NCBI RefSeq assembly: GCF_027579695.1
Contig: NC_083576.1
Span: 41,900,760-41,964,759 of the forward strand
Origin: Neoarius graeffei
Taxonomy: Eukaryota; Chordata; Actinopteri; Siluriformes; Ariidae
Direction: 5' to 3'
DNA: 64,000 nucleotides
Part shown: in pieces, positions 1 to 64,000 of the stretch
Position numbering within the stretch: position 1 is the first letter of the stretch
Layout of the letters: the number at the start of each line of letters is the position of its first letter
Translations under genes and position numbers: made by a program
The notes under the pieces: generated by a model
What the model saw: only the letters and a program-made list of their open reading frames with translations
Databases searched by the model: none
What the model was told of the DNA's origin: nothing

Positions 1-63
1 CCGCTGGGCTCAAACCCAGGACCTTCTTGCTGTGAGGCGACAGTGCTAACCACTACACCACCA
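1..63 (-). repeat. SINE head fragment (tRNA-derived)
   Basis: The first ~63 bases match the 5' (tRNA-like) part of the SINE seen complete elsewhere in the window, on the minus strand. They include the B-box-like part and the 'cagtgctaaccactacaccacc' region. The rest of the copy lies outside the window. Confidence 0.8.
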
Positions 64-603
64 TGTCTGATGATATTATTTTTTATTACATATTAATATT
101 ACAACATCACTTTTAGCGATTTTAACAAAAGGTCTGCAAACATGTTTTTTTCTCAAGACCACATTTACACCGTAATGTAATCATATGAAAAATACCATTA
201 CAGACTGGTGGAGCAGCGTGCCGAAAATAATATGTATTTGGTCCAAGGTGTGGGTTTTTTTCATACGTCGCTGGCTCTTTTGCCAGTAGCGCATCACTTG
301 CGCAGGTCTGGGGTTACCCTGCAATTTTTGGGTTGTTCTATTATTATTAGGCTACCGCATAAAAGCGGTCACATTGTGTGCTCAATACCTGTATACAGTG
401 CTGAAATAAATGTTTTGCAATGAATAAGAAGTGTTTTGAGTTAACAGCATATTTTTAACACTAGAAGGCCCAAAGTGCAGACTTTAGTCTGCAATGAAAT
501 CCCCCCAAATTTGTGAATAAGTCTAACATACCATTACCTGCCTCCCATTGTTGTGTAAAGAAGCCTAATTATTGTGTTACCTGAGAAATAGCCTCTTTGT
601 TTC
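64..603. other. no gene recognised
   Basis: AT-rich sequence. The only open frames are short and lack codon structure, motifs or splice-site context. I see no repeat signature. Confidence 0.5.
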
Positions 604-735
604 TAACCCTAACCAGACTTCATCACAACCAAGGCAACCAAGAAGGATCAGTTCTAACCCTAACCCCAAATCCTGGCTCTAACCCCAACCTGAGCTCACC
701 CCTAACCCAACCCCTAGCCCAAAACCTAGCCTCAA
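604..735. repeat. degenerate telomere-like (CCCTAA) repeat
   Basis: Repeated CTAACCCTAACC and variants (ctaaccccaacc, cctaacccaacc, cctagccc) occur here on the plus strand. They resemble diverged vertebrate telomere hexamers or a C-rich simple repeat. No long perfect array is present, so this is at most an old interstitial telomeric-like tract. Confidence 0.5.
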
Positions 736-1085
736 ATAATAATGGAATAATAACCCAAATATAACATGGGGGTGCTGACCAGGCACTTGTGGAGCATTGA
801 GGATGGGGCTTGGGAAGGACAGTGCACCCTGCAATAATAACAGAAGCACTGAACTTTGTGTACGCTGCCACAAATACACCTGTGGCAAATGCACCATAGG
901 AAAGACTCACCATGGGAATGTGGAAACTACTAGATGGGACAACTCTATGCTACATTTCTGTGCTTTGTATAGCCTCCATGTGTAGTGAGTCTGCTTTTCT
1001 TAGTGTGAAATAAATGTTTATTTTCTTCCTGAAGTTATACCATCTGTAGTTTTTCCAAGCTGAAATTGTGTTTTTTGGGGCACTA

Positions 1086-1408
1086 CACTCTAAAAAATAA
1101 TGGGGCCAGTACCGGTTCTTCAGGGCAATGCCATAGAAGAACCTTTTTCAGGGCTTCAAAGAACCGTTCATGCAACAGTTCTTTAAAGAACCATTTAAAC
1201 CATTTGTTTGAGCAGTGAAGACAGATTTGTGTAAACATAGCTTATGTGCACTGACCAGCAAATGGTAAGAGAATGCCAGGATCTGAAGAACCATTTCCAA
1301 TGTGAAGAACCTTTCGTATAATGTAATGGTTCATCACAGAGTTTTGACTCTCCATGGAACCATCCAGAGATTTGAAGACCCACTGAAGCACCTTTATTTT
1401 TTAGAGTG
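1086..1408. mobile_element. MITE with 15-bp perfect TIRs and TA target site
   Basis: A 323-bp non-coding element bounded by CACTCTAAAAAATAA at 1086-1100 and its exact reverse complement at 1394-1408. TA dinucleotides lie directly outside at 1084-1085 and 1409-1410. Internally, short GGTTCTT/AAGAACC repeats recur in both orientations. The TA duplication suggests mobilisation by a Tc1/mariner-type transposase (inference). Confidence 0.85.
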
Positions 1409-1410
1409 TA

Positions 1411-2229
1411 ATTCCAGTCTTCTGTCCTCTGACATTGTAAGCTTGGCAGAGTAAATTGTCACTGAAATTAGGGTGTAACCTAAAACCAAATTACCTTTCA
1501 TGAATAGCAACCTCAGTGGGGGGTGGAGTGGCTGTTCACAATACAATGGAGACAGTTAGCACCTTGAGAGGAATACACAATTTTTGCAGAGAGGAGGGGG
1601 CATGCAGCAGAAGTGGGCCATGCTTATCACATATGGTAACACATTATCAACAAAGAAAGAAAAAACACAATGCCAAGGATCAGGAAAAGAACCACAGCGC
1701 TGTGATTAGTTGGGCTATCAATGACTGACAGAGCCTCGGCACGTAACTAAGCATTATAAAGTTAAAAAATATTATTTTTATTGAAAAAACAATAATGTAA
1801 TGATTTCTAAAATTTCTAAAATGATTTTACCTAACGCAATTTTCTGCTTTAATCCACATTTGCTGGTGTTGAGCATTTTTTTTTTTTTTTTGCTTCTCAA
1901 AATCATCTCATCACAGATCACTCGCTGCTGTGTGCGAGCTTCCCTGCCCCCTATTTGTTGAAAATCTTCTGTAGATGTCGGGGTTTTATATTGATTTATT
2001 ATTATTATAATTGTTAATAATTAAACGTGATAAATCTGGTTATTAGGAACAAAGGAGGGCATAGTGGGAAATGATACGGTAACTGTCTCTTGTCGGTTCA
2101 AATACGATACTGTTTTGTGATTACACTGTACCGGTTAATAAAAATAGACGAATGGCATGAACCTCTCTACTGTCTCTTATTACACTAAAGAAAGGGCCTG
2201 GCCGAGTCATTGCGTATTACTGAAAAAAA
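1411..2229. other. no gene recognised; T16 tract
   Basis: AT-rich sequence with a T homopolymer at 1876-1891. No coding exon with splice sites and no element ends were found. Confidence 0.5.
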
Positions 2230-2470
2230 GAAAGAACGAATGATACACGGATTGTGTATCATTCGTTCTTTCCATTTTTAATTGGCAATCAAAAAATGAA
2301 AAAAAAAATTGTTTTTCATTACAATTTTAGGCTCATATTAAAAAAAAGAAAAACCAGTCATTTTTTCATTTTTTTGTGTTAAAATAAAAACAAATAACAA
2401 AATAACCAGTCACTTTTTCATTTTTTGATTTTTGATTGCCATTTGAAAATAGAAAGAACGAATGATACAC
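2230..2470. mobile_element. AT-rich MITE with an extra inverted end
   Basis: Positions 2254-2470 (217 bp) begin with GTGTATCATTCGTTCTTTC and end with its reverse complement. The match continues into the interior over ~50 bp with small indels (ATGGCAATCAAAAA-type sequence). Directly upstream, 2230-2248 is another inverted copy of the same 19-bp end, separated by only 5 bases, so the left side has two ends head to head. No coding capacity. A clean target duplication was not found (GATT-like bases flank it, offset by one). Confidence 0.7.
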
Positions 2471-2527
2471 TGATTCATGTCCTCTAATAGAAAGCAAAGT
2501 TGATCTGACACAATATGTTGAAAGCGA

Positions 2528-2533
2528 CAAAAT
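2528..2533. repeat. left target-site duplication CAAAAT
   Basis: CAAAAT precedes the left end of the 7.85-kb transposon, with one extra T (2534) before the TIR proper. The same six bases follow the right end at 10387-10392. Confidence 0.6.
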
Positions 2534-2534
2534 T

Positions 2535-2768
2535 GGTCCGTGTATGTTTTGGTCATTGGATTTTCCCTTTAGGAATGGGTATTAAAAAACAAAAAACGAC
2601 TGGTTTATTTGATTTTTGTTTTGAAACACAAAAACAAAAATTGAATTACACTGCATTTTTCTTTTATTTTCATATTTTATTTCACATTACAAAAATAAAT
2701 TCACTAGTCAACAGGAACGAAAAAACGGACCAAAAATAACCATTTTTTAATATTATCGCACCGGAAGC
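2535..2768 (+). repeat. left terminal inverted repeat (234 bp)
   Basis: Matches the reverse complement of 10153-10386 almost throughout, with scattered substitutions. It is very AT-rich between two GC-containing ends. The terminal GGTCCG (2535-2540) is repeated inverted as CGGACC at 2726-2731, so each TIR could itself fold back. A frame open across both TIR copies reflects this repeat and is not a gene. Confidence 0.9.
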
Positions 2769-2790
2769 TGCCATTTAGGCTAAAGCACGA

Positions 2791-5597
2791 ATGAGAAAAA
2801 TGTCTCTGGAGCCATACTCAGAAATTATTTTAGACATGGCAAAACAAGGCCTGTCATCTTCCAAAATCTCTGCGCGCATTTCAGAGGTAAGCGGGGGCGG
2901 GAGAGGATTTTCAGCTAGAAATGTGAGAAGATTCTGTGCTGAAAACGGTGTAAACTTGATGGGATTGCCCGAGGAACATCTGGAGTTGGAGGTGGCAAAA
3001 GCCATTACCGAGGTAAGAAAACTGACCTTTTCTTCTTTGATATGTGTGTGCGTGTGCAAAGAAGCAAGTTTATTTCACATTTATCACAATAGGCTAATAG
3101 AGTAAACAGATTCCGTAAAACACTTGCAAATTCCATTACACAATCACTCCACCCCCATGCTTACTCCCAATAACTAAAACATATCGGCATGATTTTGGAA
3201 TGTTAAAATTGTGTTTGTTATTTTCTAGACGGGACCAACATTTGGCAGAAGGATGATGAAGGGATACCTCGCCATGAAAGGGGTACATGCTGCAGAGACA
3301 CGAATAGGATCAGTGCTCAGAACTATGCACCAACCTTACAATGAAGCAAGACGCCAGGTAGGCTATACTATAAATGTCAAATTCAAGATGATTCAGGTAG
3401 CGGCGTGTAACTTAACTTATCTGCTACCTCATAACCATCACAATGACAAACACATGCATTTGCTTTCAACGAAGCTGTTGAGAAATCAATTCATGGATTA
3501 GCAGATTATTATAGGCTAGCCTACGCTACGTGGTGTTATGATGTGCATATGTAAACAGAGAGGTTGGTGTAAACAAGGATCAGTGGTTAAGGGCACGTCT
3601 CTGGCGGTAGTACAATAACAAATGCTTTACTTTGAAAATAGAAACAGGTTGTGCTGTCTTCTGTTAGTGTAGTGTTTAGAATGTATTATTTTCCTAGTAG
3701 CCTACTTCTGATGAAGAGCGCCAGTCACCCACCCACATCCAGAGCCGTATACGGCTCTGCCCACATCAGGGTGCTACTGCCACCTATTGGTGTCGAAAAG
3801 TAGCAGTACTACACTAACCCACATACAAGCATCCCAACAACAGCAATAAGGCAATCTAAGGGATAGGCCAAAAGAAAGTAATTAGATTCAATTATGGGAA
3901 TAATATTGTAGGCTACTCCTGAAGTGTCAAAGGTGCCATATTATCAGCCCATTAAAAGTAGGCTTTTGTTGTTGAGGAGGATAGCATTGTAGCCTACGTT
4001 GTGTTTTGTGGAATTGTCAAATTATTTTTGTGTCTTCTTTTAGGGTGCCCGCAACCTCAACCCCATACCATACCAGGCAGACTACATGGGACAGAAGGTT
4101 CATCTGGACCAGAATGAAAAGTTAGTGATGTTTGGGGTCACACATGTTGTAGCCATTGATGGCTTCAGCAAAAAGGTTGTTGGTCATTCCACAATGCCCA
4201 TAAAAAACAACCTTGCCATCTATGAAGATGTTTTCAGGTAACAGCCTGTAATTTGTGGACATTTAAACAGTAGTCTGTCATTTATGCAAGACAGCAGATG
4301 CTGGCCAATGTATTAATATGGAATCAAGATTGTGATATGCACTATGTGAATTTGGACGTCCTACTTGAAAGGAAAGGCTGCATAGTCCCATGTAACTGAC
4401 AGACTCTTATACTGTCATTGAAATAGTATCTTACATACGCGAGTGTGACAAAATGCTGACAGCTTAACAGTTACTTTATGACTGAATCATTAAATTTTAC
4501 AGGGAATAACTGATTTGGAATGGTTAAATTTGAAAAGCTTTGCTCAAATTAAAACCCAGTTTTTCATCCAATAGGCCTGCAGTACTTGCCAATGGGATGT
4601 GGGACCAGGTGCACCTCGATCATGGAAAGGAATTTTATTTGACACTCTTCATTCAGGAGCTGCTGTCATCTCATCACTATAATCAGGAGACAAGACCTTA
4701 CATGCAAACTCCATCCACAAGGGTATAGTTCAGTAGTTTCTATGGTGGCTTCACTAACACACACCGTCTATGCCTGTTGGAGCTATTTATTTGTTAATAT
4801 TTAGTGTTGTTTAGTATTTAGATACTATAGTTTGTTTCAGCAGCATGCTGTCTTCTTTTTTCAGAATTGCTATGCTTTCCAACTTTTATGATAAGCAGAA
4901 CACTTTTCTAGCAAATCTGCAGATTTGGTGGAGTTACTGGGAATTCTGCAAAATGGACTGTAAAATACATTCTTTCATTTGACCATTGGAATAAATTAAT
5001 AACACGTTTTTGCCTCACATTCAGAATCACATAGTTGAACGAATCTGGCCGGAGATCAATAATCGTGTCAACTACCCCCTGAAGACAGCCCTTCTGCAGT
5101 TGGTGGACCAGGAAGTACTAGACATGGATGACAGCCTTGTCCGATACTGTGTGTCCTGCCTGACTGGTCAGCTGTGCCAGATTGGTCTTACAAGAGTGGT
5201 AGAGTCTTGGAATGCTCATCGAATTCCAGGTGAAATAATCAGTATTGCAAATATTAAAATAATTACAATAGACACACATCAGTCTCAAGGTCAACAGTAT
5301 GTTCTTTATTTTACAGGTAAAGGTATACCAAACGACTTGGCTGGCAGTGGGTGTCCCAAAAAAATCCCACAGGAGCTGTTGCCTCACTCAGTTGAAGCAG
5401 CAGAACTCTACAGACAACAGCTGGGATCCTCACTGACACCACAATCTACCTTTGGAGTAGATCCATTTTTAACAGAACAAGAAAAAGTACTGGCTGAAGT
5501 CAGTTTGCAGACAAATATCCTGACATTTCTGAACTGCTCTCTAGAGCAGTCAACAATGATTTTGCACCATACAAAGAGGCACTTCTCTTTCTTATAG
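2791..5597 (+). CDS. integrase-core (DDE) transposase, six exons, intact 392 aa
   Basis: Six exons join without stop or frameshift: 2791-3012, 3229-3357, 4044-4237, 4575-4722, 5025-5229 and 5317-5597 (1179 nt with stop). Every intron is GT-AG and all phases agree. Residues ~1-60 look like a helix-turn-helix DNA-binding region. The rest is an rve-type integrase core: D139 in HLDQNEK, followed by [11 protein letters not shown]197 in [10 protein letters not shown]236 in [10 protein letters not shown]. The D-E spacing is 38 residues, close to the 35 of retroviral and IS3 integrases. I recognise the core as the integrase-like domain of multi-copy fish and invertebrate proteins; it probably cuts and joins the element's ends in the nucleus. 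The start ATG is the first after the TIR; a second in-frame ATG is three codons on. An AATAAA lies at 5743-5748. The intact frame suggests recent or preserved function; expression is unknown. Confidence 0.85.
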
Positions 5598-6174
5598 CCA
5601 CAACTCGGCACAATGTGTAAACATACAATTTGTTGTTAAAACTTGACGAATGTAAATGAGTAGAACTTGTGGCAGTGGGCATTTGAACAATTTTTCATCA
5701 TTAAAAAAAAACAAAACTCAATTACCTGCCTGTTTTTGAGTAAATAAATGAATATTATTCCTCTTCAAAAAGAGACCTTAGCACAGAAAAAGCCTCTGAC
5801 AGGCCATTGACTTCAAACATGCTGTTTCCTTCAACACTTCCCCTACATTTCGCACAGGTGTCTGAGTGCTCCAGCCACTGCTCCATGCAAGTTTTGCAGC
5901 CAATGATGTTTTGGCAACACTGTGTGAAGAGCGGCTCTGTCATGAACTCTAAAACACAAAATGAGAAAAACTAATCAATTTCTGCAAGTGTGTCCCCAGT
6001 AAAATGTTCTTAGTGTATTGGATGAGCGTTATGTTACACAACATTGTTAATTATAAAATTATGTTGTTAATTATAAAAATGTAAAAAAAAAAGTGGCTGG
6101 CACGCAGCTGACCTTAGTTAGATAATGTAAAAAAAGAGTGTTTATTTGTAAATCTTAAATTGTGGCACACACTA

Positions 6175-7777
6175 CAGTGGGGCAAAAAAGTATTTAGTCA
6201 GCCACCAATTGTGCAAGTTCTCCCACTTAAAAAGATGAGAGAGGCCTGTAATTTTCATCATATGTACACTTCAACTATGAGAGACAGAATGGGGGGAAAG
6301 AATCCAGGAAATCACATTGTAGGATTTTTAATGAATTAATTGGTAAATTCCTCGGTAAAATAAGTATTTGGTCACCTACAAACAAGCAAGATTTCTGGCT
6401 CTCACAGACCTGTAACAACTTCTTTAAGAGGCTCCTCTGTCCTCCACTCATTACCTGTATTAATGGCACCTGTTTGAACTCATCAGTATAAAAGACACCT
6501 GTCCACAACCTCAAACAGTCACACTCCAAACTCCACTATGGCCAAGACCAAAGAGCTGTCAAAGGACACCAGAAACAAAATTGTAGACCTGCACCAGGCT
6601 GGGAAGACTGAATCTGCAATAGGTAAGCAGCTTGGTGTGAAGAAATCAACAGTGGGAGCAATTATTAGAAAATGGAAGACATACAAGACCACTGATGATC
6701 TCCCTCGATATGGGGCTCCACGCAAGATCTCACCCCGTGGGGTCAAAATGATCACAAGAATGGTGAGCAAAAATCCCAGAACCACACGGGGGGACCTAGT
6801 GAATGACCTGCAGAGAGCTGGGACCAAAGTAACAAAGGCTACCATCAGTAACACACTACGCCGCCAGAGACTCAAATCCTGCAGTGCCAGACGTGTCCCC
6901 CTGCTTAAGCCAGTACATGTCCAGGCCCGTCTGAAGTTTGCTAGAGAGCATTTGGATGATCCAGAAGAGGATTGGGAGAATGTCATATGGTCAGATGAAA
7001 CCAAAATAGAACTTTTTGGTAAAAACTCAACTTGTCGTGTTTGGAGGAGAAAGAATGCTGAGTTGCATCCAAAGAACACCATACCTACTGTGAAGCATGG
7101 GGGTGGAAACATCATGCTTCGGGGCTGTTTTTCTGCAAAGGGACCAGGACGACTGATCCGTGTAAAGGAAAGAATGAATGGGGCCATGTATCATGAGATT
7201 TTGAGTGAAAACCTCCTTCCATCAGCAAGGGCATTGAAGATGAAACGTGGCTGGGTCTTTCAGCATGACAATGATCCCAAACACACCACCCGGGCAACGA
7301 AGGAGTGGCTTTGTAAGAAGCATTTCAAGGTCCTGGAGTGGCCTAGCCAGTCTCCAGATCTCAACCCCATAGAAAATCTTTGGAGGGAGTTGAAAGTCCG
7401 TGTTGCCCAGCGACAGCCCCAAAACATCACTGCTCTAGAGGAGATCTGCATGGAGGAATGGGCCAAAATACCAGCAACAGTGTGTGAAAACCTTGTGAAG
7501 ACTTACAGAAAACATTTGACCTCTGTCATTTCCAGCAAAGGGTATATAACAAAGTATTGAGATGAACTTTTGTTATTGACCAAATACTTATTTTCCACCA
7601 TCATTTGCAAATAAATTCTTTAAAAATCAGACAATGTGATTTTCTGGATTTTTTTTTTCTCATTTTGTCTCTCATAGTTGAGGTATACCTATGATGAAAA
7701 TTACAGGCCTCTCTCATCTTTTTAAGTGGTAGAACTTGCACAATTGGTGACTGACTAAATACTTTTTTGCCCCACTG
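6175..7777 (+). mobile_element. Tc1-like transposon, full length
   Basis: A 1603-bp element starting CAGTGGGGCAAAAAAGTATT and ending with its near reverse complement. TA lies on both sides (6173-6174 and 7778-7779). The terminal repeats are long: ~100 bases match between 6175-6290 and 7660-7777. It inserted into the last intron of the RING gene, 25 bp past the 5' splice site, so it did not break an exon. A truncated sister copy lies at 28198-29378. Confidence 0.92.
6538..7560 (+). CDS. Tc1 transposase, open 340 aa
   Basis: Single uninterrupted frame of 340 codons, the usual length of Tc1 transposases. The N-terminal half carries two helix-turn-helix regions (residues ~1-60, [17 protein letters not shown]; ~70-125). 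The DDE domain shows [13 protein letters not shown] (first D), [11 protein letters not shown] (second D) and [11 protein letters not shown] (E) with DD34E-type spacing. The product would bind the TIRs and perform cut-and-paste at TA sites. One oddity: the conserved stretch that reads [10 protein letters not shown] in the sister copy is [10 protein letters not shown] here, a W-to-R change that may impair the enzyme. The frame is otherwise intact and may be recently active. Confidence 0.9.
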
Positions 7778-7809
7778 TATATAGAATAGATCCATTGGGT
7801 ACTTAAGCA

Positions 7810-9954
7810 AATAACACAGGAGAACCCCTGCTTAATGGTTTGTAGCTGTGAACGAGTCAGGGTCACTTTTTGAGCTGCAGCCAGACTGGTGAGCTCCCTG
7901 ATTGTTGAAGTGACATCCGGGAGACTCTGAGATGCAAAGACTAGGTCTTCGATTTTCTCTGTGACCTCTGCAATGCTTCCAACATCTTCATCTTTTCAGC
8001 TGTTACACAGAGGATAAAATGAAACACCCAGGTTAGATATGTACTGGATGTGGTGAGCAGGATTGGTGGTGGTGGGGTTGAAGCTTAACCTTTGGTTTGA
8101 AGGTTTAGAAAAGAGACTAAAAAATAATAAGTATTTGGTTTATAAAAGTAGCTTTGCCAGGTCAGATCTGCAATTTAGGAAATGTATTTATTAGGAAAAA
8201 TACACAAAACAGTAAAATTGGTAAGGGGTGAAAAATTCCATTCCTGAATATGAGGTCGATAGGCTTTCATACTTTAAGGGGGAGTTGGTTCCTTAGTGGC
8301 AGACAGGGTATTAGGGAATGCTAACCCTATGTATGGTGTAGCCTATACAGAGGTGGCAATGGCAAAATTGTCTGAAAAGTCATGTAATGATAAGTCTAAC
8401 AGAAAAAAAACAAAGCAACAAAAAAGGAACACATTTCAGTGTAAATGAGATGACCTTACCTCATTCTCCTTCTTTTGGTGCCCTGCAGCTCTCTAAAGTC
8501 CTTTTCTGGAACAGCAAGAACCTTTCTTGAGTTTTGTTTCCAGTAAGACAACCCTTGGAGTAGGAGTGGAAACCAGGAAAAAACATTTCAACTGAAGTGG
8601 TTCACTCATTCGTAATCAGAAGCATATACTCATGACAGAGAAACACAATTTTTTGTATTTATGTTACCCACCTGTTGTTCCCTCTGACTCCACAATGGCG
8701 TTGCCCTGTGCATCAGTCAATATTAAAGGCTCATGACTTCCAATGGCATCCTGTACTTTTGTGGTAATCCCCCGAAGAGAAGCCTCGCACTCTAAAAACC
8801 TCACCACCACCATTCTGCTAGGATTCAGCTTCCCACCAACCACCTCAGCAAGGAACACTGACCTGGAAGAATATCTTTTTTTCTCACTGGAGGAACAGCA
8901 CAAGAGGGCCAAGCAGGGACAAATGACAAGTAACAGACGATCCAATGAAGATTTAGGGGAAACACAGGGTTTAAATACACAGGGAGAAGAGGGGTAATCA
9001 AAACAGGTGAGACACACAGAGGGGAGACACAGACTTCAAAATAAAACACAAACCAAATTCCCACTAAAGGAACATGCCAGACCCCATGACAAGACAGGGA
9101 ATGACATCACACAAGACACGAACGGGAGACACATGAACACAAACCATGACACCTAGCAATGCTTAATGGTCTTATGTAAGATATTGTGGAGTAAATATTA
9201 ATATTGTGTATAGCAAATATTGTGGAGTAACAATTTCAATATTTGCTATGAAATGTATTGGTAGAAGTATAGAAGCAAATTAAAATGCTCAGTAGCCTAC
9301 TTAAATAAAATTATTTAGCCTAGTTGACTACCTTCCACTACTTTGTATATCAACAATAACTAGATAATAGAGTCTACAAACGACTCAAAGAATGGCTAAT
9401 GGTGCTTGTGTGCAACAAAATCTGTTATATACAGTATGTTATTTATGGTTTCATACGTAACTTAATGCTACTTTTGAAATAATTTGGAAGTGGCTCTGGG
9501 GAGGGCTGAGGCACCCCGCAATGAGCCACTGGTGACTGTACTCGAAGGTCGTGTGAAGGCAAAGCGTTGCCCCGTTGTGGTTGACCCTGAGGCGACATCG
9601 TCCTCGCCGTGTACTTCATAATGCCCCCTTGGGCTCAGGTCGAATGAGCTGAATGCGCCAGATATCTCTCCAGCAAATATAGCCACGTTGGAGTCATCTG
9701 TTAGATACAGACTGTGACTTGAGACCTAAGAAATACACAAGTCAATTAACATTAACCAGCTAAGCCTAATATTAGTGTTATTATAGCGTTTTAAAAACGT
9801 GATCTATTGTTACTATGAGGATAGTCCTCCAAACTAACTGTCCAAATTACATTAATTCTAAATTTGAAGTAAAAAAAAAAAAAACTTGAGCTAGCATGAA
9901 GCACACAGTAAGTTAGGCTAGTAGCCTACGTTAGCTCCGTTTTTTTTTACCTAC
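7810..9954. other. introns of the RING gene
   Basis: Between the RING exons lie AT-rich introns. Positions ~8870-9150, within the intron between exons 3 and 2, are more GC-balanced and look like an inserted repeat end (a run such as 'gacacacagaggggagacac'). I could not assign it to a family. Confidence 0.4.
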
Positions 9955-10152
9955 CTGAAAGATCCGACTTAATTTTTCGGTAGTCATGTCCTCATCGCGA
10001 AGACAAACTCTCTTGTCCTTTCTGAACACAACGTACTGGTCCATGTTCCTTCTTGAAGTCTCTGTGGCTGCCGTCATCGTCATGAGGCTATCACTCTCCT
10101 TCAGTCCTGGATGATGCGCTTTTCTTCTACTGTCTATGATGGGCTCTTACTG

Positions 10153-10386
10153 GCTTCTGGTGCGATAATATTAAAAAATGGTTATTTTTGGTCCGTTTTT
10201 TCGTTCCTGTTGACTAGTGAATTTATTTTTGTAATGTGAAATAAAACATGAAAATAAAAGAAAAATGCAGTGTAATTCAATTTTTGTTTTTGTGTTTCAA
10301 AACGAAAATCAAATAAACCAGTCATTTTTTGTTTTTTAATACCCATTCCTAAAGGGAAAATCCAATGACCAAAACATACACGGACC
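10153..10386 (-). repeat. right terminal inverted repeat (234 bp)
   Basis: Reverse complement of the left TIR (2535-2768), ending CATACACGGACC at 10386. CAAAAT follows at 10387-10392 and matches the six bases at the left flank. Confidence 0.9.
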
Positions 10387-10969
10387 CAAAATGAATGCCA
10401 TGTTGTTATTGTTATCATTATTTATTATTACTATCAGTGGTCGAGTTGTAAAATCAAACCGGGGGGGATGGTGAAATTTTTAGTCGCGTGTCGACCCATC
10501 GGTCGGTCCGTCGGTGGGAAACTGGTTTGCTTTTAGGAGGGTTTGCATACAACGTAGGTCTGTGGACCTTGTTCATTTACCAGACATACAGTATTTTGTG
10601 CTGATAAAGTGTGTAGTACACACTGTGTACCCTTTTTATTGTTGTAAAAAAAAACATAATACACTGGTATTTTACTGTAAAACATGCACAGTGTGGATGT
10701 CGTGTCATATTTAGTCAGTCTCCTGGCTGACATACCTACCACATTCTCCATATTAGGGTGAAATGCAGATGACAAATTTGAAGTGCAACTTCATAGTCAT
10801 GGTAGGCTCCTTTTAAATCATTTGGTAAATAATTTATTAAAACCTCAGCAGGCAATGTAAATGAACAACTGAATCTTTTCATATCAAGTCAATAGAATTT
10901 TTATTCAAAGCTGAACATTGGGAACATTGAATTAAATACAGAGGTAGGTAGGTAACCAATAAGCTAAAA

Positions 10970-11108
10970 CAAGCAACAGTAAATTGTAAATCTTCAGCTC
11001 TTCAGCTGTTGGTTCTCCTGCTTGCTCCTGCTCCTGTATTGTCTCACACTCCGGGTCCTCCAGCTCCTGTCGCACTGTGTTGCAGTTGCTGCTGACTGTC
11101 ATCTGGAA
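10970..11108 (-). pseudogene. hAT remnant: possible terminal exon
   Basis: On the minus strand, after an acceptor-like AG near 11108, an open acidic stretch reads QELEDPECETIQEQEQ, then GEPTAEELK. It could be an exon of the deleted hAT gene whose first exon is at 11903-11830. No family motif is visible. Low certainty. Confidence 0.35.
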
Positions 11109-11348
11109 TAAAGAGCAGTGGATAAGATAATTTAATTAAATAATGTTATTTCTGATTTATTTATTATCTGAACGAGGATTTGAGCTTTGAAAAATGACCG
11201 GATTCTTTCTGTAACATTGACTCCCGCTGTTATCTAGGTCACGTGACACCGTAACATTGACGGTTACCAAGGAGCTGCCTTGGATACTTTGATACTTTGC
11301 TTCGATACATACCAGCACTTTGATACATACTGGATACAAGCTAGCAAA

Positions 11349-11456
11349 ATGAGTTAAAAGCAGGCATCTTTGGAAAGTTTCTTTGGAAAGGGGAAAAGGC
11401 CCATTGAGGAGACAGAAGAAGAGCCTATGACGAAGAAAAAGAAAGCTGCATTTTAG
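11349..11456 (+). pseudogene. hAT remnant: N-terminal KQASLESFFGKG-type stretch
   Basis: From the ATG at 11349 the frame has a stop at codon 3, then reads KQASLESFFGKGKRPIEE and a lysine-rich tail to a stop at 11454. A basic 'SLESFFGK' start is common in hAT transposases of vertebrates. The premature stop and missing remainder make it a dead fragment. Confidence 0.5.
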
Positions 11457-11829
11457 CAGACACTTTGTCAAGTCCTACACCAATCCTGCTCTGCCTTACA
11501 TGTTGTGACCGGCTCTCTAATGAGGCAATGAAGCCTTCAAAACTGCTAGTGTCATTTATTTTAGCCTTCCTGTCTTGAATAACACTTTTTGTTGCCTGAA
11601 AAATAACAAACGAACGTCCAGGCTGATTAAATTAATGGCCTTATACAAGAAATCAAAGCTAACATGAACCTGAGTAAGCTATCGATAGCTGGATAGACTC
11701 CAAACTAACATTCATTATGATAGCTGTGTTGTTATCCGCCACCCACAAATTAGGCTCCATATCGGTAACTTTACAGCATGATAGTGGGCTCACAGAAAGT
11801 GTGACTGATATTCGTAACTCTTGACTTAC

Positions 11830-11903
11830 CTCCTGAAATGTTTTTTTCTTGCGATCTTAAAGCTGAACTTGCTTAGGTCTTGCTGTCCACTCCGCTTGGC
11901 CAT
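11830..11903 (-). pseudogene. hAT remnant: possible first exon
   Basis: The minus-strand ATG at 11903 opens MAKRSGQQDLSKFSFK and ends at a GTAAGT donor (11829-11824). Short basic first exons of this form precede the zinc-finger exons of fish hAT transposases. The downstream catalytic exons are absent. Confidence 0.45.
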
Positions 11904-12227
11904 GATGCTGCAATCCGCTGCTGTCACTGATGCCGAATGAAATAAAAAATAACGGAACTCCAACTGAATGTCACCTCCTCAAACGCTTCGCTTGCGCGTG
12001 CCCTCTCTCGCGGTAGCTTACTGTATGCTCAGTTTCAGCAAAGCTACGTGGAATGGCATTTCTAATTCCAATGTTAAATAGAAGTAATGTCCACATTTAT
12101 TGATAAAATTGCTCAAGGGAAGGGAGGGGGGATGCCCATTTTAGAGGGGGGATGATTTTGACCATTTTTTATTCCAGGGGGGATGGCATCCCCCCCATCC
12201 CCCCTCAACTCGAGTACAGATTACTAT

Positions 12228-13230
12228 TATATTGAGATAATAATAATTAAGAGATCATCAGCTTAACATTAACAGCTTAATATATTAAATGAATAGGATG
12301 TATGAATAAATTACTTGATATATACATGCACATGCAATTTTTCTGTTTCATAGACGCAGAGATGATGATGGACTGTCGCTGAGGATCATGGGAAGGCTAA
12401 TGTAGCGTGGGGAATAGAGAAAATCAATAATCGTAAATTAGAGTTATTATTTCGTTTTGGTTTCCCTGTTTATTATTTGTTCTGTTTTGAGCTGGAAAAA
12501 GGAAAACAAACACCAATCCCTCATTTTTTGGTCATGCAGAAAAACAGGAAAACGAAATATTGAGTGTTTTTTTTGTTTTTCAGATTGAATGGAATACTTG
12601 AATGATTGGATGATACAAGGACCTACATGTAACACTAAAAAGTGCACAGTGCTTCATTGCAAGAGTCATTTTTTTTAAATATTTATTTTTGAGCGAGTAA
12701 ACCCAAGGCAAGAATCGAACCATGTTTCAGGAGTTACCGGTACAGGACATGTGCAGTAACCACCAGACTACCAAGACCCGCAGTTTCAGCTGCTCCTGCA
12801 CTGAAAAAGTAACCTACCGTATAGAATTTACCCAATAAATCTGAGGTAACAATTTGCATTGACTTGTTTGGGGTAGATTTAATTCCATATATTGAGTATA
12901 AAATAACTGAAATAAAAAGCTATGAAATACTTAAATTGGGTAAAATTTACCTCACATTTATGTATCTATTCTACAGCTACTTTCTCACTGAAATCGGGAA
13001 GTGCAGTACAAAAGCTTCACACATCATTTCAAGATTTTTTTTTTATGAGAGAAGCGCCATCTAATGGCGACACCGTGGAATCGAATAAATGGGCATGTTT
13101 AGAATTAAAATAGGGGAGGAAGGGGGGTCTGAGCCATTCATGGCAGCCCCCTGGCGTTCAGCTGGGAACTGCACGGCAGTCGCATGGCAGTCGCATGGCG
13201 TGCGGTTGGAACGGGAAAAATTCAATTGCT
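12228..13230. other. no gene; tRNA-like remnant inside
   Basis: AT-rich sequence, mostly featureless. Positions ~12693-12785 read on the minus strand contain a tRNA/SINE-like head (GGTCTTGGTAGTCTGGTGG followed ~45 bases later by GGTTCGATTCTTG), resembling A and B boxes. The rest holds AT-rich stretches (12447-12647, 12800-13100) without clear ends. Confidence 0.4.
12693..12785 (-). repeat. tRNA-like sequence, probably a SINE head
   Basis: An A-box-like TAGTCTGGTGG and a B-box-like GGTTCGATTC lie at tRNA-like spacing on the minus strand. I could not draw a full cloverleaf with confidence, so a decayed SINE head is more likely than a functional tRNA. Confidence 0.4.
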
Positions 13231-13332
13231 GCTACTGTACTCATATTATAGCCCACATCGAGCTCCAAATTAATCTCCAAGTGGTAAGGGCCCTTCGAGG
13301 TCACATGGCGAATTGGGGACATCGACAAAGAT

Positions 13333-14876
13333 GTGAGGAGAACTGATAGGGGTGGGGCACTACAAATCTCCCACCTCAACCTGTTCAAATGTTGGGATGA
13401 GGGGGTTCCCGTGGTGTTGGCATCAGTAGTTCCACAGTTGGGGCCAGAGGTTAAAAATGTATCATCTCAAACTGCTCCGGTTCCTTATGGAGACCACCTC
13501 TCACCAGCCCAACTCACGGAGGTTGCTAAGTTGCAAAATGAATTTTCTGATGTGTTCTTGCCCCTTCCCAGCCACACCCACCTCATTGAACACCACATTG
13601 AAATGCCCCCAGGAGTGGTGGTGCGTAGGCGCCCTTATCGCTTGTCCGAACACAAAAAAAGGTGGTTCAGGATGAACTCAAGGCCATGCTCAAAATGGGC
13701 ATAATCAAGGAGTCCCACAGTGCCTGGAGCAGCCCGGTGGTCCTGGTTCCCAAGACCAATGGGTCGGTCCGGTTCTGTGGTTCAAAGCAGTGTCTAAATT
13801 TGACACATACCCAGTGCCTCGTATTGATGAGTTGCTTGATTGTTTAGGCACTACTCACTTTTATTCAACACTGGATTTAATGAAGGGACATTGGCAGATC
13901 CCCTTGACTCCTCTATCCTGAGAGGAAAACAGCCTTTTCCACACTGTTTGGATTACACCAATTTGTCAAGCTTCCTTTTGGGTTATTTGGGGCTCCTGCT
14001 ACATTCTAGCAGCTTATGGACAAGATCCTCTGCCTTCACACTGCCTACATTATTATTTATAGCAGTAATTGGCTACGGCACCTGGAACACCTGGAACAGA
14101 GCCATCCTTGAGTCGCTGAGTCATGCGGGTCTCACAGCTAACCCAAAAAAGTGTGCGATTGGGTGGGTGGAAGTATGGTATCTGGGTTTCCACTTGGGTC
14201 ATGGGCAGGTGCATCCCCAAATTGACAAGACTGCAGCGATTGCGGCCTGCCCAAGGCCCAAGACCAAAAAGGGGGTAAGACAGTTCTTGGGGCTGGCTGG
14301 TTACTATTATAGGTTCATACCTAATTATTTGGACATCACCTGATGTCTGACTGATGTCACTAAAAAGGGAGCACCAGATCCAGTCCAGTGTGCCGAGCAT
14401 TGCCAACAGGCTTTTACTAGGGTAAAAGCTGCACTATGTGGGGGGCCACTTCTACACTCCCCTGACTTCTCTCTCCCCTTTATTTTACAGATGTACGCAT
14501 CGGACAGAGGGCTGGGGGCCATTTTGTCTCAGAAGGTGGAGGGCAAGGAGTGTCCCATGCTGTACATCAGCCGCAAGCTCTCAATGCATGAAAGTAAGTA
14601 CAGCAGCATCGAAAAGGAGTGCCTGGCCATCAAGTTAGCAGGCCTCACCCTCCAATACTACCTGCTGGGGTGCCCTTGCACCCTCTGTTCAGACCATGCA
14701 CCCCTCTAGTGGCTCCACTGCATGAAGGATGCCAACGTGCAGATCACCCATTGGTATCTTTGCCCTCCAGCTGTTTAAATTTGAGGTGGTCCACAGGCCG
14801 GGGGCGCAGATTGTGGTGGCAGACTTCCTGTCCTGTCTGTTCTGCTGCAGCCCAGACAGCTTCCTGGCCTGAGTCG
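13333..14876 (+). pseudogene. Gypsy pol fragment: RT and RNase H, many frameshifts
   Basis: Short in-frame pieces are recognisable in order: a pre-RT segment (LQNEFSDVFLPLPSHTHLIE, 13333-13704), the RT start (IIKESHSAWSSPVVLVPKT, 13662-13847), the RT thumb/connection (KKGVRQFLGLAGYYYRFIPN, ~14260-14340), and RNase H (DRGLGAILSQKVEG, then ISRKLSMHESKYSSIEKE, 14491-14709). This order is that of Ty3/Gypsy pol. The region is broken by stops and several frameshifts and cannot encode a working polyprotein. It is an old genomic copy. Confidence 0.75.
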
Positions 14877-14880
14877 TGAG

Positions 14881-15190
14881 GGGGGGGGGCAGTGGAGGCA
14901 TGGCCAATCATCAGTTTGTGAAGGGAAGGCAGGGTCAGGGAAGGTGAGTGGCCAAGTCACTACACCTGTTGTCAATTAATGTGTGTGTGGGTGTGTTTGT
15001 TGCAGTGATGGTGGAACATAGAAAAGGAGGGAGAGAGCAGAGAGAAGGGAGCTCCCCGGACCAGAACACAACTGTGCGTGTGTCCTAGAGTGAGCAAGTG
15101 AAGCTGAAAAGTATCAATAAACATGTGTATGAATATCATCTCCCACCTGCCATGCTTCTGTACTCCACCCACATCAGGGAAGTGTTACAA
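14881..15190 (+). repeat. LTR-like 3' end of the Gypsy remnant
   Basis: A G-run (14880-14889) directly follows the pol remnant, resembling a polypurine tract, then a ~300-bp segment with an AATAAA signal (15114-15121 region) and an end near GTGTTACA. No second LTR is present for comparison, so the LTR call is from position and composition only. Confidence 0.5.
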
Positions 15191-15479
15191 ATGTCTGTTA
15201 TTAAATAGCACTAGACAAATAAACTTGACTTGACAACAAGTGCTGAACAAGAATGTTCTCGTGCCAACTGAACAAGTGACAGAATAACACAAAGTGTAAT
15301 ATTCTGTTGAAGTACCAACACTCAGCAAACAGCCAAAGAAAACAATTCAACCATACAACTGAACTGACAAACTACAACTAAATAGACAAAAAAAAAATCT
15401 CAACTGGCTAACCCCAGGCTAGACTCTACACAGCCTGGGTTGGTCAAAGCCAATACACAGTTACACAGTGGGCAGGGAA

Positions 15480-15925
15480 ACAGGGCAGCGGTGCAGCCTG
15501 AAGAGGTGAGTCTTCAGTCTGCGCTTGAAGGTAGTCAGGGAGTCGGCAGTTCTGACCTCAATGGGAAGGTCATTCCACCAACAGGGAGCCAGGACAGACA
15601 GCAGTCTTGAGTGGGCTGGTCAGGAGCAGAGAGGAGGAGGGGCCCCAGCAACCAGTAGTAGTGGAGCATAGGGATCTGGCTGGTGTGTAGGAGTCAATCA
15701 GACTCTGGAGGTATGCTAGCCCTAGCTCCTTGCCAGCCTGGTAAGCTAACACCAATGTCTTAAATTTGATAAGAGCTGCGATAGGTAGACAGTGCAGGGT
15801 AGCAAGCAGAGGGGTAACATTGGAAGAACAAGGGAGTTTGTAGACCAGGCAGGCTGCAGTATTCTGGATGAGCTGCAAGGGTCTGATGGCAAAATTTAAA
15901 GAAGTATTTAAAAAAAACAACCTTA
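15480..15925 (-). pseudogene. L2/CR1-type LINE, 3' end of ORF2
   Basis: Minus-strand reading contains RPLQLIQNTAACLVYKLP, VTPLLATLHCLPIAA and IKFKTLVLAYQA. This is the C-terminal 'IQN-AAR-L / TPLL--LHWLP' segment after the RT domain of L2/CR1-type LINEs. Only this 3' part is present. The upstream RT is missing and the frame decays after ~110 codons. Confidence 0.7.
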
Positions 15926-16086
15926 TGTTTATTTTAAAAAATCATGAGGGAAAACATCAAATAATGCGCTGTTGTTTTGAGTGTAATACAGGTCAAAGAT
16001 TATTTACAAATAATTTTCGGTTTTAATTTCAACATACTGTCCCAAGTTTATAAACATACACGTAGCAGCATCAAATAGCATATTTA

Positions 16087-16166
16087 GTCTCATCTCATCT
16101 CATTATCTCTAGCCGCTTTATCCTGTTCTACAGGGTCGCAGGCAAGCTGGAGCCTATCCCAGCTGA
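16087..16166 (-). repeat. SINE 3' fragment
   Basis: Tail end of the same SINE as at 18290-18659, in reverse orientation: (CTCAT)n, then the conserved 'agccgctttatcc' and 'ggtcgcaggcaagctggagc' region, ending at 'cagctgag'. The tRNA-like head is absent. Confidence 0.85.
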
Positions 16167-16395
16167 GTATTTAATTTGTGTCCTATTAATGCTAATATTG
16201 TGCAAGTGGTATTATCATAGCTAATTCAGAATAGATAGAGCTTTGCTTACACACTGTATTTAATCGTACATAATACAGGTTAGTTTTAATTATATCTATT
16301 GCATTATAAATTAATTATAAATGTGCTCATAATATGTACATGTTCATATGTTTTCCTCCTCACAGTGAGCTGTATGTAAATGACCAACTGCCTGT

Positions 16396-16445
16396 GTTTT
16401 TCCTGATTTCTACAACTGGTTTTTCCTGATTTCTACAACTGGCTT
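16396..16445. repeat. 23-bp tandem duplication
   Basis: The unit TTTTTCCTGATTTCTACAACTGG occurs twice head to tail. A local duplication with no coding meaning visible. Confidence 0.8.
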
Positions 16446-16839
16446 TTATGTACATCCTTATTAAAAGATGAGTGATAAATTCAGGAATCACATCTCTCCT
16501 TTTCAGGAACACCACTGAACTGACCTTACAGTAGTTTGTGGACAGTGTTACTGAGGTGTCTTTCTTCATGGATGTGATGTGTTCATTAATGGATGGAGTA
16601 GGAGGGGAAAATTGTGCAGAGGTACATACTGGTAGCAGCCAGTAATTGTATACTTTACTAAAATCTTGAGGAATTACATTTTAGAAAGTGTGTGCAATGT
16701 GTGTGTGCGCACATCTAACTGGATAGTAGCATGATGTCTGTATGAAACAATCTGTGCTTGTATTTTATATTAATGAAAAAAGTCATTATATCAGACACTT
16801 ATAGTAACACATCTTTCTTTATCCCCCATCGTTGATAGT

Positions 16840-16955
16840 CATGGAGAGAACAGACCCTGACCTCAACTCTACTAAACACCTTTGGGATGAACTGCAACAC
16901 CGACTACACCTTAGGCCTCCTTGCCCAACATCAGTACCTGACTTCACGACATGAC
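16840..16955 (+). pseudogene. Tc1-like transposase C-terminal scrap
   Basis: A short frame reads RTDPDLNSTKHLWDELQHRL, matching the region around the catalytic glutamate of Tc1-like transposases (PDLNPIEHLWDEL). The catalytic E position reads K here. No TIRs were found around it. A weak but specific match. Confidence 0.5.
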
Positions 16956-17099
16956 TTCACTTGTGGCAGAATGATCAAATCTCCTCTTTGGTTTGGATCT
17001 TGTTCAACCACTAACCATAAAAGCAATGCTAAGGGAGGACAATATAATTTAATGATGAAATCATGCCACACCATGCCAAAATGCAATAGGCATCTTTAA

Positions 17100-17640
17100 A
17101 GATTAATAAAACCCAAAAATAAATTCCTTTATCGGGGTTTTCCAGAAAATCTGAAGTAGCTGGCTTTAAAAAAAGAAAGTAGTAGGTGGCTCTACCAGAA
17201 TTCTGGAATTCTGGAAGGCTGGGGCATGCTAATGCTAAGGGGGTCTGGGGGCATGCCCCCCAGAAAATTTTGAAATTTATATGCCTTCTGGTGCATTCTG
17301 ACCTCATAAATTACTAACCATTTCCCTGTAAAATACTTGCAAAATATGTATGAAACTTCCCTCCAGATGTATGTGTGCTTGGCTTTCTCAGTTACTCTCT
17401 GTAGTATACTGCCTGGCTCTGGAACATAACTACATATGCTATAGCATGGTCACGTGGTCCGGCTCAGCCAATCAGAGCATGAGAATCGATCAACAAATAT
17501 GGCATCACTTCAGGCGATTGAAGACAATTTCGTGGTGAAATAATTTAATTTGCAGCAAATTATGGGCAGCAGAAACAATATAAAATCACTTGAACACTGA
17601 AAGGCAAGTTTTTTCATTATGTACCATAGATGATGTGATC
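17100..17640. other. no gene; repeat-like G-rich block
   Basis: Positions ~17215-17275 hold 'gggggtctgggggcatgccccccag', a partly palindromic block that looks like a piece of a dispersed repeat. No coding exon or element ends were identified. Confidence 0.4.
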
Positions 17641-17679
17641 CCCAAATTCTTTGCATTTTTCATTGAGGAATGTTATTCT

Positions 17680-18072
17680 TAAATTGTTGCACTGTTTGCC
17701 CACACAGTCTTTCACAGAGCAGTGAACCCCTCTCCATCTTTACTTCTGAGAGACTCAGCCTCTCTGGGATGTTCTTTTTATACCCAATCATGTTATTGAC
17801 CTGTTGCCAACTAACTAAATTAGTTTTTTCTAACATTACACAACTTTTTCAGTCTTTTGTTGCCCCTGTCCCAACTTTTCTGAAATGCGTCGCTGACATC
17901 AAATTCAAAATGAGTATATATTTTTCAAAAAACAATAAAAATTCTCAGTTTCAACATTTGATATGTTGTCTTTGTACTATTTTCAATAAAATATAGGGTT
18001 TCCATGATTTTGCAAATCTTCATATTCTGCTTGTATTTGTTTTAGACAGTGTCCCAACTTTTTTGGAATTGG
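17680..18072. mobile_element. Tc1-like end fragment
   Basis: The right edge, 'gtcccaacttttttggaatt' at ~18050-18069, is the terminal sequence shared by the Tc1-like copies at 33390 and 45155. The interior (for example 'caacatttgatatgttgtc') also resembles their 3' regions. The left end and the transposase are missing. Confidence 0.6.
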
Positions 18073-18085
18073 TGTGGTGTTGTTG

Positions 18086-18138
18086 TTTTTTTTGTTTGGT
18101 TGTTTTTTTTTTGTGTGTGTGTGTGTGTGTGTGTGTAT
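18086..18138. repeat. T-rich tract and (GT)n microsatellite
   Basis: T/G-rich low-complexity sequence ending in ~13 GT units (18113-18137). Confidence 0.9.
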
Positions 18139-18289
18139 CAGGTGGTCAAGTGTTTATGAGATATGTTGCCTTGCACTTACAATCAAGTACCCTTTGGTCA
18201 TGAAAGCCATCAAAAATCAGGTTGATGCTTTACCATATTCTTTGAAGTATGGAGCTTCACTATGAATTTAACTGTACATGCTGTACAGC

Positions 18290-18659
18290 GGTGGCACGGT
18301 GGTGTAGTGGTTAGCGCTGTCGCCTCACAGCAAGAAGGTCCTGGGTTCGAGCCCCGGGGCCGGCGAGGGCCTTTCTGTGCGGAGTTTGCATGTTCTCCCC
18401 GTGTCCGCGTGGGTTTCCTCCGGGTGCTCCGGTTTCCCCCACAGTCCAAAGACATGCAGGTTAGGTTAACTGGTGACTCTAAATTGACCGTAGGTGTGAG
18501 TGTGAATGGTTGTCTGTGTCTATGTGTCAGCCCTGTGATGACCTGGCGACTTGTCCAGGGTGTACCCCGCCTTTCACCCGTAGTCAGCTGGGATAGGCTC
18601 CAGCTTGCCTGCGACCCTGTAGAAGGATAAAGCGGCTAGAGATAATGAGATGAGATGAG
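18290..18659 (+). mobile_element. tRNA-derived SINE, complete, 12-bp TSD
   Basis: Flanked by ATGCTGTACAGC at 18278-18289 and 18660-18671. The head has a Pol III A-box-like TGGTGTAGTGGTTAGCG and a B-box-like GGTTCGAGCC. The central body contains 'gcatgttctccccgtgtccg' and 'acagtccaaagacatgcagg', blocks common in fish SINEs. The 3' tail ends 'gataatgagatgagatgaga'. The tail probably mimics a partner LINE for retrotransposition (family knowledge). Open frames through this unit recur at every copy and are not genes. Confidence 0.92.
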
Positions 18660-18671
18660 ATGCTGTACAGC

Positions 18672-19590
18672 ATGTCCAAACTTTGAAATCTATTGTTCAG
18701 AATAAAAAGTCTGTCCTTTAAAAAAAAAGAGAGATTCTATGTAAACATCTGACTGGGTCAAATAACATTCCTCAGAGCTTTCTGTGTAAAATAGATTGGT
18801 GCTTGTATTTGACAAGATGAATGTAATATGGGAAAATCTGTGGTCCAATATAAGAGATGGTCCAAGTTCAGAGGCTGCGTAGGCTGTGTATGTGTGTAGA
18901 TCAACTTTACTTCTTGCTTCTAGTTAAAATTCCGACACAAAAAATCTTTTTATTGATGTAATGCTTTTATAGTATTTTGGGAAAAAGAATCAGTTTTTTT
19001 TAAATAAAATTTTTAAAATCAAAACCTAGATTTGCATTTTTAATGTTATTACAACCTCAAATTATGCTAAAGTTTCAAACATAAAATAGTGGTTTTCATG
19101 CAAACAATTTTTTGATAAAGAAAATATCTTTTTTTCCTCAAGATTACAATGGATTTGTAGTGTTTTGAAACCTATCTCTTTCTCTCATATATGTGTGTAT
19201 ATGTATATATGGATGGGTGCTAAGGATGACTATTCTTCATAGCTCTGGTCATCTAATTCCCTAATTCATGGATAACTACCTTCTCATGCTGCACCTGTTT
19301 CAAACAAGTTATCTCAGGGACCGGATAAGGGAGGGTATATTCCCTGGGCAGTGCCCCAAAAAGACAGGTGGCTGAAAGGTTTGGGTACACTGACATGTTT
19401 GACTGATGACACCTGGTGAGAAGGAAACTCTGAAAAACGTGCGGTTGATACAGCTATCAATCATCTTGCACTGCTTGTCACTGGATTCTAGCTGTGGATA
19501 CTCAGAGGGTGGCATGTGTGTGTGTAGCACAAGCATATGCTGCTGCAATCTTCTTGTGCAGATATATCTTCAAAGTCCTGCTGCGATGGA
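18672..19590. other. no gene recognised
   Basis: AT-rich, with no splice-supported exon and no clear element ends. The last part may belong to the retrovirus-like remnant that follows on the minus strand. Confidence 0.4.
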
Positions 19591-19611
19591 GGAATGGTGA
19601 CATATACAGAC

Positions 19612-20031
19612 TTAATGAATTGGAAGTATATAGGCACAGTGGTGTCTTAGGTCAAAGCCCATCACCTTGCTTACTTGTTTCAATGCCTGATTAACAAACA
19701 GAGTGCCACTATCACTGCTAATTTTCTTTAGGATGCCCCAATGTGGGATAATTTCAGTCAGCAGGGCCTTTGCTACTGCACCTGCATCTTGTTTGGAGGT
19801 TGGAAACACCTCTACCCACTTAGAGAACATGTCAACAATCACTAGGCAGTACTTCTTTCCCTTGGCAGGTGAGAGCTCAATGAAATCCATCTGCAAATGA
19901 TCAAATGGGATATCTGGTGTGGAGTGTGTGGCTATAGGCATACTCTGACCTTTCCCTATATTGTGTACTATGCAGATGGGACATTTTTCACAAAATTTTG
20001 GGAGAAAATTGAAAACCTCTTTGTGAACCAA
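19612..20031 (-). pseudogene. ERV integrase fragment
   Basis: A 139-codon frame shows the zinc-binding tail (CEKCPICIVHN) and core landmarks (LQMDFIELSPAKGKKY, VDMFSKWVEVFPT, then SDSGTLFVNQ). The first two catalytic aspartates are visible as MDF and SDSG. The frame ends before the region expected to carry the glutamate. Non-functional old copy. Confidence 0.7.
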
Positions 20032-20175
20032 TACTTAGTCATATAGCTGATCATTCCCCCTTTTGATACAAGGCCCCATCCATGTATCAACTTAGCAAAC
20101 ATGGGGAAATAACAACTAGGGATGCAGGGCATTCCCATATGACCTGGCCTGATATGAGGACCATACCACACCCCA

Positions 20176-20660
20176 TTACATTTGATGCAAACAGCTTTTT
20201 TTTTTCCAGCATGCTCTCTCCTGTGATGTGGCTGGTGACTGAACCTGCTCCAGCATAGCAAACCTGGAAAGAGGATTCTGAGACACAGTTAGGGTTAATG
20301 CAAGCGCAAATGGGGAACCCTTGAAGGCAGCTGCTTTAGCAGCTGCATCAGCAGCATTACCTGCAGAGACAGGATCAGTAGAGTTAGAATGGGCATCACA
20401 CATTTTATGGCAACCTGCTTAGGGAGTAAAATGGCATCTAACAGGTTCTTTAATGAGTGTGTGATGTGCTATAGGTTTTTCTGTAGATGTTAGGAACCCA
20501 TGATGTTTCCACAACATACCAAAATCGTGTGCTACTCCAAAAGCATACCTACAGTCTATGTATATGGTCACTGTCTTAACTTCTGCGAATTTACAGGCCT
20601 CTGTGTGTGCCTATGCTGAAAAGTGACTTGGATGCGACCCTGAAACAAGGGTTTCATGAG
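20176..20660 (-). pseudogene. ERV RNase H region, decayed
   Basis: Between the integrase and RT pieces, minus-strand frames contain short RNase H-like stretches (AHSNSTDPVSAGNAADAAAK; further right, a segment around 20500-20600). Several stops are present. Assignment rests partly on position in the pol order. Confidence 0.5.
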
Positions 20661-21071
20661 CCGAGACCACAGCAAAGCCAACACGGTTCTTACCTGAGTC
20701 TAGATTTTTTTTTTGAGGCAAAGCCATCCACAAAAAAGCACCAAGTCTGGGTTTTGCAAAGGAACCTCACTGAGATCAGAGTGAGGCGAACAAATCTGGG
20801 AAATGATGGATACGCAACAGTGAGGCTCACCATCATCCCCAGTGGGAAACAGCATCGCAGGGTTTAAGATAGAACAGCATTTCACTGTGATATTAGGCAT
20901 TTCAAGTAACACAGCCTTGTATCTGAGCCAGTGAGTGGCTGACAGATTAGATGTTTTTTGTTCTAGGAGAAGAGCAGAAACAGCATGTGGAACCAATAAT
21001 GTTAGCTCTGAATAGCCCACTATGACTCGCGAGGCTACCATGGCCTTTTCAGCGGTGGCAACGGCTCTGAG

Positions 21072-21784
21072 GTGGGGTTTACATTAGACCGTATCAGCGG
21101 ATCATCAGATTAACGTTTTTAAAACGATTAGTGTGCACACAGCAACGCCAATACACGATTCGCGTGCACACAGCAACGCCAATACACGGATACGCTCGGC
21201 TCCGCAGGCATCCTGCGCTCCAAATCACTCCGCCCTGAACAGCGAGTGCCCTCTGGAGGGTGCGCACTCCGGCCCTGCGCAGCTCACAGAGCGCGCGAGT
21301 GGAGCGCACGAGCAGTGATTTGGGACTGAGCCGCTGTGTGTGTGATCTCAGTGCATGTCGGGCATGCGCGTCACTTACCACTTGCAAGTGGAAGGATGAC
21401 AAGCCTAAAGACAATCATAACTACACAATGGGCAGTATTTGCATCAGTATTTGCAGTATTTTCATACTTTTATACTCTTTAATGAAAGGTGATACAAGGC
21501 GGAAGTCCACGCCGTTTTTCAGCAGTCACGTCACATGACCAACGCCAGCGAATCAGGAAGGTGGATGTCACAGTGACATTGTCCAATGACGACGCCAGCT
21601 AGAGCTCAGCACAGCGTATCCGCATATTCTCAATGTTTACACAGCACCGGACCAGACACGATCTGGATTGAATACGTGGACCCTGGCGGATTCCTGTTTC
21701 CCGGCGTTTCCAGGCGTTTTAATGTAAACGGATAGTGCATCCGCAAAGAAAACGAGACAGATACGGTCTAATGTAAACTTGGCC
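21072..21784. mobile_element. MITE with 19-bp perfect inner TIR
   Basis: GTTTACATTAGACCGTATC at 21077-21095 is exactly inverted at 21760-21778. TGAG lies outside both ends (21068-21071 and 21785-21788), a possible short target duplication. The ~710-bp interior is GC-rich relative to its surroundings and non-coding. It sits inside the retrovirus-like pol remnant. The superfamily is unclear. Confidence 0.75.
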
Positions 21785-21967
21785 TGAGACACAGTGGCAG
21801 TCCCAGTGCTACAGGGTCAAGTTTCACAGAAGAATATGCAACTGGTTGTAACTTACCTCCATGCTGTTGTAGTAATACTGACGTCATACATCCTGATTTC
21901 TCATCAACTGTCTGAATGAAAGGATGAGCAGGGTCTGGGATCCCCAGTGTGGGAGTGCTCTGGAGAG

Positions 21968-22273
21968 CTACTGTAACTTAAGGTCAACAAACGCATCTTC
22001 TGCCTCAGTGGTCCATGTCACCTTGCCACGAGGTTGTAGGCCCTTGCCATGGATCAGTGAACTGAGGGGAGCCTCAAGAATAGCATAATTAGGAATAAAT
22101 GCATGACAATACAAGCACATACCCAGAAATGACATCATTTGCTTCTTGGTTAGAGGTTTTGGTATATTGTGTATGACTGCAATTCTTTCTGATCCCAGAG
22201 ACTTACCCGAGACTGACAAGGTGTGTTTCTTAACTTGAAAAAAATGGGAGTGCGCAGGAGGGAGATAAGACAA
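21968..22273 (-). pseudogene. ERV RT thumb/connection fragment
   Basis: The frame reads IPKPLTKKQMMSFLGMCLY, then APLSSLIHGK and VTWTTEAEDAFVDLK. These are the connection between retroviral RT and RNase H. Flanking stops show it is a decayed piece. Confidence 0.65.
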
Positions 22274-22300
22274 TCTACAATTACCCCTGCTGCCTTTAGA

Positions 22301-22804
22301 GAATTGAACATGGGCCTAATGCCCTCGATGGCTTTGGGTTTCAGGGGATACTAGGATTTACAGGGTCTAAGATCAGATTTGGGGGTGATCATCACTGGCT
22401 CAATATCCTTTATCTGCTATTCATCAATAAGAGGTAGGTTTCTAGTCTGCCCAAAACCTTACTTAAAAAGAGCAGAAAGGGTTTTTCTCTCAACCTGGTA
22501 TGTATTCACCCTCTCAAAAATATGCACACTGATGGGTCCACCCATCTACATACACATCTACTACAGTTCACTGCAACACAATCATTTGCCATTAATTTAT
22601 GAGAATAGAAAAGAAAACTTTTCCTCACCATGAGTTCGTTGGATATTAGCGGTAGTGGGAGAGCCCCTGTCGTCTATCAATCAGTCTGTCTCCTGGGAGC
22701 TCGTCAGACTTGATAATGATGTTTTCTCCTCAAAGGATCTGGAAATTCCCATTACTCATGATATCCTGCCAACAACGCCATAGAATTGTGGTGGAAAAAA
22801 GTAA
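22301..22804. other. no gene recognised
   Basis: Possible further RT remnants of the retrovirus-like element on the minus strand near 22300-22500, too decayed to support. The rest is unassigned. Confidence 0.35.
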
Positions 22805-24300
22805 TAATTTTTTTTGATCAGAGTCTTTTTATTGTTTTTCAATTACACATAATAGTACAAACAACACAAATGAAACCTAAACACACATACCCACACAACA
22901 CAACACCCTCCCACCCCACCCCCAAACCACTGGATCAGTAACAGGTATCAATACAATCAGGCATACAAAATATATATATACACATTTGTAAAAATTAAGA
23001 CATTTACAAACAAGTTTTCCTTCATTCTTAACACCAATTTCCTAGGGTCATGTTTCTGTTGTACACAGTTAGCATGTTACACAGTTAAGTTGGTAGCTGC
23101 CATACTTTCAACAAAGGATATGAATTTCCCAACAGATCCTCTAACGGTATATCTGATTTTTTTCTAGATGGATATGACACATTATCTCTCTAATCCAATG
23201 TCCGTATGTTGGAGGCTGAGAGTCTTTCCATTCAGAAAGAATAAGTCTTCTAGCCAACAGAGAACAAAAGGCAATCATATTAATATATGTATATTCATAT
23301 TAATATACCTACTAAGAGAAATGTCCACTGGAGCCCCACCAAACAATGAAATTAAGGGGGATGGGTGTATTGTTTTCCCACATATTTTAGAGAAGGCCAC
23401 GACAATGGATAGCCAAAATCTGGACAACTTTGGACAGGTCCAAAACATATGCAACAGTGTGGCCAGGACTTGTTTACATCGGTCACAGGTAGGATCCAAA
23501 TCTGGCTTGAATTTAGATAATCTATCCTTGGACCAGTGAAGACGATGCACAATCTTGAACTGTACTACTGCGTGTCTTAGACATACAGAAGAGGGATAAA
23601 TTATCTGTATAATTTTTTGCCAGACTGGTTCTGAAATAAGTCCCTCTAAGTCTGTTTCCCATTTATTTTTAAGAGACTCCAGATTGGTCACTTGGTGTAA
23701 ATTGAGCAATGTATAAATTCTGCTGATAGCTTGTTTGGTGACTGTAGTACAATTAAAAATTGAATCTAGAAGTGACCTGGGAGGACACACAGGAAAAGAG
23801 TCTGAGTTAGATGTAACATCTGACCTGTAGAAACCTGAAAAATTGTGACCTATGAATACCAAATTTCTGTGATAGCTGTTCAAAGGAGGCAAACCTATTT
23901 TCTATGTAAAGATCATACAGTAACCCTATTCCAATTTTTGGCCAAGTATCAAAGGCATCATCAATTACTGATGGGGTAAACATGTGGTTTTTTGACACTG
24001 GGGCAGCAAGCAACAAACCAGTAATACTGAAGGATCGCCTAAACTGGTTCCAGATCTTAACTGAATGGATCACAATTGGGTTGGATGTAAAGTTTGAAAT
24101 GGGCATTTTGAAAGGAAGTTTAGCACACAATAAAGCTGCAGGGGAGGTGAATTCGATTGAGGCCCTCTCCAACACCATCCAACTTGGGCTATCAACATCA
24201 TTCCTCATCCAATACATCAATGATCTAATATTTGCTGCCCAGTAGTAGTACATAAAATTAGGGAGCCTCCCATCGAGGGAGATTATCAGTGGTCTTGATT
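22805..24300 (-). pseudogene. L1/Tx1-like LINE, 3' part of ORF2 and 3' end
   Basis: Minus-strand frames (24298-23807, 23892-23275) carry the region after the RT domain: LDGRLPNFMYYYWAANIRSL, then CLRHAVVQFKIVHRLHWSK and a zinc-knuckle-like CDRCKQVLATLLHMFWTCPK (C-x2-C...H-x4-C), typical of L1-group ORF2 C-termini in fish. One frameshift lies near 23850. The 3' end is near 22805. The matching upstream piece is at 27285-28197, beyond the Rex1 insertion; the core RT between the two pieces is missing. Confidence 0.7.
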
Positions 24301-24309
24301 TTTTTTTTT

Positions 24310-27265
24310 CATCGGCTTTCATCGGCCCGGAAAGTTTTCCAGAGCTCCTTGTTGGGGGAGCAGCAGCTCTCTATGGATTATGCCGAGGACACCGGAGACA
24401 CCGGGGGAAGCGAGCCGGCACGCTCGTCAGACTGAGGCAGCGGGGGTTTCGCACTGCGCTCCCATCTATTCACCTGGCTAACGTCCGCTCTCTGGCCAAC
24501 AAGATGGACGAACTGCTGCTCCTCAACACAATCAACACGGATTTTAACAGATCTGCTGCCTTGTGCTTCACCAAAACCTGGCTCAGTGAGCACATCCCGG
24601 ACACTTCTCTCCATCTGCCTGGATTTCACCTGCACTGAGCGGATCGCGAAAGGGAGCTCACGGGGAAAATGAGGGGAGGCGGTATCTGCGTTTATATTAA
24701 TGAAGGTTGGTGTACTGATGTCACGGTTCTAAACAAATCATGCAGTCCTCATCTGGAGTCATTATTCATAAACTGCAAACCGTTTTATGCTCCGTGAGAG
24801 TTTTCCTCGTTTATTCTGGTTGGAGTTTACATCCCCCCTCAGGCGTGTATTAATGAGGCATTACAACACTTGGCTGACCAGATAAACAACGTGGAGAAAA
24901 AACACCCGGACTCTTTGCTCATTGTTTTGGGGGACTTTAACAGAGCAAACCTCAGCCACGAACTGCCAAAATATAAACAGCACATTAATTGTCCCACCAG
25001 GGACACTAACACTCTGGACCATTGTTACACTGTTTTAAAGGACTCATACCACTCTGTCCCCTGTGCAGCCTTGGGACTATCTGATCACTGTATGGTTCAT
25101 CTTATCCCGTCCTACAGGCAGAAGCTGAAATCTGCTAAGCCTGTAGTTAAGATGGTGAGGAGATGGTCCGATGAGGCCAAAGCAGAACTACAAGCCTGCT
25201 TTGACTGCACTGATTGGAGTGTTTTTGAGGCTGCAGCTTCAGACCTGCATGAACTGACTGATACCATGACATCTTACATCAGTTTTTGTGAGGATGTGTG
25301 TGTGCCCACCAAGACCTTCTGCACATACAACAACAAATGACCCTGGTTCACCGCAAAACTCAGGCAACTTCACCAGACCAAGGAGGAGGCCTACAGAAGT
25401 GGGGACAGAGTCCTGTACAAACAGGCCAGAAACACACTGACGAAAGAGGTAAAAGCAGCTAAGAGGAGCTATGCTGAAAGGATCAAAAACAGCCTTTCAG
25501 CCAATGATCCAGCGTCAGTGTGGATAGCCCTGAAGAATATCACTAACTACACGAGACCATCCCCCTATACTGCAGTGAACCATCAACTGGCTGATGAGTT
25601 GAATGAGTTCTACTGCAGATTTGACACATTCACACCTCTCTCCCCCTCAGTCATTAAAGACCCATTTACACCCCCTGCTATTGTGCCTCCTCTCGCCTCT
25701 GACCCCACACCAGCACTCAAGATCTGTGAAGAGGATGTTTGTCAGCTTTTTCGCAGACAGAAGATCAGGAAGGCATCCGGCCCAGACAGAGTGTCACTCT
25801 CCTGTCTGAAGGTCTGTGCTGATCAGCTGGCTCCCATCTTCACCCAGATCTTCAATAGATCCCTGGAGCTGTGTGAAGTCCCCTCATGCTTCAAACGCTC
25901 CACAATAATCCCGGTTCCCAAGAAAACCACCATCACAGGACTGAATGACTACAGGCCTGTAGCCCTCACATCTGTAGTCATGAAGTCCTTCGAGAGACTG
26001 GTGTTGTCACACCTGAAGGTCATCACAGATCCCCTGCTAGACCCCCTGCAGTTTGCCTACTGGGCAAACAGGTCAGTGGATGATACAATAAATATGGGTC
26101 TACACTACATCCTGCAACACCTTGACACTGCAGGGATGTACGCCAGGATCCTGTTCGTGGACTTCAGTTCAACATTCAACACCATTGTTCCAGACATCCT
26201 CCACACCAAGCTCACCCAGCTCACTGTGCCCTCCTCCACCTGTCAGTGGATTACAAACTTCCTGACTGACAGGAAGCAGCAGGTGAGAATGGGGAGCATC
26301 ACATCCAGCACTCAGACTATCAGCACTGGCGCCCCCCAAGGGTGTGTGCTCTCTCCACTGCTCTTCTCCCTTTACACCAATGATTGCACCTCAAGAGACC
26401 CGTCTGTTAAACTCCTGAAATTTGCGGACGATACAACGGTCATCGGCCTCATCCGGGATGGTGACGAGTCTGCATACAGACGGGAGGTTGAATGGCTGGT
26501 CTGGTGGTGCGGTCAGAACAATCTGGAACTGAACATGCTCAAAACTGTGGTGATGACAGTGGACTTTAGGAGGAGCCCCCCCACTCTGCTGCCCATCACC
26601 ATCACCAACAACACTGTGACTGCTGTTGAAAGTTTCAGGTTTCTGGGTTCCACAATCTCTCGGGACTTGAAGTGGGAGACCAACACAGTCACTATTATCA
26701 AAAAGGCCCAGCAGAGGTTGTACTTTCTGTGCCAGCTCAGGAAGCTCAACCTGCCTATGAAGCTGCTGACACAATTCTACACTGCCATCATTCAGTCTGT
26801 TCTTTGCTCTTCCATCACTGTTTGGTTTGGATTGGTCACCAAACAGGAGAAGAACAGACTGCAACGGACAATAAGGTCTGCAGAGAAAATTATTGGTGTC
26901 AACCTGCCCTCCATCCAAGACCTATACCTGTCCAGAGTCAGGAAACGGGCAGGTAACATCTCTGTGGACCCATCGCACCCTGGCCACAAACTGTTTGAAC
27001 TTCTCCCCCTCTGGGAGGCGATATAGATCACTGTATGCAAAAACAACCAAACACAAGAATAATTTCTTCCCTCAGGCTGTCTCTGTGATGAACAGCTAAA
27101 ATCCGGATTCATATATCAGTAATATCACTTGCAAAATATCTGAACACTCATACCGTCATTCTGTGCACACTGTATACTTTATATTTATTTATCTATTTCA
27201 TACAGTACTTGACTTACCTAGATTACTTTGCACTATGCACCTATTGCACCCCCCCTTTTTTTTGT
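24310..27265 (+). mobile_element. Rex1-like LINE, near full length
   Basis: Starts near 24310 with endonuclease-like coding and ends in a T/G-rich 3' region (~27265). TCTTGA is present on both sides (~24291 and ~27286), compatible with a short target duplication. It lies antisense inside an L1-like LINE. Confidence 0.75.
24460..27026 (+). pseudogene. Rex1 endonuclease/reverse transcriptase, several stops
   Basis: An endonuclease domain at ~24460-25110 (ANVRSLANKMDELLLLN, ILVGVYIPPQ, LIVLGDFNRANLS, LGLSDHCMV) with stops near 24638 and 24798. A stop at 25338 then separates it from a 502-codon RT frame (25518-27026). RT landmarks: GLNDYRPVALTSVVMKSFER, DPLQFAYWANRSVDDTI, ILFVDFSSTFNTI, TGAPQGCVLSPLLFSLYTND, LLKFADDTTVIGL (the catalytic ADD), then ESFRFLGSTISRDLKWE. 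The FSS-FNT region is the conserved segment commonly used to detect Rex1 in fish. The RT domain itself is open; the upstream stops make the whole ORF inactive. Confidence 0.8.
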
Positions 27266-27284
27266 TGTTGTTTGTTTGTTAAGG

Positions 27285-28197
27285 ATCTTGAGAGGAGTGA
27301 TTCTTCAAATACTGATAATAATAAAGGAGAGCGTTGATCAGAAAATTTTTTGAAAAATTCAGTTGGAAAACCATCTGGCCCCGGAGATTTGCCGTTTTGC
27401 ATGTCACTGATTGCTGAGATGATCTCCATGGCTGAAAGATCCCTCTCCAATTCAGTAACTAACTCGGAATTTACAGATGGTATATTCAGGGGCTTAAAAA
27501 AAATCTTCAAATTCAGATGGATTAGTGGACGAATCGGAAGTATACAATAATTGGTAGAATTTACTAAAGCAAGAATTGATTTCTTTATTATCAGTACATT
27601 TTATACCATTATCATCACTTATTGCTGAGATTGTTTGGTTAGTTGATCTTTGATGCAGCTGATGTGCAAGCACTCGCCCAGCCTTTTCCCCATGTTCATA
27701 ATGGCCATGTCTCGTTTTTGAAATGAGATATTCAGCCTGACAGGTAGATAAAATGTCAAACTTTGTCTGTAGTGTCATACGTCTTTTGATTAAATCTGTT
27801 GAGGGGGAGTAACTGTATAGCCTGTCCAGTGCTAATGTTTCGTTAGTTAACTGTTTAAGGCGTTCATTATTTGTCTTTTTTTTTTAGCACAATATGAAAT
27901 AATCTGACCCCTTAGATATGCCTTTAATGATTCCCAAATAGTAGAAGATGACATTCCTGGAGTTTGATTAATGTCAAGATAAAATTTAATTTCAGATGAT
28001 ATAAAACTGACAAACTCTTCTTCTGAGAGAAGAATTGAGTCTCCATGGGCAATATATGGGCTGTGTTTCAGGAATGAGTATTTTCATTTTCACTGACCCA
28101 CAATCTGAAATAACTATGGCTCCATAATCACACTCTAGTATGAAATGTATAATTCTTTTGTCAAGAAAAAAATAATCAATACGCAAATAAGTTTTAT
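27285..28197 (-). pseudogene. L1/Tx1-like LINE, upstream part of ORF2
   Basis: Minus-strand frames read QLLYTSDSSTNPSEFEDFF, then EIISAISDMQNGKSPGPDGF and PTEFFKKF, the start of the L1-type RT domain. Further upstream (27494-27778 and toward 28197) are pieces of the endonuclease-RT linker. Cut at 28197 by a truncated Tc1 and at 27285 by Rex1. Confidence 0.65.
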
Positions 28198-29378
28198 GAA
28201 CTGGCTGGGAAGACTGAATCTGCAATAGGTAAGCAGCTTGGTGTGAAGAAATCAACTGTGGGAGCAATTATTAGAAAATGGAAGACATACAAGACCACTG
28301 ATAGTCTCCCTCGATCTGGGGCTCCACACAAGAGCTCACCCCATGGGGTCAAAATGATCACAAGAATGGTGAGCAAAAATCCCAGAACCACACGGGGGGA
28401 CCTAGTGAATGACCTGCAGAGAGCTGGGACCAAAGTAACAAAGGCTACCATCAGTAACACACTATGCCGCCAGGGACTCAAATCCTGCAGTGCCAGACGT
28501 GTCCCCCTGCTTAAGCCAGTACATGTCCAGGCCCGTTTGAAGTTTGCTAGAGAGCATTTGGATGATCCAGAAGAGGATTGGGAGAATGTCATATGGTCAG
28601 ATGAAACCAAAATAGAACTTTTTGGTAAAAACTCAACTTGTTGTGTTTGGAGGAGAAAGAATGCCGAGTTGCATCCAAAGAACACCATACCTACTGTGAA
28701 GCATGGGGGTGGAAACATCATGCTTTGGGGCTGTTTTTCTGCAAAGGGACCAGGATGACTGATCCGTGTAAAGGAAAGAATGAATGGGGCCATATATCGT
28801 GAGATTTTGAGTGAAAACCTCCTTCCATCAGCAAGGGCATTGAAGATGAAACGTGGCTGGGTCTTTCAGCATGACAATGATCCCAAACACACCGCCCGGG
28901 CAACAAAGGAGTGGCTTCATAAGAAGCATTTCAAGGTCCTGGAGTGGCCTAGCCAGTCTCCAGATCTCAACCCCGTAGAAAATCTTTGGAGGGAGTTGAA
29001 AGTCTGTGTTGCCCAGCAACAGCCCCAAAACATCACTGCTCTAGAGGAGATCTGCATGGAGGAATGGGCCAAAATACCAGCAACAGTGTGTGAAAACCTT
29101 TTGAAGACTTACAGAAAACGTTTGACCTCTGTCATTGCCAACAAAAGGTATATAACAAAGTATTGAGATGAACTTTTGTTATTGACCAAATACTTATTTT
29201 CCACCATAATTTGCAAATAAATTCTTTAAAAATCAATGTGATTTTCTGGATTTTTTTTCTCATTTTGTCTCTCATAGTTGAGGTATACCTATGATGAAAA
29301 TTACAGACCTCTCTCATCTTTTTAAGTGGAAGAACTTGCACAATTGGTGACTGACTAAATACTTTTTTGCCCCACTGT
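28198..29378 (+). mobile_element. 5'-truncated Tc1-like copy
   Basis: Same family as 6175-7777. It begins abruptly inside the transposase (equivalent to ~6598) and runs to the right TIR, ending CCCCACTG at 29378. The left TIR and ~420 bp are absent, so this copy cannot be mobilised normally. Confidence 0.9.
28200..29166 (+). pseudogene. Tc1 transposase, N-truncated with a stop
   Basis: Frame equivalent to residues ~20-340 of the 6538-7560 transposase. A TGA at 28756-28758 replaces CGA (R), a CpG-type change. All three acidic landmarks remain: [23 protein letters not shown] and [11 protein letters not shown]. It keeps [10 protein letters not shown], unlike the R-bearing copy at 6.2 kb. Confidence 0.9.
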
Positions 29379-29944
29379 ACAACACTGGTCCTCAAAAACA
29401 TTACACAAACTCTTCCTTTTTTGCTAACAGCCAATCTAGAGCTTCCCTTCATATATTATTTCAAACACAAATTTCACTTCTACTTACTGTTTCATCTACC
29501 CTAACTCAACACTAATTCAAACAATGAAACGCACATTCTTCTCCAATTAAGTAAATCCTAGTAATAAGTACATAAAAACAGAAACACAACTCTGCTAAGA
29601 AAATACTTGACCTTGGGGACTAGATGGACACACAAAGAGGCCTGTGCATGAGCCCAAATGTTTACACCTATAGATTCATAACTTTTTTCTTTTTATGAAC
29701 TCCTTCCTTGCACAATGGTCTAAAACATGTACATCAGTATTCAAAATTACTAAGCAAACAAGGCAGAGAAAACAAAAACCCTTCATGACTTCTCCACACT
29801 CCATTACCATCCTGATTAGCTCCTCTCTGTACCCATACATTTTTCTCATAAGGAGATACTAGTGTATAGATGATTGACCAAATCATTCAAAGTAGTTGCA
29901 AGTTCCACTGATGCTAAAGATGCCATCACAGGGACTTGAAAGAA
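29379..29944. other. no gene recognised
   Basis: AT-rich unassigned sequence between a Tc1 end and a SINE-like repeat. No exon or element end was seen. Confidence 0.5.
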
Positions 29945-30301
29945 AAAAGAAAGAACGCTTTATTTGTCACGTGCACACTTCAAGCACAGTGAGAGTCATC
30001 CTCTGCATTTAAACCATCTGAAGCAGTGAACACACACGCGCACACATACCCAGAGCAGTGGGCAGCCATACTACAGCGCCCGGGGAGCACTCAGGAGTTA
30101 AGTACCTTGCTCAAGGGCACTTCAGCCCAAGGCCGCCCCACGTTAACCTAACTGCATGTCTTTGGACTGTGGGGGGAAACCAGAGCACCCGGAGGAAACC
30201 CACGCAGACACGGGGAGAACATGCAAACTTCACACAGAAAAGCCCCCGCTGGCCACAAACCCAGAACCTTCTTGCTGTGAGGCGACCGTGCTAACCACTG
30301 A
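29945..30301 (-). mobile_element. SINE-related repeat with a different tail
   Basis: The right part (30130-30301) is the same head and core as the window's common SINE, reversed. The left part (29945-30130: 'ctttatttgtcacgtgcaca', 'ttgctcaagggcacttcagc') is a different 3' module. This suggests a second SINE family sharing the head/core but using another LINE-type tail, or a chimera. Confidence 0.65.
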
Positions 30302-30863
30302 CAGCATGAGGCGAGTTTCACTGCTTCATTCATTACATTATTTCTTTTAATCATAGTCATTACCCTATTTCTGTGCCTGACACTTTATAATAACTGATTT
30401 TAGTTGACTACATTACTACAGACTAGGGGTGGGTATTGCCAAGGACCTCACGACACGATACGCATCATGATATTTGAGTCACGATACGATACAATATTGC
30501 GATATCAAAATTTTGCGATATATTGCGATATTCTACATAGTTCACTGAAAAATGTAAAATGCATTATGCATCTTAAAATCCGAGTTGTATGTACATCAGA
30601 TGACAGTGATAATTCATGGGACAAACTGAGTCAAAACAATGTAATTAAAATTATCCATGCCATTTTATTGTAACTATACAAGCGCAAGTTACAACATATT
30701 TGCAGGAACAACACACTGTCTGAAACACATTGAAAAGTGCAGTGTGCATCTTAGTCTCCCTGAGCACAATTATGAAACAAAGTGCAGTGTGGGTCAGTGT
30801 CCACACACTGAAACTGAATTGAAACCTCAGTGAATCATGTTTCTTCTGAACTTAGAGTAAATA

Positions 30864-32150
30864 CCGTATTTTCCGGACTATACGTCGCTCCGGAGTTTAA
30901 GTCGCATCAGCCAAAAAATGCATTATGAAGACGAAAAAAACATATATACGTCGCACCGGACTATAAGTCGCACTTTTTTGAAGGGTTATTCTATCCATAG
31001 AATCTGTGATTGTATCTGATAAGCGGCGCGTGGTTACTGCGCGACTGCATTGTTTATTTAATAAACGAACAGCTGAGCAGTGATAACGCGCCCTTTGCCC
31101 TGTAAGTAGCCTAGTCTGATTATTTTAAATATCTACTACTATCTTTAATACTATCACTATCGTTATTACTAATAGCCTATATTATTATTATTATAACTAA
31201 TATTAGTAGCCTATTACTGATGCATTAATCAGTTTGCTTTTAGAATATTTTTACCGGTTGGGCTTATTATCGCCCCATGGCTCTTTCATCTTTGTTATTA
31301 AAGCTGTAGTCATCATCGAGGAGAGTCATTCTTCATTTTTGTCGAATTTTATTTCATTAAATCAGAGGTCAAGTAGGCTATAGGTATATCATCTCCAAAG
31401 ACAACCGTCTAGTGAAAAAAAAACAACAACCGCTTTTAAATACCCTACTTAAATCCTTAAAAAGAGTAATTTAACTCATGTCTTGTGTGATCTGATCTCC
31501 AATGGTGAAATAAACCGGTTGTGATATGAGTAGTCTGTTATTTTAGAAGATAAATTTAATATATAATTTAATATATAGCCTAATAAAAATAATATTTTAT
31601 AACATATCACGACATATTACTGTCTGTAACTGTTCGTCACTAAAGCATTTTCTAAGATCATAATGTCTGATATTATTTTTTTTTTTTTACACACACAATA
31701 AGCGCGTGTGTGTAAAGTTATAGTAAACCACCCCCCACCTTTTTTTTTTTTTGAGTCGCCGGACCCACCCACCTCCTGCGTTCCGGGACCTCCCACTTCA
31801 CAAATTAAGCACTGCCTAAAATCATTACATAACTTATTTAAATAACTATAGCCCTATCATTAATAATAAAACACAGGTCAATCAAGTTTATCAAGCTGGC
31901 GATTTCACTCCAAATCAGCAAATCCATTGAATTCCTCATCCTCGGTGTCGCTTCTGAACAACTCTGCCAACTCCAGCGGCAGACGAAGTGCTGTTTCCTC
32001 TTCTTCTGCGTGGCTGTCGTCAGACTCAGCATCAGCTCCACTTATTCCGCGGTGAAAAAAAAAAAAACATATATACGTCGCACCGGAGTATAAGTCGCAT
32101 GGCTAGCCGAACCATGAAAAAAAGTGCGACTTATAGTCCGAAAAATACGG
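30864..32150 (-). mobile_element. pogo/Tigger-type derivative, TA target site
   Basis: Ends CCGTATTTTCCGGACTATA and the inverted TATAGTCCGAAAAATACGG are flanked by TA on both sides (30862-30863 and 32151-32152). Inner repeats such as 'tatatacgtcgcaccgga' occur near both ends. On the minus strand, ~32030-31910 reads an acidic tail (LPLELAELFRSDTEDEEF) like the C-terminus of Tigger/jerky-type transposases. The DDE core is deleted. Confidence 0.8.
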
Positions 32151-32253
32151 TACTCAAAATAAAATGCAGTGTCTCACACACACTAAAACTGAAAATGCAA
32201 AATAAAGTGCAGCTTCTTGCCTTTGGCCTTAAATGACAAAATTAAGTTCACAG

Positions 32254-32634
32254 TTACAGTAAGTCACACATCACTGAAGTAGATGGGAGGACTTTGGCGC
32301 TGTCCAGTGTTGTTTGCTTCGGGTCGGGTTTCGGTGGCTCCAGCTGAGCTAATATGTCGGGGTGGTGTCGTGCTAAGTAAGTTCGCAAGTTTGTTGTGTT
32401 ACCTGAATATCTAATTGAAGCGAAACAGGTTTTGCAAAGTGCATACTCTCTATCCAGCTCACTGTTTTTTTCTCCTTTCCTTTGGAAACCAAAGTACCTC
32501 CAAACATCTGCCTTAAAGTTCGGCGGTGTCTCTAGGTTTACGTTAACAGCCATGCTTGCTTGTTTTTTTTCCTCACTGCAACCGCCGGAGAAAAAAGAGA
32601 AAATGAAGAGTGCCTTGCAGTGAGGTAGCGGCAC
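32254..32634 (-). pseudogene. hAT BED zinc-finger exon
   Basis: A 126-codon frame with a BED-type finger: aromatic VWRYFGF, then CKTC, ending HHPD. C-x2-C and H-x-H-type spacing with SGNTTNLRTYLARHH follow the BED pattern of ZBED/hAT transposases, which bind the transposon ends. It is followed by LEPPKPDPKQ and stops; no catalytic domain remains. Confidence 0.7.
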
Positions 32635-32812
32635 AGCGACACCTCGTGGAGCAGAGGTGCGGAAGTTGTACTGGATTTACAACCCATCTGAAACATGATT
32701 TATTATTTGAAAAAATATCGATATTCAAATTTTGAGTATCGATATTGAATGGGAAGACAAAGTATCGTGATATATCGCCATATCAATATTTTTGCCCACC
32801 CCTACTACGGAC

Positions 32813-33300
32813 ATCAAGTCAATTACTTGACCTAGGTGTTGAATAGGAGGGTCACCAGTTTTTTTGAAACCTCTTTGATTCCAAACTGCTCCAAAAAATA
32901 TGGCACACTCCATCAGTGTGCACTGAATCAGTAAAAATTTTAATCAGTTTCCCACTATCCAATTTATAAGCTTCTGTTTGTGCTTTTAATTCTGCTGAGT
33001 TGAACAAAGCTGTTGCCACTTCTCAGCTTTTACAAGAAGAAATGATCCTTTTTATGTTCTTAGAACTAAGGCATAGATTTACAGTGTGGTCCTTAAAACA
33101 TGATCCATACACCTGTGTTAGACAATATTACAGTTGTGACTGGGATGACATTCGTCCCCTTTGCCAATTTTTTTTCCAGTACCATTATTGGGTCTTCATG
33201 ACACTGTTCTAAAACTGGAGAATTTTCCACGATCTGTAGTAATTTGCTATTCAAGTCTGACTCCTCCAAGTCTTGTTTTATTACCTAATTAAATATTTGA
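32813..33300 (-). pseudogene. retroviral RNase H-like scrap
   Basis: Minus-strand reading immediately right of the hAT shows IFFGAVWNQRGFKKTGDPPI, resembling the end of a retroviral RNase H domain. Upstream sequence (~32900-33010) continues the resemblance in another frame. Short, decayed and uncertain. Confidence 0.4.
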
Positions 33301-35784
33301 AAGTAATGCTTAAAACCTTGTGACATCCCAGAGTAAGTATATTGTTTAAATATATAACGATTATATGTGAATATATATATATATATTCACAACCCTGATT
33401 CCAAAAAAGTTGGGACAAAGTACAAATTGTAAATGAAAATGGAATGCAATAATTTACAAATCTCAAAAACTGATATTGTATTCACAATAGAACATAGACA
33501 ACATATCAAATGTCGAAAGTGAGACATTTTGAAATTTCATGCCAAATATTGGCTCATTTGAAATTTCATGACAGCAACACATCTCAAAAAAGTTGGGACA
33601 GAGGCTGGAAAAGTTAAAGGTACAAAAAAGGAACAGCTGGAGGACCAAATTGCAACTCATTAGGTCAATTGGCAATAGGTCATTAACATGACTGGATATA
33701 AAAAGAGCATCTTGGAGTGGCAGCGGCTCTCAGAAGTAAAGATGGGAAGAGGATCTACCAATCCCCCTAATTCTGCGCCGACAAATAGTGGAGCAATATC
33801 AGAAAGGAGTTTGACAGTGTAAAATTGCAAAGAGTTTGAATATATCATCATCTACAGTGCATAATATCATCAAAAGATTCAGAGAATCTGGAAGAACCTC
33901 TGTGCATAAGGGTCAAGGCCGGAAAACCATACTGGGTGCCCGTGATCTTTGGGCCCTTAGACGGCACTGCATCACATACAGGCATGCTTCTGTATTGGAA
34001 ATCACAAAATGGGCTCAGGAATATTTCCAGAGAACATCATCTGTGAACACAATTCACCGTGCCATCCGCCATTGCCAGCTAAAACTCTATAGTTTTTTTT
34101 AATTCATTTTTTTATTATTTATTTATTTATTTCGAACATGTATAAAAAAAAGTATGTAACTATTTGTACATACAAAAGAAAGAACACGAGAAAGTGACAA
34201 AAAATAAATAAATAAAATACATAAGGAGCTCAGACATTACAATACACCGCACATTGTTCGAAAAAGGAGTGGGAAGAAGTACAATACTTTTTTTAATTTC
34301 CCACCCCTTTTTAACTACCCCGAAATCCAAACTTCATTAATACACCTAAAAAAATATATACCATATATACACTTCATGAATATCTATATAATTACAAAAA
34401 TAGATATATACTACACACCATATATATACACACTTCCTAAGCATCTATATAAATATTTAATTACAAAATAAATATATACTACATTCCATATATACACTTC
34501 ACAAATATCTATATAAATATATAATTTAAAAAAAAAATATATATATATATACACTATATACCATATATACACTTCATAAATATCTATATAAATATCGGGT
34601 GGGCAGAAAAAAGTGATACCCCTGTTTAATCAAGAATAACTCAAAAACTAGGCTATGCATACAAACTAAATTTGGTACATGTCATGAGGAGCTAGTTTTA
34701 GTCAAGTGGTGAAATTTTCAGCCAAAAATATTCATTAACACAGGAATAATGAAGAAATACAAAATTCAGGTAAAAAAAATGCAATGCCAGACGTTGACTT
34801 ATTATTTACTTACCGTACCACGGCTTTAATCGAGAAGATGGTCGATATGGCCTCCATCCTCGGAATCAACCAATCGAAGTCTCTTTTTCCAGGAAGATAT
34901 GGACTTTCGAATTTCAGCAACTGATATTTCATCCCACTTTTCTATTATCTTGTCCTTCAGTTCCTGTTCTGTGAACTTTTCCGTCCTTCCGGCATAAACT
35001 TTTTCGGATAACGAATCCCAAACACTGTAGTCCATTGGATTCAAGTCAGGTGACTGTGGGGGCCACTCATCCTTTTTTATGAACATTGGAGTGTTCTGTT
35101 CTAGGTATTCCTGGGTAACGCGGCTTGTATGCGAGGTGGCCCCATCCTGCTGAAAAATGTATGTGTTGTCTGGATAGAGTTGTCTGCAATCTGGCAGAAG
35201 TCCGTTTTCCAACAGCGGCATGTAAGATTGAGAGTTCACCTTCACTTTGTTCGTATCGATAAAGTGGATGTTAGTTCTTCCATTCCAAGACACACCAGCC
35301 GACACCATGACTGTCTTGGTAAACCTTGAAGTTTCATGGTAGAGTCTTGTGGGAGGAATGTCATTCTTCTTTCTTCCATAAACCCTATCGTTCTGTCTAT
35401 TGCGTGCAACTTCGTACGTAAAATCCTTTTCATCCGTAAACACCATCCGTCTTACATCCTTGGCTGAATACCTGTCGTTTAAATTCCGGCTGCGAGTCTT
35501 TCGCTTCTGTTTCACGTTAGTATCACGTCTTGAAACCCTGATTCTCTTGAATGGTTTCAAATTAAGTTCCTTGGTAATGGTTCTAACAGAAGTACAACTG
35601 ATGTTCAAATCGTGCGCAATTTATCTTTGAGATTTATGTGACCCTGGCTGGTCCTTCTGGGATGTGATGAGCTCCTCAACTCGGGCCTTGTTATCATCAG
35701 TTGTAGCTGTTCGAGGTCGTCCACTGCCTGGCTTCCTATCTGTGGAACCAGTTTCTTTAATTCTTTTAATCCACCTGTTAACCC

Positions 35785-37532
35785 GATAGCAGAGGGTCGT
35801 TGAAACGACGTAGAGTTTTGGTCAGAATGGTCGGTTTCCGTCGTACGTCAGAAAATCAACGTTGAAACGGCGCCGTGAAACGTCGATTTCTCCGCCGTCT
35901 GAGAGGGTCGATTTATCACCGTTGAATCAACGTGGGTAAAGGTTGATCTGTCGACCGTCAGAGAAGGTTGAATATACGACGTTGAACCATCGTCACTTTT
36001 GCCGGCCAGTTTTCAACATTGGTAGGATGAGCAACTGGCCCGTAGCCAGGGGGGATCGGAGGGTTCGTTCGATCCCCCCCCCGCGACACCGCGCCCCGGA
36101 CACACACGCCTCAAGATTACTCAAGATTTATTCATTTGTTCATGTCCGATGAATATACATTGATTCACATTTAAATTTACAATATCAAATCCAGACTAAT
36201 CAAAAAAGAAAAGTAGACTAAGTGAGGACGAGTTAGAAAAACGGGTTCATTTCTCCTATGTTTATGTTTACACGTTTTGTTCAGACTGCTTTACACCCCA
36301 ATCCAGTGGGTGGCGGTAATGCCCCCATTAGACCCCTTTCACTGACGTCACCCGAAACCGGAAGTAAACAAACCCTGCGCCACATTGGAAGACCAACAAA
36401 CTCGTGATTTGGGGGAAATAACGGCAGCGCGCGGTATGTGAACCCACGAGGCACTTGGATCCTCATAAACCTACAATGGTAAACTTTTGTGCTGTGTTAG
36501 GGTTCTAACAAAGCTGATGGGAAAGGTGAAAAGAAGTCTTTCTACAGAATACCAGCTGTGACTGAGACACAAGCAAACCAAGGAGCTTTCTGCCGGGAGA
36601 CAGAGAGAGGATTTAGCTGCTTTATGCAGAGCGGATCTGAATACTTCAAGTCTATTTTGTTACTGGTAAGTCACTAGGCTAGAGTGTTGTAGAACATTTT
36701 TTTAAATGTTTACTGAATAAAAACATCCTTAATTTTATCAAATATTCTCTACTCTATATTTCATTTCTTTCTTTTGTTTTAATTTTCCTCCCTCCATCCC
36801 TCTTTGGATTTTAAATATAGTTTTTCCCCATGTCCAAATAATGAGGTAGGGTGGCATTTAGAAACCCATAGCCTACTGCTGACTTTCTTTATCAATGCTG
36901 CATCAAATTAATTTTGGTTATGTTTTTCTGTTTCCATGTACAGGTCTGCGCCGCAGGAGGAATAGGCCACAATTATAAATAAATCATAAAATGTTTCTAA
37001 GAACTTGTTCAAGTGTGTTCTGTTCCTTATAAATGTTAAAAGTTATGCCTCATTAGATAGCTTGACAAACATTAGGAGAGGTGCATTGTTGCATGCATTT
37101 TTATATCCTGTTGTACATTAAACAGGACGTAGCCTACGCACATTGATATAAATTAAGTTTCACTTTCATGGTTGAAGTATGCATGTGTGTGTTCATCCTA
37201 GGCAAGAGCCCCGATGCTTTATTGTTAGCTAGTTTAATTTAGCTTGTTTTGCTTAATTTGTAGCCTTCCTGTTGTACATAAAACAGGAAGTAAATTTGGA
37301 TGAATCATCGCCGAAAATTCAACTATAAATCGACCGAAATACGTAGTTGAATAAAGGGTGAAAGGGGGTCTATTCTCTGTCGACCACCAGCCACTTTTCA
37401 ACGTCGTTTCAACGGAAACTCGTATGAGCAAAGCGGTGTTGAATCAACGTCGGTGATCGACGGTGATTCGACGGCGTATAGGTCGAAGAACATGCCGATG
37501 ATTCCACGTCGAATCAACGACCCTCTGCTATC
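35785..37532 (+). mobile_element. THAP-encoding DNA element, 19-bp perfect TIRs
   Basis: GATAGCAGAGGGTCGTTGA at 35785-35803 is exactly inverted at 37514-37532. The subterminal ~220 bp on each side are packed with CpG-rich GTTGAA/TTCAAC and CGACG/CGTCG motifs, far more CpG than the surroundings. The interior encodes the start of a THAP domain on + (36476). No direct target duplication was recognisable; the junctions with the host mariner read ttaaccc and tggctcc. It could be a P-like or Kolobok-like element or something unplaced. Only a first exon is present, so it is non-autonomous. Confidence 0.75.
36476..36665 (+). pseudogene. THAP-domain first exon, frameshifted
   Basis: The ATG at 36476 starts MVNFCAVLG, the first cysteine region of a THAP zinc finger. 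The frame then shifts, and the neighbouring frame continues NKADGKGEKKSFYRIPAV, the THAP 'FYRIP' segment. A GTAAGT donor-like site follows at 36666. THAP domains are DNA-binding C2CH fingers found in P-element and Kolobok transposases. The frameshift within the finger makes it inactive. Confidence 0.65.
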
Positions 37533-38187
37533 TGGCTCCACTGTTTCCTAGGGAACTCCTTTATTAGCCGCTTAGCACCCCAGCCTTTCTCTTCCACACA
37601 GGCCTTACAACAGCTTTATCTTCTTCACTCAAAACCATGACTTCTCTCAAGGGCTTTACAAAATCAAATGCTCCAAAACCAGGCTGTTCAGAATGCTTAA
37701 GTTATAGGGACTGCCAAGCACAGACGTTACGTCATCAGGCAGCAGACGCACTGGTAGATGCACTGGATGACACAATAAGAACATCTGGCATTGCATTTTT
37801 TTTACCTGAATTTTGTATTTCCTCATTATTCCTGCGTTAATGAATATTTTTGGCTGAAAATTTCACCACTTGACTAAAACTAGCTGCTCATGACATGTAC
37901 CAAATTTAGTTTGTATGCATAGCCTAGTTTTTGAGTTATTCTTGATTAAACAGGGGTATCACTTTTTTCTGCCCACCCGATATATAATTACAAAAATAAA
38001 TATCTACTACATACCTATCCCTGTAAATATGAATATATAAACTATCCCCATAAATAAATACATACCATATATGCCATATACTAAATTAGTTCTAATATAA
38101 CAATCAACTCTATTTATCCCTCATCATCCTCCATTGACATACTTCCTCTTCTATATATTTGTTTAAAAATATTTTTTGTACCTTCTT

Positions 38188-40349
38188 TTAAACATTTATA
38201 TTTGCACTTTGTTTTATTTCTGTCTCCAGTCTGTTCCATAAAGTCACCCCACAGCTCGATATGCACATGTTTTTCATATTTGTTCGAACCCTTGGTTTTT
38301 TAAAATTTAGGTCTCCCCTTAGATTATATCCCCCCTCTCTCTCACTAAACATTCCTTGTATATTTTTTGGCAATAGATTATTTCTCGCTTTATACATTAT
38401 TTGTGCTGTTCTGAATTTGACCAGATCCATAAATTTCAACATGTGTGATTTTATGAATAGTGGGTTTGTGTGATCTCTGTATCCTGTTTTGTTTATTGTC
38501 CTTATTGCTCTTTTCTGTATTGTACATATCGGCTGCAGAGTGGTTTTGTAGGTGTTTCCCCAGACTTCGACACAGTAAGTCAGATATGGCAAAAATAATG
38601 AGTAATATAGAGTATACAAAGATTTGCAATCAAGAATATGTTTTGTTTTCCACAGAATTGCCGAGCACTTTGCCAGTTTTGCTCGTATGTATCCTACATG
38701 AGGTTTCCAGCAGACTTTATGATCCAAAATCACACCAAGAAATTTAATTTCCTGTACCATTTCTATCTCAGTATTGTCTATTATCAATTCTACATTACAA
38801 TCTATTTTGTGTCTCCCAAACAACATGATCTTTGTTTTGCTTAGATTTAATGATAATTTATTTTTGTCAAACCATAGTTTTAGTTTATTTATTTCAGTTG
38901 TGATTGTCTCTAAAGTCCGCTGCAAATTCTCACCGGAACAAAAAATATTGGTGTCATCTGCAAACAAAACAAATTTCACTACTCGCGAAATTCTACATAT
39001 GTCATTAATATATAATATGAATAATTTCGGACCTAATATTGACCCCTGTGGTACCCCGCATGTAATGTTCATGAAATGAGATTTATGGTCACCTATCTGC
39101 ACAAACTGTTGCCTGTTTCTTAGATAGCTCGACAGCCAGCTCCACCCAACTCCCCTAACACCATACTTTTCTAGTTTACTTAATAATATACTATGATCAA
39201 TGGTATCGAATGCTTTTTAGGTCCACAAATACTCCAATTGCTATTTTTTTATTGTCTATACATTTTGTGATTTCCTCTATTAGTTCCATTAGTGCCATCA
39301 ATGTTGATCTGTCCGTTCTGAATCCATATTGACTGTCTGTAAGGAGGTTGTGTTTTTCAATGAATTTGTCCAGTCTATGTGAAAAAAGTTTTTCGAGTAT
39401 TTTGGAGAATTGGGGGAGTAAAGAAACAGGCCTGTAGTTTGTGAAATGGTGTCTATCTCCGGTTTTAAACAATGGTATCACTTTTGCAATTTTCATTTTG
39501 TCTGGAAATGTACCTGATTGAGGGCGGCACGGTGGTGTAGTGGTTAGCGCTGTCGCCTCACAGCAAGAAGGTTCTAGGTTCGAGCCCCGTGGCCGGTGAG
39601 GGCCTTTCTGTGTGGAGTTTGCATGTTCTCCCCGTGTCCGCGTGGGTTTCCTCCGGGTGCTCCGGTTTCCCCCACAGTCCAAAGACATGCAGGTTAGGTT
39701 AACTGGTGACTCTAAATTGACCGTGAGTGTGAATGGTTGTCTGTGTCTATGTGTCAGCCCTGTGATGACCTGGCGACTTGTCCAGGGTGTACCCCGCCTC
39801 TCGCCCGTAGTCAGCTGGGATAGGCTCCAGCTTGCCTGCGACCCTGTGGAAGGATAAAGCGGCTAGAGATAATGAGATGAGATGAGATGTACCTGATTGA
39901 AAAGATAAATTGCAGATGTGGGTGAGTGGTTTCACAATTCCCTCAATAATTGTCTTTACTGTTAGCATGTCTATATCATTCCAGTCTGTAGAGGTTTTGT
40001 TTTTACATTTTCTTACAATTTGAATAATTTCTTCCTCATTAGTTGCAGTTAGAAAAATTGTACTTGGATTTCTATCCCCCATATCTTCTATGTCCCCACA
40101 TTGTGTTGTCTCAGGTTCCTTTATTTTTGCCGCTAAATTTGGTCCCACATTTACAAAGAATTGGTTAAAACCATTCACCACATCCTCCATATTATTTATG
40201 GTCTTGTCATTTTCAGTGTAGTACTCCGGGTAATTTGTAGTTTTGGATCCATTTCTCACAATACCATTTAGTACAGTCCATATACCTTTAATATTGTTTT
40301 TATTTTTCTCCACTAATTTATTATAATAGTCTTTCTTACATATCCTCAT
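38188..40349 (-). pseudogene. L2/CR1-like LINE reverse transcriptase
   Basis: Pieces from right to left: 40349-39901 (pre-RT, KNKTSTDWNDIDMLTVKTII), 39507-39197 (DKMKIAKVIPLFKTGD, NYRPVSLLPQFSKILEKL, SQYGFRTDRSTLMAL), and 39102-38188 (CGVPQGSILGPKLFILYIND, VVKFVLFADDTNIF with the catalytic ADD, IKFLGVILDHKVCWKPHV, then the C-terminal domain to NVCGVTLWNRL-type sequence). A SINE separates the first two, and a frameshift near 39200 separates the last two. Each piece is well conserved, so the element is fairly young. Confidence 0.8.
39522..39886 (+). mobile_element. SINE with 14-bp TSD inside the LINE
   Basis: Flanked by ATGTACCTGATTGA at 39508-39521 and 39887-39900. Same family as 18290-18659, in + orientation, with complete head and (ATGAG)n tail. 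It interrupts the RT of the minus-strand LINE. Confidence 0.95.
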
Positions 40350-40566
40350 AATATTAGTTAATTTTTTATATTTTTTATATTTTTCCTCTGCCTCTATAGT
40401 TTGATGCTTTAAGAATTGTCTATATAATATATTTTTCTTTTTGCAGGCATAGCCCCTTGGTGACCCACGGACTATTTGTATATTTATGTATATTACTGTA
40501 TTTCTTTATAGGACAATTTTTATTATATAGTTCATTGAATATTATTAAAAATTCCTTTATCAACAT

Positions 40567-41313
40567 CTATTTATCAACATCTTTTTCTTTATAAACTACA
40601 TTCCAGTCCTGTATCATTAAGTCATTTTTTAGTGCAATCATGGTTTCTTCAGTTTTCACTCTTATATATTTATAATTTTTAGTATCCTTTTTCTTGCTAT
40701 AATTACAGTAATATACATTAAAAATAGGTAGGTGGTCACTGATATCTGTTAATAGTAGTCCACTCTCTATATTATTTTCCAAGATATTAGTAAATATATT
40801 ATCTATTATAGTAGTGCTGTGAGAAGTGATCCTGCTTGGTCTGGTAATAGTTGGATACAGTCCCATACTGAACATTGAGTTAATGAACTCTTCTGTCATT
40901 TTATGTTTTTTATGATTTAAGAGGTCGATGTTAAAATCACCACAGATGTACATGACCTTCTGTGTTGATTTTATAACCATACTTTCCATCCAATCTATAA
41001 AAACTTCTATGCTTGATCCAGGAGACCTGTATATACAGCTCACTGTTATATTTTTCATTTTTTCACAACATATTTCTACTGTAATACACTCTATCCAATC
41101 ATCAACAGCTACCGTCATTTTGTTATTAATTTTATATTCCAAACTATTATCAACATATATTGCCACTCCCCCTCCTCCTTTGTTCTTTCTGTTTATATAA
41201 TTAAATTCATACCCGTTCAGCTCAAAATCTACTCCCATCTCATCATTAATCCAAGTTTCTGATATGGCTATTATATTGAATGGAGTATTAAACTGACTGA
41301 GATATTCCTTCAT
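40567..41313 (-). pseudogene. LINE apurinic-type endonuclease domain
   Basis: A 248-codon frame with the EEP endonuclease landmarks: IIAISETWINDEMG (catalytic E), GGGGVAIYVDNS, VSCIYRSPGSS, MYICGDFNIDLL (D and N) and TDISDHLPIF (catalytic SDH). The domain nicks target DNA to prime reverse transcription. It is complete in this frame but separated from the RT by stops (~40350-40567), so the element is inactive. Confidence 0.82.
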
Positions 41314-41695
41314 TTTATGGAAATTAGCATACAGACTTCTGGTATTGAAATGAATAATTGATATCTTATTTCCTTCTCTGGTTGTTGCATTGTATTGATT
41401 TTCAGTATAATACCAGCAGCTGATATTGATGTTGCTGAAAAGATTATTTTCCAGATCAATATTATTTTCTATATCTTGTGTTTTATGCTCAGTATAAAGG
41501 AAAGTGTCCAGTTCTTGTGTCCAGTGTCCCGTCCTTGTGTCATGATTGTAAGTTGCTTTGATTGGCTCCCTCAGAATTTGTCCAGTTCCCCAATATCTCG
41601 GATGACCAGGATCTTGGCCTCTTCTGGAGATCCCTTCAGCTTGATGAAAATCTTACAGTTTTGTGTCCAAGTGTTCTGGATTTTCCCCTGTTTCC

Positions 41696-42196
41696 TCAGG
41701 AGTCTCGCCTTTCTTGCAATATCTGCATTTTTTTTGTTAAGTGCTCATTCAGAAAAACGTCTGAGCCTTTCAGTTTCCTCCCTTGCTTTAATAGTTGCAT
41801 CTTATACCTTCTGTTGGCAAATCGTATTATTACAGCCGGTTTGTCTGTGTTGCTTCTCCATGGGAGAGGGTGACATGGTTCTATGTTAGTATTTTTTACC
41901 TCTATACCCTTGGAGTGCAGGAATGCTAACACCTGTTGCTCCACATAGCATCCTCCTCTTTCTGCTCCTCTCCGTTTCCTCTCGCCACTGCTCCAGCATA
42001 TGTCCGGGGTTTTATCTGCAGTCCGGTCACTGATGTTGTTGACCCGGGTGTACTGCTCCAGCTCCTCCACTCGGTTCTCGAGAAAGGCAATCCTCTTTGC
42101 CTTCTCTGTGTTCTGCAGCCGCAGAGCTCTGACCTCTTCCACCAAGTCCAAGATGGTCTTCTGCTGCATCCTGACAGCAGAGATTTCTTCACCCAA
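41696..42196 (-). pseudogene. LINE ORF1, coiled coil and RRM-like part
   Basis: A 166-codon frame begins at the truncation point. Residues ~15-50 form a heptad-rich coiled coil ([18 protein letters not shown]), followed by an RRM-like C-terminal segment (DKPAVIIRFANRRYKMQLL, VFLNEHLTKKMQIL). ORF1 proteins of this type bind the LINE RNA as trimers. The true N-terminus is missing because the LINE is 5'-truncated. Confidence 0.7.
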
Positions 42197-43113
42197 AAAA
42201 GTTCAAAGAAGCCGCCGTATCTAAACATGATCCAGAAGCGCAGACGTCTTCTCTGGGCCAAGGCTCATTTAAAATGGACTGTGGCAAAGTGGAAAACTGG
42301 TCTGTGGTCAGACGAATCAAAATTTGAAGTTCTTTATGGAAATCAGGGACGCCGTGTCGTTCGGACTGAAGAGGAGAAGGACGACCCAAGTTGTTATCAG
42401 CACTCAGTTCAGAAGCCTGCATCCCTGATGGTATGGGGTTGCATTAGTGCGTGTGGCATGAGCAGCTTACACATCTGGAAAGACACCATCAATGCTGAAA
42501 GGTATATCCAGGTTCTAGAGCAACATATGCTCCCATCCAGATGACGTCTCTTTCAGGAAAGACCTTGCATTTTCCAACATGACAATGCCAAACCACATAC
42601 TGCATCAATTACAGCATCATGGCTGCGTAGAAGAAGGGTCCGGGTACTGAATTGGCCAGCCTGCAGTCCAGATCTTTCACCCATAGAAAACATTTGGCGC
42701 ATCATAAAACGGAAGATACGACAAAAAAAAAGACCTAAGACAGTTGAGCAACTAGAATCCTACATTAGACAAGAATGGGTTAACATTCCTATCCCTAAAC
42801 TTGAGCAACTTGTCTCCTCAGTCCCCAGACATTTACAGACTGTTGTAAAGAGAAAAGGGGATGTCTCACAGTGGTAAACATGGCCTTGTCCCAACTTTTT
42901 TGAGATGTGTTGTTGTCGTCATGAAATTTAAAATCACCTAATTTTTCTCTTTAAATGACACATTTTCTCAGTTTAAACATTTGATATGTCATCTATGTTC
43001 TATTCTGAATAAAATATGGAATTTTGAAACTTCCACATCATTGCATTCCGTTTTTATTTACAATTTGTACTTTGCCCCAACTTTTTTGGAATCGGTCCAT
43101 AAATGGACCTAAC

Positions 43114-43119
<6 letters not shown>

Positions 43120-43162
<43 letters not shown>
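43120..43162. repeat. (TA)n microsatellite
   Basis: About 21 TA units directly inside the left end of the Tc1-like copy C. Confidence 0.95.
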
Positions 43163-43164
<2 letters not shown>

Positions 43165-43388
43165 TTTTGAACAGAGACAACATTTTTCTAATTTTGGTTC
43201 TGTACATTACCACAATGAATTGTGAACAAAACAACAAAACAATTCAGATGCAGTTGAAGTTCAGACTTTCAGCTTTAATTCAGTGGGTTGAACAAAATGA
43301 TTGCATAAAAATGTGAGGAACTAAAGCATTTTTTAAACACAATCCCTTCATTTCAGGGGCTCAAAAGCAATTGGACAAATTAAATAAT

Positions 43389-43755
43389 CTCATTCTCATC
43401 TCATTATCTCAAGCCGCTTTATCCTTCTACAGGGTCGCAGGCAAGCTGGAGCCTATCCCAGCTGACTACGGGCGAAAGGCGGGGTACACCCTGGACAAGT
43501 CGCCAGGTCATCACAGGGCTGACACATAGACACAGACAACCATTCACACCTACGGTCAATTTAGAGTCACCAGTTAACCTAACCTGCATGTCTTTGGACT
43601 GTGGGGGAAACCGGAGCACCCGGAGGAAACCCACGCGGACACGGGGAGAACATGCAAACTCCACACAGAAAGGCCCTCGCCGGCCCCGGGGCTCGAACCC
43701 AGGACCTTCTTGCTGTGAGGCGACAGCGCTAACCACTACACCACCGTGCCGCCCC
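43389..43755 (-). mobile_element. SINE with 12-bp TSD
   Basis: Flanked by AAATTAAATAAT at 43377-43388 and 43756-43767. Complete copy in minus orientation, inserted in the Tc1-like copy C. Confidence 0.95.
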
Positions 43756-43787
43756 AAATTAAATAATTGCAAATGAAATGTTCATTT

Positions 43788-44850
43788 CTAATACTTGGTT
43801 GAAAACCCTTTGTTGGCAATGACTGCCTGAAGTCTTGAACTCATGGACATCACCAGACGCTGTGTTTCCTCTTTTTTAATGCTCTGCCAGGCCTTTACTG
43901 CAGCGGTTTTCAGTTGCTGTTTGTTTGTGGGCCTTTCTGTCTGAAGTTTAGTCTTTAACAAGTGAAATGCATGCTCAATTGGGTTGAGATCAGGTGACTG
44001 ACTTGGCCATTCAAGAATATTCCACTTCTTTGCTTTAATAAACTCCTGGGTTGCTTTGGCTTTATGTTTTGGGTCATTGTCCATCTGTATTATGAAACGC
44101 TGACCAATCAGTTTGGCTGGATTTGAGCACACAGTATGTCTCTGAATACCTCAGAATTCATCCGGCTGCTTCTGTCCTGTGTCACATCATCAATAAACAC
44201 TAGTGACCCAGTGCCACTGGCAGCCATGCATGCCCAAGCCATCACACTGCCTCCGCCATGTTTTACAGATGATGTGGTATGCTTTGGATCATGAGCTGTA
44301 CCACGCCTTCACCATACTTTTTTCTTTCCATCATTCTGGTAGATCTTAGTTTCATCTGTCCAAAGAATGCTCTTCCAGAACTGTGCTGGCTTTTTTAGAT
44401 GTTTTTTTAGCAAAGTCCAATCTAGCCTTTTTATTCTTGAGGCTTATGAGTGGCTTGCACCGTGCAGTGAACCCTCTGTATTTACTTTCATGCAGTCTTC
44501 TCTTTATGGTAGATTTGGATATTGATATGCCTACCTCCTGGAGAGTGTTGTTCACTTAGTTGGCTGTTGTGAGGGGGTTTCTCTTCACCATGGAAATTAT
44601 TCTGCGATCATCCACCACTGTTGTCTTCTGTGGGCGTCCAGGTCTTTTTGCATTGATGAGTTCACCAGTGCTTTCTTTCTTTCTCAGGATGTACCAAACT
44701 GTAGATTTTGCCACTCCTAATATTGTAGCAATTTCTTGGATGTTTTTTTTTCTGTTTTTGCAGCTTAAGGATGGCTTCTTTCACCTGCATGGAGAGCTCC
44801 TTTGACCGCATGTTTTCTTCACAGCAAAATCTTCCAAATGCAAGCACCAC
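43788..44850 (-). pseudogene. Tc1 copy C transposase, frameshifted
   Basis: Three minus-strand pieces: 44850-44662 (start, MRSKELSMQVKEAILKLQKQ), 44555-44352 (NNTLQEVGISISKSTIKRRL, the second helix-turn-helix) and 44132-43788 ([33 protein letters not shown], with catalytic D and E). At least three frameshifts or stops separate them. A different family from copies A/B and D. Confidence 0.8.
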
Positions 44851-45154
44851 ACCTCATATCAACTCCAGGCCTTTTATCTGCTCAATTAAGAATGACATAA
44901 CAAAGGAATTGCCCACACCTGCCCATGAAATAGCCTTTGAGTCAATTGTCCAATTACTTTTGGTCCCTTTAAAAACAGGGTGGCACATGTTAAGGAGCTG
45001 AAACTCCTAAACCCTTCATCCAATTTCAATGTGGATACCCTCAAATGAAAGCTGAAAGTCTGGACTTTATGTCCATGTCCATTATATAACTATAACTTGA
45101 ATATGTTTCAGTAAACAGATAAAAAAAAAGAAAATTTGTGTCAGTGTCCAAATA

Positions 45155-46745
45155 CAACCCCGATTCCAAAAAAGTTGGGACAAAGTACAAATTGTAAATA
45201 AAAACAGAATGCAATAATTTATAAATCTCAAAAACTGATATTGTATTCACAATAGAACATAGACAACATATCAAATGTCGAAAGTGAGACATTTTGAAAT
45301 TTCATGCCAAATATTGGCTCATTTGAAATTTCATGACAGCAACACATCTCAAAAAAGTTGGGACGGGGCAATAAGAGGCTGGAAAAGTTAAAGGTACAAA
45401 AAAGGAACAGCTGGAGGACCAAATTGCAACTCATTAGGTCAATTGGCAATAGGTCATTAACATGACTGGGTATAAAAAGTATGACTGGCTCTCAGAAGTA
45501 AAGATGGGAAGAGGATCACCAATCCCCCTAATTCTGCGCCGACAAATAGTGGAGCAATATCAGAAAGGAGTTCAACAGTGTAAAATTACAAAGAGTTTGA
45601 ACATATCATCATCTACAGTGCATAATATCATCAGAAGATTCAGAGAATCTGGAAGAATCTCTGGCGTAAGGGTCAAGGCCGGAAAACCATACTGGGTGCA
45701 CGTGATCTTCGGGCCCTTAGACGGCACTGCATCACATACAGGCATGCTTCTGTATGGGAAATCACAAAATGGGCTCAGGAATATTTCCAAAGAACGTTAT
45801 CTGTGAACACAATTCACTGTGCCATCCGCCGTTGCCAGCTAAAATTCTATAGTTCAAAGAAGAAGCCATATCTAAACATGATCCAGAAGTGCAGACGTCT
45901 TCTCTGGGCCAAGGCTCATTTAAAATGGACTGTGGCAAAGTGGAAAACTGTTCTGTGGTCAGATGAATCAAAATTTGAAGTTCTTTATGGAAATCAGGGA
46001 CGCCGTGTCATTCGGACTAAAGAGGAGAAGGACGACCCAAGTTGTTATCAGCGCTCAGTTCAGAAGCCTGCATGTCTGATGGTATGGGGTTGCATTAGTG
46101 CATGTGGCATGGGCAGCTTACACATCTGGAAAGACACCATCAATGCTGAAAGGTATATCCAGGTTCTAGAGCAACATATGCTCCCATCCAGACGACGTCT
46201 CTTTCAGGGAAGACCTTGCATTTTCCAACATGACAATGCCAAACCACATACTGCATCAATTACAGCATCATGGCTGCGTAGAAGAAGGGTCCGAGTACTG
46301 AACTGGCCAGCCTGCAGTCCAGATCTTTCACCCATAGAAAACATTTGGCGCATCATAAAACGGAAGATACGACAAAAAAGACCTAAGACAGTTGAGCAAC
46401 TAGAATCCTACATTAGACAAGAATGGGTTAACATTCCTATCCCTGAACTTGAGCAACTTGTCTCCTCAGTCCCTAGACGTTTACAGACTGTTGCAAAGAG
46501 AAAAGGGGATGTCTCACAGTAGTAATCATGGCCTTGTCCCAACTTTTTTGAGATGTGTTGTTGTCATGAAATTTAAAATCACCTAATTTTTCTCTTTAAA
46601 TGATACATTTTCTCAGTTTAAACATTTGATATGTCATCTATGTTCTATTCTGAATAAAATATGGAATTTTGAAACTTCCACATCATTGCATTCCGTTTTT
46701 ATTTACAATTTGTACTTTGTCCCAACTTTTTTGGAATCGGGGTTG
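45155..46745 (+). mobile_element. Tc1-like copy B, full length
   Basis: A 1591-bp element, CAACCCCGATTCCAAAAAAG to its reverse complement, with TA on both sides (45153-45154 and 46746-46747). It is the unsplit sister of copy A and allows the LINE insertion point in A to be read exactly. Confidence 0.92.
45462..46522 (+). pseudogene. Tc1 copy B transposase, one frameshift
   Basis: The N-terminal helix-turn-helix region is in frame 45462-45660 ([35 protein letters not shown]). A one-base loss near 45662, relative to copy A, then shifts the frame. The DDE half is open from 45803 to 46522: [28 protein letters not shown] and [14 protein letters not shown]. All three catalytic acids are present, so a single indel separates this copy from an intact gene. 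Confidence 0.85.
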
Positions 46746-46759
46746 TATATATGGACCTA

Positions 46760-46761
46760 AC

Positions 46762-46823
<62 letters not shown>
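46760..46823. repeat. (TG)n(TA)n microsatellite
   Basis: TG units followed by ~23 TA units, just right of Tc1 copy B. Preceded by the same TGGACCTAACTGTGTG seen at 43103. Confidence 0.95.
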
Positions 46824-46826
<3 letters not shown>

Positions 46827-47055
46827 TCACACAGTGGTGCTTGAAAGTTTGTGAACCCTTTAGAATTTTCTATATTTCTGCATAAATATGACCTAAAACA
46901 TCAGATTTTCACACAAGTCCTAAAAGTAGATAAAGAGAACCCAGTTAAACAAATGAGAAATGAGACAAAAATATTATACTTGGTCATTTAATTATTGAGG
47001 AAAATGATCCAATATTACATATCTGTGAGTGGAAAAAGTATGTGAACCTTTGCTT

Positions 47056-48075
47056 TCAGTATCTGGTGTGACCCCCTTGTACAGCAATAACTGCAACTAA
47101 ACATTTCTGGTAACTGTTGATCAGTCCTGCACACCGGTTTGGAGGAATTTTAGCCCATTCCTCCATACAGAACAGCTTCAACTCTGGGATGTTGGTGGGT
47201 TTCCTCACATGAACTGCTCGCTTCACGTCCTTCCACAACATTTTGATTGGATTAAGGTCAGGACTTTGACTTGGCCATTCCAAAACATTAACTTTATTCT
47301 TCTTTAACCATTCTTTTGTAGAACGACTTGTGTGCTTAGGGTCGTTGTCTTGCTGCATGACCCACCTTCTCTTGAGATTCAGTTCATGGACAGATGTCCT
47401 GACATTTTCCTTTCGAATTCACTGATATAATTCAGAATTCATTGATCCATCAATAATAACAAGCCATCCTGGCCCAGATGCAGCAAAACAGGCCCAAACC
47501 ATGATACTACAACCACCATGTTTCACAGATGGGATAAGGTTCTTACGCTGGAATGCAGTGTTTTCCTTTCTCCAAACATAACACTTCTCATTTAGACCAA
47601 AAAGTTCTATTTTGGTCTCATCCATCCACAAAACATTTTTCCAATAGCCTTCTGGCTTGTCCACGTGATCTTTAGCAAACTGCAGACGAGCAGCAAAGTT
47701 CTTTTTGGAGAGCAGTGGCTTTCTCCTTGCAACCCTGCCATGCACACCATTGTTGTTCAGTGTTCTCCTGATGGTGTACTCATGAACATTATCATTAGCC
47801 AATGTGAGAGAGGCCTTCAGTTGCTTAAAAGTTACCCTGGGGTCCTTTGTGACCTCGCTGACTATTACACGCCTTGCTCTTGAAGTGATCTTTGTTGGTT
47901 GACCACTCCTAGGGAGGGTAACAATGGTCTTGATTTTCATCCATTTGTACACAATTTGTCTGACTGTGGATTGGTGGAGTCCAAACTCTTCAGAGATGGT
48001 TTTGTAACCTTTTCCAGCCTGATGAGCATCAACAATGCTTTTTCTGAAGTCCTCAGAAATCTCCTTTGTTCATGC
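47056..48075 (-). pseudogene. Tc1 copy D transposase, catalytic E changed to K
   Basis: Pieces from right to left: ~48075-47960 (N-terminal helix-turn-helix, broken), 47952-47419 ([31 protein letters not shown] with first D, HGGCSIMVWACFAASGPG) and 47358-47056 (MQQDNDPKHTSRSTKEWL with second D). The third landmark reads SPDLNPIKMLW, where Tc1 transposases have E in NPIE. Besides the frameshifts, this substitution alone should abolish catalysis. Confidence 0.85.
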
Positions 48076-48335
48076 CATGATACACTTCCACAAACATGTA
48101 TTGTGAAGATCAAGGCAAGGCAAGTTTATTTATATAGCACATTTCATACACAGTGGCAGTTCAATGTGCTTTACAGAAGTAAAAGCAGAACAGTAAACAA
48201 TAGAAAATAAAATTACATAAAATAATTGGGGAAGAAAAATAATAAGAATTAAACAATAGTAGAAATTAAATTAATAAAATGAAATAAAGTTAATCAGCCT
48301 CGAGATTAATTATTATTATGGGTTTAACTCATAAT

Positions 48336-48570
48336 GCGCGCTCTTCCCGTGGATCTTCCACGAGGATCACCAAAAATCGTCCCGCAGACAAAATCTACGA
48401 GGATCACAAATATCACATAAAGCGCACTCTTCCCGTGGCTCTTCCATGAGGATCACCAAAAATCATCCTGCAGACACAATCTATGAGGATCACCAAATAA
48501 AATCGTCCCGCAGACAAAATCTACGAGGATCACCAAAAATCATCCCGCAGACAAAATCTACAAGGATCAC
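48336..48570. repeat. minisatellite in the LINE 3' UTR
   Basis: About five units based on GAGGATCACCAAAAATCGTC plus CCGCAGACAAAATCTAC, with an ~86-bp higher-order unit (starting 'cgctcttcccgtgg') repeated twice, then two shorter ~43-bp units. Confidence 0.85.
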
Positions 48571-48728
48571 AGTAACAAAGAATTAAAGTAAAAGTAAAAT
48601 CATTGAAATCCAAGATTAAAAAGAAATTAAAATAAAGTAAAATCATTAAAATCAAAATTAAAAGAAATTATGTTAAAGGAAATTAATTACTTAGGTAAAA
48701 ATTAATCAAGTGAAAGCATGATTTCAAC

Positions 48729-51474
48729 TTAACTGTTGAAGTTAAGTTCGCTGTCAATAAGTACACCAAGGTTTTTGACAGTATCCTTTGCTTTAAGCCC
48801 CTTAGTTTCAAGAACAGTGGCAATCCTAAGCCTTTCCTCCTTTTTGCCAAATATAATTGCTTCAGTTTTATCTGCGTTCAGCTGAAGAAAATTGTGAGAC
48901 ATCCATTTGTTAATTTGGTCAATGCATCTATGAAGAGACTCAAGAGGGGCATAGTCATTAGGTGACATAGCTAAGTAAAGCTGAGTGTCATCTGCATAGC
49001 TATGGAAGTTTATTGAGTTATTCTTAATAATTTGTCCAAGTGGGAGCATATAAAGGTTGAATAGTAATGGTCCCAGGATTGAGCCCTGGGGAACCCCACA
49101 GTTCAAGGACACGGGTGATGAACTGTGGCCTCCAATGGCCACATAAAAAAATCTTTGTTGTAGGTAAGATTTTAACCAGTTGATTACTATACCAGTAAAT
49201 CCAACCCAATGCTCCAGTCGATGTAACAGTATGGAATGATCTACCGTGTCAAATGCAGCACTTAAGTCTAAAAGCACCAAGACTGATGTTTTACCAGCAT
49301 CAAAATTAAGACGTAGGTCATTCATGACTTTAGTAAGAGCTGTTTCAGTGCTATGATTGGCACGAAAACCTGACTGAAACTTATCAAAACATCTGTTTCA
49401 TGTCAGGAAGGCAGTTAATTGATTAAAAACAATTTTTTCAATTATTTTACCAACGAATGGCAAATTGGATATGGGCCTGTAGTTGTTGAGTACTGAGACA
49501 TCCAGGTTATTCTTTTTCAGTAGGGGTTTTACAACCACTTTTTTCAGAGATGAGGGAAACATGCCAGTTCGTAAGGAGGTGTTGATAATCTGAAGTACCT
49601 CATCTGATATTAGGTGAAGAACAGATTTGAAAAAGACTGTAGGTAAAATGTCCAGTTCAGATGTGGAGGAGCTGAGACTTTGTACTGTTTTTCTCAGAGT
49701 CTCAACATCAATTAAACTAAATGTTGACATTGTATTACGACCCCCTCTCTCATTATCCAATGGTTCCAGATTTTGAAGTGTTTGCACCTGTGTGGCTATA
49801 TTCATACGTATTTTATCAATCTTTCCTTTGAAAAAAGATGCAAAGTCGTTGCATGTATTAACTGAAAGAAATTCAGAAGGCATTTGTTTTGATGGGTTTG
49901 TTAGCTTTTCAACTGTAGAAAATAGCACACGGGCATTGTTGATATTCCTATTAATAATGTCAGCAAAAAAAGACTGTCTTGCTTTAGAAATTTCTAAGTT
50001 GTATTTACATAACATCCCTTTGTAGATTTGATAATGAATCTGGAGTTTAGATTTACGCCATTTTCTTTCAGACTTTCTACATTCCCTCTTTAACATTTTA
50101 ACTGTTGGATTTAGTTTCCAGGGTGCTTTTCCTTTGTCTATGACTCTTTTGGTTTTAAAAGGAGCAATAGCATCCATAATATGATTCATTCTTGAATTAA
50201 AAATTTCCATTAGATCATCTGCACAATCTGAAGATTGACATGGGAGTTCTGAGAGTGCCTGCTCAAAAAGAGCTGCTGTGCCATTGGTAATTACCCTCTT
50301 TTTTACAGTCACAGACTTGTTTTGAAAGTGAGGGGAAATGGAAACATCAAAGAAAACACAGAAATGATCAGATATACCCAGGTCCATGACACTAGTAGAT
50401 ACATTAAGACCCTTAGTGATGACAAGGTCGAGGGTGTGGCCATGGGAGTGTGTTGGCCCTTGTACATGTTGTGTTAGGTTGAAGGCATCAATCATCTCAT
50501 CTCATCTCATTATCTCTAGCCGCTTTATCCTTCTACAGGGTCGCAGGCAAGCTGGAGCCTATCCCAGCTGACTACGGGTGAAAGGCGGGGTACACCCTGG
50601 ACAAGTCGCCAGGTCATCACAGGGCTGACACATAGACACAGACAACCATTCACACTCACATTCACACCTACGGTCAATTTAGAGTCACCAGTTAACCTAA
50701 CCTGCATGTCTTTGGACTGTGGGGGAAACCGGAGCACCCGGAGGAAACCCACGCGGACACGGGGAGAACATGCAAACTCCACACAGAAAGGCCCTCGCCG
50801 GCCCCGGGGCTCGAACCCAGGACCTTCTTGCTGTGAGGCGACAGCGCTAACCACTACACCACCGAGGCATCAATCAGTGTAAGAAATTCATTTGCATATG
50901 TGTTATCTGGATTATCAACATGGAAATTAAAATCCCCAGAAATAATAAGATTGTCAAACTCTAAACAAATATTTGACAACAGTTCCCCAAACTCCTCTAG
51001 GAACAGTGGTGCAGAAAGTCTTGGTGGTCTGTAAATAGTCAACACTAATATGTTAGAAGAACATTTTAGGATTGCACTTAGGTATTCAAAAGATGTAAAA
51101 TCACCAAGAGTTGTCTGTTTGTACTGAAAACATACCTTGTATATATTTGCTATTCCTCCTCCCCGTTTATTGGCTCTTCCAACACTCATGAAATCAAAGA
51201 GTGGGGGAGTTGCTTCAATAAGAGTAATAGAGCTACTTGATTGTTCAAGCCAAGCTTCAGTAAGAAGCATAAAATCCAGTTTGTGTGTACCGATGAAGTC
51301 ATTAATTAAAAAAGGCTTATTAAGTGATCTTACATTCTGAAGAGCTAGTTTTACAGTGAATGTGGGGATAATTTCCACAGAAGCGTTCTGTGGTTGTTTT
51401 GGAACTGGAAGGAGATTTGACGAGTTTACCCCATTGATAGGATGAATAAGAACACCTCTCCTTCTTGTTAGCAC
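48729..51474 (-). pseudogene. L2-like endonuclease and reverse transcriptase
   Basis: The endonuclease starts at ~51474 (LALQNVRSLNKPFLINDFI, LLTEAWLEQ, LIISGDFNFHVDNPDNTYAN) and resumes after the SINE at 50481 (THGHTLDLVI-like, LGISDHFCVFFD with catalytic SDH). The linker and RT start are in 50495-49398 (LNNYRPISNLPFVGKIIEKI). The RT core is in 49325-48729 (LVLLDLSAAFDTVDHSILL, CGVPQGSILGPLLFNLYM, HSYADDTQLYL with catalytic ADD). A stop/frameshift near 49390 and the SINE break it. Long open pieces imply a young copy. Confidence 0.82.
50495..50864 (-). mobile_element. SINE with 12-bp TSD inside the L2-like LINE
   Basis: Flanked by AGGCATCAATCA at 50483-50494 and 50865-50876. Minus orientation. 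The extreme 5' head is a few bases shorter than in other copies (it lacks the terminal TGCCGCC). Confidence 0.95.
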
Positions 51475-52029
51475 AGGAATAGAAAAGTACGTCGTGGGTC
51501 CCAGCTTATTTTCAAAACTACCATCTGGACCCAGATTATATCAGTTCATTCCAACATGAAGGTCTTCACTGCTGCTGGTGAACTGTAGCTGTGCACATGG
51601 TCCTTGAGTCTTATCTGTAATCACAGGGGGAGGTGGTGCCCTTTGTTTCTTGGGTGCTGTGGCAGTTGGATTAGTGATTTTGGGGTACACAAGGCCTGAC
51701 CATGAGACAGCTCTGTGTACGGTACTTGATTTGAGTGTCCTCTTGGGCTTGCCAAAGACACTTGGCTTAAAGACAATAGTCTCTCCATTTTCTCAGGAAA
51801 ACGCAGTCTGGGGGGTGAAGGAGATACAGAGGGGCTTGGGGTTACATCCACTGCTGTTGTTGGTGATTGCCTATTGCCAGTCTCAGGAGGTTGTGGTGAT
51901 GCTTGTTTATCTGATTGATCAGACTTTGATAGATCCCTGTTCTTTAAATAAAACAGGGTGCCCACTCACACCTGATTGTCATCCCATTGATTGAAAACAC
52001 CTGACTCTAATTTCACCTTCAAATTAACT

Positions 52030-52243
52030 GATTCAGATTCAGAATATTTATTGTCATTGTCACAAAAAAGAACAACGAAATTTCGTTTGGAACATCCATA
52101 CAGCAGAGTTGATAAAGTGCAAACCCATAAATAAATACATACCCCCCCAAGTAACCCAGTGTAAGCATTTGACCCAGTATTGCATCAGTACAACAAAAAG
52201 CAGCATAGCAAATAGCAGCATAAGTTCAAGTTTAAATGAGAAC
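52030..52243. mobile_element. small insertion in Tc1 copy D
   Basis: ~210 bp starting 'gattcagattcagaatattt' break the right part of copy D. The element resumes with 'gctaatcctagaggttcaca'. AACT is present at both junctions. It resembles a LINE/SINE 3' end, but I could not name it. Confidence 0.55.
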
Positions 52244-52465
52244 TGCTAATCCTAGAGGTTCACATACTTTTGCCACTCACAGAAATGTAATATTGGATAA
52301 TTTTCCTCAGTAAATAAATGACCAAGTATAATATTTTTGTCTCATTTGTTTAACTGGGTTCTCTTTATCTACTTTTAGGACTTGTATGAAAATCTGATTG
52401 TGTTTTAGATCATATTTATGCAGAAATATAGAAAATTCTAAAGGGTTCACAAACTTTCAAGCACC

Positions 52466-52468
<3 letters not shown>

Positions 52469-52525
<57 letters not shown>

Positions 52526-52546
52526 TGTGTGTGCGCACATATATAT
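52469..52546. repeat. (GT)n microsatellite
   Basis: ~26 GT units (52469-52520) followed by a GC/GT-mixed extension, directly outside Tc1 copy D. Confidence 0.95.
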
Positions 52547-52876
52547 TTTTTTCCCACACACACACACACGCAAATAAATTCAAATAAATTCCTGGATTCT
52601 TCAGCCAGTGATGCACTGAAGAAAGCTGAACAGAGATCAATTAGAGTAAAATACTTAAAGGGCTGATGACACGAACATGTCTCTATGCAATTTCTTAAAT
52701 AAACTATACAACATGGCAAACATGTTAGATTTCTGTTATAATTACGTGAAAATAAGCTGTTGTTACGCGAATATCCAACTTTTAATTGCACAGCGCAAGA
52801 AAACTGGGTCCGTGGCTCGCGGCCATGTTGTGACGTCAGCGGAAGAACACGCTGCGGTTCACTGGCTGTCTACTCA

Positions 52877-53109
52877 ATGGAAATGGCGCATGAAAACGCC
52901 GGTGAACTCTCTAGCTCTTCCTCTTCTGGGAGTCTAGAATTGTGTTGTGAGTGGGATAGATCGGAAGAATCAAGTGATGATGAACACGGGTGCATCCAAC
53001 CGTACAGGTTTGAACCTGTTAATGTGCAATCTGAGAGCGACTCCGACATGGACAGCGGACAGGCAGACAGCCCAGCACTGAACACCACAAGGTTGGATAA
53101 CAAGGATTG
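52877..53109 (+). CDS. acidic exon with PYRFEP motif (P2X7-like family?)
   Basis: The ATG at 52877 (in-frame ATG also at 52883) opens 77 codons and ends at a GTAGGT donor (53110). It is rich in Ser, Glu and Asp (AGELSSSSSSGSLEL, EESSDDEHG) and contains CIQPYRFEPVN. The PY-FEP motif with an acidic stretch resembles the start of multi-copy fish proteins that databases label P2X purinoceptor 7-like, often next to transposons. That identity is from memory and unverified. The downstream exon(s) are absent, so only the first exon survives, in open form. Confidence 0.5.
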
Positions 53110-53459
53110 GTAGGTCAACCCGTATTTGTTCAAAATGTTACGGAATCAATATTTTAATATTGTGTATTGTTGTCTTGCATGTGTAAACACTGCTTATATC
53201 ATGTAAGCCGTATGCTACACTGAATACATAGTTCCTAATGGAGCATGCAAACGGTTACATGAAAGCCGCAAGCTTTCACAAGCAAATACATGACTGATAT
53301 CACACCGACTTTATGATTACATTTATGATTATCATGAATGTGTACTCTATGATGTGTACTCTATGAGCGCTCTGGAGCGAGTCACTTCCAAGATGGCCGC
53401 GCAGACCACATGGTTACTATTTTTAGCATCATGTCGGAGCACTCTATAGCTCTACGTAC

Positions 53460-53846
53460 CTTTATCTTATGTCGTTTCTCAACACATGTTCTGACAGTTG
53501 GACTGTCTTTGGAGGAGTCGCCTTGTCCCAGGCAACTGCTGGATCCAGCATAGCTACTAGTAGACCCTCTCCGGAATACTGTAGGCACTGCTGATGGTAG
53601 CAGCACACGTTTGTGCTGAACTGAACACCCAAGAGATTCCTTTAAGCTGGGAAGGGTGTCAAAACAATCCAAATCGAAGTGTTCAGAGTACAGGACGGAT
53701 GTTGGTGAGGGCTCCCACTTGTCATGAGTGCGCCTGACTTGCTTCACCCACTTTGCATGCAGCTCGGGATCTCTGGGAAACTTGAATAAACTTACCCCAT
53801 CCTTGTGGGTTTTGGAGCAAAAGCCGGCAACACAATGCGAAGGCAT
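53460..53846 (-). CDS. THAP zinc-finger exon, intact
   Basis: The ATG at 53846 opens 129 codons to a GTACGT donor (53459). A complete THAP domain spans residues ~1-90: MPSHCVAGFCSKTHKDGVSL (C5 and C10), FKFPRDPELHAKWVKQVRR (conserved P and W), then SEHFDLDCFD (H and the following F) and the closing AVPTVF box. The domain binds DNA sequence-specifically through zinc; in Kolobok and P elements it recognises transposon ends. The catalytic exons expected downstream are missing from this copy. Confidence 0.8.
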
Positions 53847-53848
53847 AA

Positions 53849-53853
<5 letters not shown>

Positions 53854-53879
<26 letters not shown>
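53854..53879. repeat. (TA)n tract
   Basis: TA repeats immediately left of the SINE. ATATATATAT recurs at its right edge (54221-54230), so TA-rich sequence served as the SINE target. Confidence 0.9.
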
Positions 53880-54220
53880 CATTATCTCAAGCCGCTTTAT
53901 CCTTCTACAGGGTCGCAGGCAAGCTGGAGCCTATCCCAGCTGACTACGGGCGAAAGGCAGGGTACACCCTGGACAAGTCGCCAGGTCATCACAGGGCTGA
54001 CACATAGACACAGACAACCATTCACACTCACACCTACGGTCAATTTAGAGTCACCAGTTAACCTAACCTGCATGTCTTTGGACTGTGGGGGAAACCGGAG
54101 CACACCCACGCGGACAACATGCAAACTCCACACAGAAAGGCCCTCGCCGGCCCCAGGGCTCGAACCCAGGACCTTCTTGCTGTGAGGCGACAGCGCTAAC
54201 CACTACACCACCGTGCCGCC
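53880..54220 (-). mobile_element. SINE in the Kolobok-like element
   Basis: Same SINE family, minus orientation, with a small internal deletion around 'cggagcacacccacgcggac' (54100-54117) relative to the other copies. Flanked by (TA)n. Confidence 0.93.
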
Positions 54221-54844
54221 ATATATATATAAAATAATGTATAATAATAATACTAATAATGACAAACTGAACACCTGTCGCATCAACAACAAACTGGTAA
54301 GTTAGGAGGAAGATTCTTTCACTGACGTCATATAGCCCCTCCTCCTCTTTCGTCTCCTGGTTGCTGCAGCCCCGTCAAATTTGCCCAAATAGCCGCGTTT
54401 TTTATCATAACTTGTAAAATAGGCGCCTTCGTGAATTAATATATGGATCATCGGGAATTACTTTTATGTTATAAAACATCGCCAAAGATGTCAAAAAAGT
54501 GTCATCAGCCCTTTAACATCAAGTGACAGTTGTGAAAGGTGTATGTGAGGGCTGATATTGTATCAAATCTGGATAAACTTTTTCATGTTCCTGCAAAACT
54601 ATCTCCCCCCACCCCCATCAGTATTGGGAGTAACGCGTTACAAAAGTAACGAATTACTGTAATGCATTGCTTTTGCAGTAACGCGGTAATGTAAGGCATT
54701 ACAGGAAAAAATTTGGTAACATTTTACTCGGTACAAATGTCAGTAAGGCGCGTTACAATGCATTTTTAACCTGGAATGAAGTGGTGGGTTTTTTTTTTCC
54801 TTCATACAAATTCGCCAAAATCACCGCGAGATCAGCAGAGGTGA

Positions 54845-55261
54845 AACGTCCGCGCAAAATGTTTCACTTTCCCTTTAGGCTAGTCAGACAGGAGAGAGAG
54901 AGGAGTGAACCTGCAGCTGATAGCACATTCTCCAGATGGGCACACGCCCATTACTTTGTTTGTGAAAAATAAGGATGTGAAGAACATCGTAGTCAAATGC
55001 ACTTTGTGTGCTAAACCTAAAGAACGGTCCACTTCCCGAAATAGCACCAGTAATTTAACTAAGCATTTACAGAGGTGCCATAGTAACATGAAGTTAGCAA
55101 GGAAGCAAGCGGAGGATGAGAGTGGCGATAAAATCACAAAGCAGCCAAAATTAACGTTCTGCAGCTCTGAGATGCTCCTTCAGCCTCAAGAGGTTAGGAG
55201 ACTTGTGGCGGAGTATGTTGAAGATATGCTGACAGTTTGTTTACATTTTTGTCCTGTATAA
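54845..55261 (+). pseudogene. hAT BED zinc-finger exon, frameshifted
   Basis: Two overlapping frames: FHFPFRLVRQERERSEPA (54861-54972) and ITLFVKNKDVKNIVVKCTLC through NSTSNLTKHLQRCHSNMK (54905-55261). The C-x2-C...H-x4-H arrangement (CTLC ... HLQRCH) is a BED finger. The C-terminal part reads KQPKLTFCSSEML and then stops. The overlap indicates a frameshift just before the finger. Confidence 0.7.
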
Positions 55262-55511
55262 CTGAGTTTTTTTTTTTTCTGGTCGGAAGTCAGACTAAAG
55301 TGATTGAGCTGCCTTTCCTTCGAGGGCTAATATGCCTAAGCACTTCAGTATCATTAAAAGCACTTTGATTTTGTTATTTCTAATTCTGTTTTTCGAAATG
55401 TGACTGGGTAGCCTCATATAGCCAATAGTCATTGTCTAGCTGTGATTTAAAGGGCTTGTGGGGGTTTTTTTTTCAGGCCAGTTTTATTGTAGGCTACGAT
55501 TTGCCATAATA

Positions 55512-57036
55512 CAGGGGTTTTCAAAGTGTGGGAGAGTCAGCCCCCCCTCGGAGAGCAAATAAACGACAGCGCCCCCCTTACAATTTTTGTTGTTGCTATA
55601 CTTAATGTTCCATTCGTATTTTAAAAAAATGGTTGTTGTACTCATTATTTTTTTCTTTTTCACATTTTAAACATCTGTGCTTTTTAAAACATCTTGTTTT
55701 ACACATTTTAAACATCTCATAGCATCGTTAGCTAGCACCTCTTGGCAGACACACTGTGGCAGTGGAGCATCTTCAGATCCAGTCCATGAAAATCCAAACT
55801 TTAAATAATCGTGGTCATACTTCCTTCTTTTTTCAGTCCCCCAGGATTCCGCGGGCCTTTTTTGTGATTGTTGCGGGCTAAAATGTCTGATGTTGCGGGG
55901 GTTTTCCAAAAAATTGCGATGAAAGTTGCGGTGTTTTTTAGGTTTTTGTTGCGATTACATTGCGGGAGGAAGTGAAAGTTGCGAGAAATTGTTGAGATTT
56001 TCTCTTTTTGTGATTAAAATTGAGTGATATGTTAAATATTAAGTTATTACTGAAAAACTATTGATTAAAAAAACAAAGACTGAGAAATGGTCCTATAAAC
56101 AACTTTACCAATATAAAAGATTACCAGGACTACAAAAATGCATAAAAATAGGCTTTACTTATCCAAATGCACCTGTTGGTTCAAAAGTTAAAGTGCAGAG
56201 AACCTCACAGCACAACATGAAGTTACCTTTTTATATAATATAATATAATTTATATAATATAAATGCCTCAGCTTTCATGTAAGAAAAAAAACCTATTAAT
56301 ACTAGTACTGTGTGCAGGCAGTCTCTCCTGAAGACTTAATTAAACAATAATTATAAACTAATAAAATAAATGGCTCAGGCTTCATAGAAGAAAAAAAAAA
56401 CAATTTGAACAGAATCTCACAGTATGATGCTGAAGCTGCCTAAACAATGGAAAATAAAATACCATTTTGGCAAAAATGTTGGCATCCATTAATTTCTTGT
56501 ATTAAGTAAAAAAAATAAAGTGCACACAGTCCTTCACTGTAAACATAACACACTTTCAGTAACAGAATTTAAGCCAACAGAAACACTGACTCGCACATCA
56601 TGCAATGTTGCCAGATACTGCTGACGTTTTCCAGTCCAAAATATATTCAAAACCCGCCAAAATGCACTTGAAACCGCCAATCTGGCAACACTGCGCACAT
56701 GCTGCTTCTCTTGAACATAGACATCCGGAAGTAAGGCGGAAGGTAGTTTGTCGATGTCACCTCAAGACGACGCCAACGATTGGTCAAATTTGCGGGAAAG
56801 TTGCGGTGATTGGATATAATTGCAACACCACCCTGAATTCGCAGGGATTGGTTGAATTTGCGCTGAAGTTGCAAATCGCAACATCCTGGAGGCTCTGTTT
56901 TTTTGCTTGGCCGTCTCCTCACTCCCTGTAGCTTTAGGTACTAAAAATCGATCCATTTTGTCTCTCACGTTGCGCCCCCCCTGAAGAACTCTGGCGCCCC
57001 CCAGGGGGGGCGCGCCCCACACTTTGAAAAGCCCTG
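55512..57036. mobile_element. non-autonomous hAT, 8-bp TSD
   Basis: Flanked by CCATAATA at 55504-55511 and 57037-57044. Ends CAGGGGTTTTCAAAGTGTGG and ...CCACACTTTGAAAAGCCCTG, with 'gcgcccccc' blocks inside both. The ~1.5-kb interior has several 'ttgcggggg/ttgcgg' repeats but no supportable exon. Confidence 0.88.
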
Positions 57037-57232
57037 CCATAATATATTCATTTTTGTTAAATTTCTGAAATGGAGTCATATCCCTTAGGGCTAATCTTTT
57101 TTTTTTTTTATGAAGCATAAACTATGCTTAATGCTGTAAACTTGAAAACAATAAAGGCATAGAAATGCTAATTTTGTATCCTGTCATATCTTTAGACATT
57201 ACAATACAATACAGTTCAATTAATGTTAATAT

Positions 57233-60200
57233 CTCCCTCAAAACCCAACCCCTCCTCATAGCCGGTGTGGGAGTGACAACAGACCAGGATTGCCTCATCA
57301 GGCTATACCGTCGGACAAAAGACTAGCACCCATGTCAGGCCTAAATCGTGGATGGCTGGGAGCACAAGTCAAGTAGTCTGGTAGGGCCTCCCATGGCAGG
57401 CAGGCTGATGTTGAACCTGTGATGGCTAATGGGGCTATGGTACCTGCCTTGGGGGGCAGCAAGGCAGTATGGCTCTCCAGCGGAGGAGCTCAACTTGAAA
57501 CAATGGTGGAGGGCACATGTCGCTGGGCGGAAGAACTGTACAGTCAACAGCCAGGGTCCAATAGTTCAGTCAGGGAATTACTGCTATATGCAGGTGTGGC
57601 AAGCCGCATATTATCCGTCCTGTCAGAAGCCAATCGAAAATGTTATGATAAAGTCAATTAACAGCTCCAAGGTTAAAGCCCTTGATTCTCCAGCTCTCAT
57701 ACAGTCAGACAATGCTCCACCAGCATCATATGACGATTCGCGCTCAAAGTCCCCGGAAAGGCCGAATACCAATCGTCTGAAACTGAAAGGGGGCTTTTCT
57801 CGACCAACTTCTTCGTATATAGTTTCTACCTTGAATTGTAGAACTCTTTGTACCACGTCATCACATGTTGAGCTAGACAAGCTCATGAAAGATCAAAACA
57901 TATCAGTGACTTGTATCCAGGAACATCGCCAAGTTCACTCCAAAAGTGATCCTGACATCATCACATGTAACCTTGGTTCAACCACACTATTCTCTTCATC
58001 TGCCACTAGAAATGTTTGTGGTGCCGCAATTGGGGGTGTTGGTTTCTGCATCCAGAGGAAGCTGCTACCGCTTCTCAAGTCAGTTAAGAAATATGATAGC
58101 CGCATAATAGCTGCTACTTTCAAAGGGAATCCAAAAACTGTCATTGTATCCTGCTATGCACCTCATAACAGTCTACCGGAAGAAGTAGCTGCAGAGTTCT
58201 ATGCAAAGCTAAATAACGTTGTTGAATCTATCCCACAACACTATATGCTTATATTAGGAGGAGATTTCAATGCTCAGTTGAACAATGGTTTTTCACTGCA
58301 TAAATCCATGAATCGAAATGGTCTGCTGTTGCATGCTTTTGTTGAACAGCACAACCTAAGCATTGGAAACCTGTCGTTTCGCAAATCAGCCAGAAAACTT
58401 TGGACATATCGTTCTCCAAAAAATGTCCTGTCGCAGATTGATTTTTGTTTATACCGTAAAAGATGGCGAAACAGTGTTAGAGATTGTCAAGCCTTCTCGA
58501 CATCCAACCCAGTAGGGAGTGATCATCGGATCGTCTCCATGTTTGTGAAACTCAGCCTACGTGTAACTAGGAAAATGATGAAAAAGAAGCTCTACTGGAA
58601 AGCCTTGGTTAATGATAGCAAACTTGCTCTGAATATTGATTCCAGTATTACCAGACAATTTGAAAGCCTTCCGGAAGAGGAGCAAAACTACTCTTCATTT
58701 GTCAGTATTGCAAATAAAGTTGGGGGTGAGCATCTCCCCCCAAAGCCACGACCTGCTAAAGCTACCTGTGATCATGCAGATGTTATAGCTGCCCGACAAG
58801 CTACTTTGCAAGCACCTACGAACCAAATTCAATCGACACAGAATATCCTCCGTAGAGCCTACGATAGTCTAGAAGAGAATCGCATCAATGATATCCTCAG
58901 AACGTTTGACACCCCTGCTGCCCCCTCCTCCATCAAGACTGCATGGGATCTTGTCAAGCAATTATCAGGCAAGAAGACTAACAACACTATATGCATTGAG
59001 GGAGACGACCCCTTAAAAGTTTGGGAAACCCATTTTTGCAACCTCCTCAACGTTGATCAAAGCACAAATGTTGGAGTTGATCAGCCTATTGAAAAGATTT
59101 TTGACATCTTTCAAGAAATTCCAACAGGAGAACTCACACAAGCTGAGGTTGATTCATCCCTTAAATCAATTAAAAATGGAAAAGCTCCTGGGTTGGATGG
59201 ATTACCACCAGAGTTTTGGAAATTACCTAAAGTTAGAAAGCAACTGCACAAGTTTTGTAATCAGACATACTTTGGCAGTCGGCCTGAAGAATGGGGCTTT
59301 TCTGGTCTCGTACCTGTGCCTAAAAAGGGCAATCTGTGACTTCCAGATAACTACCGCGGTATTGCTTTGTCACAAATTGCCTCTAAAGTTTTCAGCCGTT
59401 GCATTCTGAACCGAATTCGACCTGTTATTGACAGTGTATTAAGAGAGAATCAAAACGGTTTCAGGCCGGGCTGCTCGACCACTTCTCACATCCTTGCCCT
59501 CCGCCATATAGTAGAAGAGTTACAAAACTTTACTAAAGAAGCTGTGATTATATTCACTGATTTCAGAAAGGCATTTGACTCGATCAATAGGGAGAAAATG
59601 TTACAGATTCTCTCAGCGTACGGTATACCTGAAGAAATTGTTGAAGCAGTCAGAGTCATATACACGAATACCTCTGCCCAAGTCATCACACCTGATGGAA
59701 TGACTAATAGCTTCCTTATCAACACTGGTGTTCTTCAAGGGGATCCACTTTCCCCATTCTTGTTTATCATATGTTTGGATTATGCTCTCCGTACCACCAT
59801 CGGTGACACTGATGGCCTTACCCTAAGCAGATGGCGTAGTACTGTAGGCATTATCCAACTAAAAAGTTAGCTGATCTAGACTACGCTGATGATATTGCTC
59901 TTTTCGACGACTCACTTGCTCAAGCACAAGATCTCTTACAGCGTGTTGAAGTTGCCTGTAAATCCATTGGATTATGTTTGAACGCGGATAAAACGAAGTA
60001 TATGCATCTGAACGCTCCGTCATTTGGCCCTCTATACAGTATGCATCAGATGACTCTGTTATTGAAAGGGTACAGGACTTCAAATACCTTGGTGGATATA
60101 CTAACTGTGATGTGGACATTAACAAGCGTATTGGTCAAGCTTGGGGAGCACTACATTCCCTAGCTAGAGTCTGGAAGTCCCCAATCCAAAAGTCGACAAG

Positions 60201-60659
60201 AATGAAGGTATTCAAATCGTGTGTTGAAACCATATTATTGTATGGTTCAGATTCCTGGACATTAAACCATTCAAGAACAGTCAGATTAGATGGCACATAT
60301 ACCAAGATGTTACGAGCCATATATGGGGTATCCTGGAAGGAACATATTACGAACGCCTAACTGTATGGTTCTCTTCCACACATTAGCGAAGTGATCCAAT
60401 GACGACGCCTAGCACTGGCTGGTCATGTGATGCGTAGCAATGAACCTGCTGGAAAGCTCTTGTTGTGGCAGTCAGAATGTAAACGTAGGATTGGTCGCCC
60501 TCGTAGTACCTTGAGGCAACTTATCAAGGAAGAAACCCGTCTGAACGATGTTGAACTGGTGAGAATGATGAACGACAGAGTACACTGGAGAACACATTTT
60601 GTCATGGCATCACCAATGTTGCAAGACAATGGATGAACCAAAAAAAAAGAAAGAAGAAG
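57233..60659 (+). mobile_element. RTE-like LINE, near full length, 11-bp TSD
   Basis: AATGTTAATAT at 57222-57232 and 60660-60670. 3.4 kb, the usual RTE length, ending in an A/G-rich simple tail (aaagaaagaagaaga). One ORF with endonuclease, RT and a C-terminal domain. Confidence 0.82.
57429..60636 (+). pseudogene. RTE-like endonuclease/reverse transcriptase
   Basis: A frame of 636 codons (57429-59339) holds the endonuclease (YIVSTLNCRTL, VTCIQEHRQVHS, VIVSCYAPHNS, LILGGDFNAQLN, VGSDHRIVSMF) and the RT start (IKNGKAPGLDGLPPEFWKL). A TGA at 59337 follows KKGNL. The frame then resumes: LPDNYRGIALSQIASKVF, FTDFRKAFDSINREKML, TGVLQGDPLSPFLFIICLDY. A frameshift near 59850 precedes LADLDYADDIALFDD (catalytic ADD). 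The C-terminal region is at 60112-60636 (ESYVETILLYGS-type, KRRIGRPRSTLRQLIKEE). The 'LxDLDxADDIAL' form and GRPR tail fit the RTE clade. One stop and about three indels make it inactive. Confidence 0.8.
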
Positions 60660-61069
60660 AATGTTAATATGAATAGGCCTAAAGTTACAGTGTTTCTATC
60701 ACAATTTGCCAGACTTTCACCTTTTGTCTGTTCTTGCGATGATTGTTCCTTGTATTGTGCCATGAGCCATCACTGTGGCTATTATATTCTAGTGTTTTTA
60801 ACCATAAGCCTAGCTCAGTCAGATACCACATCACCTTCCACTGGATGTGTGATGAGCTAATTGAGCGTCTTGAGCTACATTTAGATTGCCAAATCCATAC
60901 TTCCAGTTATTTTGGTGAGAGTAACTTAAAAGTAATGCAATAGTAGTGTAATGCCTTACATTTTAAACACAGTAATAATGTAATGTAACTAATTACTTTA
61001 AAATGACAGTAACAAGTAATAAATAATGCAAAACAGTTTTGAAGTAACTTGCCCGACACTGACCCCCAT

Positions 61070-61650
61070 CACTAAATACTGTAAGATGCCATTTACCCTT
61101 TTGTCTGTAGACTTTAAATCTAGTCAATTTATTTGTATAGCACTTTTAACCACAAACATTGCTGCAAGTCAGCTCAACAGAAAAATAGAGACTTTGAATA
61201 TATGATCTAATAGTTTTATCCCTAATAAATGTATTCATCCCTAATGAGTAAGCCTGACATTTAGCAATTTTTCTTCTCATTTGGGATCCTGACTTTCATC
61301 AAAGTGCTATGATAATTCAACTGTTTTGCTTCCTGAATGAATTTTCCCCATCCATATTTTTGACACTGAATCTATCATCACCTTTATCAAATAAAAAATA
61401 GTGCCTATTAATATTAATGAAAGCTGACTACCCAATAATTTGGCCCCACCCAGGAATCTACTGGACTAGGGTTAACATTGAGTGAATTGTCAGGGCACCA
61501 TTTTCCCTTCATCCTCCAGAGCCATGCCATGGATTAATAGGATGGTCTCTTCAGCTGTGACCAGCTGCATGCAACTTCAGATGAGCCTTTTCATGCTTTC
61601 CACTTTATCTTTTATTTTAATGAGTTTGGTCTGCCTCTCCTTTGATTCTA
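61070..61650. other. no gene recognised
   Basis: AT-rich sequence between the hAT right flank and the next element. No exon or repeat end was seen. Confidence 0.5.
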
Positions 61651-61651
61651 A

Positions 61652-63000
61652 GGCTACATCCACACAACAACGGCAACGAGATGTTATTTAAAAATATATC
61701 ACGTCCAAATGGGCAACGATCAGTAAAATATCAGGTCCATATGGCAACGCAACGCTTGCTGAAAACGATGCAATACACATGCCACACCTCTAGGGGCGCT
61801 GTAAGACGGTCCCTTCGGAGACACCAGAACAATAGAAGAAGTAAGGACGCATGCGCATAAACTATTATGCGCGAGACTTCATATTAGCCACAAAGTCAGG
61901 AAAATCTGTTCGTAAAATTACATTATAATGACCAAATACAATGAAAAGTATTTTTCCAGTCTCACCTGTGAAAGGTAATTCCATGTGATCTTGTTTGGAC
62001 GGTAAACTGGCATCTTTATTCTCCACTTTGACCTATCCAATATGACGTATGATTCTACGCGGAAGGCGGCGTCTTTAATGGTCCGGAATAAATTGAATGC
62101 TACACGTTGATGGATTAATTTGCTCTTCTACGCCCTTTTTGAGGAATGTATTGTAGGACTTAAACCAACATCTGAAGAGGTGAGATCGTTCCTTTTTTTC
62201 CCTATTTTTGCTGGCGGGATTGACTCTGCCCTAAGGACTATTCACTCTCTCTCTTTCTCACTTTGCACCATTACACAATAAATATCTCATCTCATCTCAT
62301 CTCATTATCTCGAGCCGCTTTATCCTTCTACAGGGTCGCAGGCAAGCTGGAGCCTATCCCAGCTGACTACGGGCGAAAGGCGGGGTACACCCTGGACAAG
62401 TCGCCAGGTCATCACAGGGCTGACACATAGACACAGACAACCATTCACACTCACATTTACACCTACGGTCAATTTAGAGTCACCAGTTAACCTAACCTGC
62501 ATGTCTTTGGACTGTGGGGGAAACCGGAGCACCCGGAGGAAACCCACGCGGGCACGGGGAGAACATGCAAACTCCGCACAGAAAGGCCCTCGCCAGCCAC
62601 GGGGCTCGAACCCGGACCTTCTTGCTGTGAGGCGACAGCACTAACCACTACACCACCGTGCCGCCCCACTATAAATATTCACAGTGAAAATATTTTGTAA
62701 GTGCGTTTCATGAACCAAGTTATAGGATTTGTTGACAACTCGCATCGAGTTCGTTACACTTCTACCCGGCATGAAGCACTCACAGTCATGTGGTTGTGAC
62801 GTCATCGTAAACAAATCCGTTCTACTCATCCAGATGACTTCGCAACGGCAACGTTGCCAGATCTTTCCACTCTGGAACCCGTTCTCAAAAAGATTGCGCT
62901 TTGGGCACCCAAAACGCCAGTGCCGTGTGGACGCCAGGCCTTAACGATAAGCAATTGTATCGGAGTCACCTGAATACGTTGCCATGTGGACAAGGCCTCC
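61652..63000. mobile_element. DNA element with AGGC...CCACA inverted ends
   Basis: The left end 'aggctacatccacacaacaa' and right end '...gttgccatgtggacaaggcct' are imperfect inverted repeats sharing AGGC, TCCACA and GGCAACG. The interior has CG-rich 'ggcaacg' repeats near both ends. Non-coding and interrupted by a SINE (62286-62670). Exact ends and target duplication are unresolved. Confidence 0.55.
62286..62670 (-). mobile_element. SINE with 8-bp TSD
   Basis: Flanked by ATAAATAT at 62278-62285 and 62671-62678. Minus orientation with four CTCAT units at the tail; complete head. Confidence 0.9.
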
Positions 63001-63678
63001 AGGCTGCTGGTGCTGTTTGGAATTTGAGATGCCTTTGGAGTGCCTGAGCTGCATCTTCACTGTGACTTGAGCCTGACATTTTTCCAGTGTTTTTCTTGCC
63101 ATTCTGTCAGTGCTGCTTTTTCTTTGTTTCTGATTTTCTGCTCGCCTGTCTTTTCATTGTGTGAATCACGTTCACTCAACTCCTCAAAACTCTGAAACAA
63201 CGGTCATCCATTTTGTGGCACCGTTATGAACTCTGGTTAGGCACCGTGCAAATCCCTCAAGATTCGTTTTTTTTAATCAGAATTGGTTATTAATTTTACA
63301 TCTTCTGTTCTTTACATTCACTTGTCCAATGACACTTTTGTATTTGGGGTCACTAAGTGAAAAGTTCCTTCAATTTCTCCTTTTAATTTCAATTTATCAT
63401 AATTTCTTAATTGTTCTTAATTATTTTACAATTCCTGATATTTTTTCTAATTAAAAATTTTTTTTTTCTCAAGTTCAATATTTCTATGTCCTATCCTCTC
63501 TCATCCTTAATTTTTCTGGCTATGATTAGCTGATTAAAAATCACTTTCTCAAAATGTTCATCCTCTGACAGAAATTCACAAAATGCGTCCTCCGGTAGTC
63601 ACTGTATTAGCATGCTGTAGTACACACATCATCTCCACTAGAGGCAACATTGCCTCCACCCATTCTCTGGCTGAACAG
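63001..63678. other. no gene recognised
   Basis: T-rich, unassigned sequence. Open frames are short and without splice context. Confidence 0.5.
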
Positions 63679-63690
63679 GTGTGTGTGTGT

Positions 63691-63721
<31 letters not shown>

Positions 63722-63734
63722 GGGGGGGGGGGGG
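63679..63734. repeat. (GT)13 followed by a 30-base G run
   Basis: GT units at 63679-63704 run into 30 consecutive G at 63705-63734. A G homopolymer of this length is rare and may be a sequencing or assembly artefact. Confidence 0.9.
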
Positions 63735-63842
63735 CTTGATCCCTCACACTCACTTTTAAATACCAAAACAAATCTCTAACTCAAAATGACTTGATCTTTT
63801 ATTCCCCCCAGTAATACCTGTAACATTTACTGAGTTCTTAAG

Positions 63843-63844
<2 letters not shown>

Positions 63845-63873
<29 letters not shown>
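63845..63873. repeat. (ATT)n microsatellite
   Basis: About nine TTA/ATT units. Confidence 0.95.
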
Positions 63874-63875
<2 letters not shown>

Positions 63876-64000
63876 CACCCAAAAGAATGAATTGTCTTTC
63901 AAAATTTTATTAAACTTGAAAGGCCTCTTTATCTAATTCACTCAAAACATGAGCATGCACGCACGCACACACAGAGCGAGAAAGAGATAGAGGGGGGTAG

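Follow-up and report, generated by a model that had tools for sequence, protein, structure and literature searches.

An integrase-type transposon of Neoarius graeffei and the RING-finger gene convergent with its transposase

In the genome of the siluriform fish Neoarius graeffei, an integrase-type transposase gene and a gene for a RING-finger protein lie between long terminal inverted repeats (TIRs), and the locus raises the question of whether the RING gene is a working part of a transposon or a passenger that was captured from the host. The window, by which we mean the whole stretch of 64,000 nucleotides that was analysed, corresponds to G000:C8:41900760-41964759 in a genome of 2.34 Gb and 38 contigs. 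The original prediction, made from the letters of this stretch, described a 7.85-kb transposon with both genes and put the pair forward as an under-described system. It also named two signs of a one-off capture, namely copies with the same TIRs but no RING gene, and RING homologues lying mostly outside such pairs.

The element in the window and its two genes

The predicted inverted ends were found, as two arms of 234 nt that are 98% complementary, far above chance (Table 1). The predicted 6-bp target-site duplication (TSD) is likewise present on both sides, although the left copy is separated from the element by one extra base. The size has to be revised: 1607 of the 7852 bp belong to a nested Tc1/mariner element, and the element proper is therefore only ~6.25 kb long. 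The nested element has arms at 6173-6311 and 7641-7779, and its frame has both the Sleeping Beauty-type helix-turn-helix and the DDE_3 domain (HTH_SB, E 2.5e-24; DDE_3, E 7.2e-14). Its site is empty in seven of the eight other copies of the family described below, and a deletion spans the site in the eighth (C6). A relative at 28203-29379 of the window is 5′-shortened and 97% identical to 6597-7779. Scanning the window for Rfam families and tRNA genes gave no matches.

Table 1. Features of the element, numbered from the first letter of the window
Feature	Position	Strand	Details
Left 6-bp TSD	2528..2533	.	CAAAAT; one additional T at 2534 ahead of the element
Left TIR	2535..2768	+	begins GGTCCGTGTATG; 22 genome matches
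Integrase-type transposase gene	2791..5597	+	exons 2791-3012, 3229-3357, 4044-4237, 4575-4722, 5025-5229, 5317-5597
RING gene	5755..10083	-	exons 10083-9955, 9725-9472, 8862-8672, 8553-8460, 7999-7803, 5948-5755
Nested Tc1/mariner element, foreign to the family	6173..7779	+	within RING intron 5; 340-aa transposase frame 6538-7560
Right TIR	10153..10386	-	terminates in CATACACGGACC
Right 6-bp TSD	10387..10392	.	CAAAAT

The prediction of two convergent six-exon genes was borne out in layout and exon number, and all inner splice sites, which were checked in both genes, are GT-AG. Both genes are broken in the window copy, however, and an intact autonomous copy at this position was rejected. The transposase reads as 392 aa, with a frameshift in exon 6, its last exon, at which all eight other copies differ. 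Its product carries the expected DDE integrase core, matching rva_4 (PF24764) at E 3.6e-14 with a score above the cut-off; motif reading assigns D139, D197 and E236 as the catalytic residues, with spacers of 57 and 38 residues. At E values up to 1, the only Pfam matches of the transposase are rva_4, HTH_21 and rve, and a zinc finger is not among them. Relatives of the transposase and RING proteins were not found in scans of viral contigs, and one genome-contig scan and one plasmid search likewise returned none.

The other product ends in a C8 RING-type finger, as had been read from the sequence. The domain lies in the last ~75 residues and is coded by the end of exon 5 together with exon 6; eight cysteines in RING order, read directly from the translation, would provide its eight metal ligands. 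The match to zf-RING_2 is significant (E 5.4e-5), yet at 23.8 bits it stays under the curated Pfam cut-off of 27.3. The closest solved relatives are the RING of TRIM39 (best, E 3.9e-4), PCGF5 and RNF8. The claimed agreement of exon phases holds only if RING exon 5 begins at 7999; a start at 7991 breaks the phase and was rejected. In the window copy this exon contains a premature stop, absent from seven of the eight other copies and present in that at C18:5.40, and its donor is altered, all seven assessable copies differing there. A test for internal duplication in the RING protein gave nothing significant. The coding ends of the two genes are 157 bp apart in the window.

Copies of the family and their insertion sites

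The 22 matches to the TIR in the genome resolve into nine paired copies, the window included, and three lone ends. The paired copies are C8:41.9 (window), C5, C3, C8:63.4 (C8b), C16, C6, C1, C18:4.49 (C18a) and C18:5.40 Mb (C18b). Both genes occur in the same convergent layout between the TIRs in all nine; copies with paired TIRs but without the RING gene, the first of the two signs of capture, did not occur in the Neoarius graeffei genome. Some copies have gaps: C6 is without transposase exon 4, C18b is without RING exon 4, and inserts interrupt several.

The nine copies differ pairwise by 1.08-1.74% (0.52-1.09% when CpG sites are left out). Each copy has 19-44 private sites, and 44 two-state sites are shared, a pattern close to that of a star-like burst. 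Complete transposase frames of 400 aa are present in two of the nine, intact RING frames in none (that of C1 has a stop at residue 313), and no copy has both genes intact. Within the family, the dN/dS-like ratio is 0.82 for the transposase (17 synonymous, 47 non-synonymous) and 0.84 for the RING gene (18 synonymous, 51 non-synonymous), from counts that omit parts of two exons. Values of about 0.8 in both genes indicate decay after insertion, as dead copies should show. For the RING gene, whose dN/dS had been proposed as a check, the signal of selection comes solely from the comparison between families described in the next section.

The termini of the element are GG..CC (GGTCC..GGACC) and are flush with the TSD in C5, C3 and C18b. 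In these three of the nine paired copies the TSD is an exact 6 bp, the length described for IS3EU elements (GTGTAT, GTCCGG and GAAAAA, respectively), and it is also exact in a short derivative on C10. It agrees at five of six positions in C6 and C18a and is offset by one base in the window copy; reading the flanks of all nine paired copies gave no clear TSD in C1, C8b and C16. The C10 derivative (L035:6001-6073), one of the three lone ends, is 73 bp long and internally deleted with both ends kept, and its TSD, GTCCGG, has the same letters as that of C3.

Six of the nine copies (window, C5, C8b, C6, C18b and C16) are inserted in one host repeat of ~5 kb, in one shared orientation relative to it and at several different positions. 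All six insertions fall inside a MITE-like zone of 280 bp (window 2254-2533) that is AT-rich and palindromic and within which C5, C6, C18b and the window copy have differing TSDs; unoccupied sequence for the C5, C6 and C18b sites is visible in the window's copy of the repeat. The zone is an apparent insertion hot spot. Its ends, of the type GTGTATC..GATACAC, are similar to the terminal motif of the element, so insertion may be drawn to related sequence. The MITE-like palindrome at window 2224-2480 has the ends CGAATGATACAC, resembling the GTGTAT/ATACAC end motif of the element. In C8b (L024, C8:63.36 Mb) the left flank corresponds to site 2259 and the right flank to site 2533 of the host repeat and there is no TSD; this copy is likely a recombinant, or a deletion between two insertions. 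The host repeat also contains, at window 780-960, a fragment reading CVRCHKYTCGKC, which may resemble the piggyBac C-terminal cysteine-rich domain.

The same pair in more distant families

Searches of the genome with the two proteins gave at least 155 matches for RING (150 of 217 candidates scored) and at least 143 for the transposase (105 of 376 candidates scored). The nine own copies and 53 RING hits of only ~30 aa were left out before clustering. Among the matches listed, 62 RING hits then formed 25 loci and 82 transposase hits also formed 25, all locus counts being lower bounds. The 53 short hits are to RING exon 4, mostly at 63% identity and often in a 58-aa frame; five lie near a listed transposase, and they may belong to a high-copy derivative of family D (see below).

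At 22 of the 25 listed distant transposase loci a RING locus lies within 15 kb, and all 22 pairs are convergent. The gap between the matched stretches is 0.37-0.81 kb in 19 of these pairs and 1.2, 1.4 and 4.8 kb in the remaining three. Among the matches listed, three of 25 transposase loci, all fragments (C21:51.74, C4:34.96 and C5:50.49), and three of 25 RING loci (C16:32.95, C4:113.10 and C5:111.06) are partnerless; the RING locus at C16:32.95 Mb and a transposase 5.8 kb from it share one strand. Among these listed loci, RING homologues do not lie mostly outside pairs. Given that the convergent pair recurs at 22 of the 25 distant transposase loci listed, a one-off capture was rejected. Because the same arrangement recurs in more distant families, the RING partner looks like a working part and not a chance passenger.

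The paired loci were grouped by shared hit pattern, with no tree, into A (3), B (6), C (5), D (6) and E (2), and the members of a group are not independent. The distant pairs would represent about five further families, or about six with that of the window. Their proteins are 27-58% (RING) and 37-76% (transposase) identical to those of the window family per matched stretch, group E being the most distant (RING 27%, transposase 40-45%). From its longer open frames, lineage E seems to be without several introns. The lineage E loci G000:C16:32956116-32957926 and C5:41393707-41402958 have long open frames and keep the convergent pair.

Three of the 22 loci (C2, C1:17.77 and C4:45.97), which were picked on the RING hit alone, ahead of the transposase search result, were read, and in each of them a relative of the transposase lies on the strand opposite to RING. 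The blocks that encode it mostly stop close to the residues where the exons of the window family stop. The exact 10-mer GGTCCGTGTA, with which the window TIR starts, lies ~300 bp (family A, C2) or ~350 bp (family B, C1:17.77) before transposase exon 1, set against a chance expectation of 2.7e-4 per 500 bp by a simple base-composition estimate. In family C neither the end motif nor exon 1 was found. In the family-A element on C2 the terminal motif is present on the transposase side only, with no matching arm in the RING-side DNA examined. Ends of 234 bp and 6-bp TSDs are established for the window's own family alone.

Comparison of codons between families covered the transposase in families A-C and the RING gene in family A only, where loci L066-L069 are copies of one family. 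The transposase (319-390 codons) has an amino acid identity of 0.55-0.58, with 0.75-0.78 of second and 0.41-0.44 of third codon positions identical. For the RING gene (99-163 codons) the corresponding values are 0.48-0.54, 0.70-0.78 and 0.36-0.42, so that the two proteins are at similar amino acid distances between families; the family-A exon-6 tail of the RING gene is weaker (43 codons: amino acids 0.37, second positions 0.56, third 0.40). As third positions are near saturation and second positions are conserved, both genes must have been kept protein-coding while the families diverged. This pattern shows, where DNA was compared, the signature of purifying selection on both.

Known systems and the role of the RING partner

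Taken together, we consider it likely that the element is a decayed cut-and-paste transposon of an integrase-type lineage whose standard equipment is a convergent pair of DDE transposase and RING genes, the RING protein serving as an accessory factor. In such a mechanism the transposase would bind the long ends, cut at GG/CC and join the cut ends to positions 6 bp apart on the two strands of the target. The RING protein, most likely a ubiquitin E3, would act in trans on either the transposase complex or, where the element is excised or inserted, host factors of repair or chromatin; transposition would thereby be completed and tolerated.

By description, the nearest lineage is IS3EU/GingerRoot. 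IS3EU shares the integrase-type DDE core, the 6-bp TSD and the TIRs, and the element may work like it. It differs in its TA..TA ends (PMC10045372), whereas those of the window family are GG..CC, with the start motif GGTCCGTGTA also in families A and B. Because complete IS3EU elements always have TA..TA ends according to this paper, the element was not filed as IS3EU. GingerRoot is described with a 6-bp TSD and an integrase-related transposase, but with ends that are mostly TA..TA and occasionally TG..CA (PMC10045372), in contrast to GG..CC here. TET-bearing fungal IS3EU elements carry a gene oriented opposite to the transposase that codes for an alpha-kinase (PMC12730594), where the window family has a RING gene.

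The families described here may already be in Repbase. That the element is no more than one of the fish IS3EU families which Repbase has already named is a somewhat doubtful reading: its integrase core would fit, as would its long TIRs and a TSD of 6 bp, and Repbase held 45 IS3EU families, 17 of them autonomous, in May 2022 (PMC10045372), but the GG..CC ends depart from those of complete families, and the word RING is absent from the main texts of PMC10045372, PMC12730594 and PMC9587614. Only tentatively, and as a possibility on the unlikely side, might the families form a separate superfamily with GGTCCGTGTA..TACACGGACC ends and 6-bp TSDs, which would work as an obligate two-component system of a DDE transposase and a dedicated RING ubiquitin ligase that it needs (for example in disassembly of the strand-transfer complex or recruitment of repair), and in which integration would be directed toward AT-rich palindromic remnants of related elements.

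Several other systems resemble the pair in part. Ginger1 has TIRs of ~40-270 bp and an integrase-type transposase tied to the ubiquitin/SUMO pathway through OTU or Ulp1, but its protease domain is fused in cis and its ends are TGTNR (PMC2836005), whereas here the ligase-like gene is separate. The TSDs of Ginger1 are 4 bp of CCGG/CCGT type and those of Ginger2 are 4-5 bp, as against 6 bp here. RING fingers also occur in the RAG1/RAG2-like and Chapaev systems, and RAGL elements have two convergent genes (PMC7204232); in RAG1 and Chapaev, however, the RING is inside the transposase protein, which is unrelated to that of the window family (PMC4411706). The same paper stated in 2015 that no other known transposable element encoded a RING finger. 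The MULE element Ghost of the black cherry aphid has a separate 420-bp RING zinc finger ORF beside its transposase ORF; the transposase differs in being of MULE type, and a single element is described, with no TIRs or TSDs identified (PMC6446971). Among the titles and abstract openings listed in the literature survey, none describes a RING gene for an element of IS3EU, GingerRoot or Ginger type. In Mutator MuDR (mudrA/mudrB), mudrB is the second gene. MuDR shares long TIRs and, in many members, an antisense second part (PMC6446971), but differs in having an unrelated transposase and second protein and a TSD of 9-10 bp.

Other roles for the RING protein were weighed against that of an accessory factor in transposition. 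It is unlikely, in our view, that it serves counter-defence and not the transposition reaction, by marking for degradation those host proteins that silence or restrict the element. Other transposons do carry ubiquitin-pathway domains, such as OTU and Ulp1 in Ginger1 (PMC2836005), and for fungal transposons, IS3EU among them, TET/JBP genes have been proposed to help in escaping methylation-based silencing (PMC12730594); nothing points to a substrate, however, and a partner in the reaction would account just as well for two convergent genes kept so close together. Quite improbable is a RING protein that limits the transposase through turnover and so lets the element regulate its own copy number. 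The RING of RAG1 has ubiquitin-ligase activity, with autoubiquitylation named in a cited title (PMC4411706), and the convergent genes, whose 3′ ends are near each other (157 bp between the coding ends in the window), could be co-expressed, but on general reasoning strong self-limitation profits selfish elements little. That the RING gene is a passive passenger, acquired in a single capture from the host, is a very improbable reading. In its favour, captured cargo genes are common in transposons, RING frames are broken in all nine copies while two transposase frames are open, and change among these copies is near neutral. Cargo of this kind would be expected to decay, however, and in the Neoarius graeffei genome the reading is contradicted by the convergent pair at 22 of the 25 distant transposase loci listed and by the near-saturated third and conserved second codon positions of the RING gene against family A.

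What these comparisons establish is a mobile element that has long TIRs and 6-bp TSDs and in which a convergent transposase–RING pair recurs. Cut-and-paste transposition by the DDE enzyme is inferred, as is a RING E3 that would act in trans on the transposase, on repair or on chromatin. The proposal of an under-described integrase–RING system appears partly supported by these comparisons. The precedents of Ginger1, RAG1/Chapaev and the MULE Ghost element place ubiquitin-pathway functions near transposition, and a conserved RING gene that accompanies an integrase-type transposase would add a counterpart on the ligase side. The pair allows the direct question of whether a transposon needs its own E3, and it may bear on the entry of RING fingers into recombinases such as RAG1.
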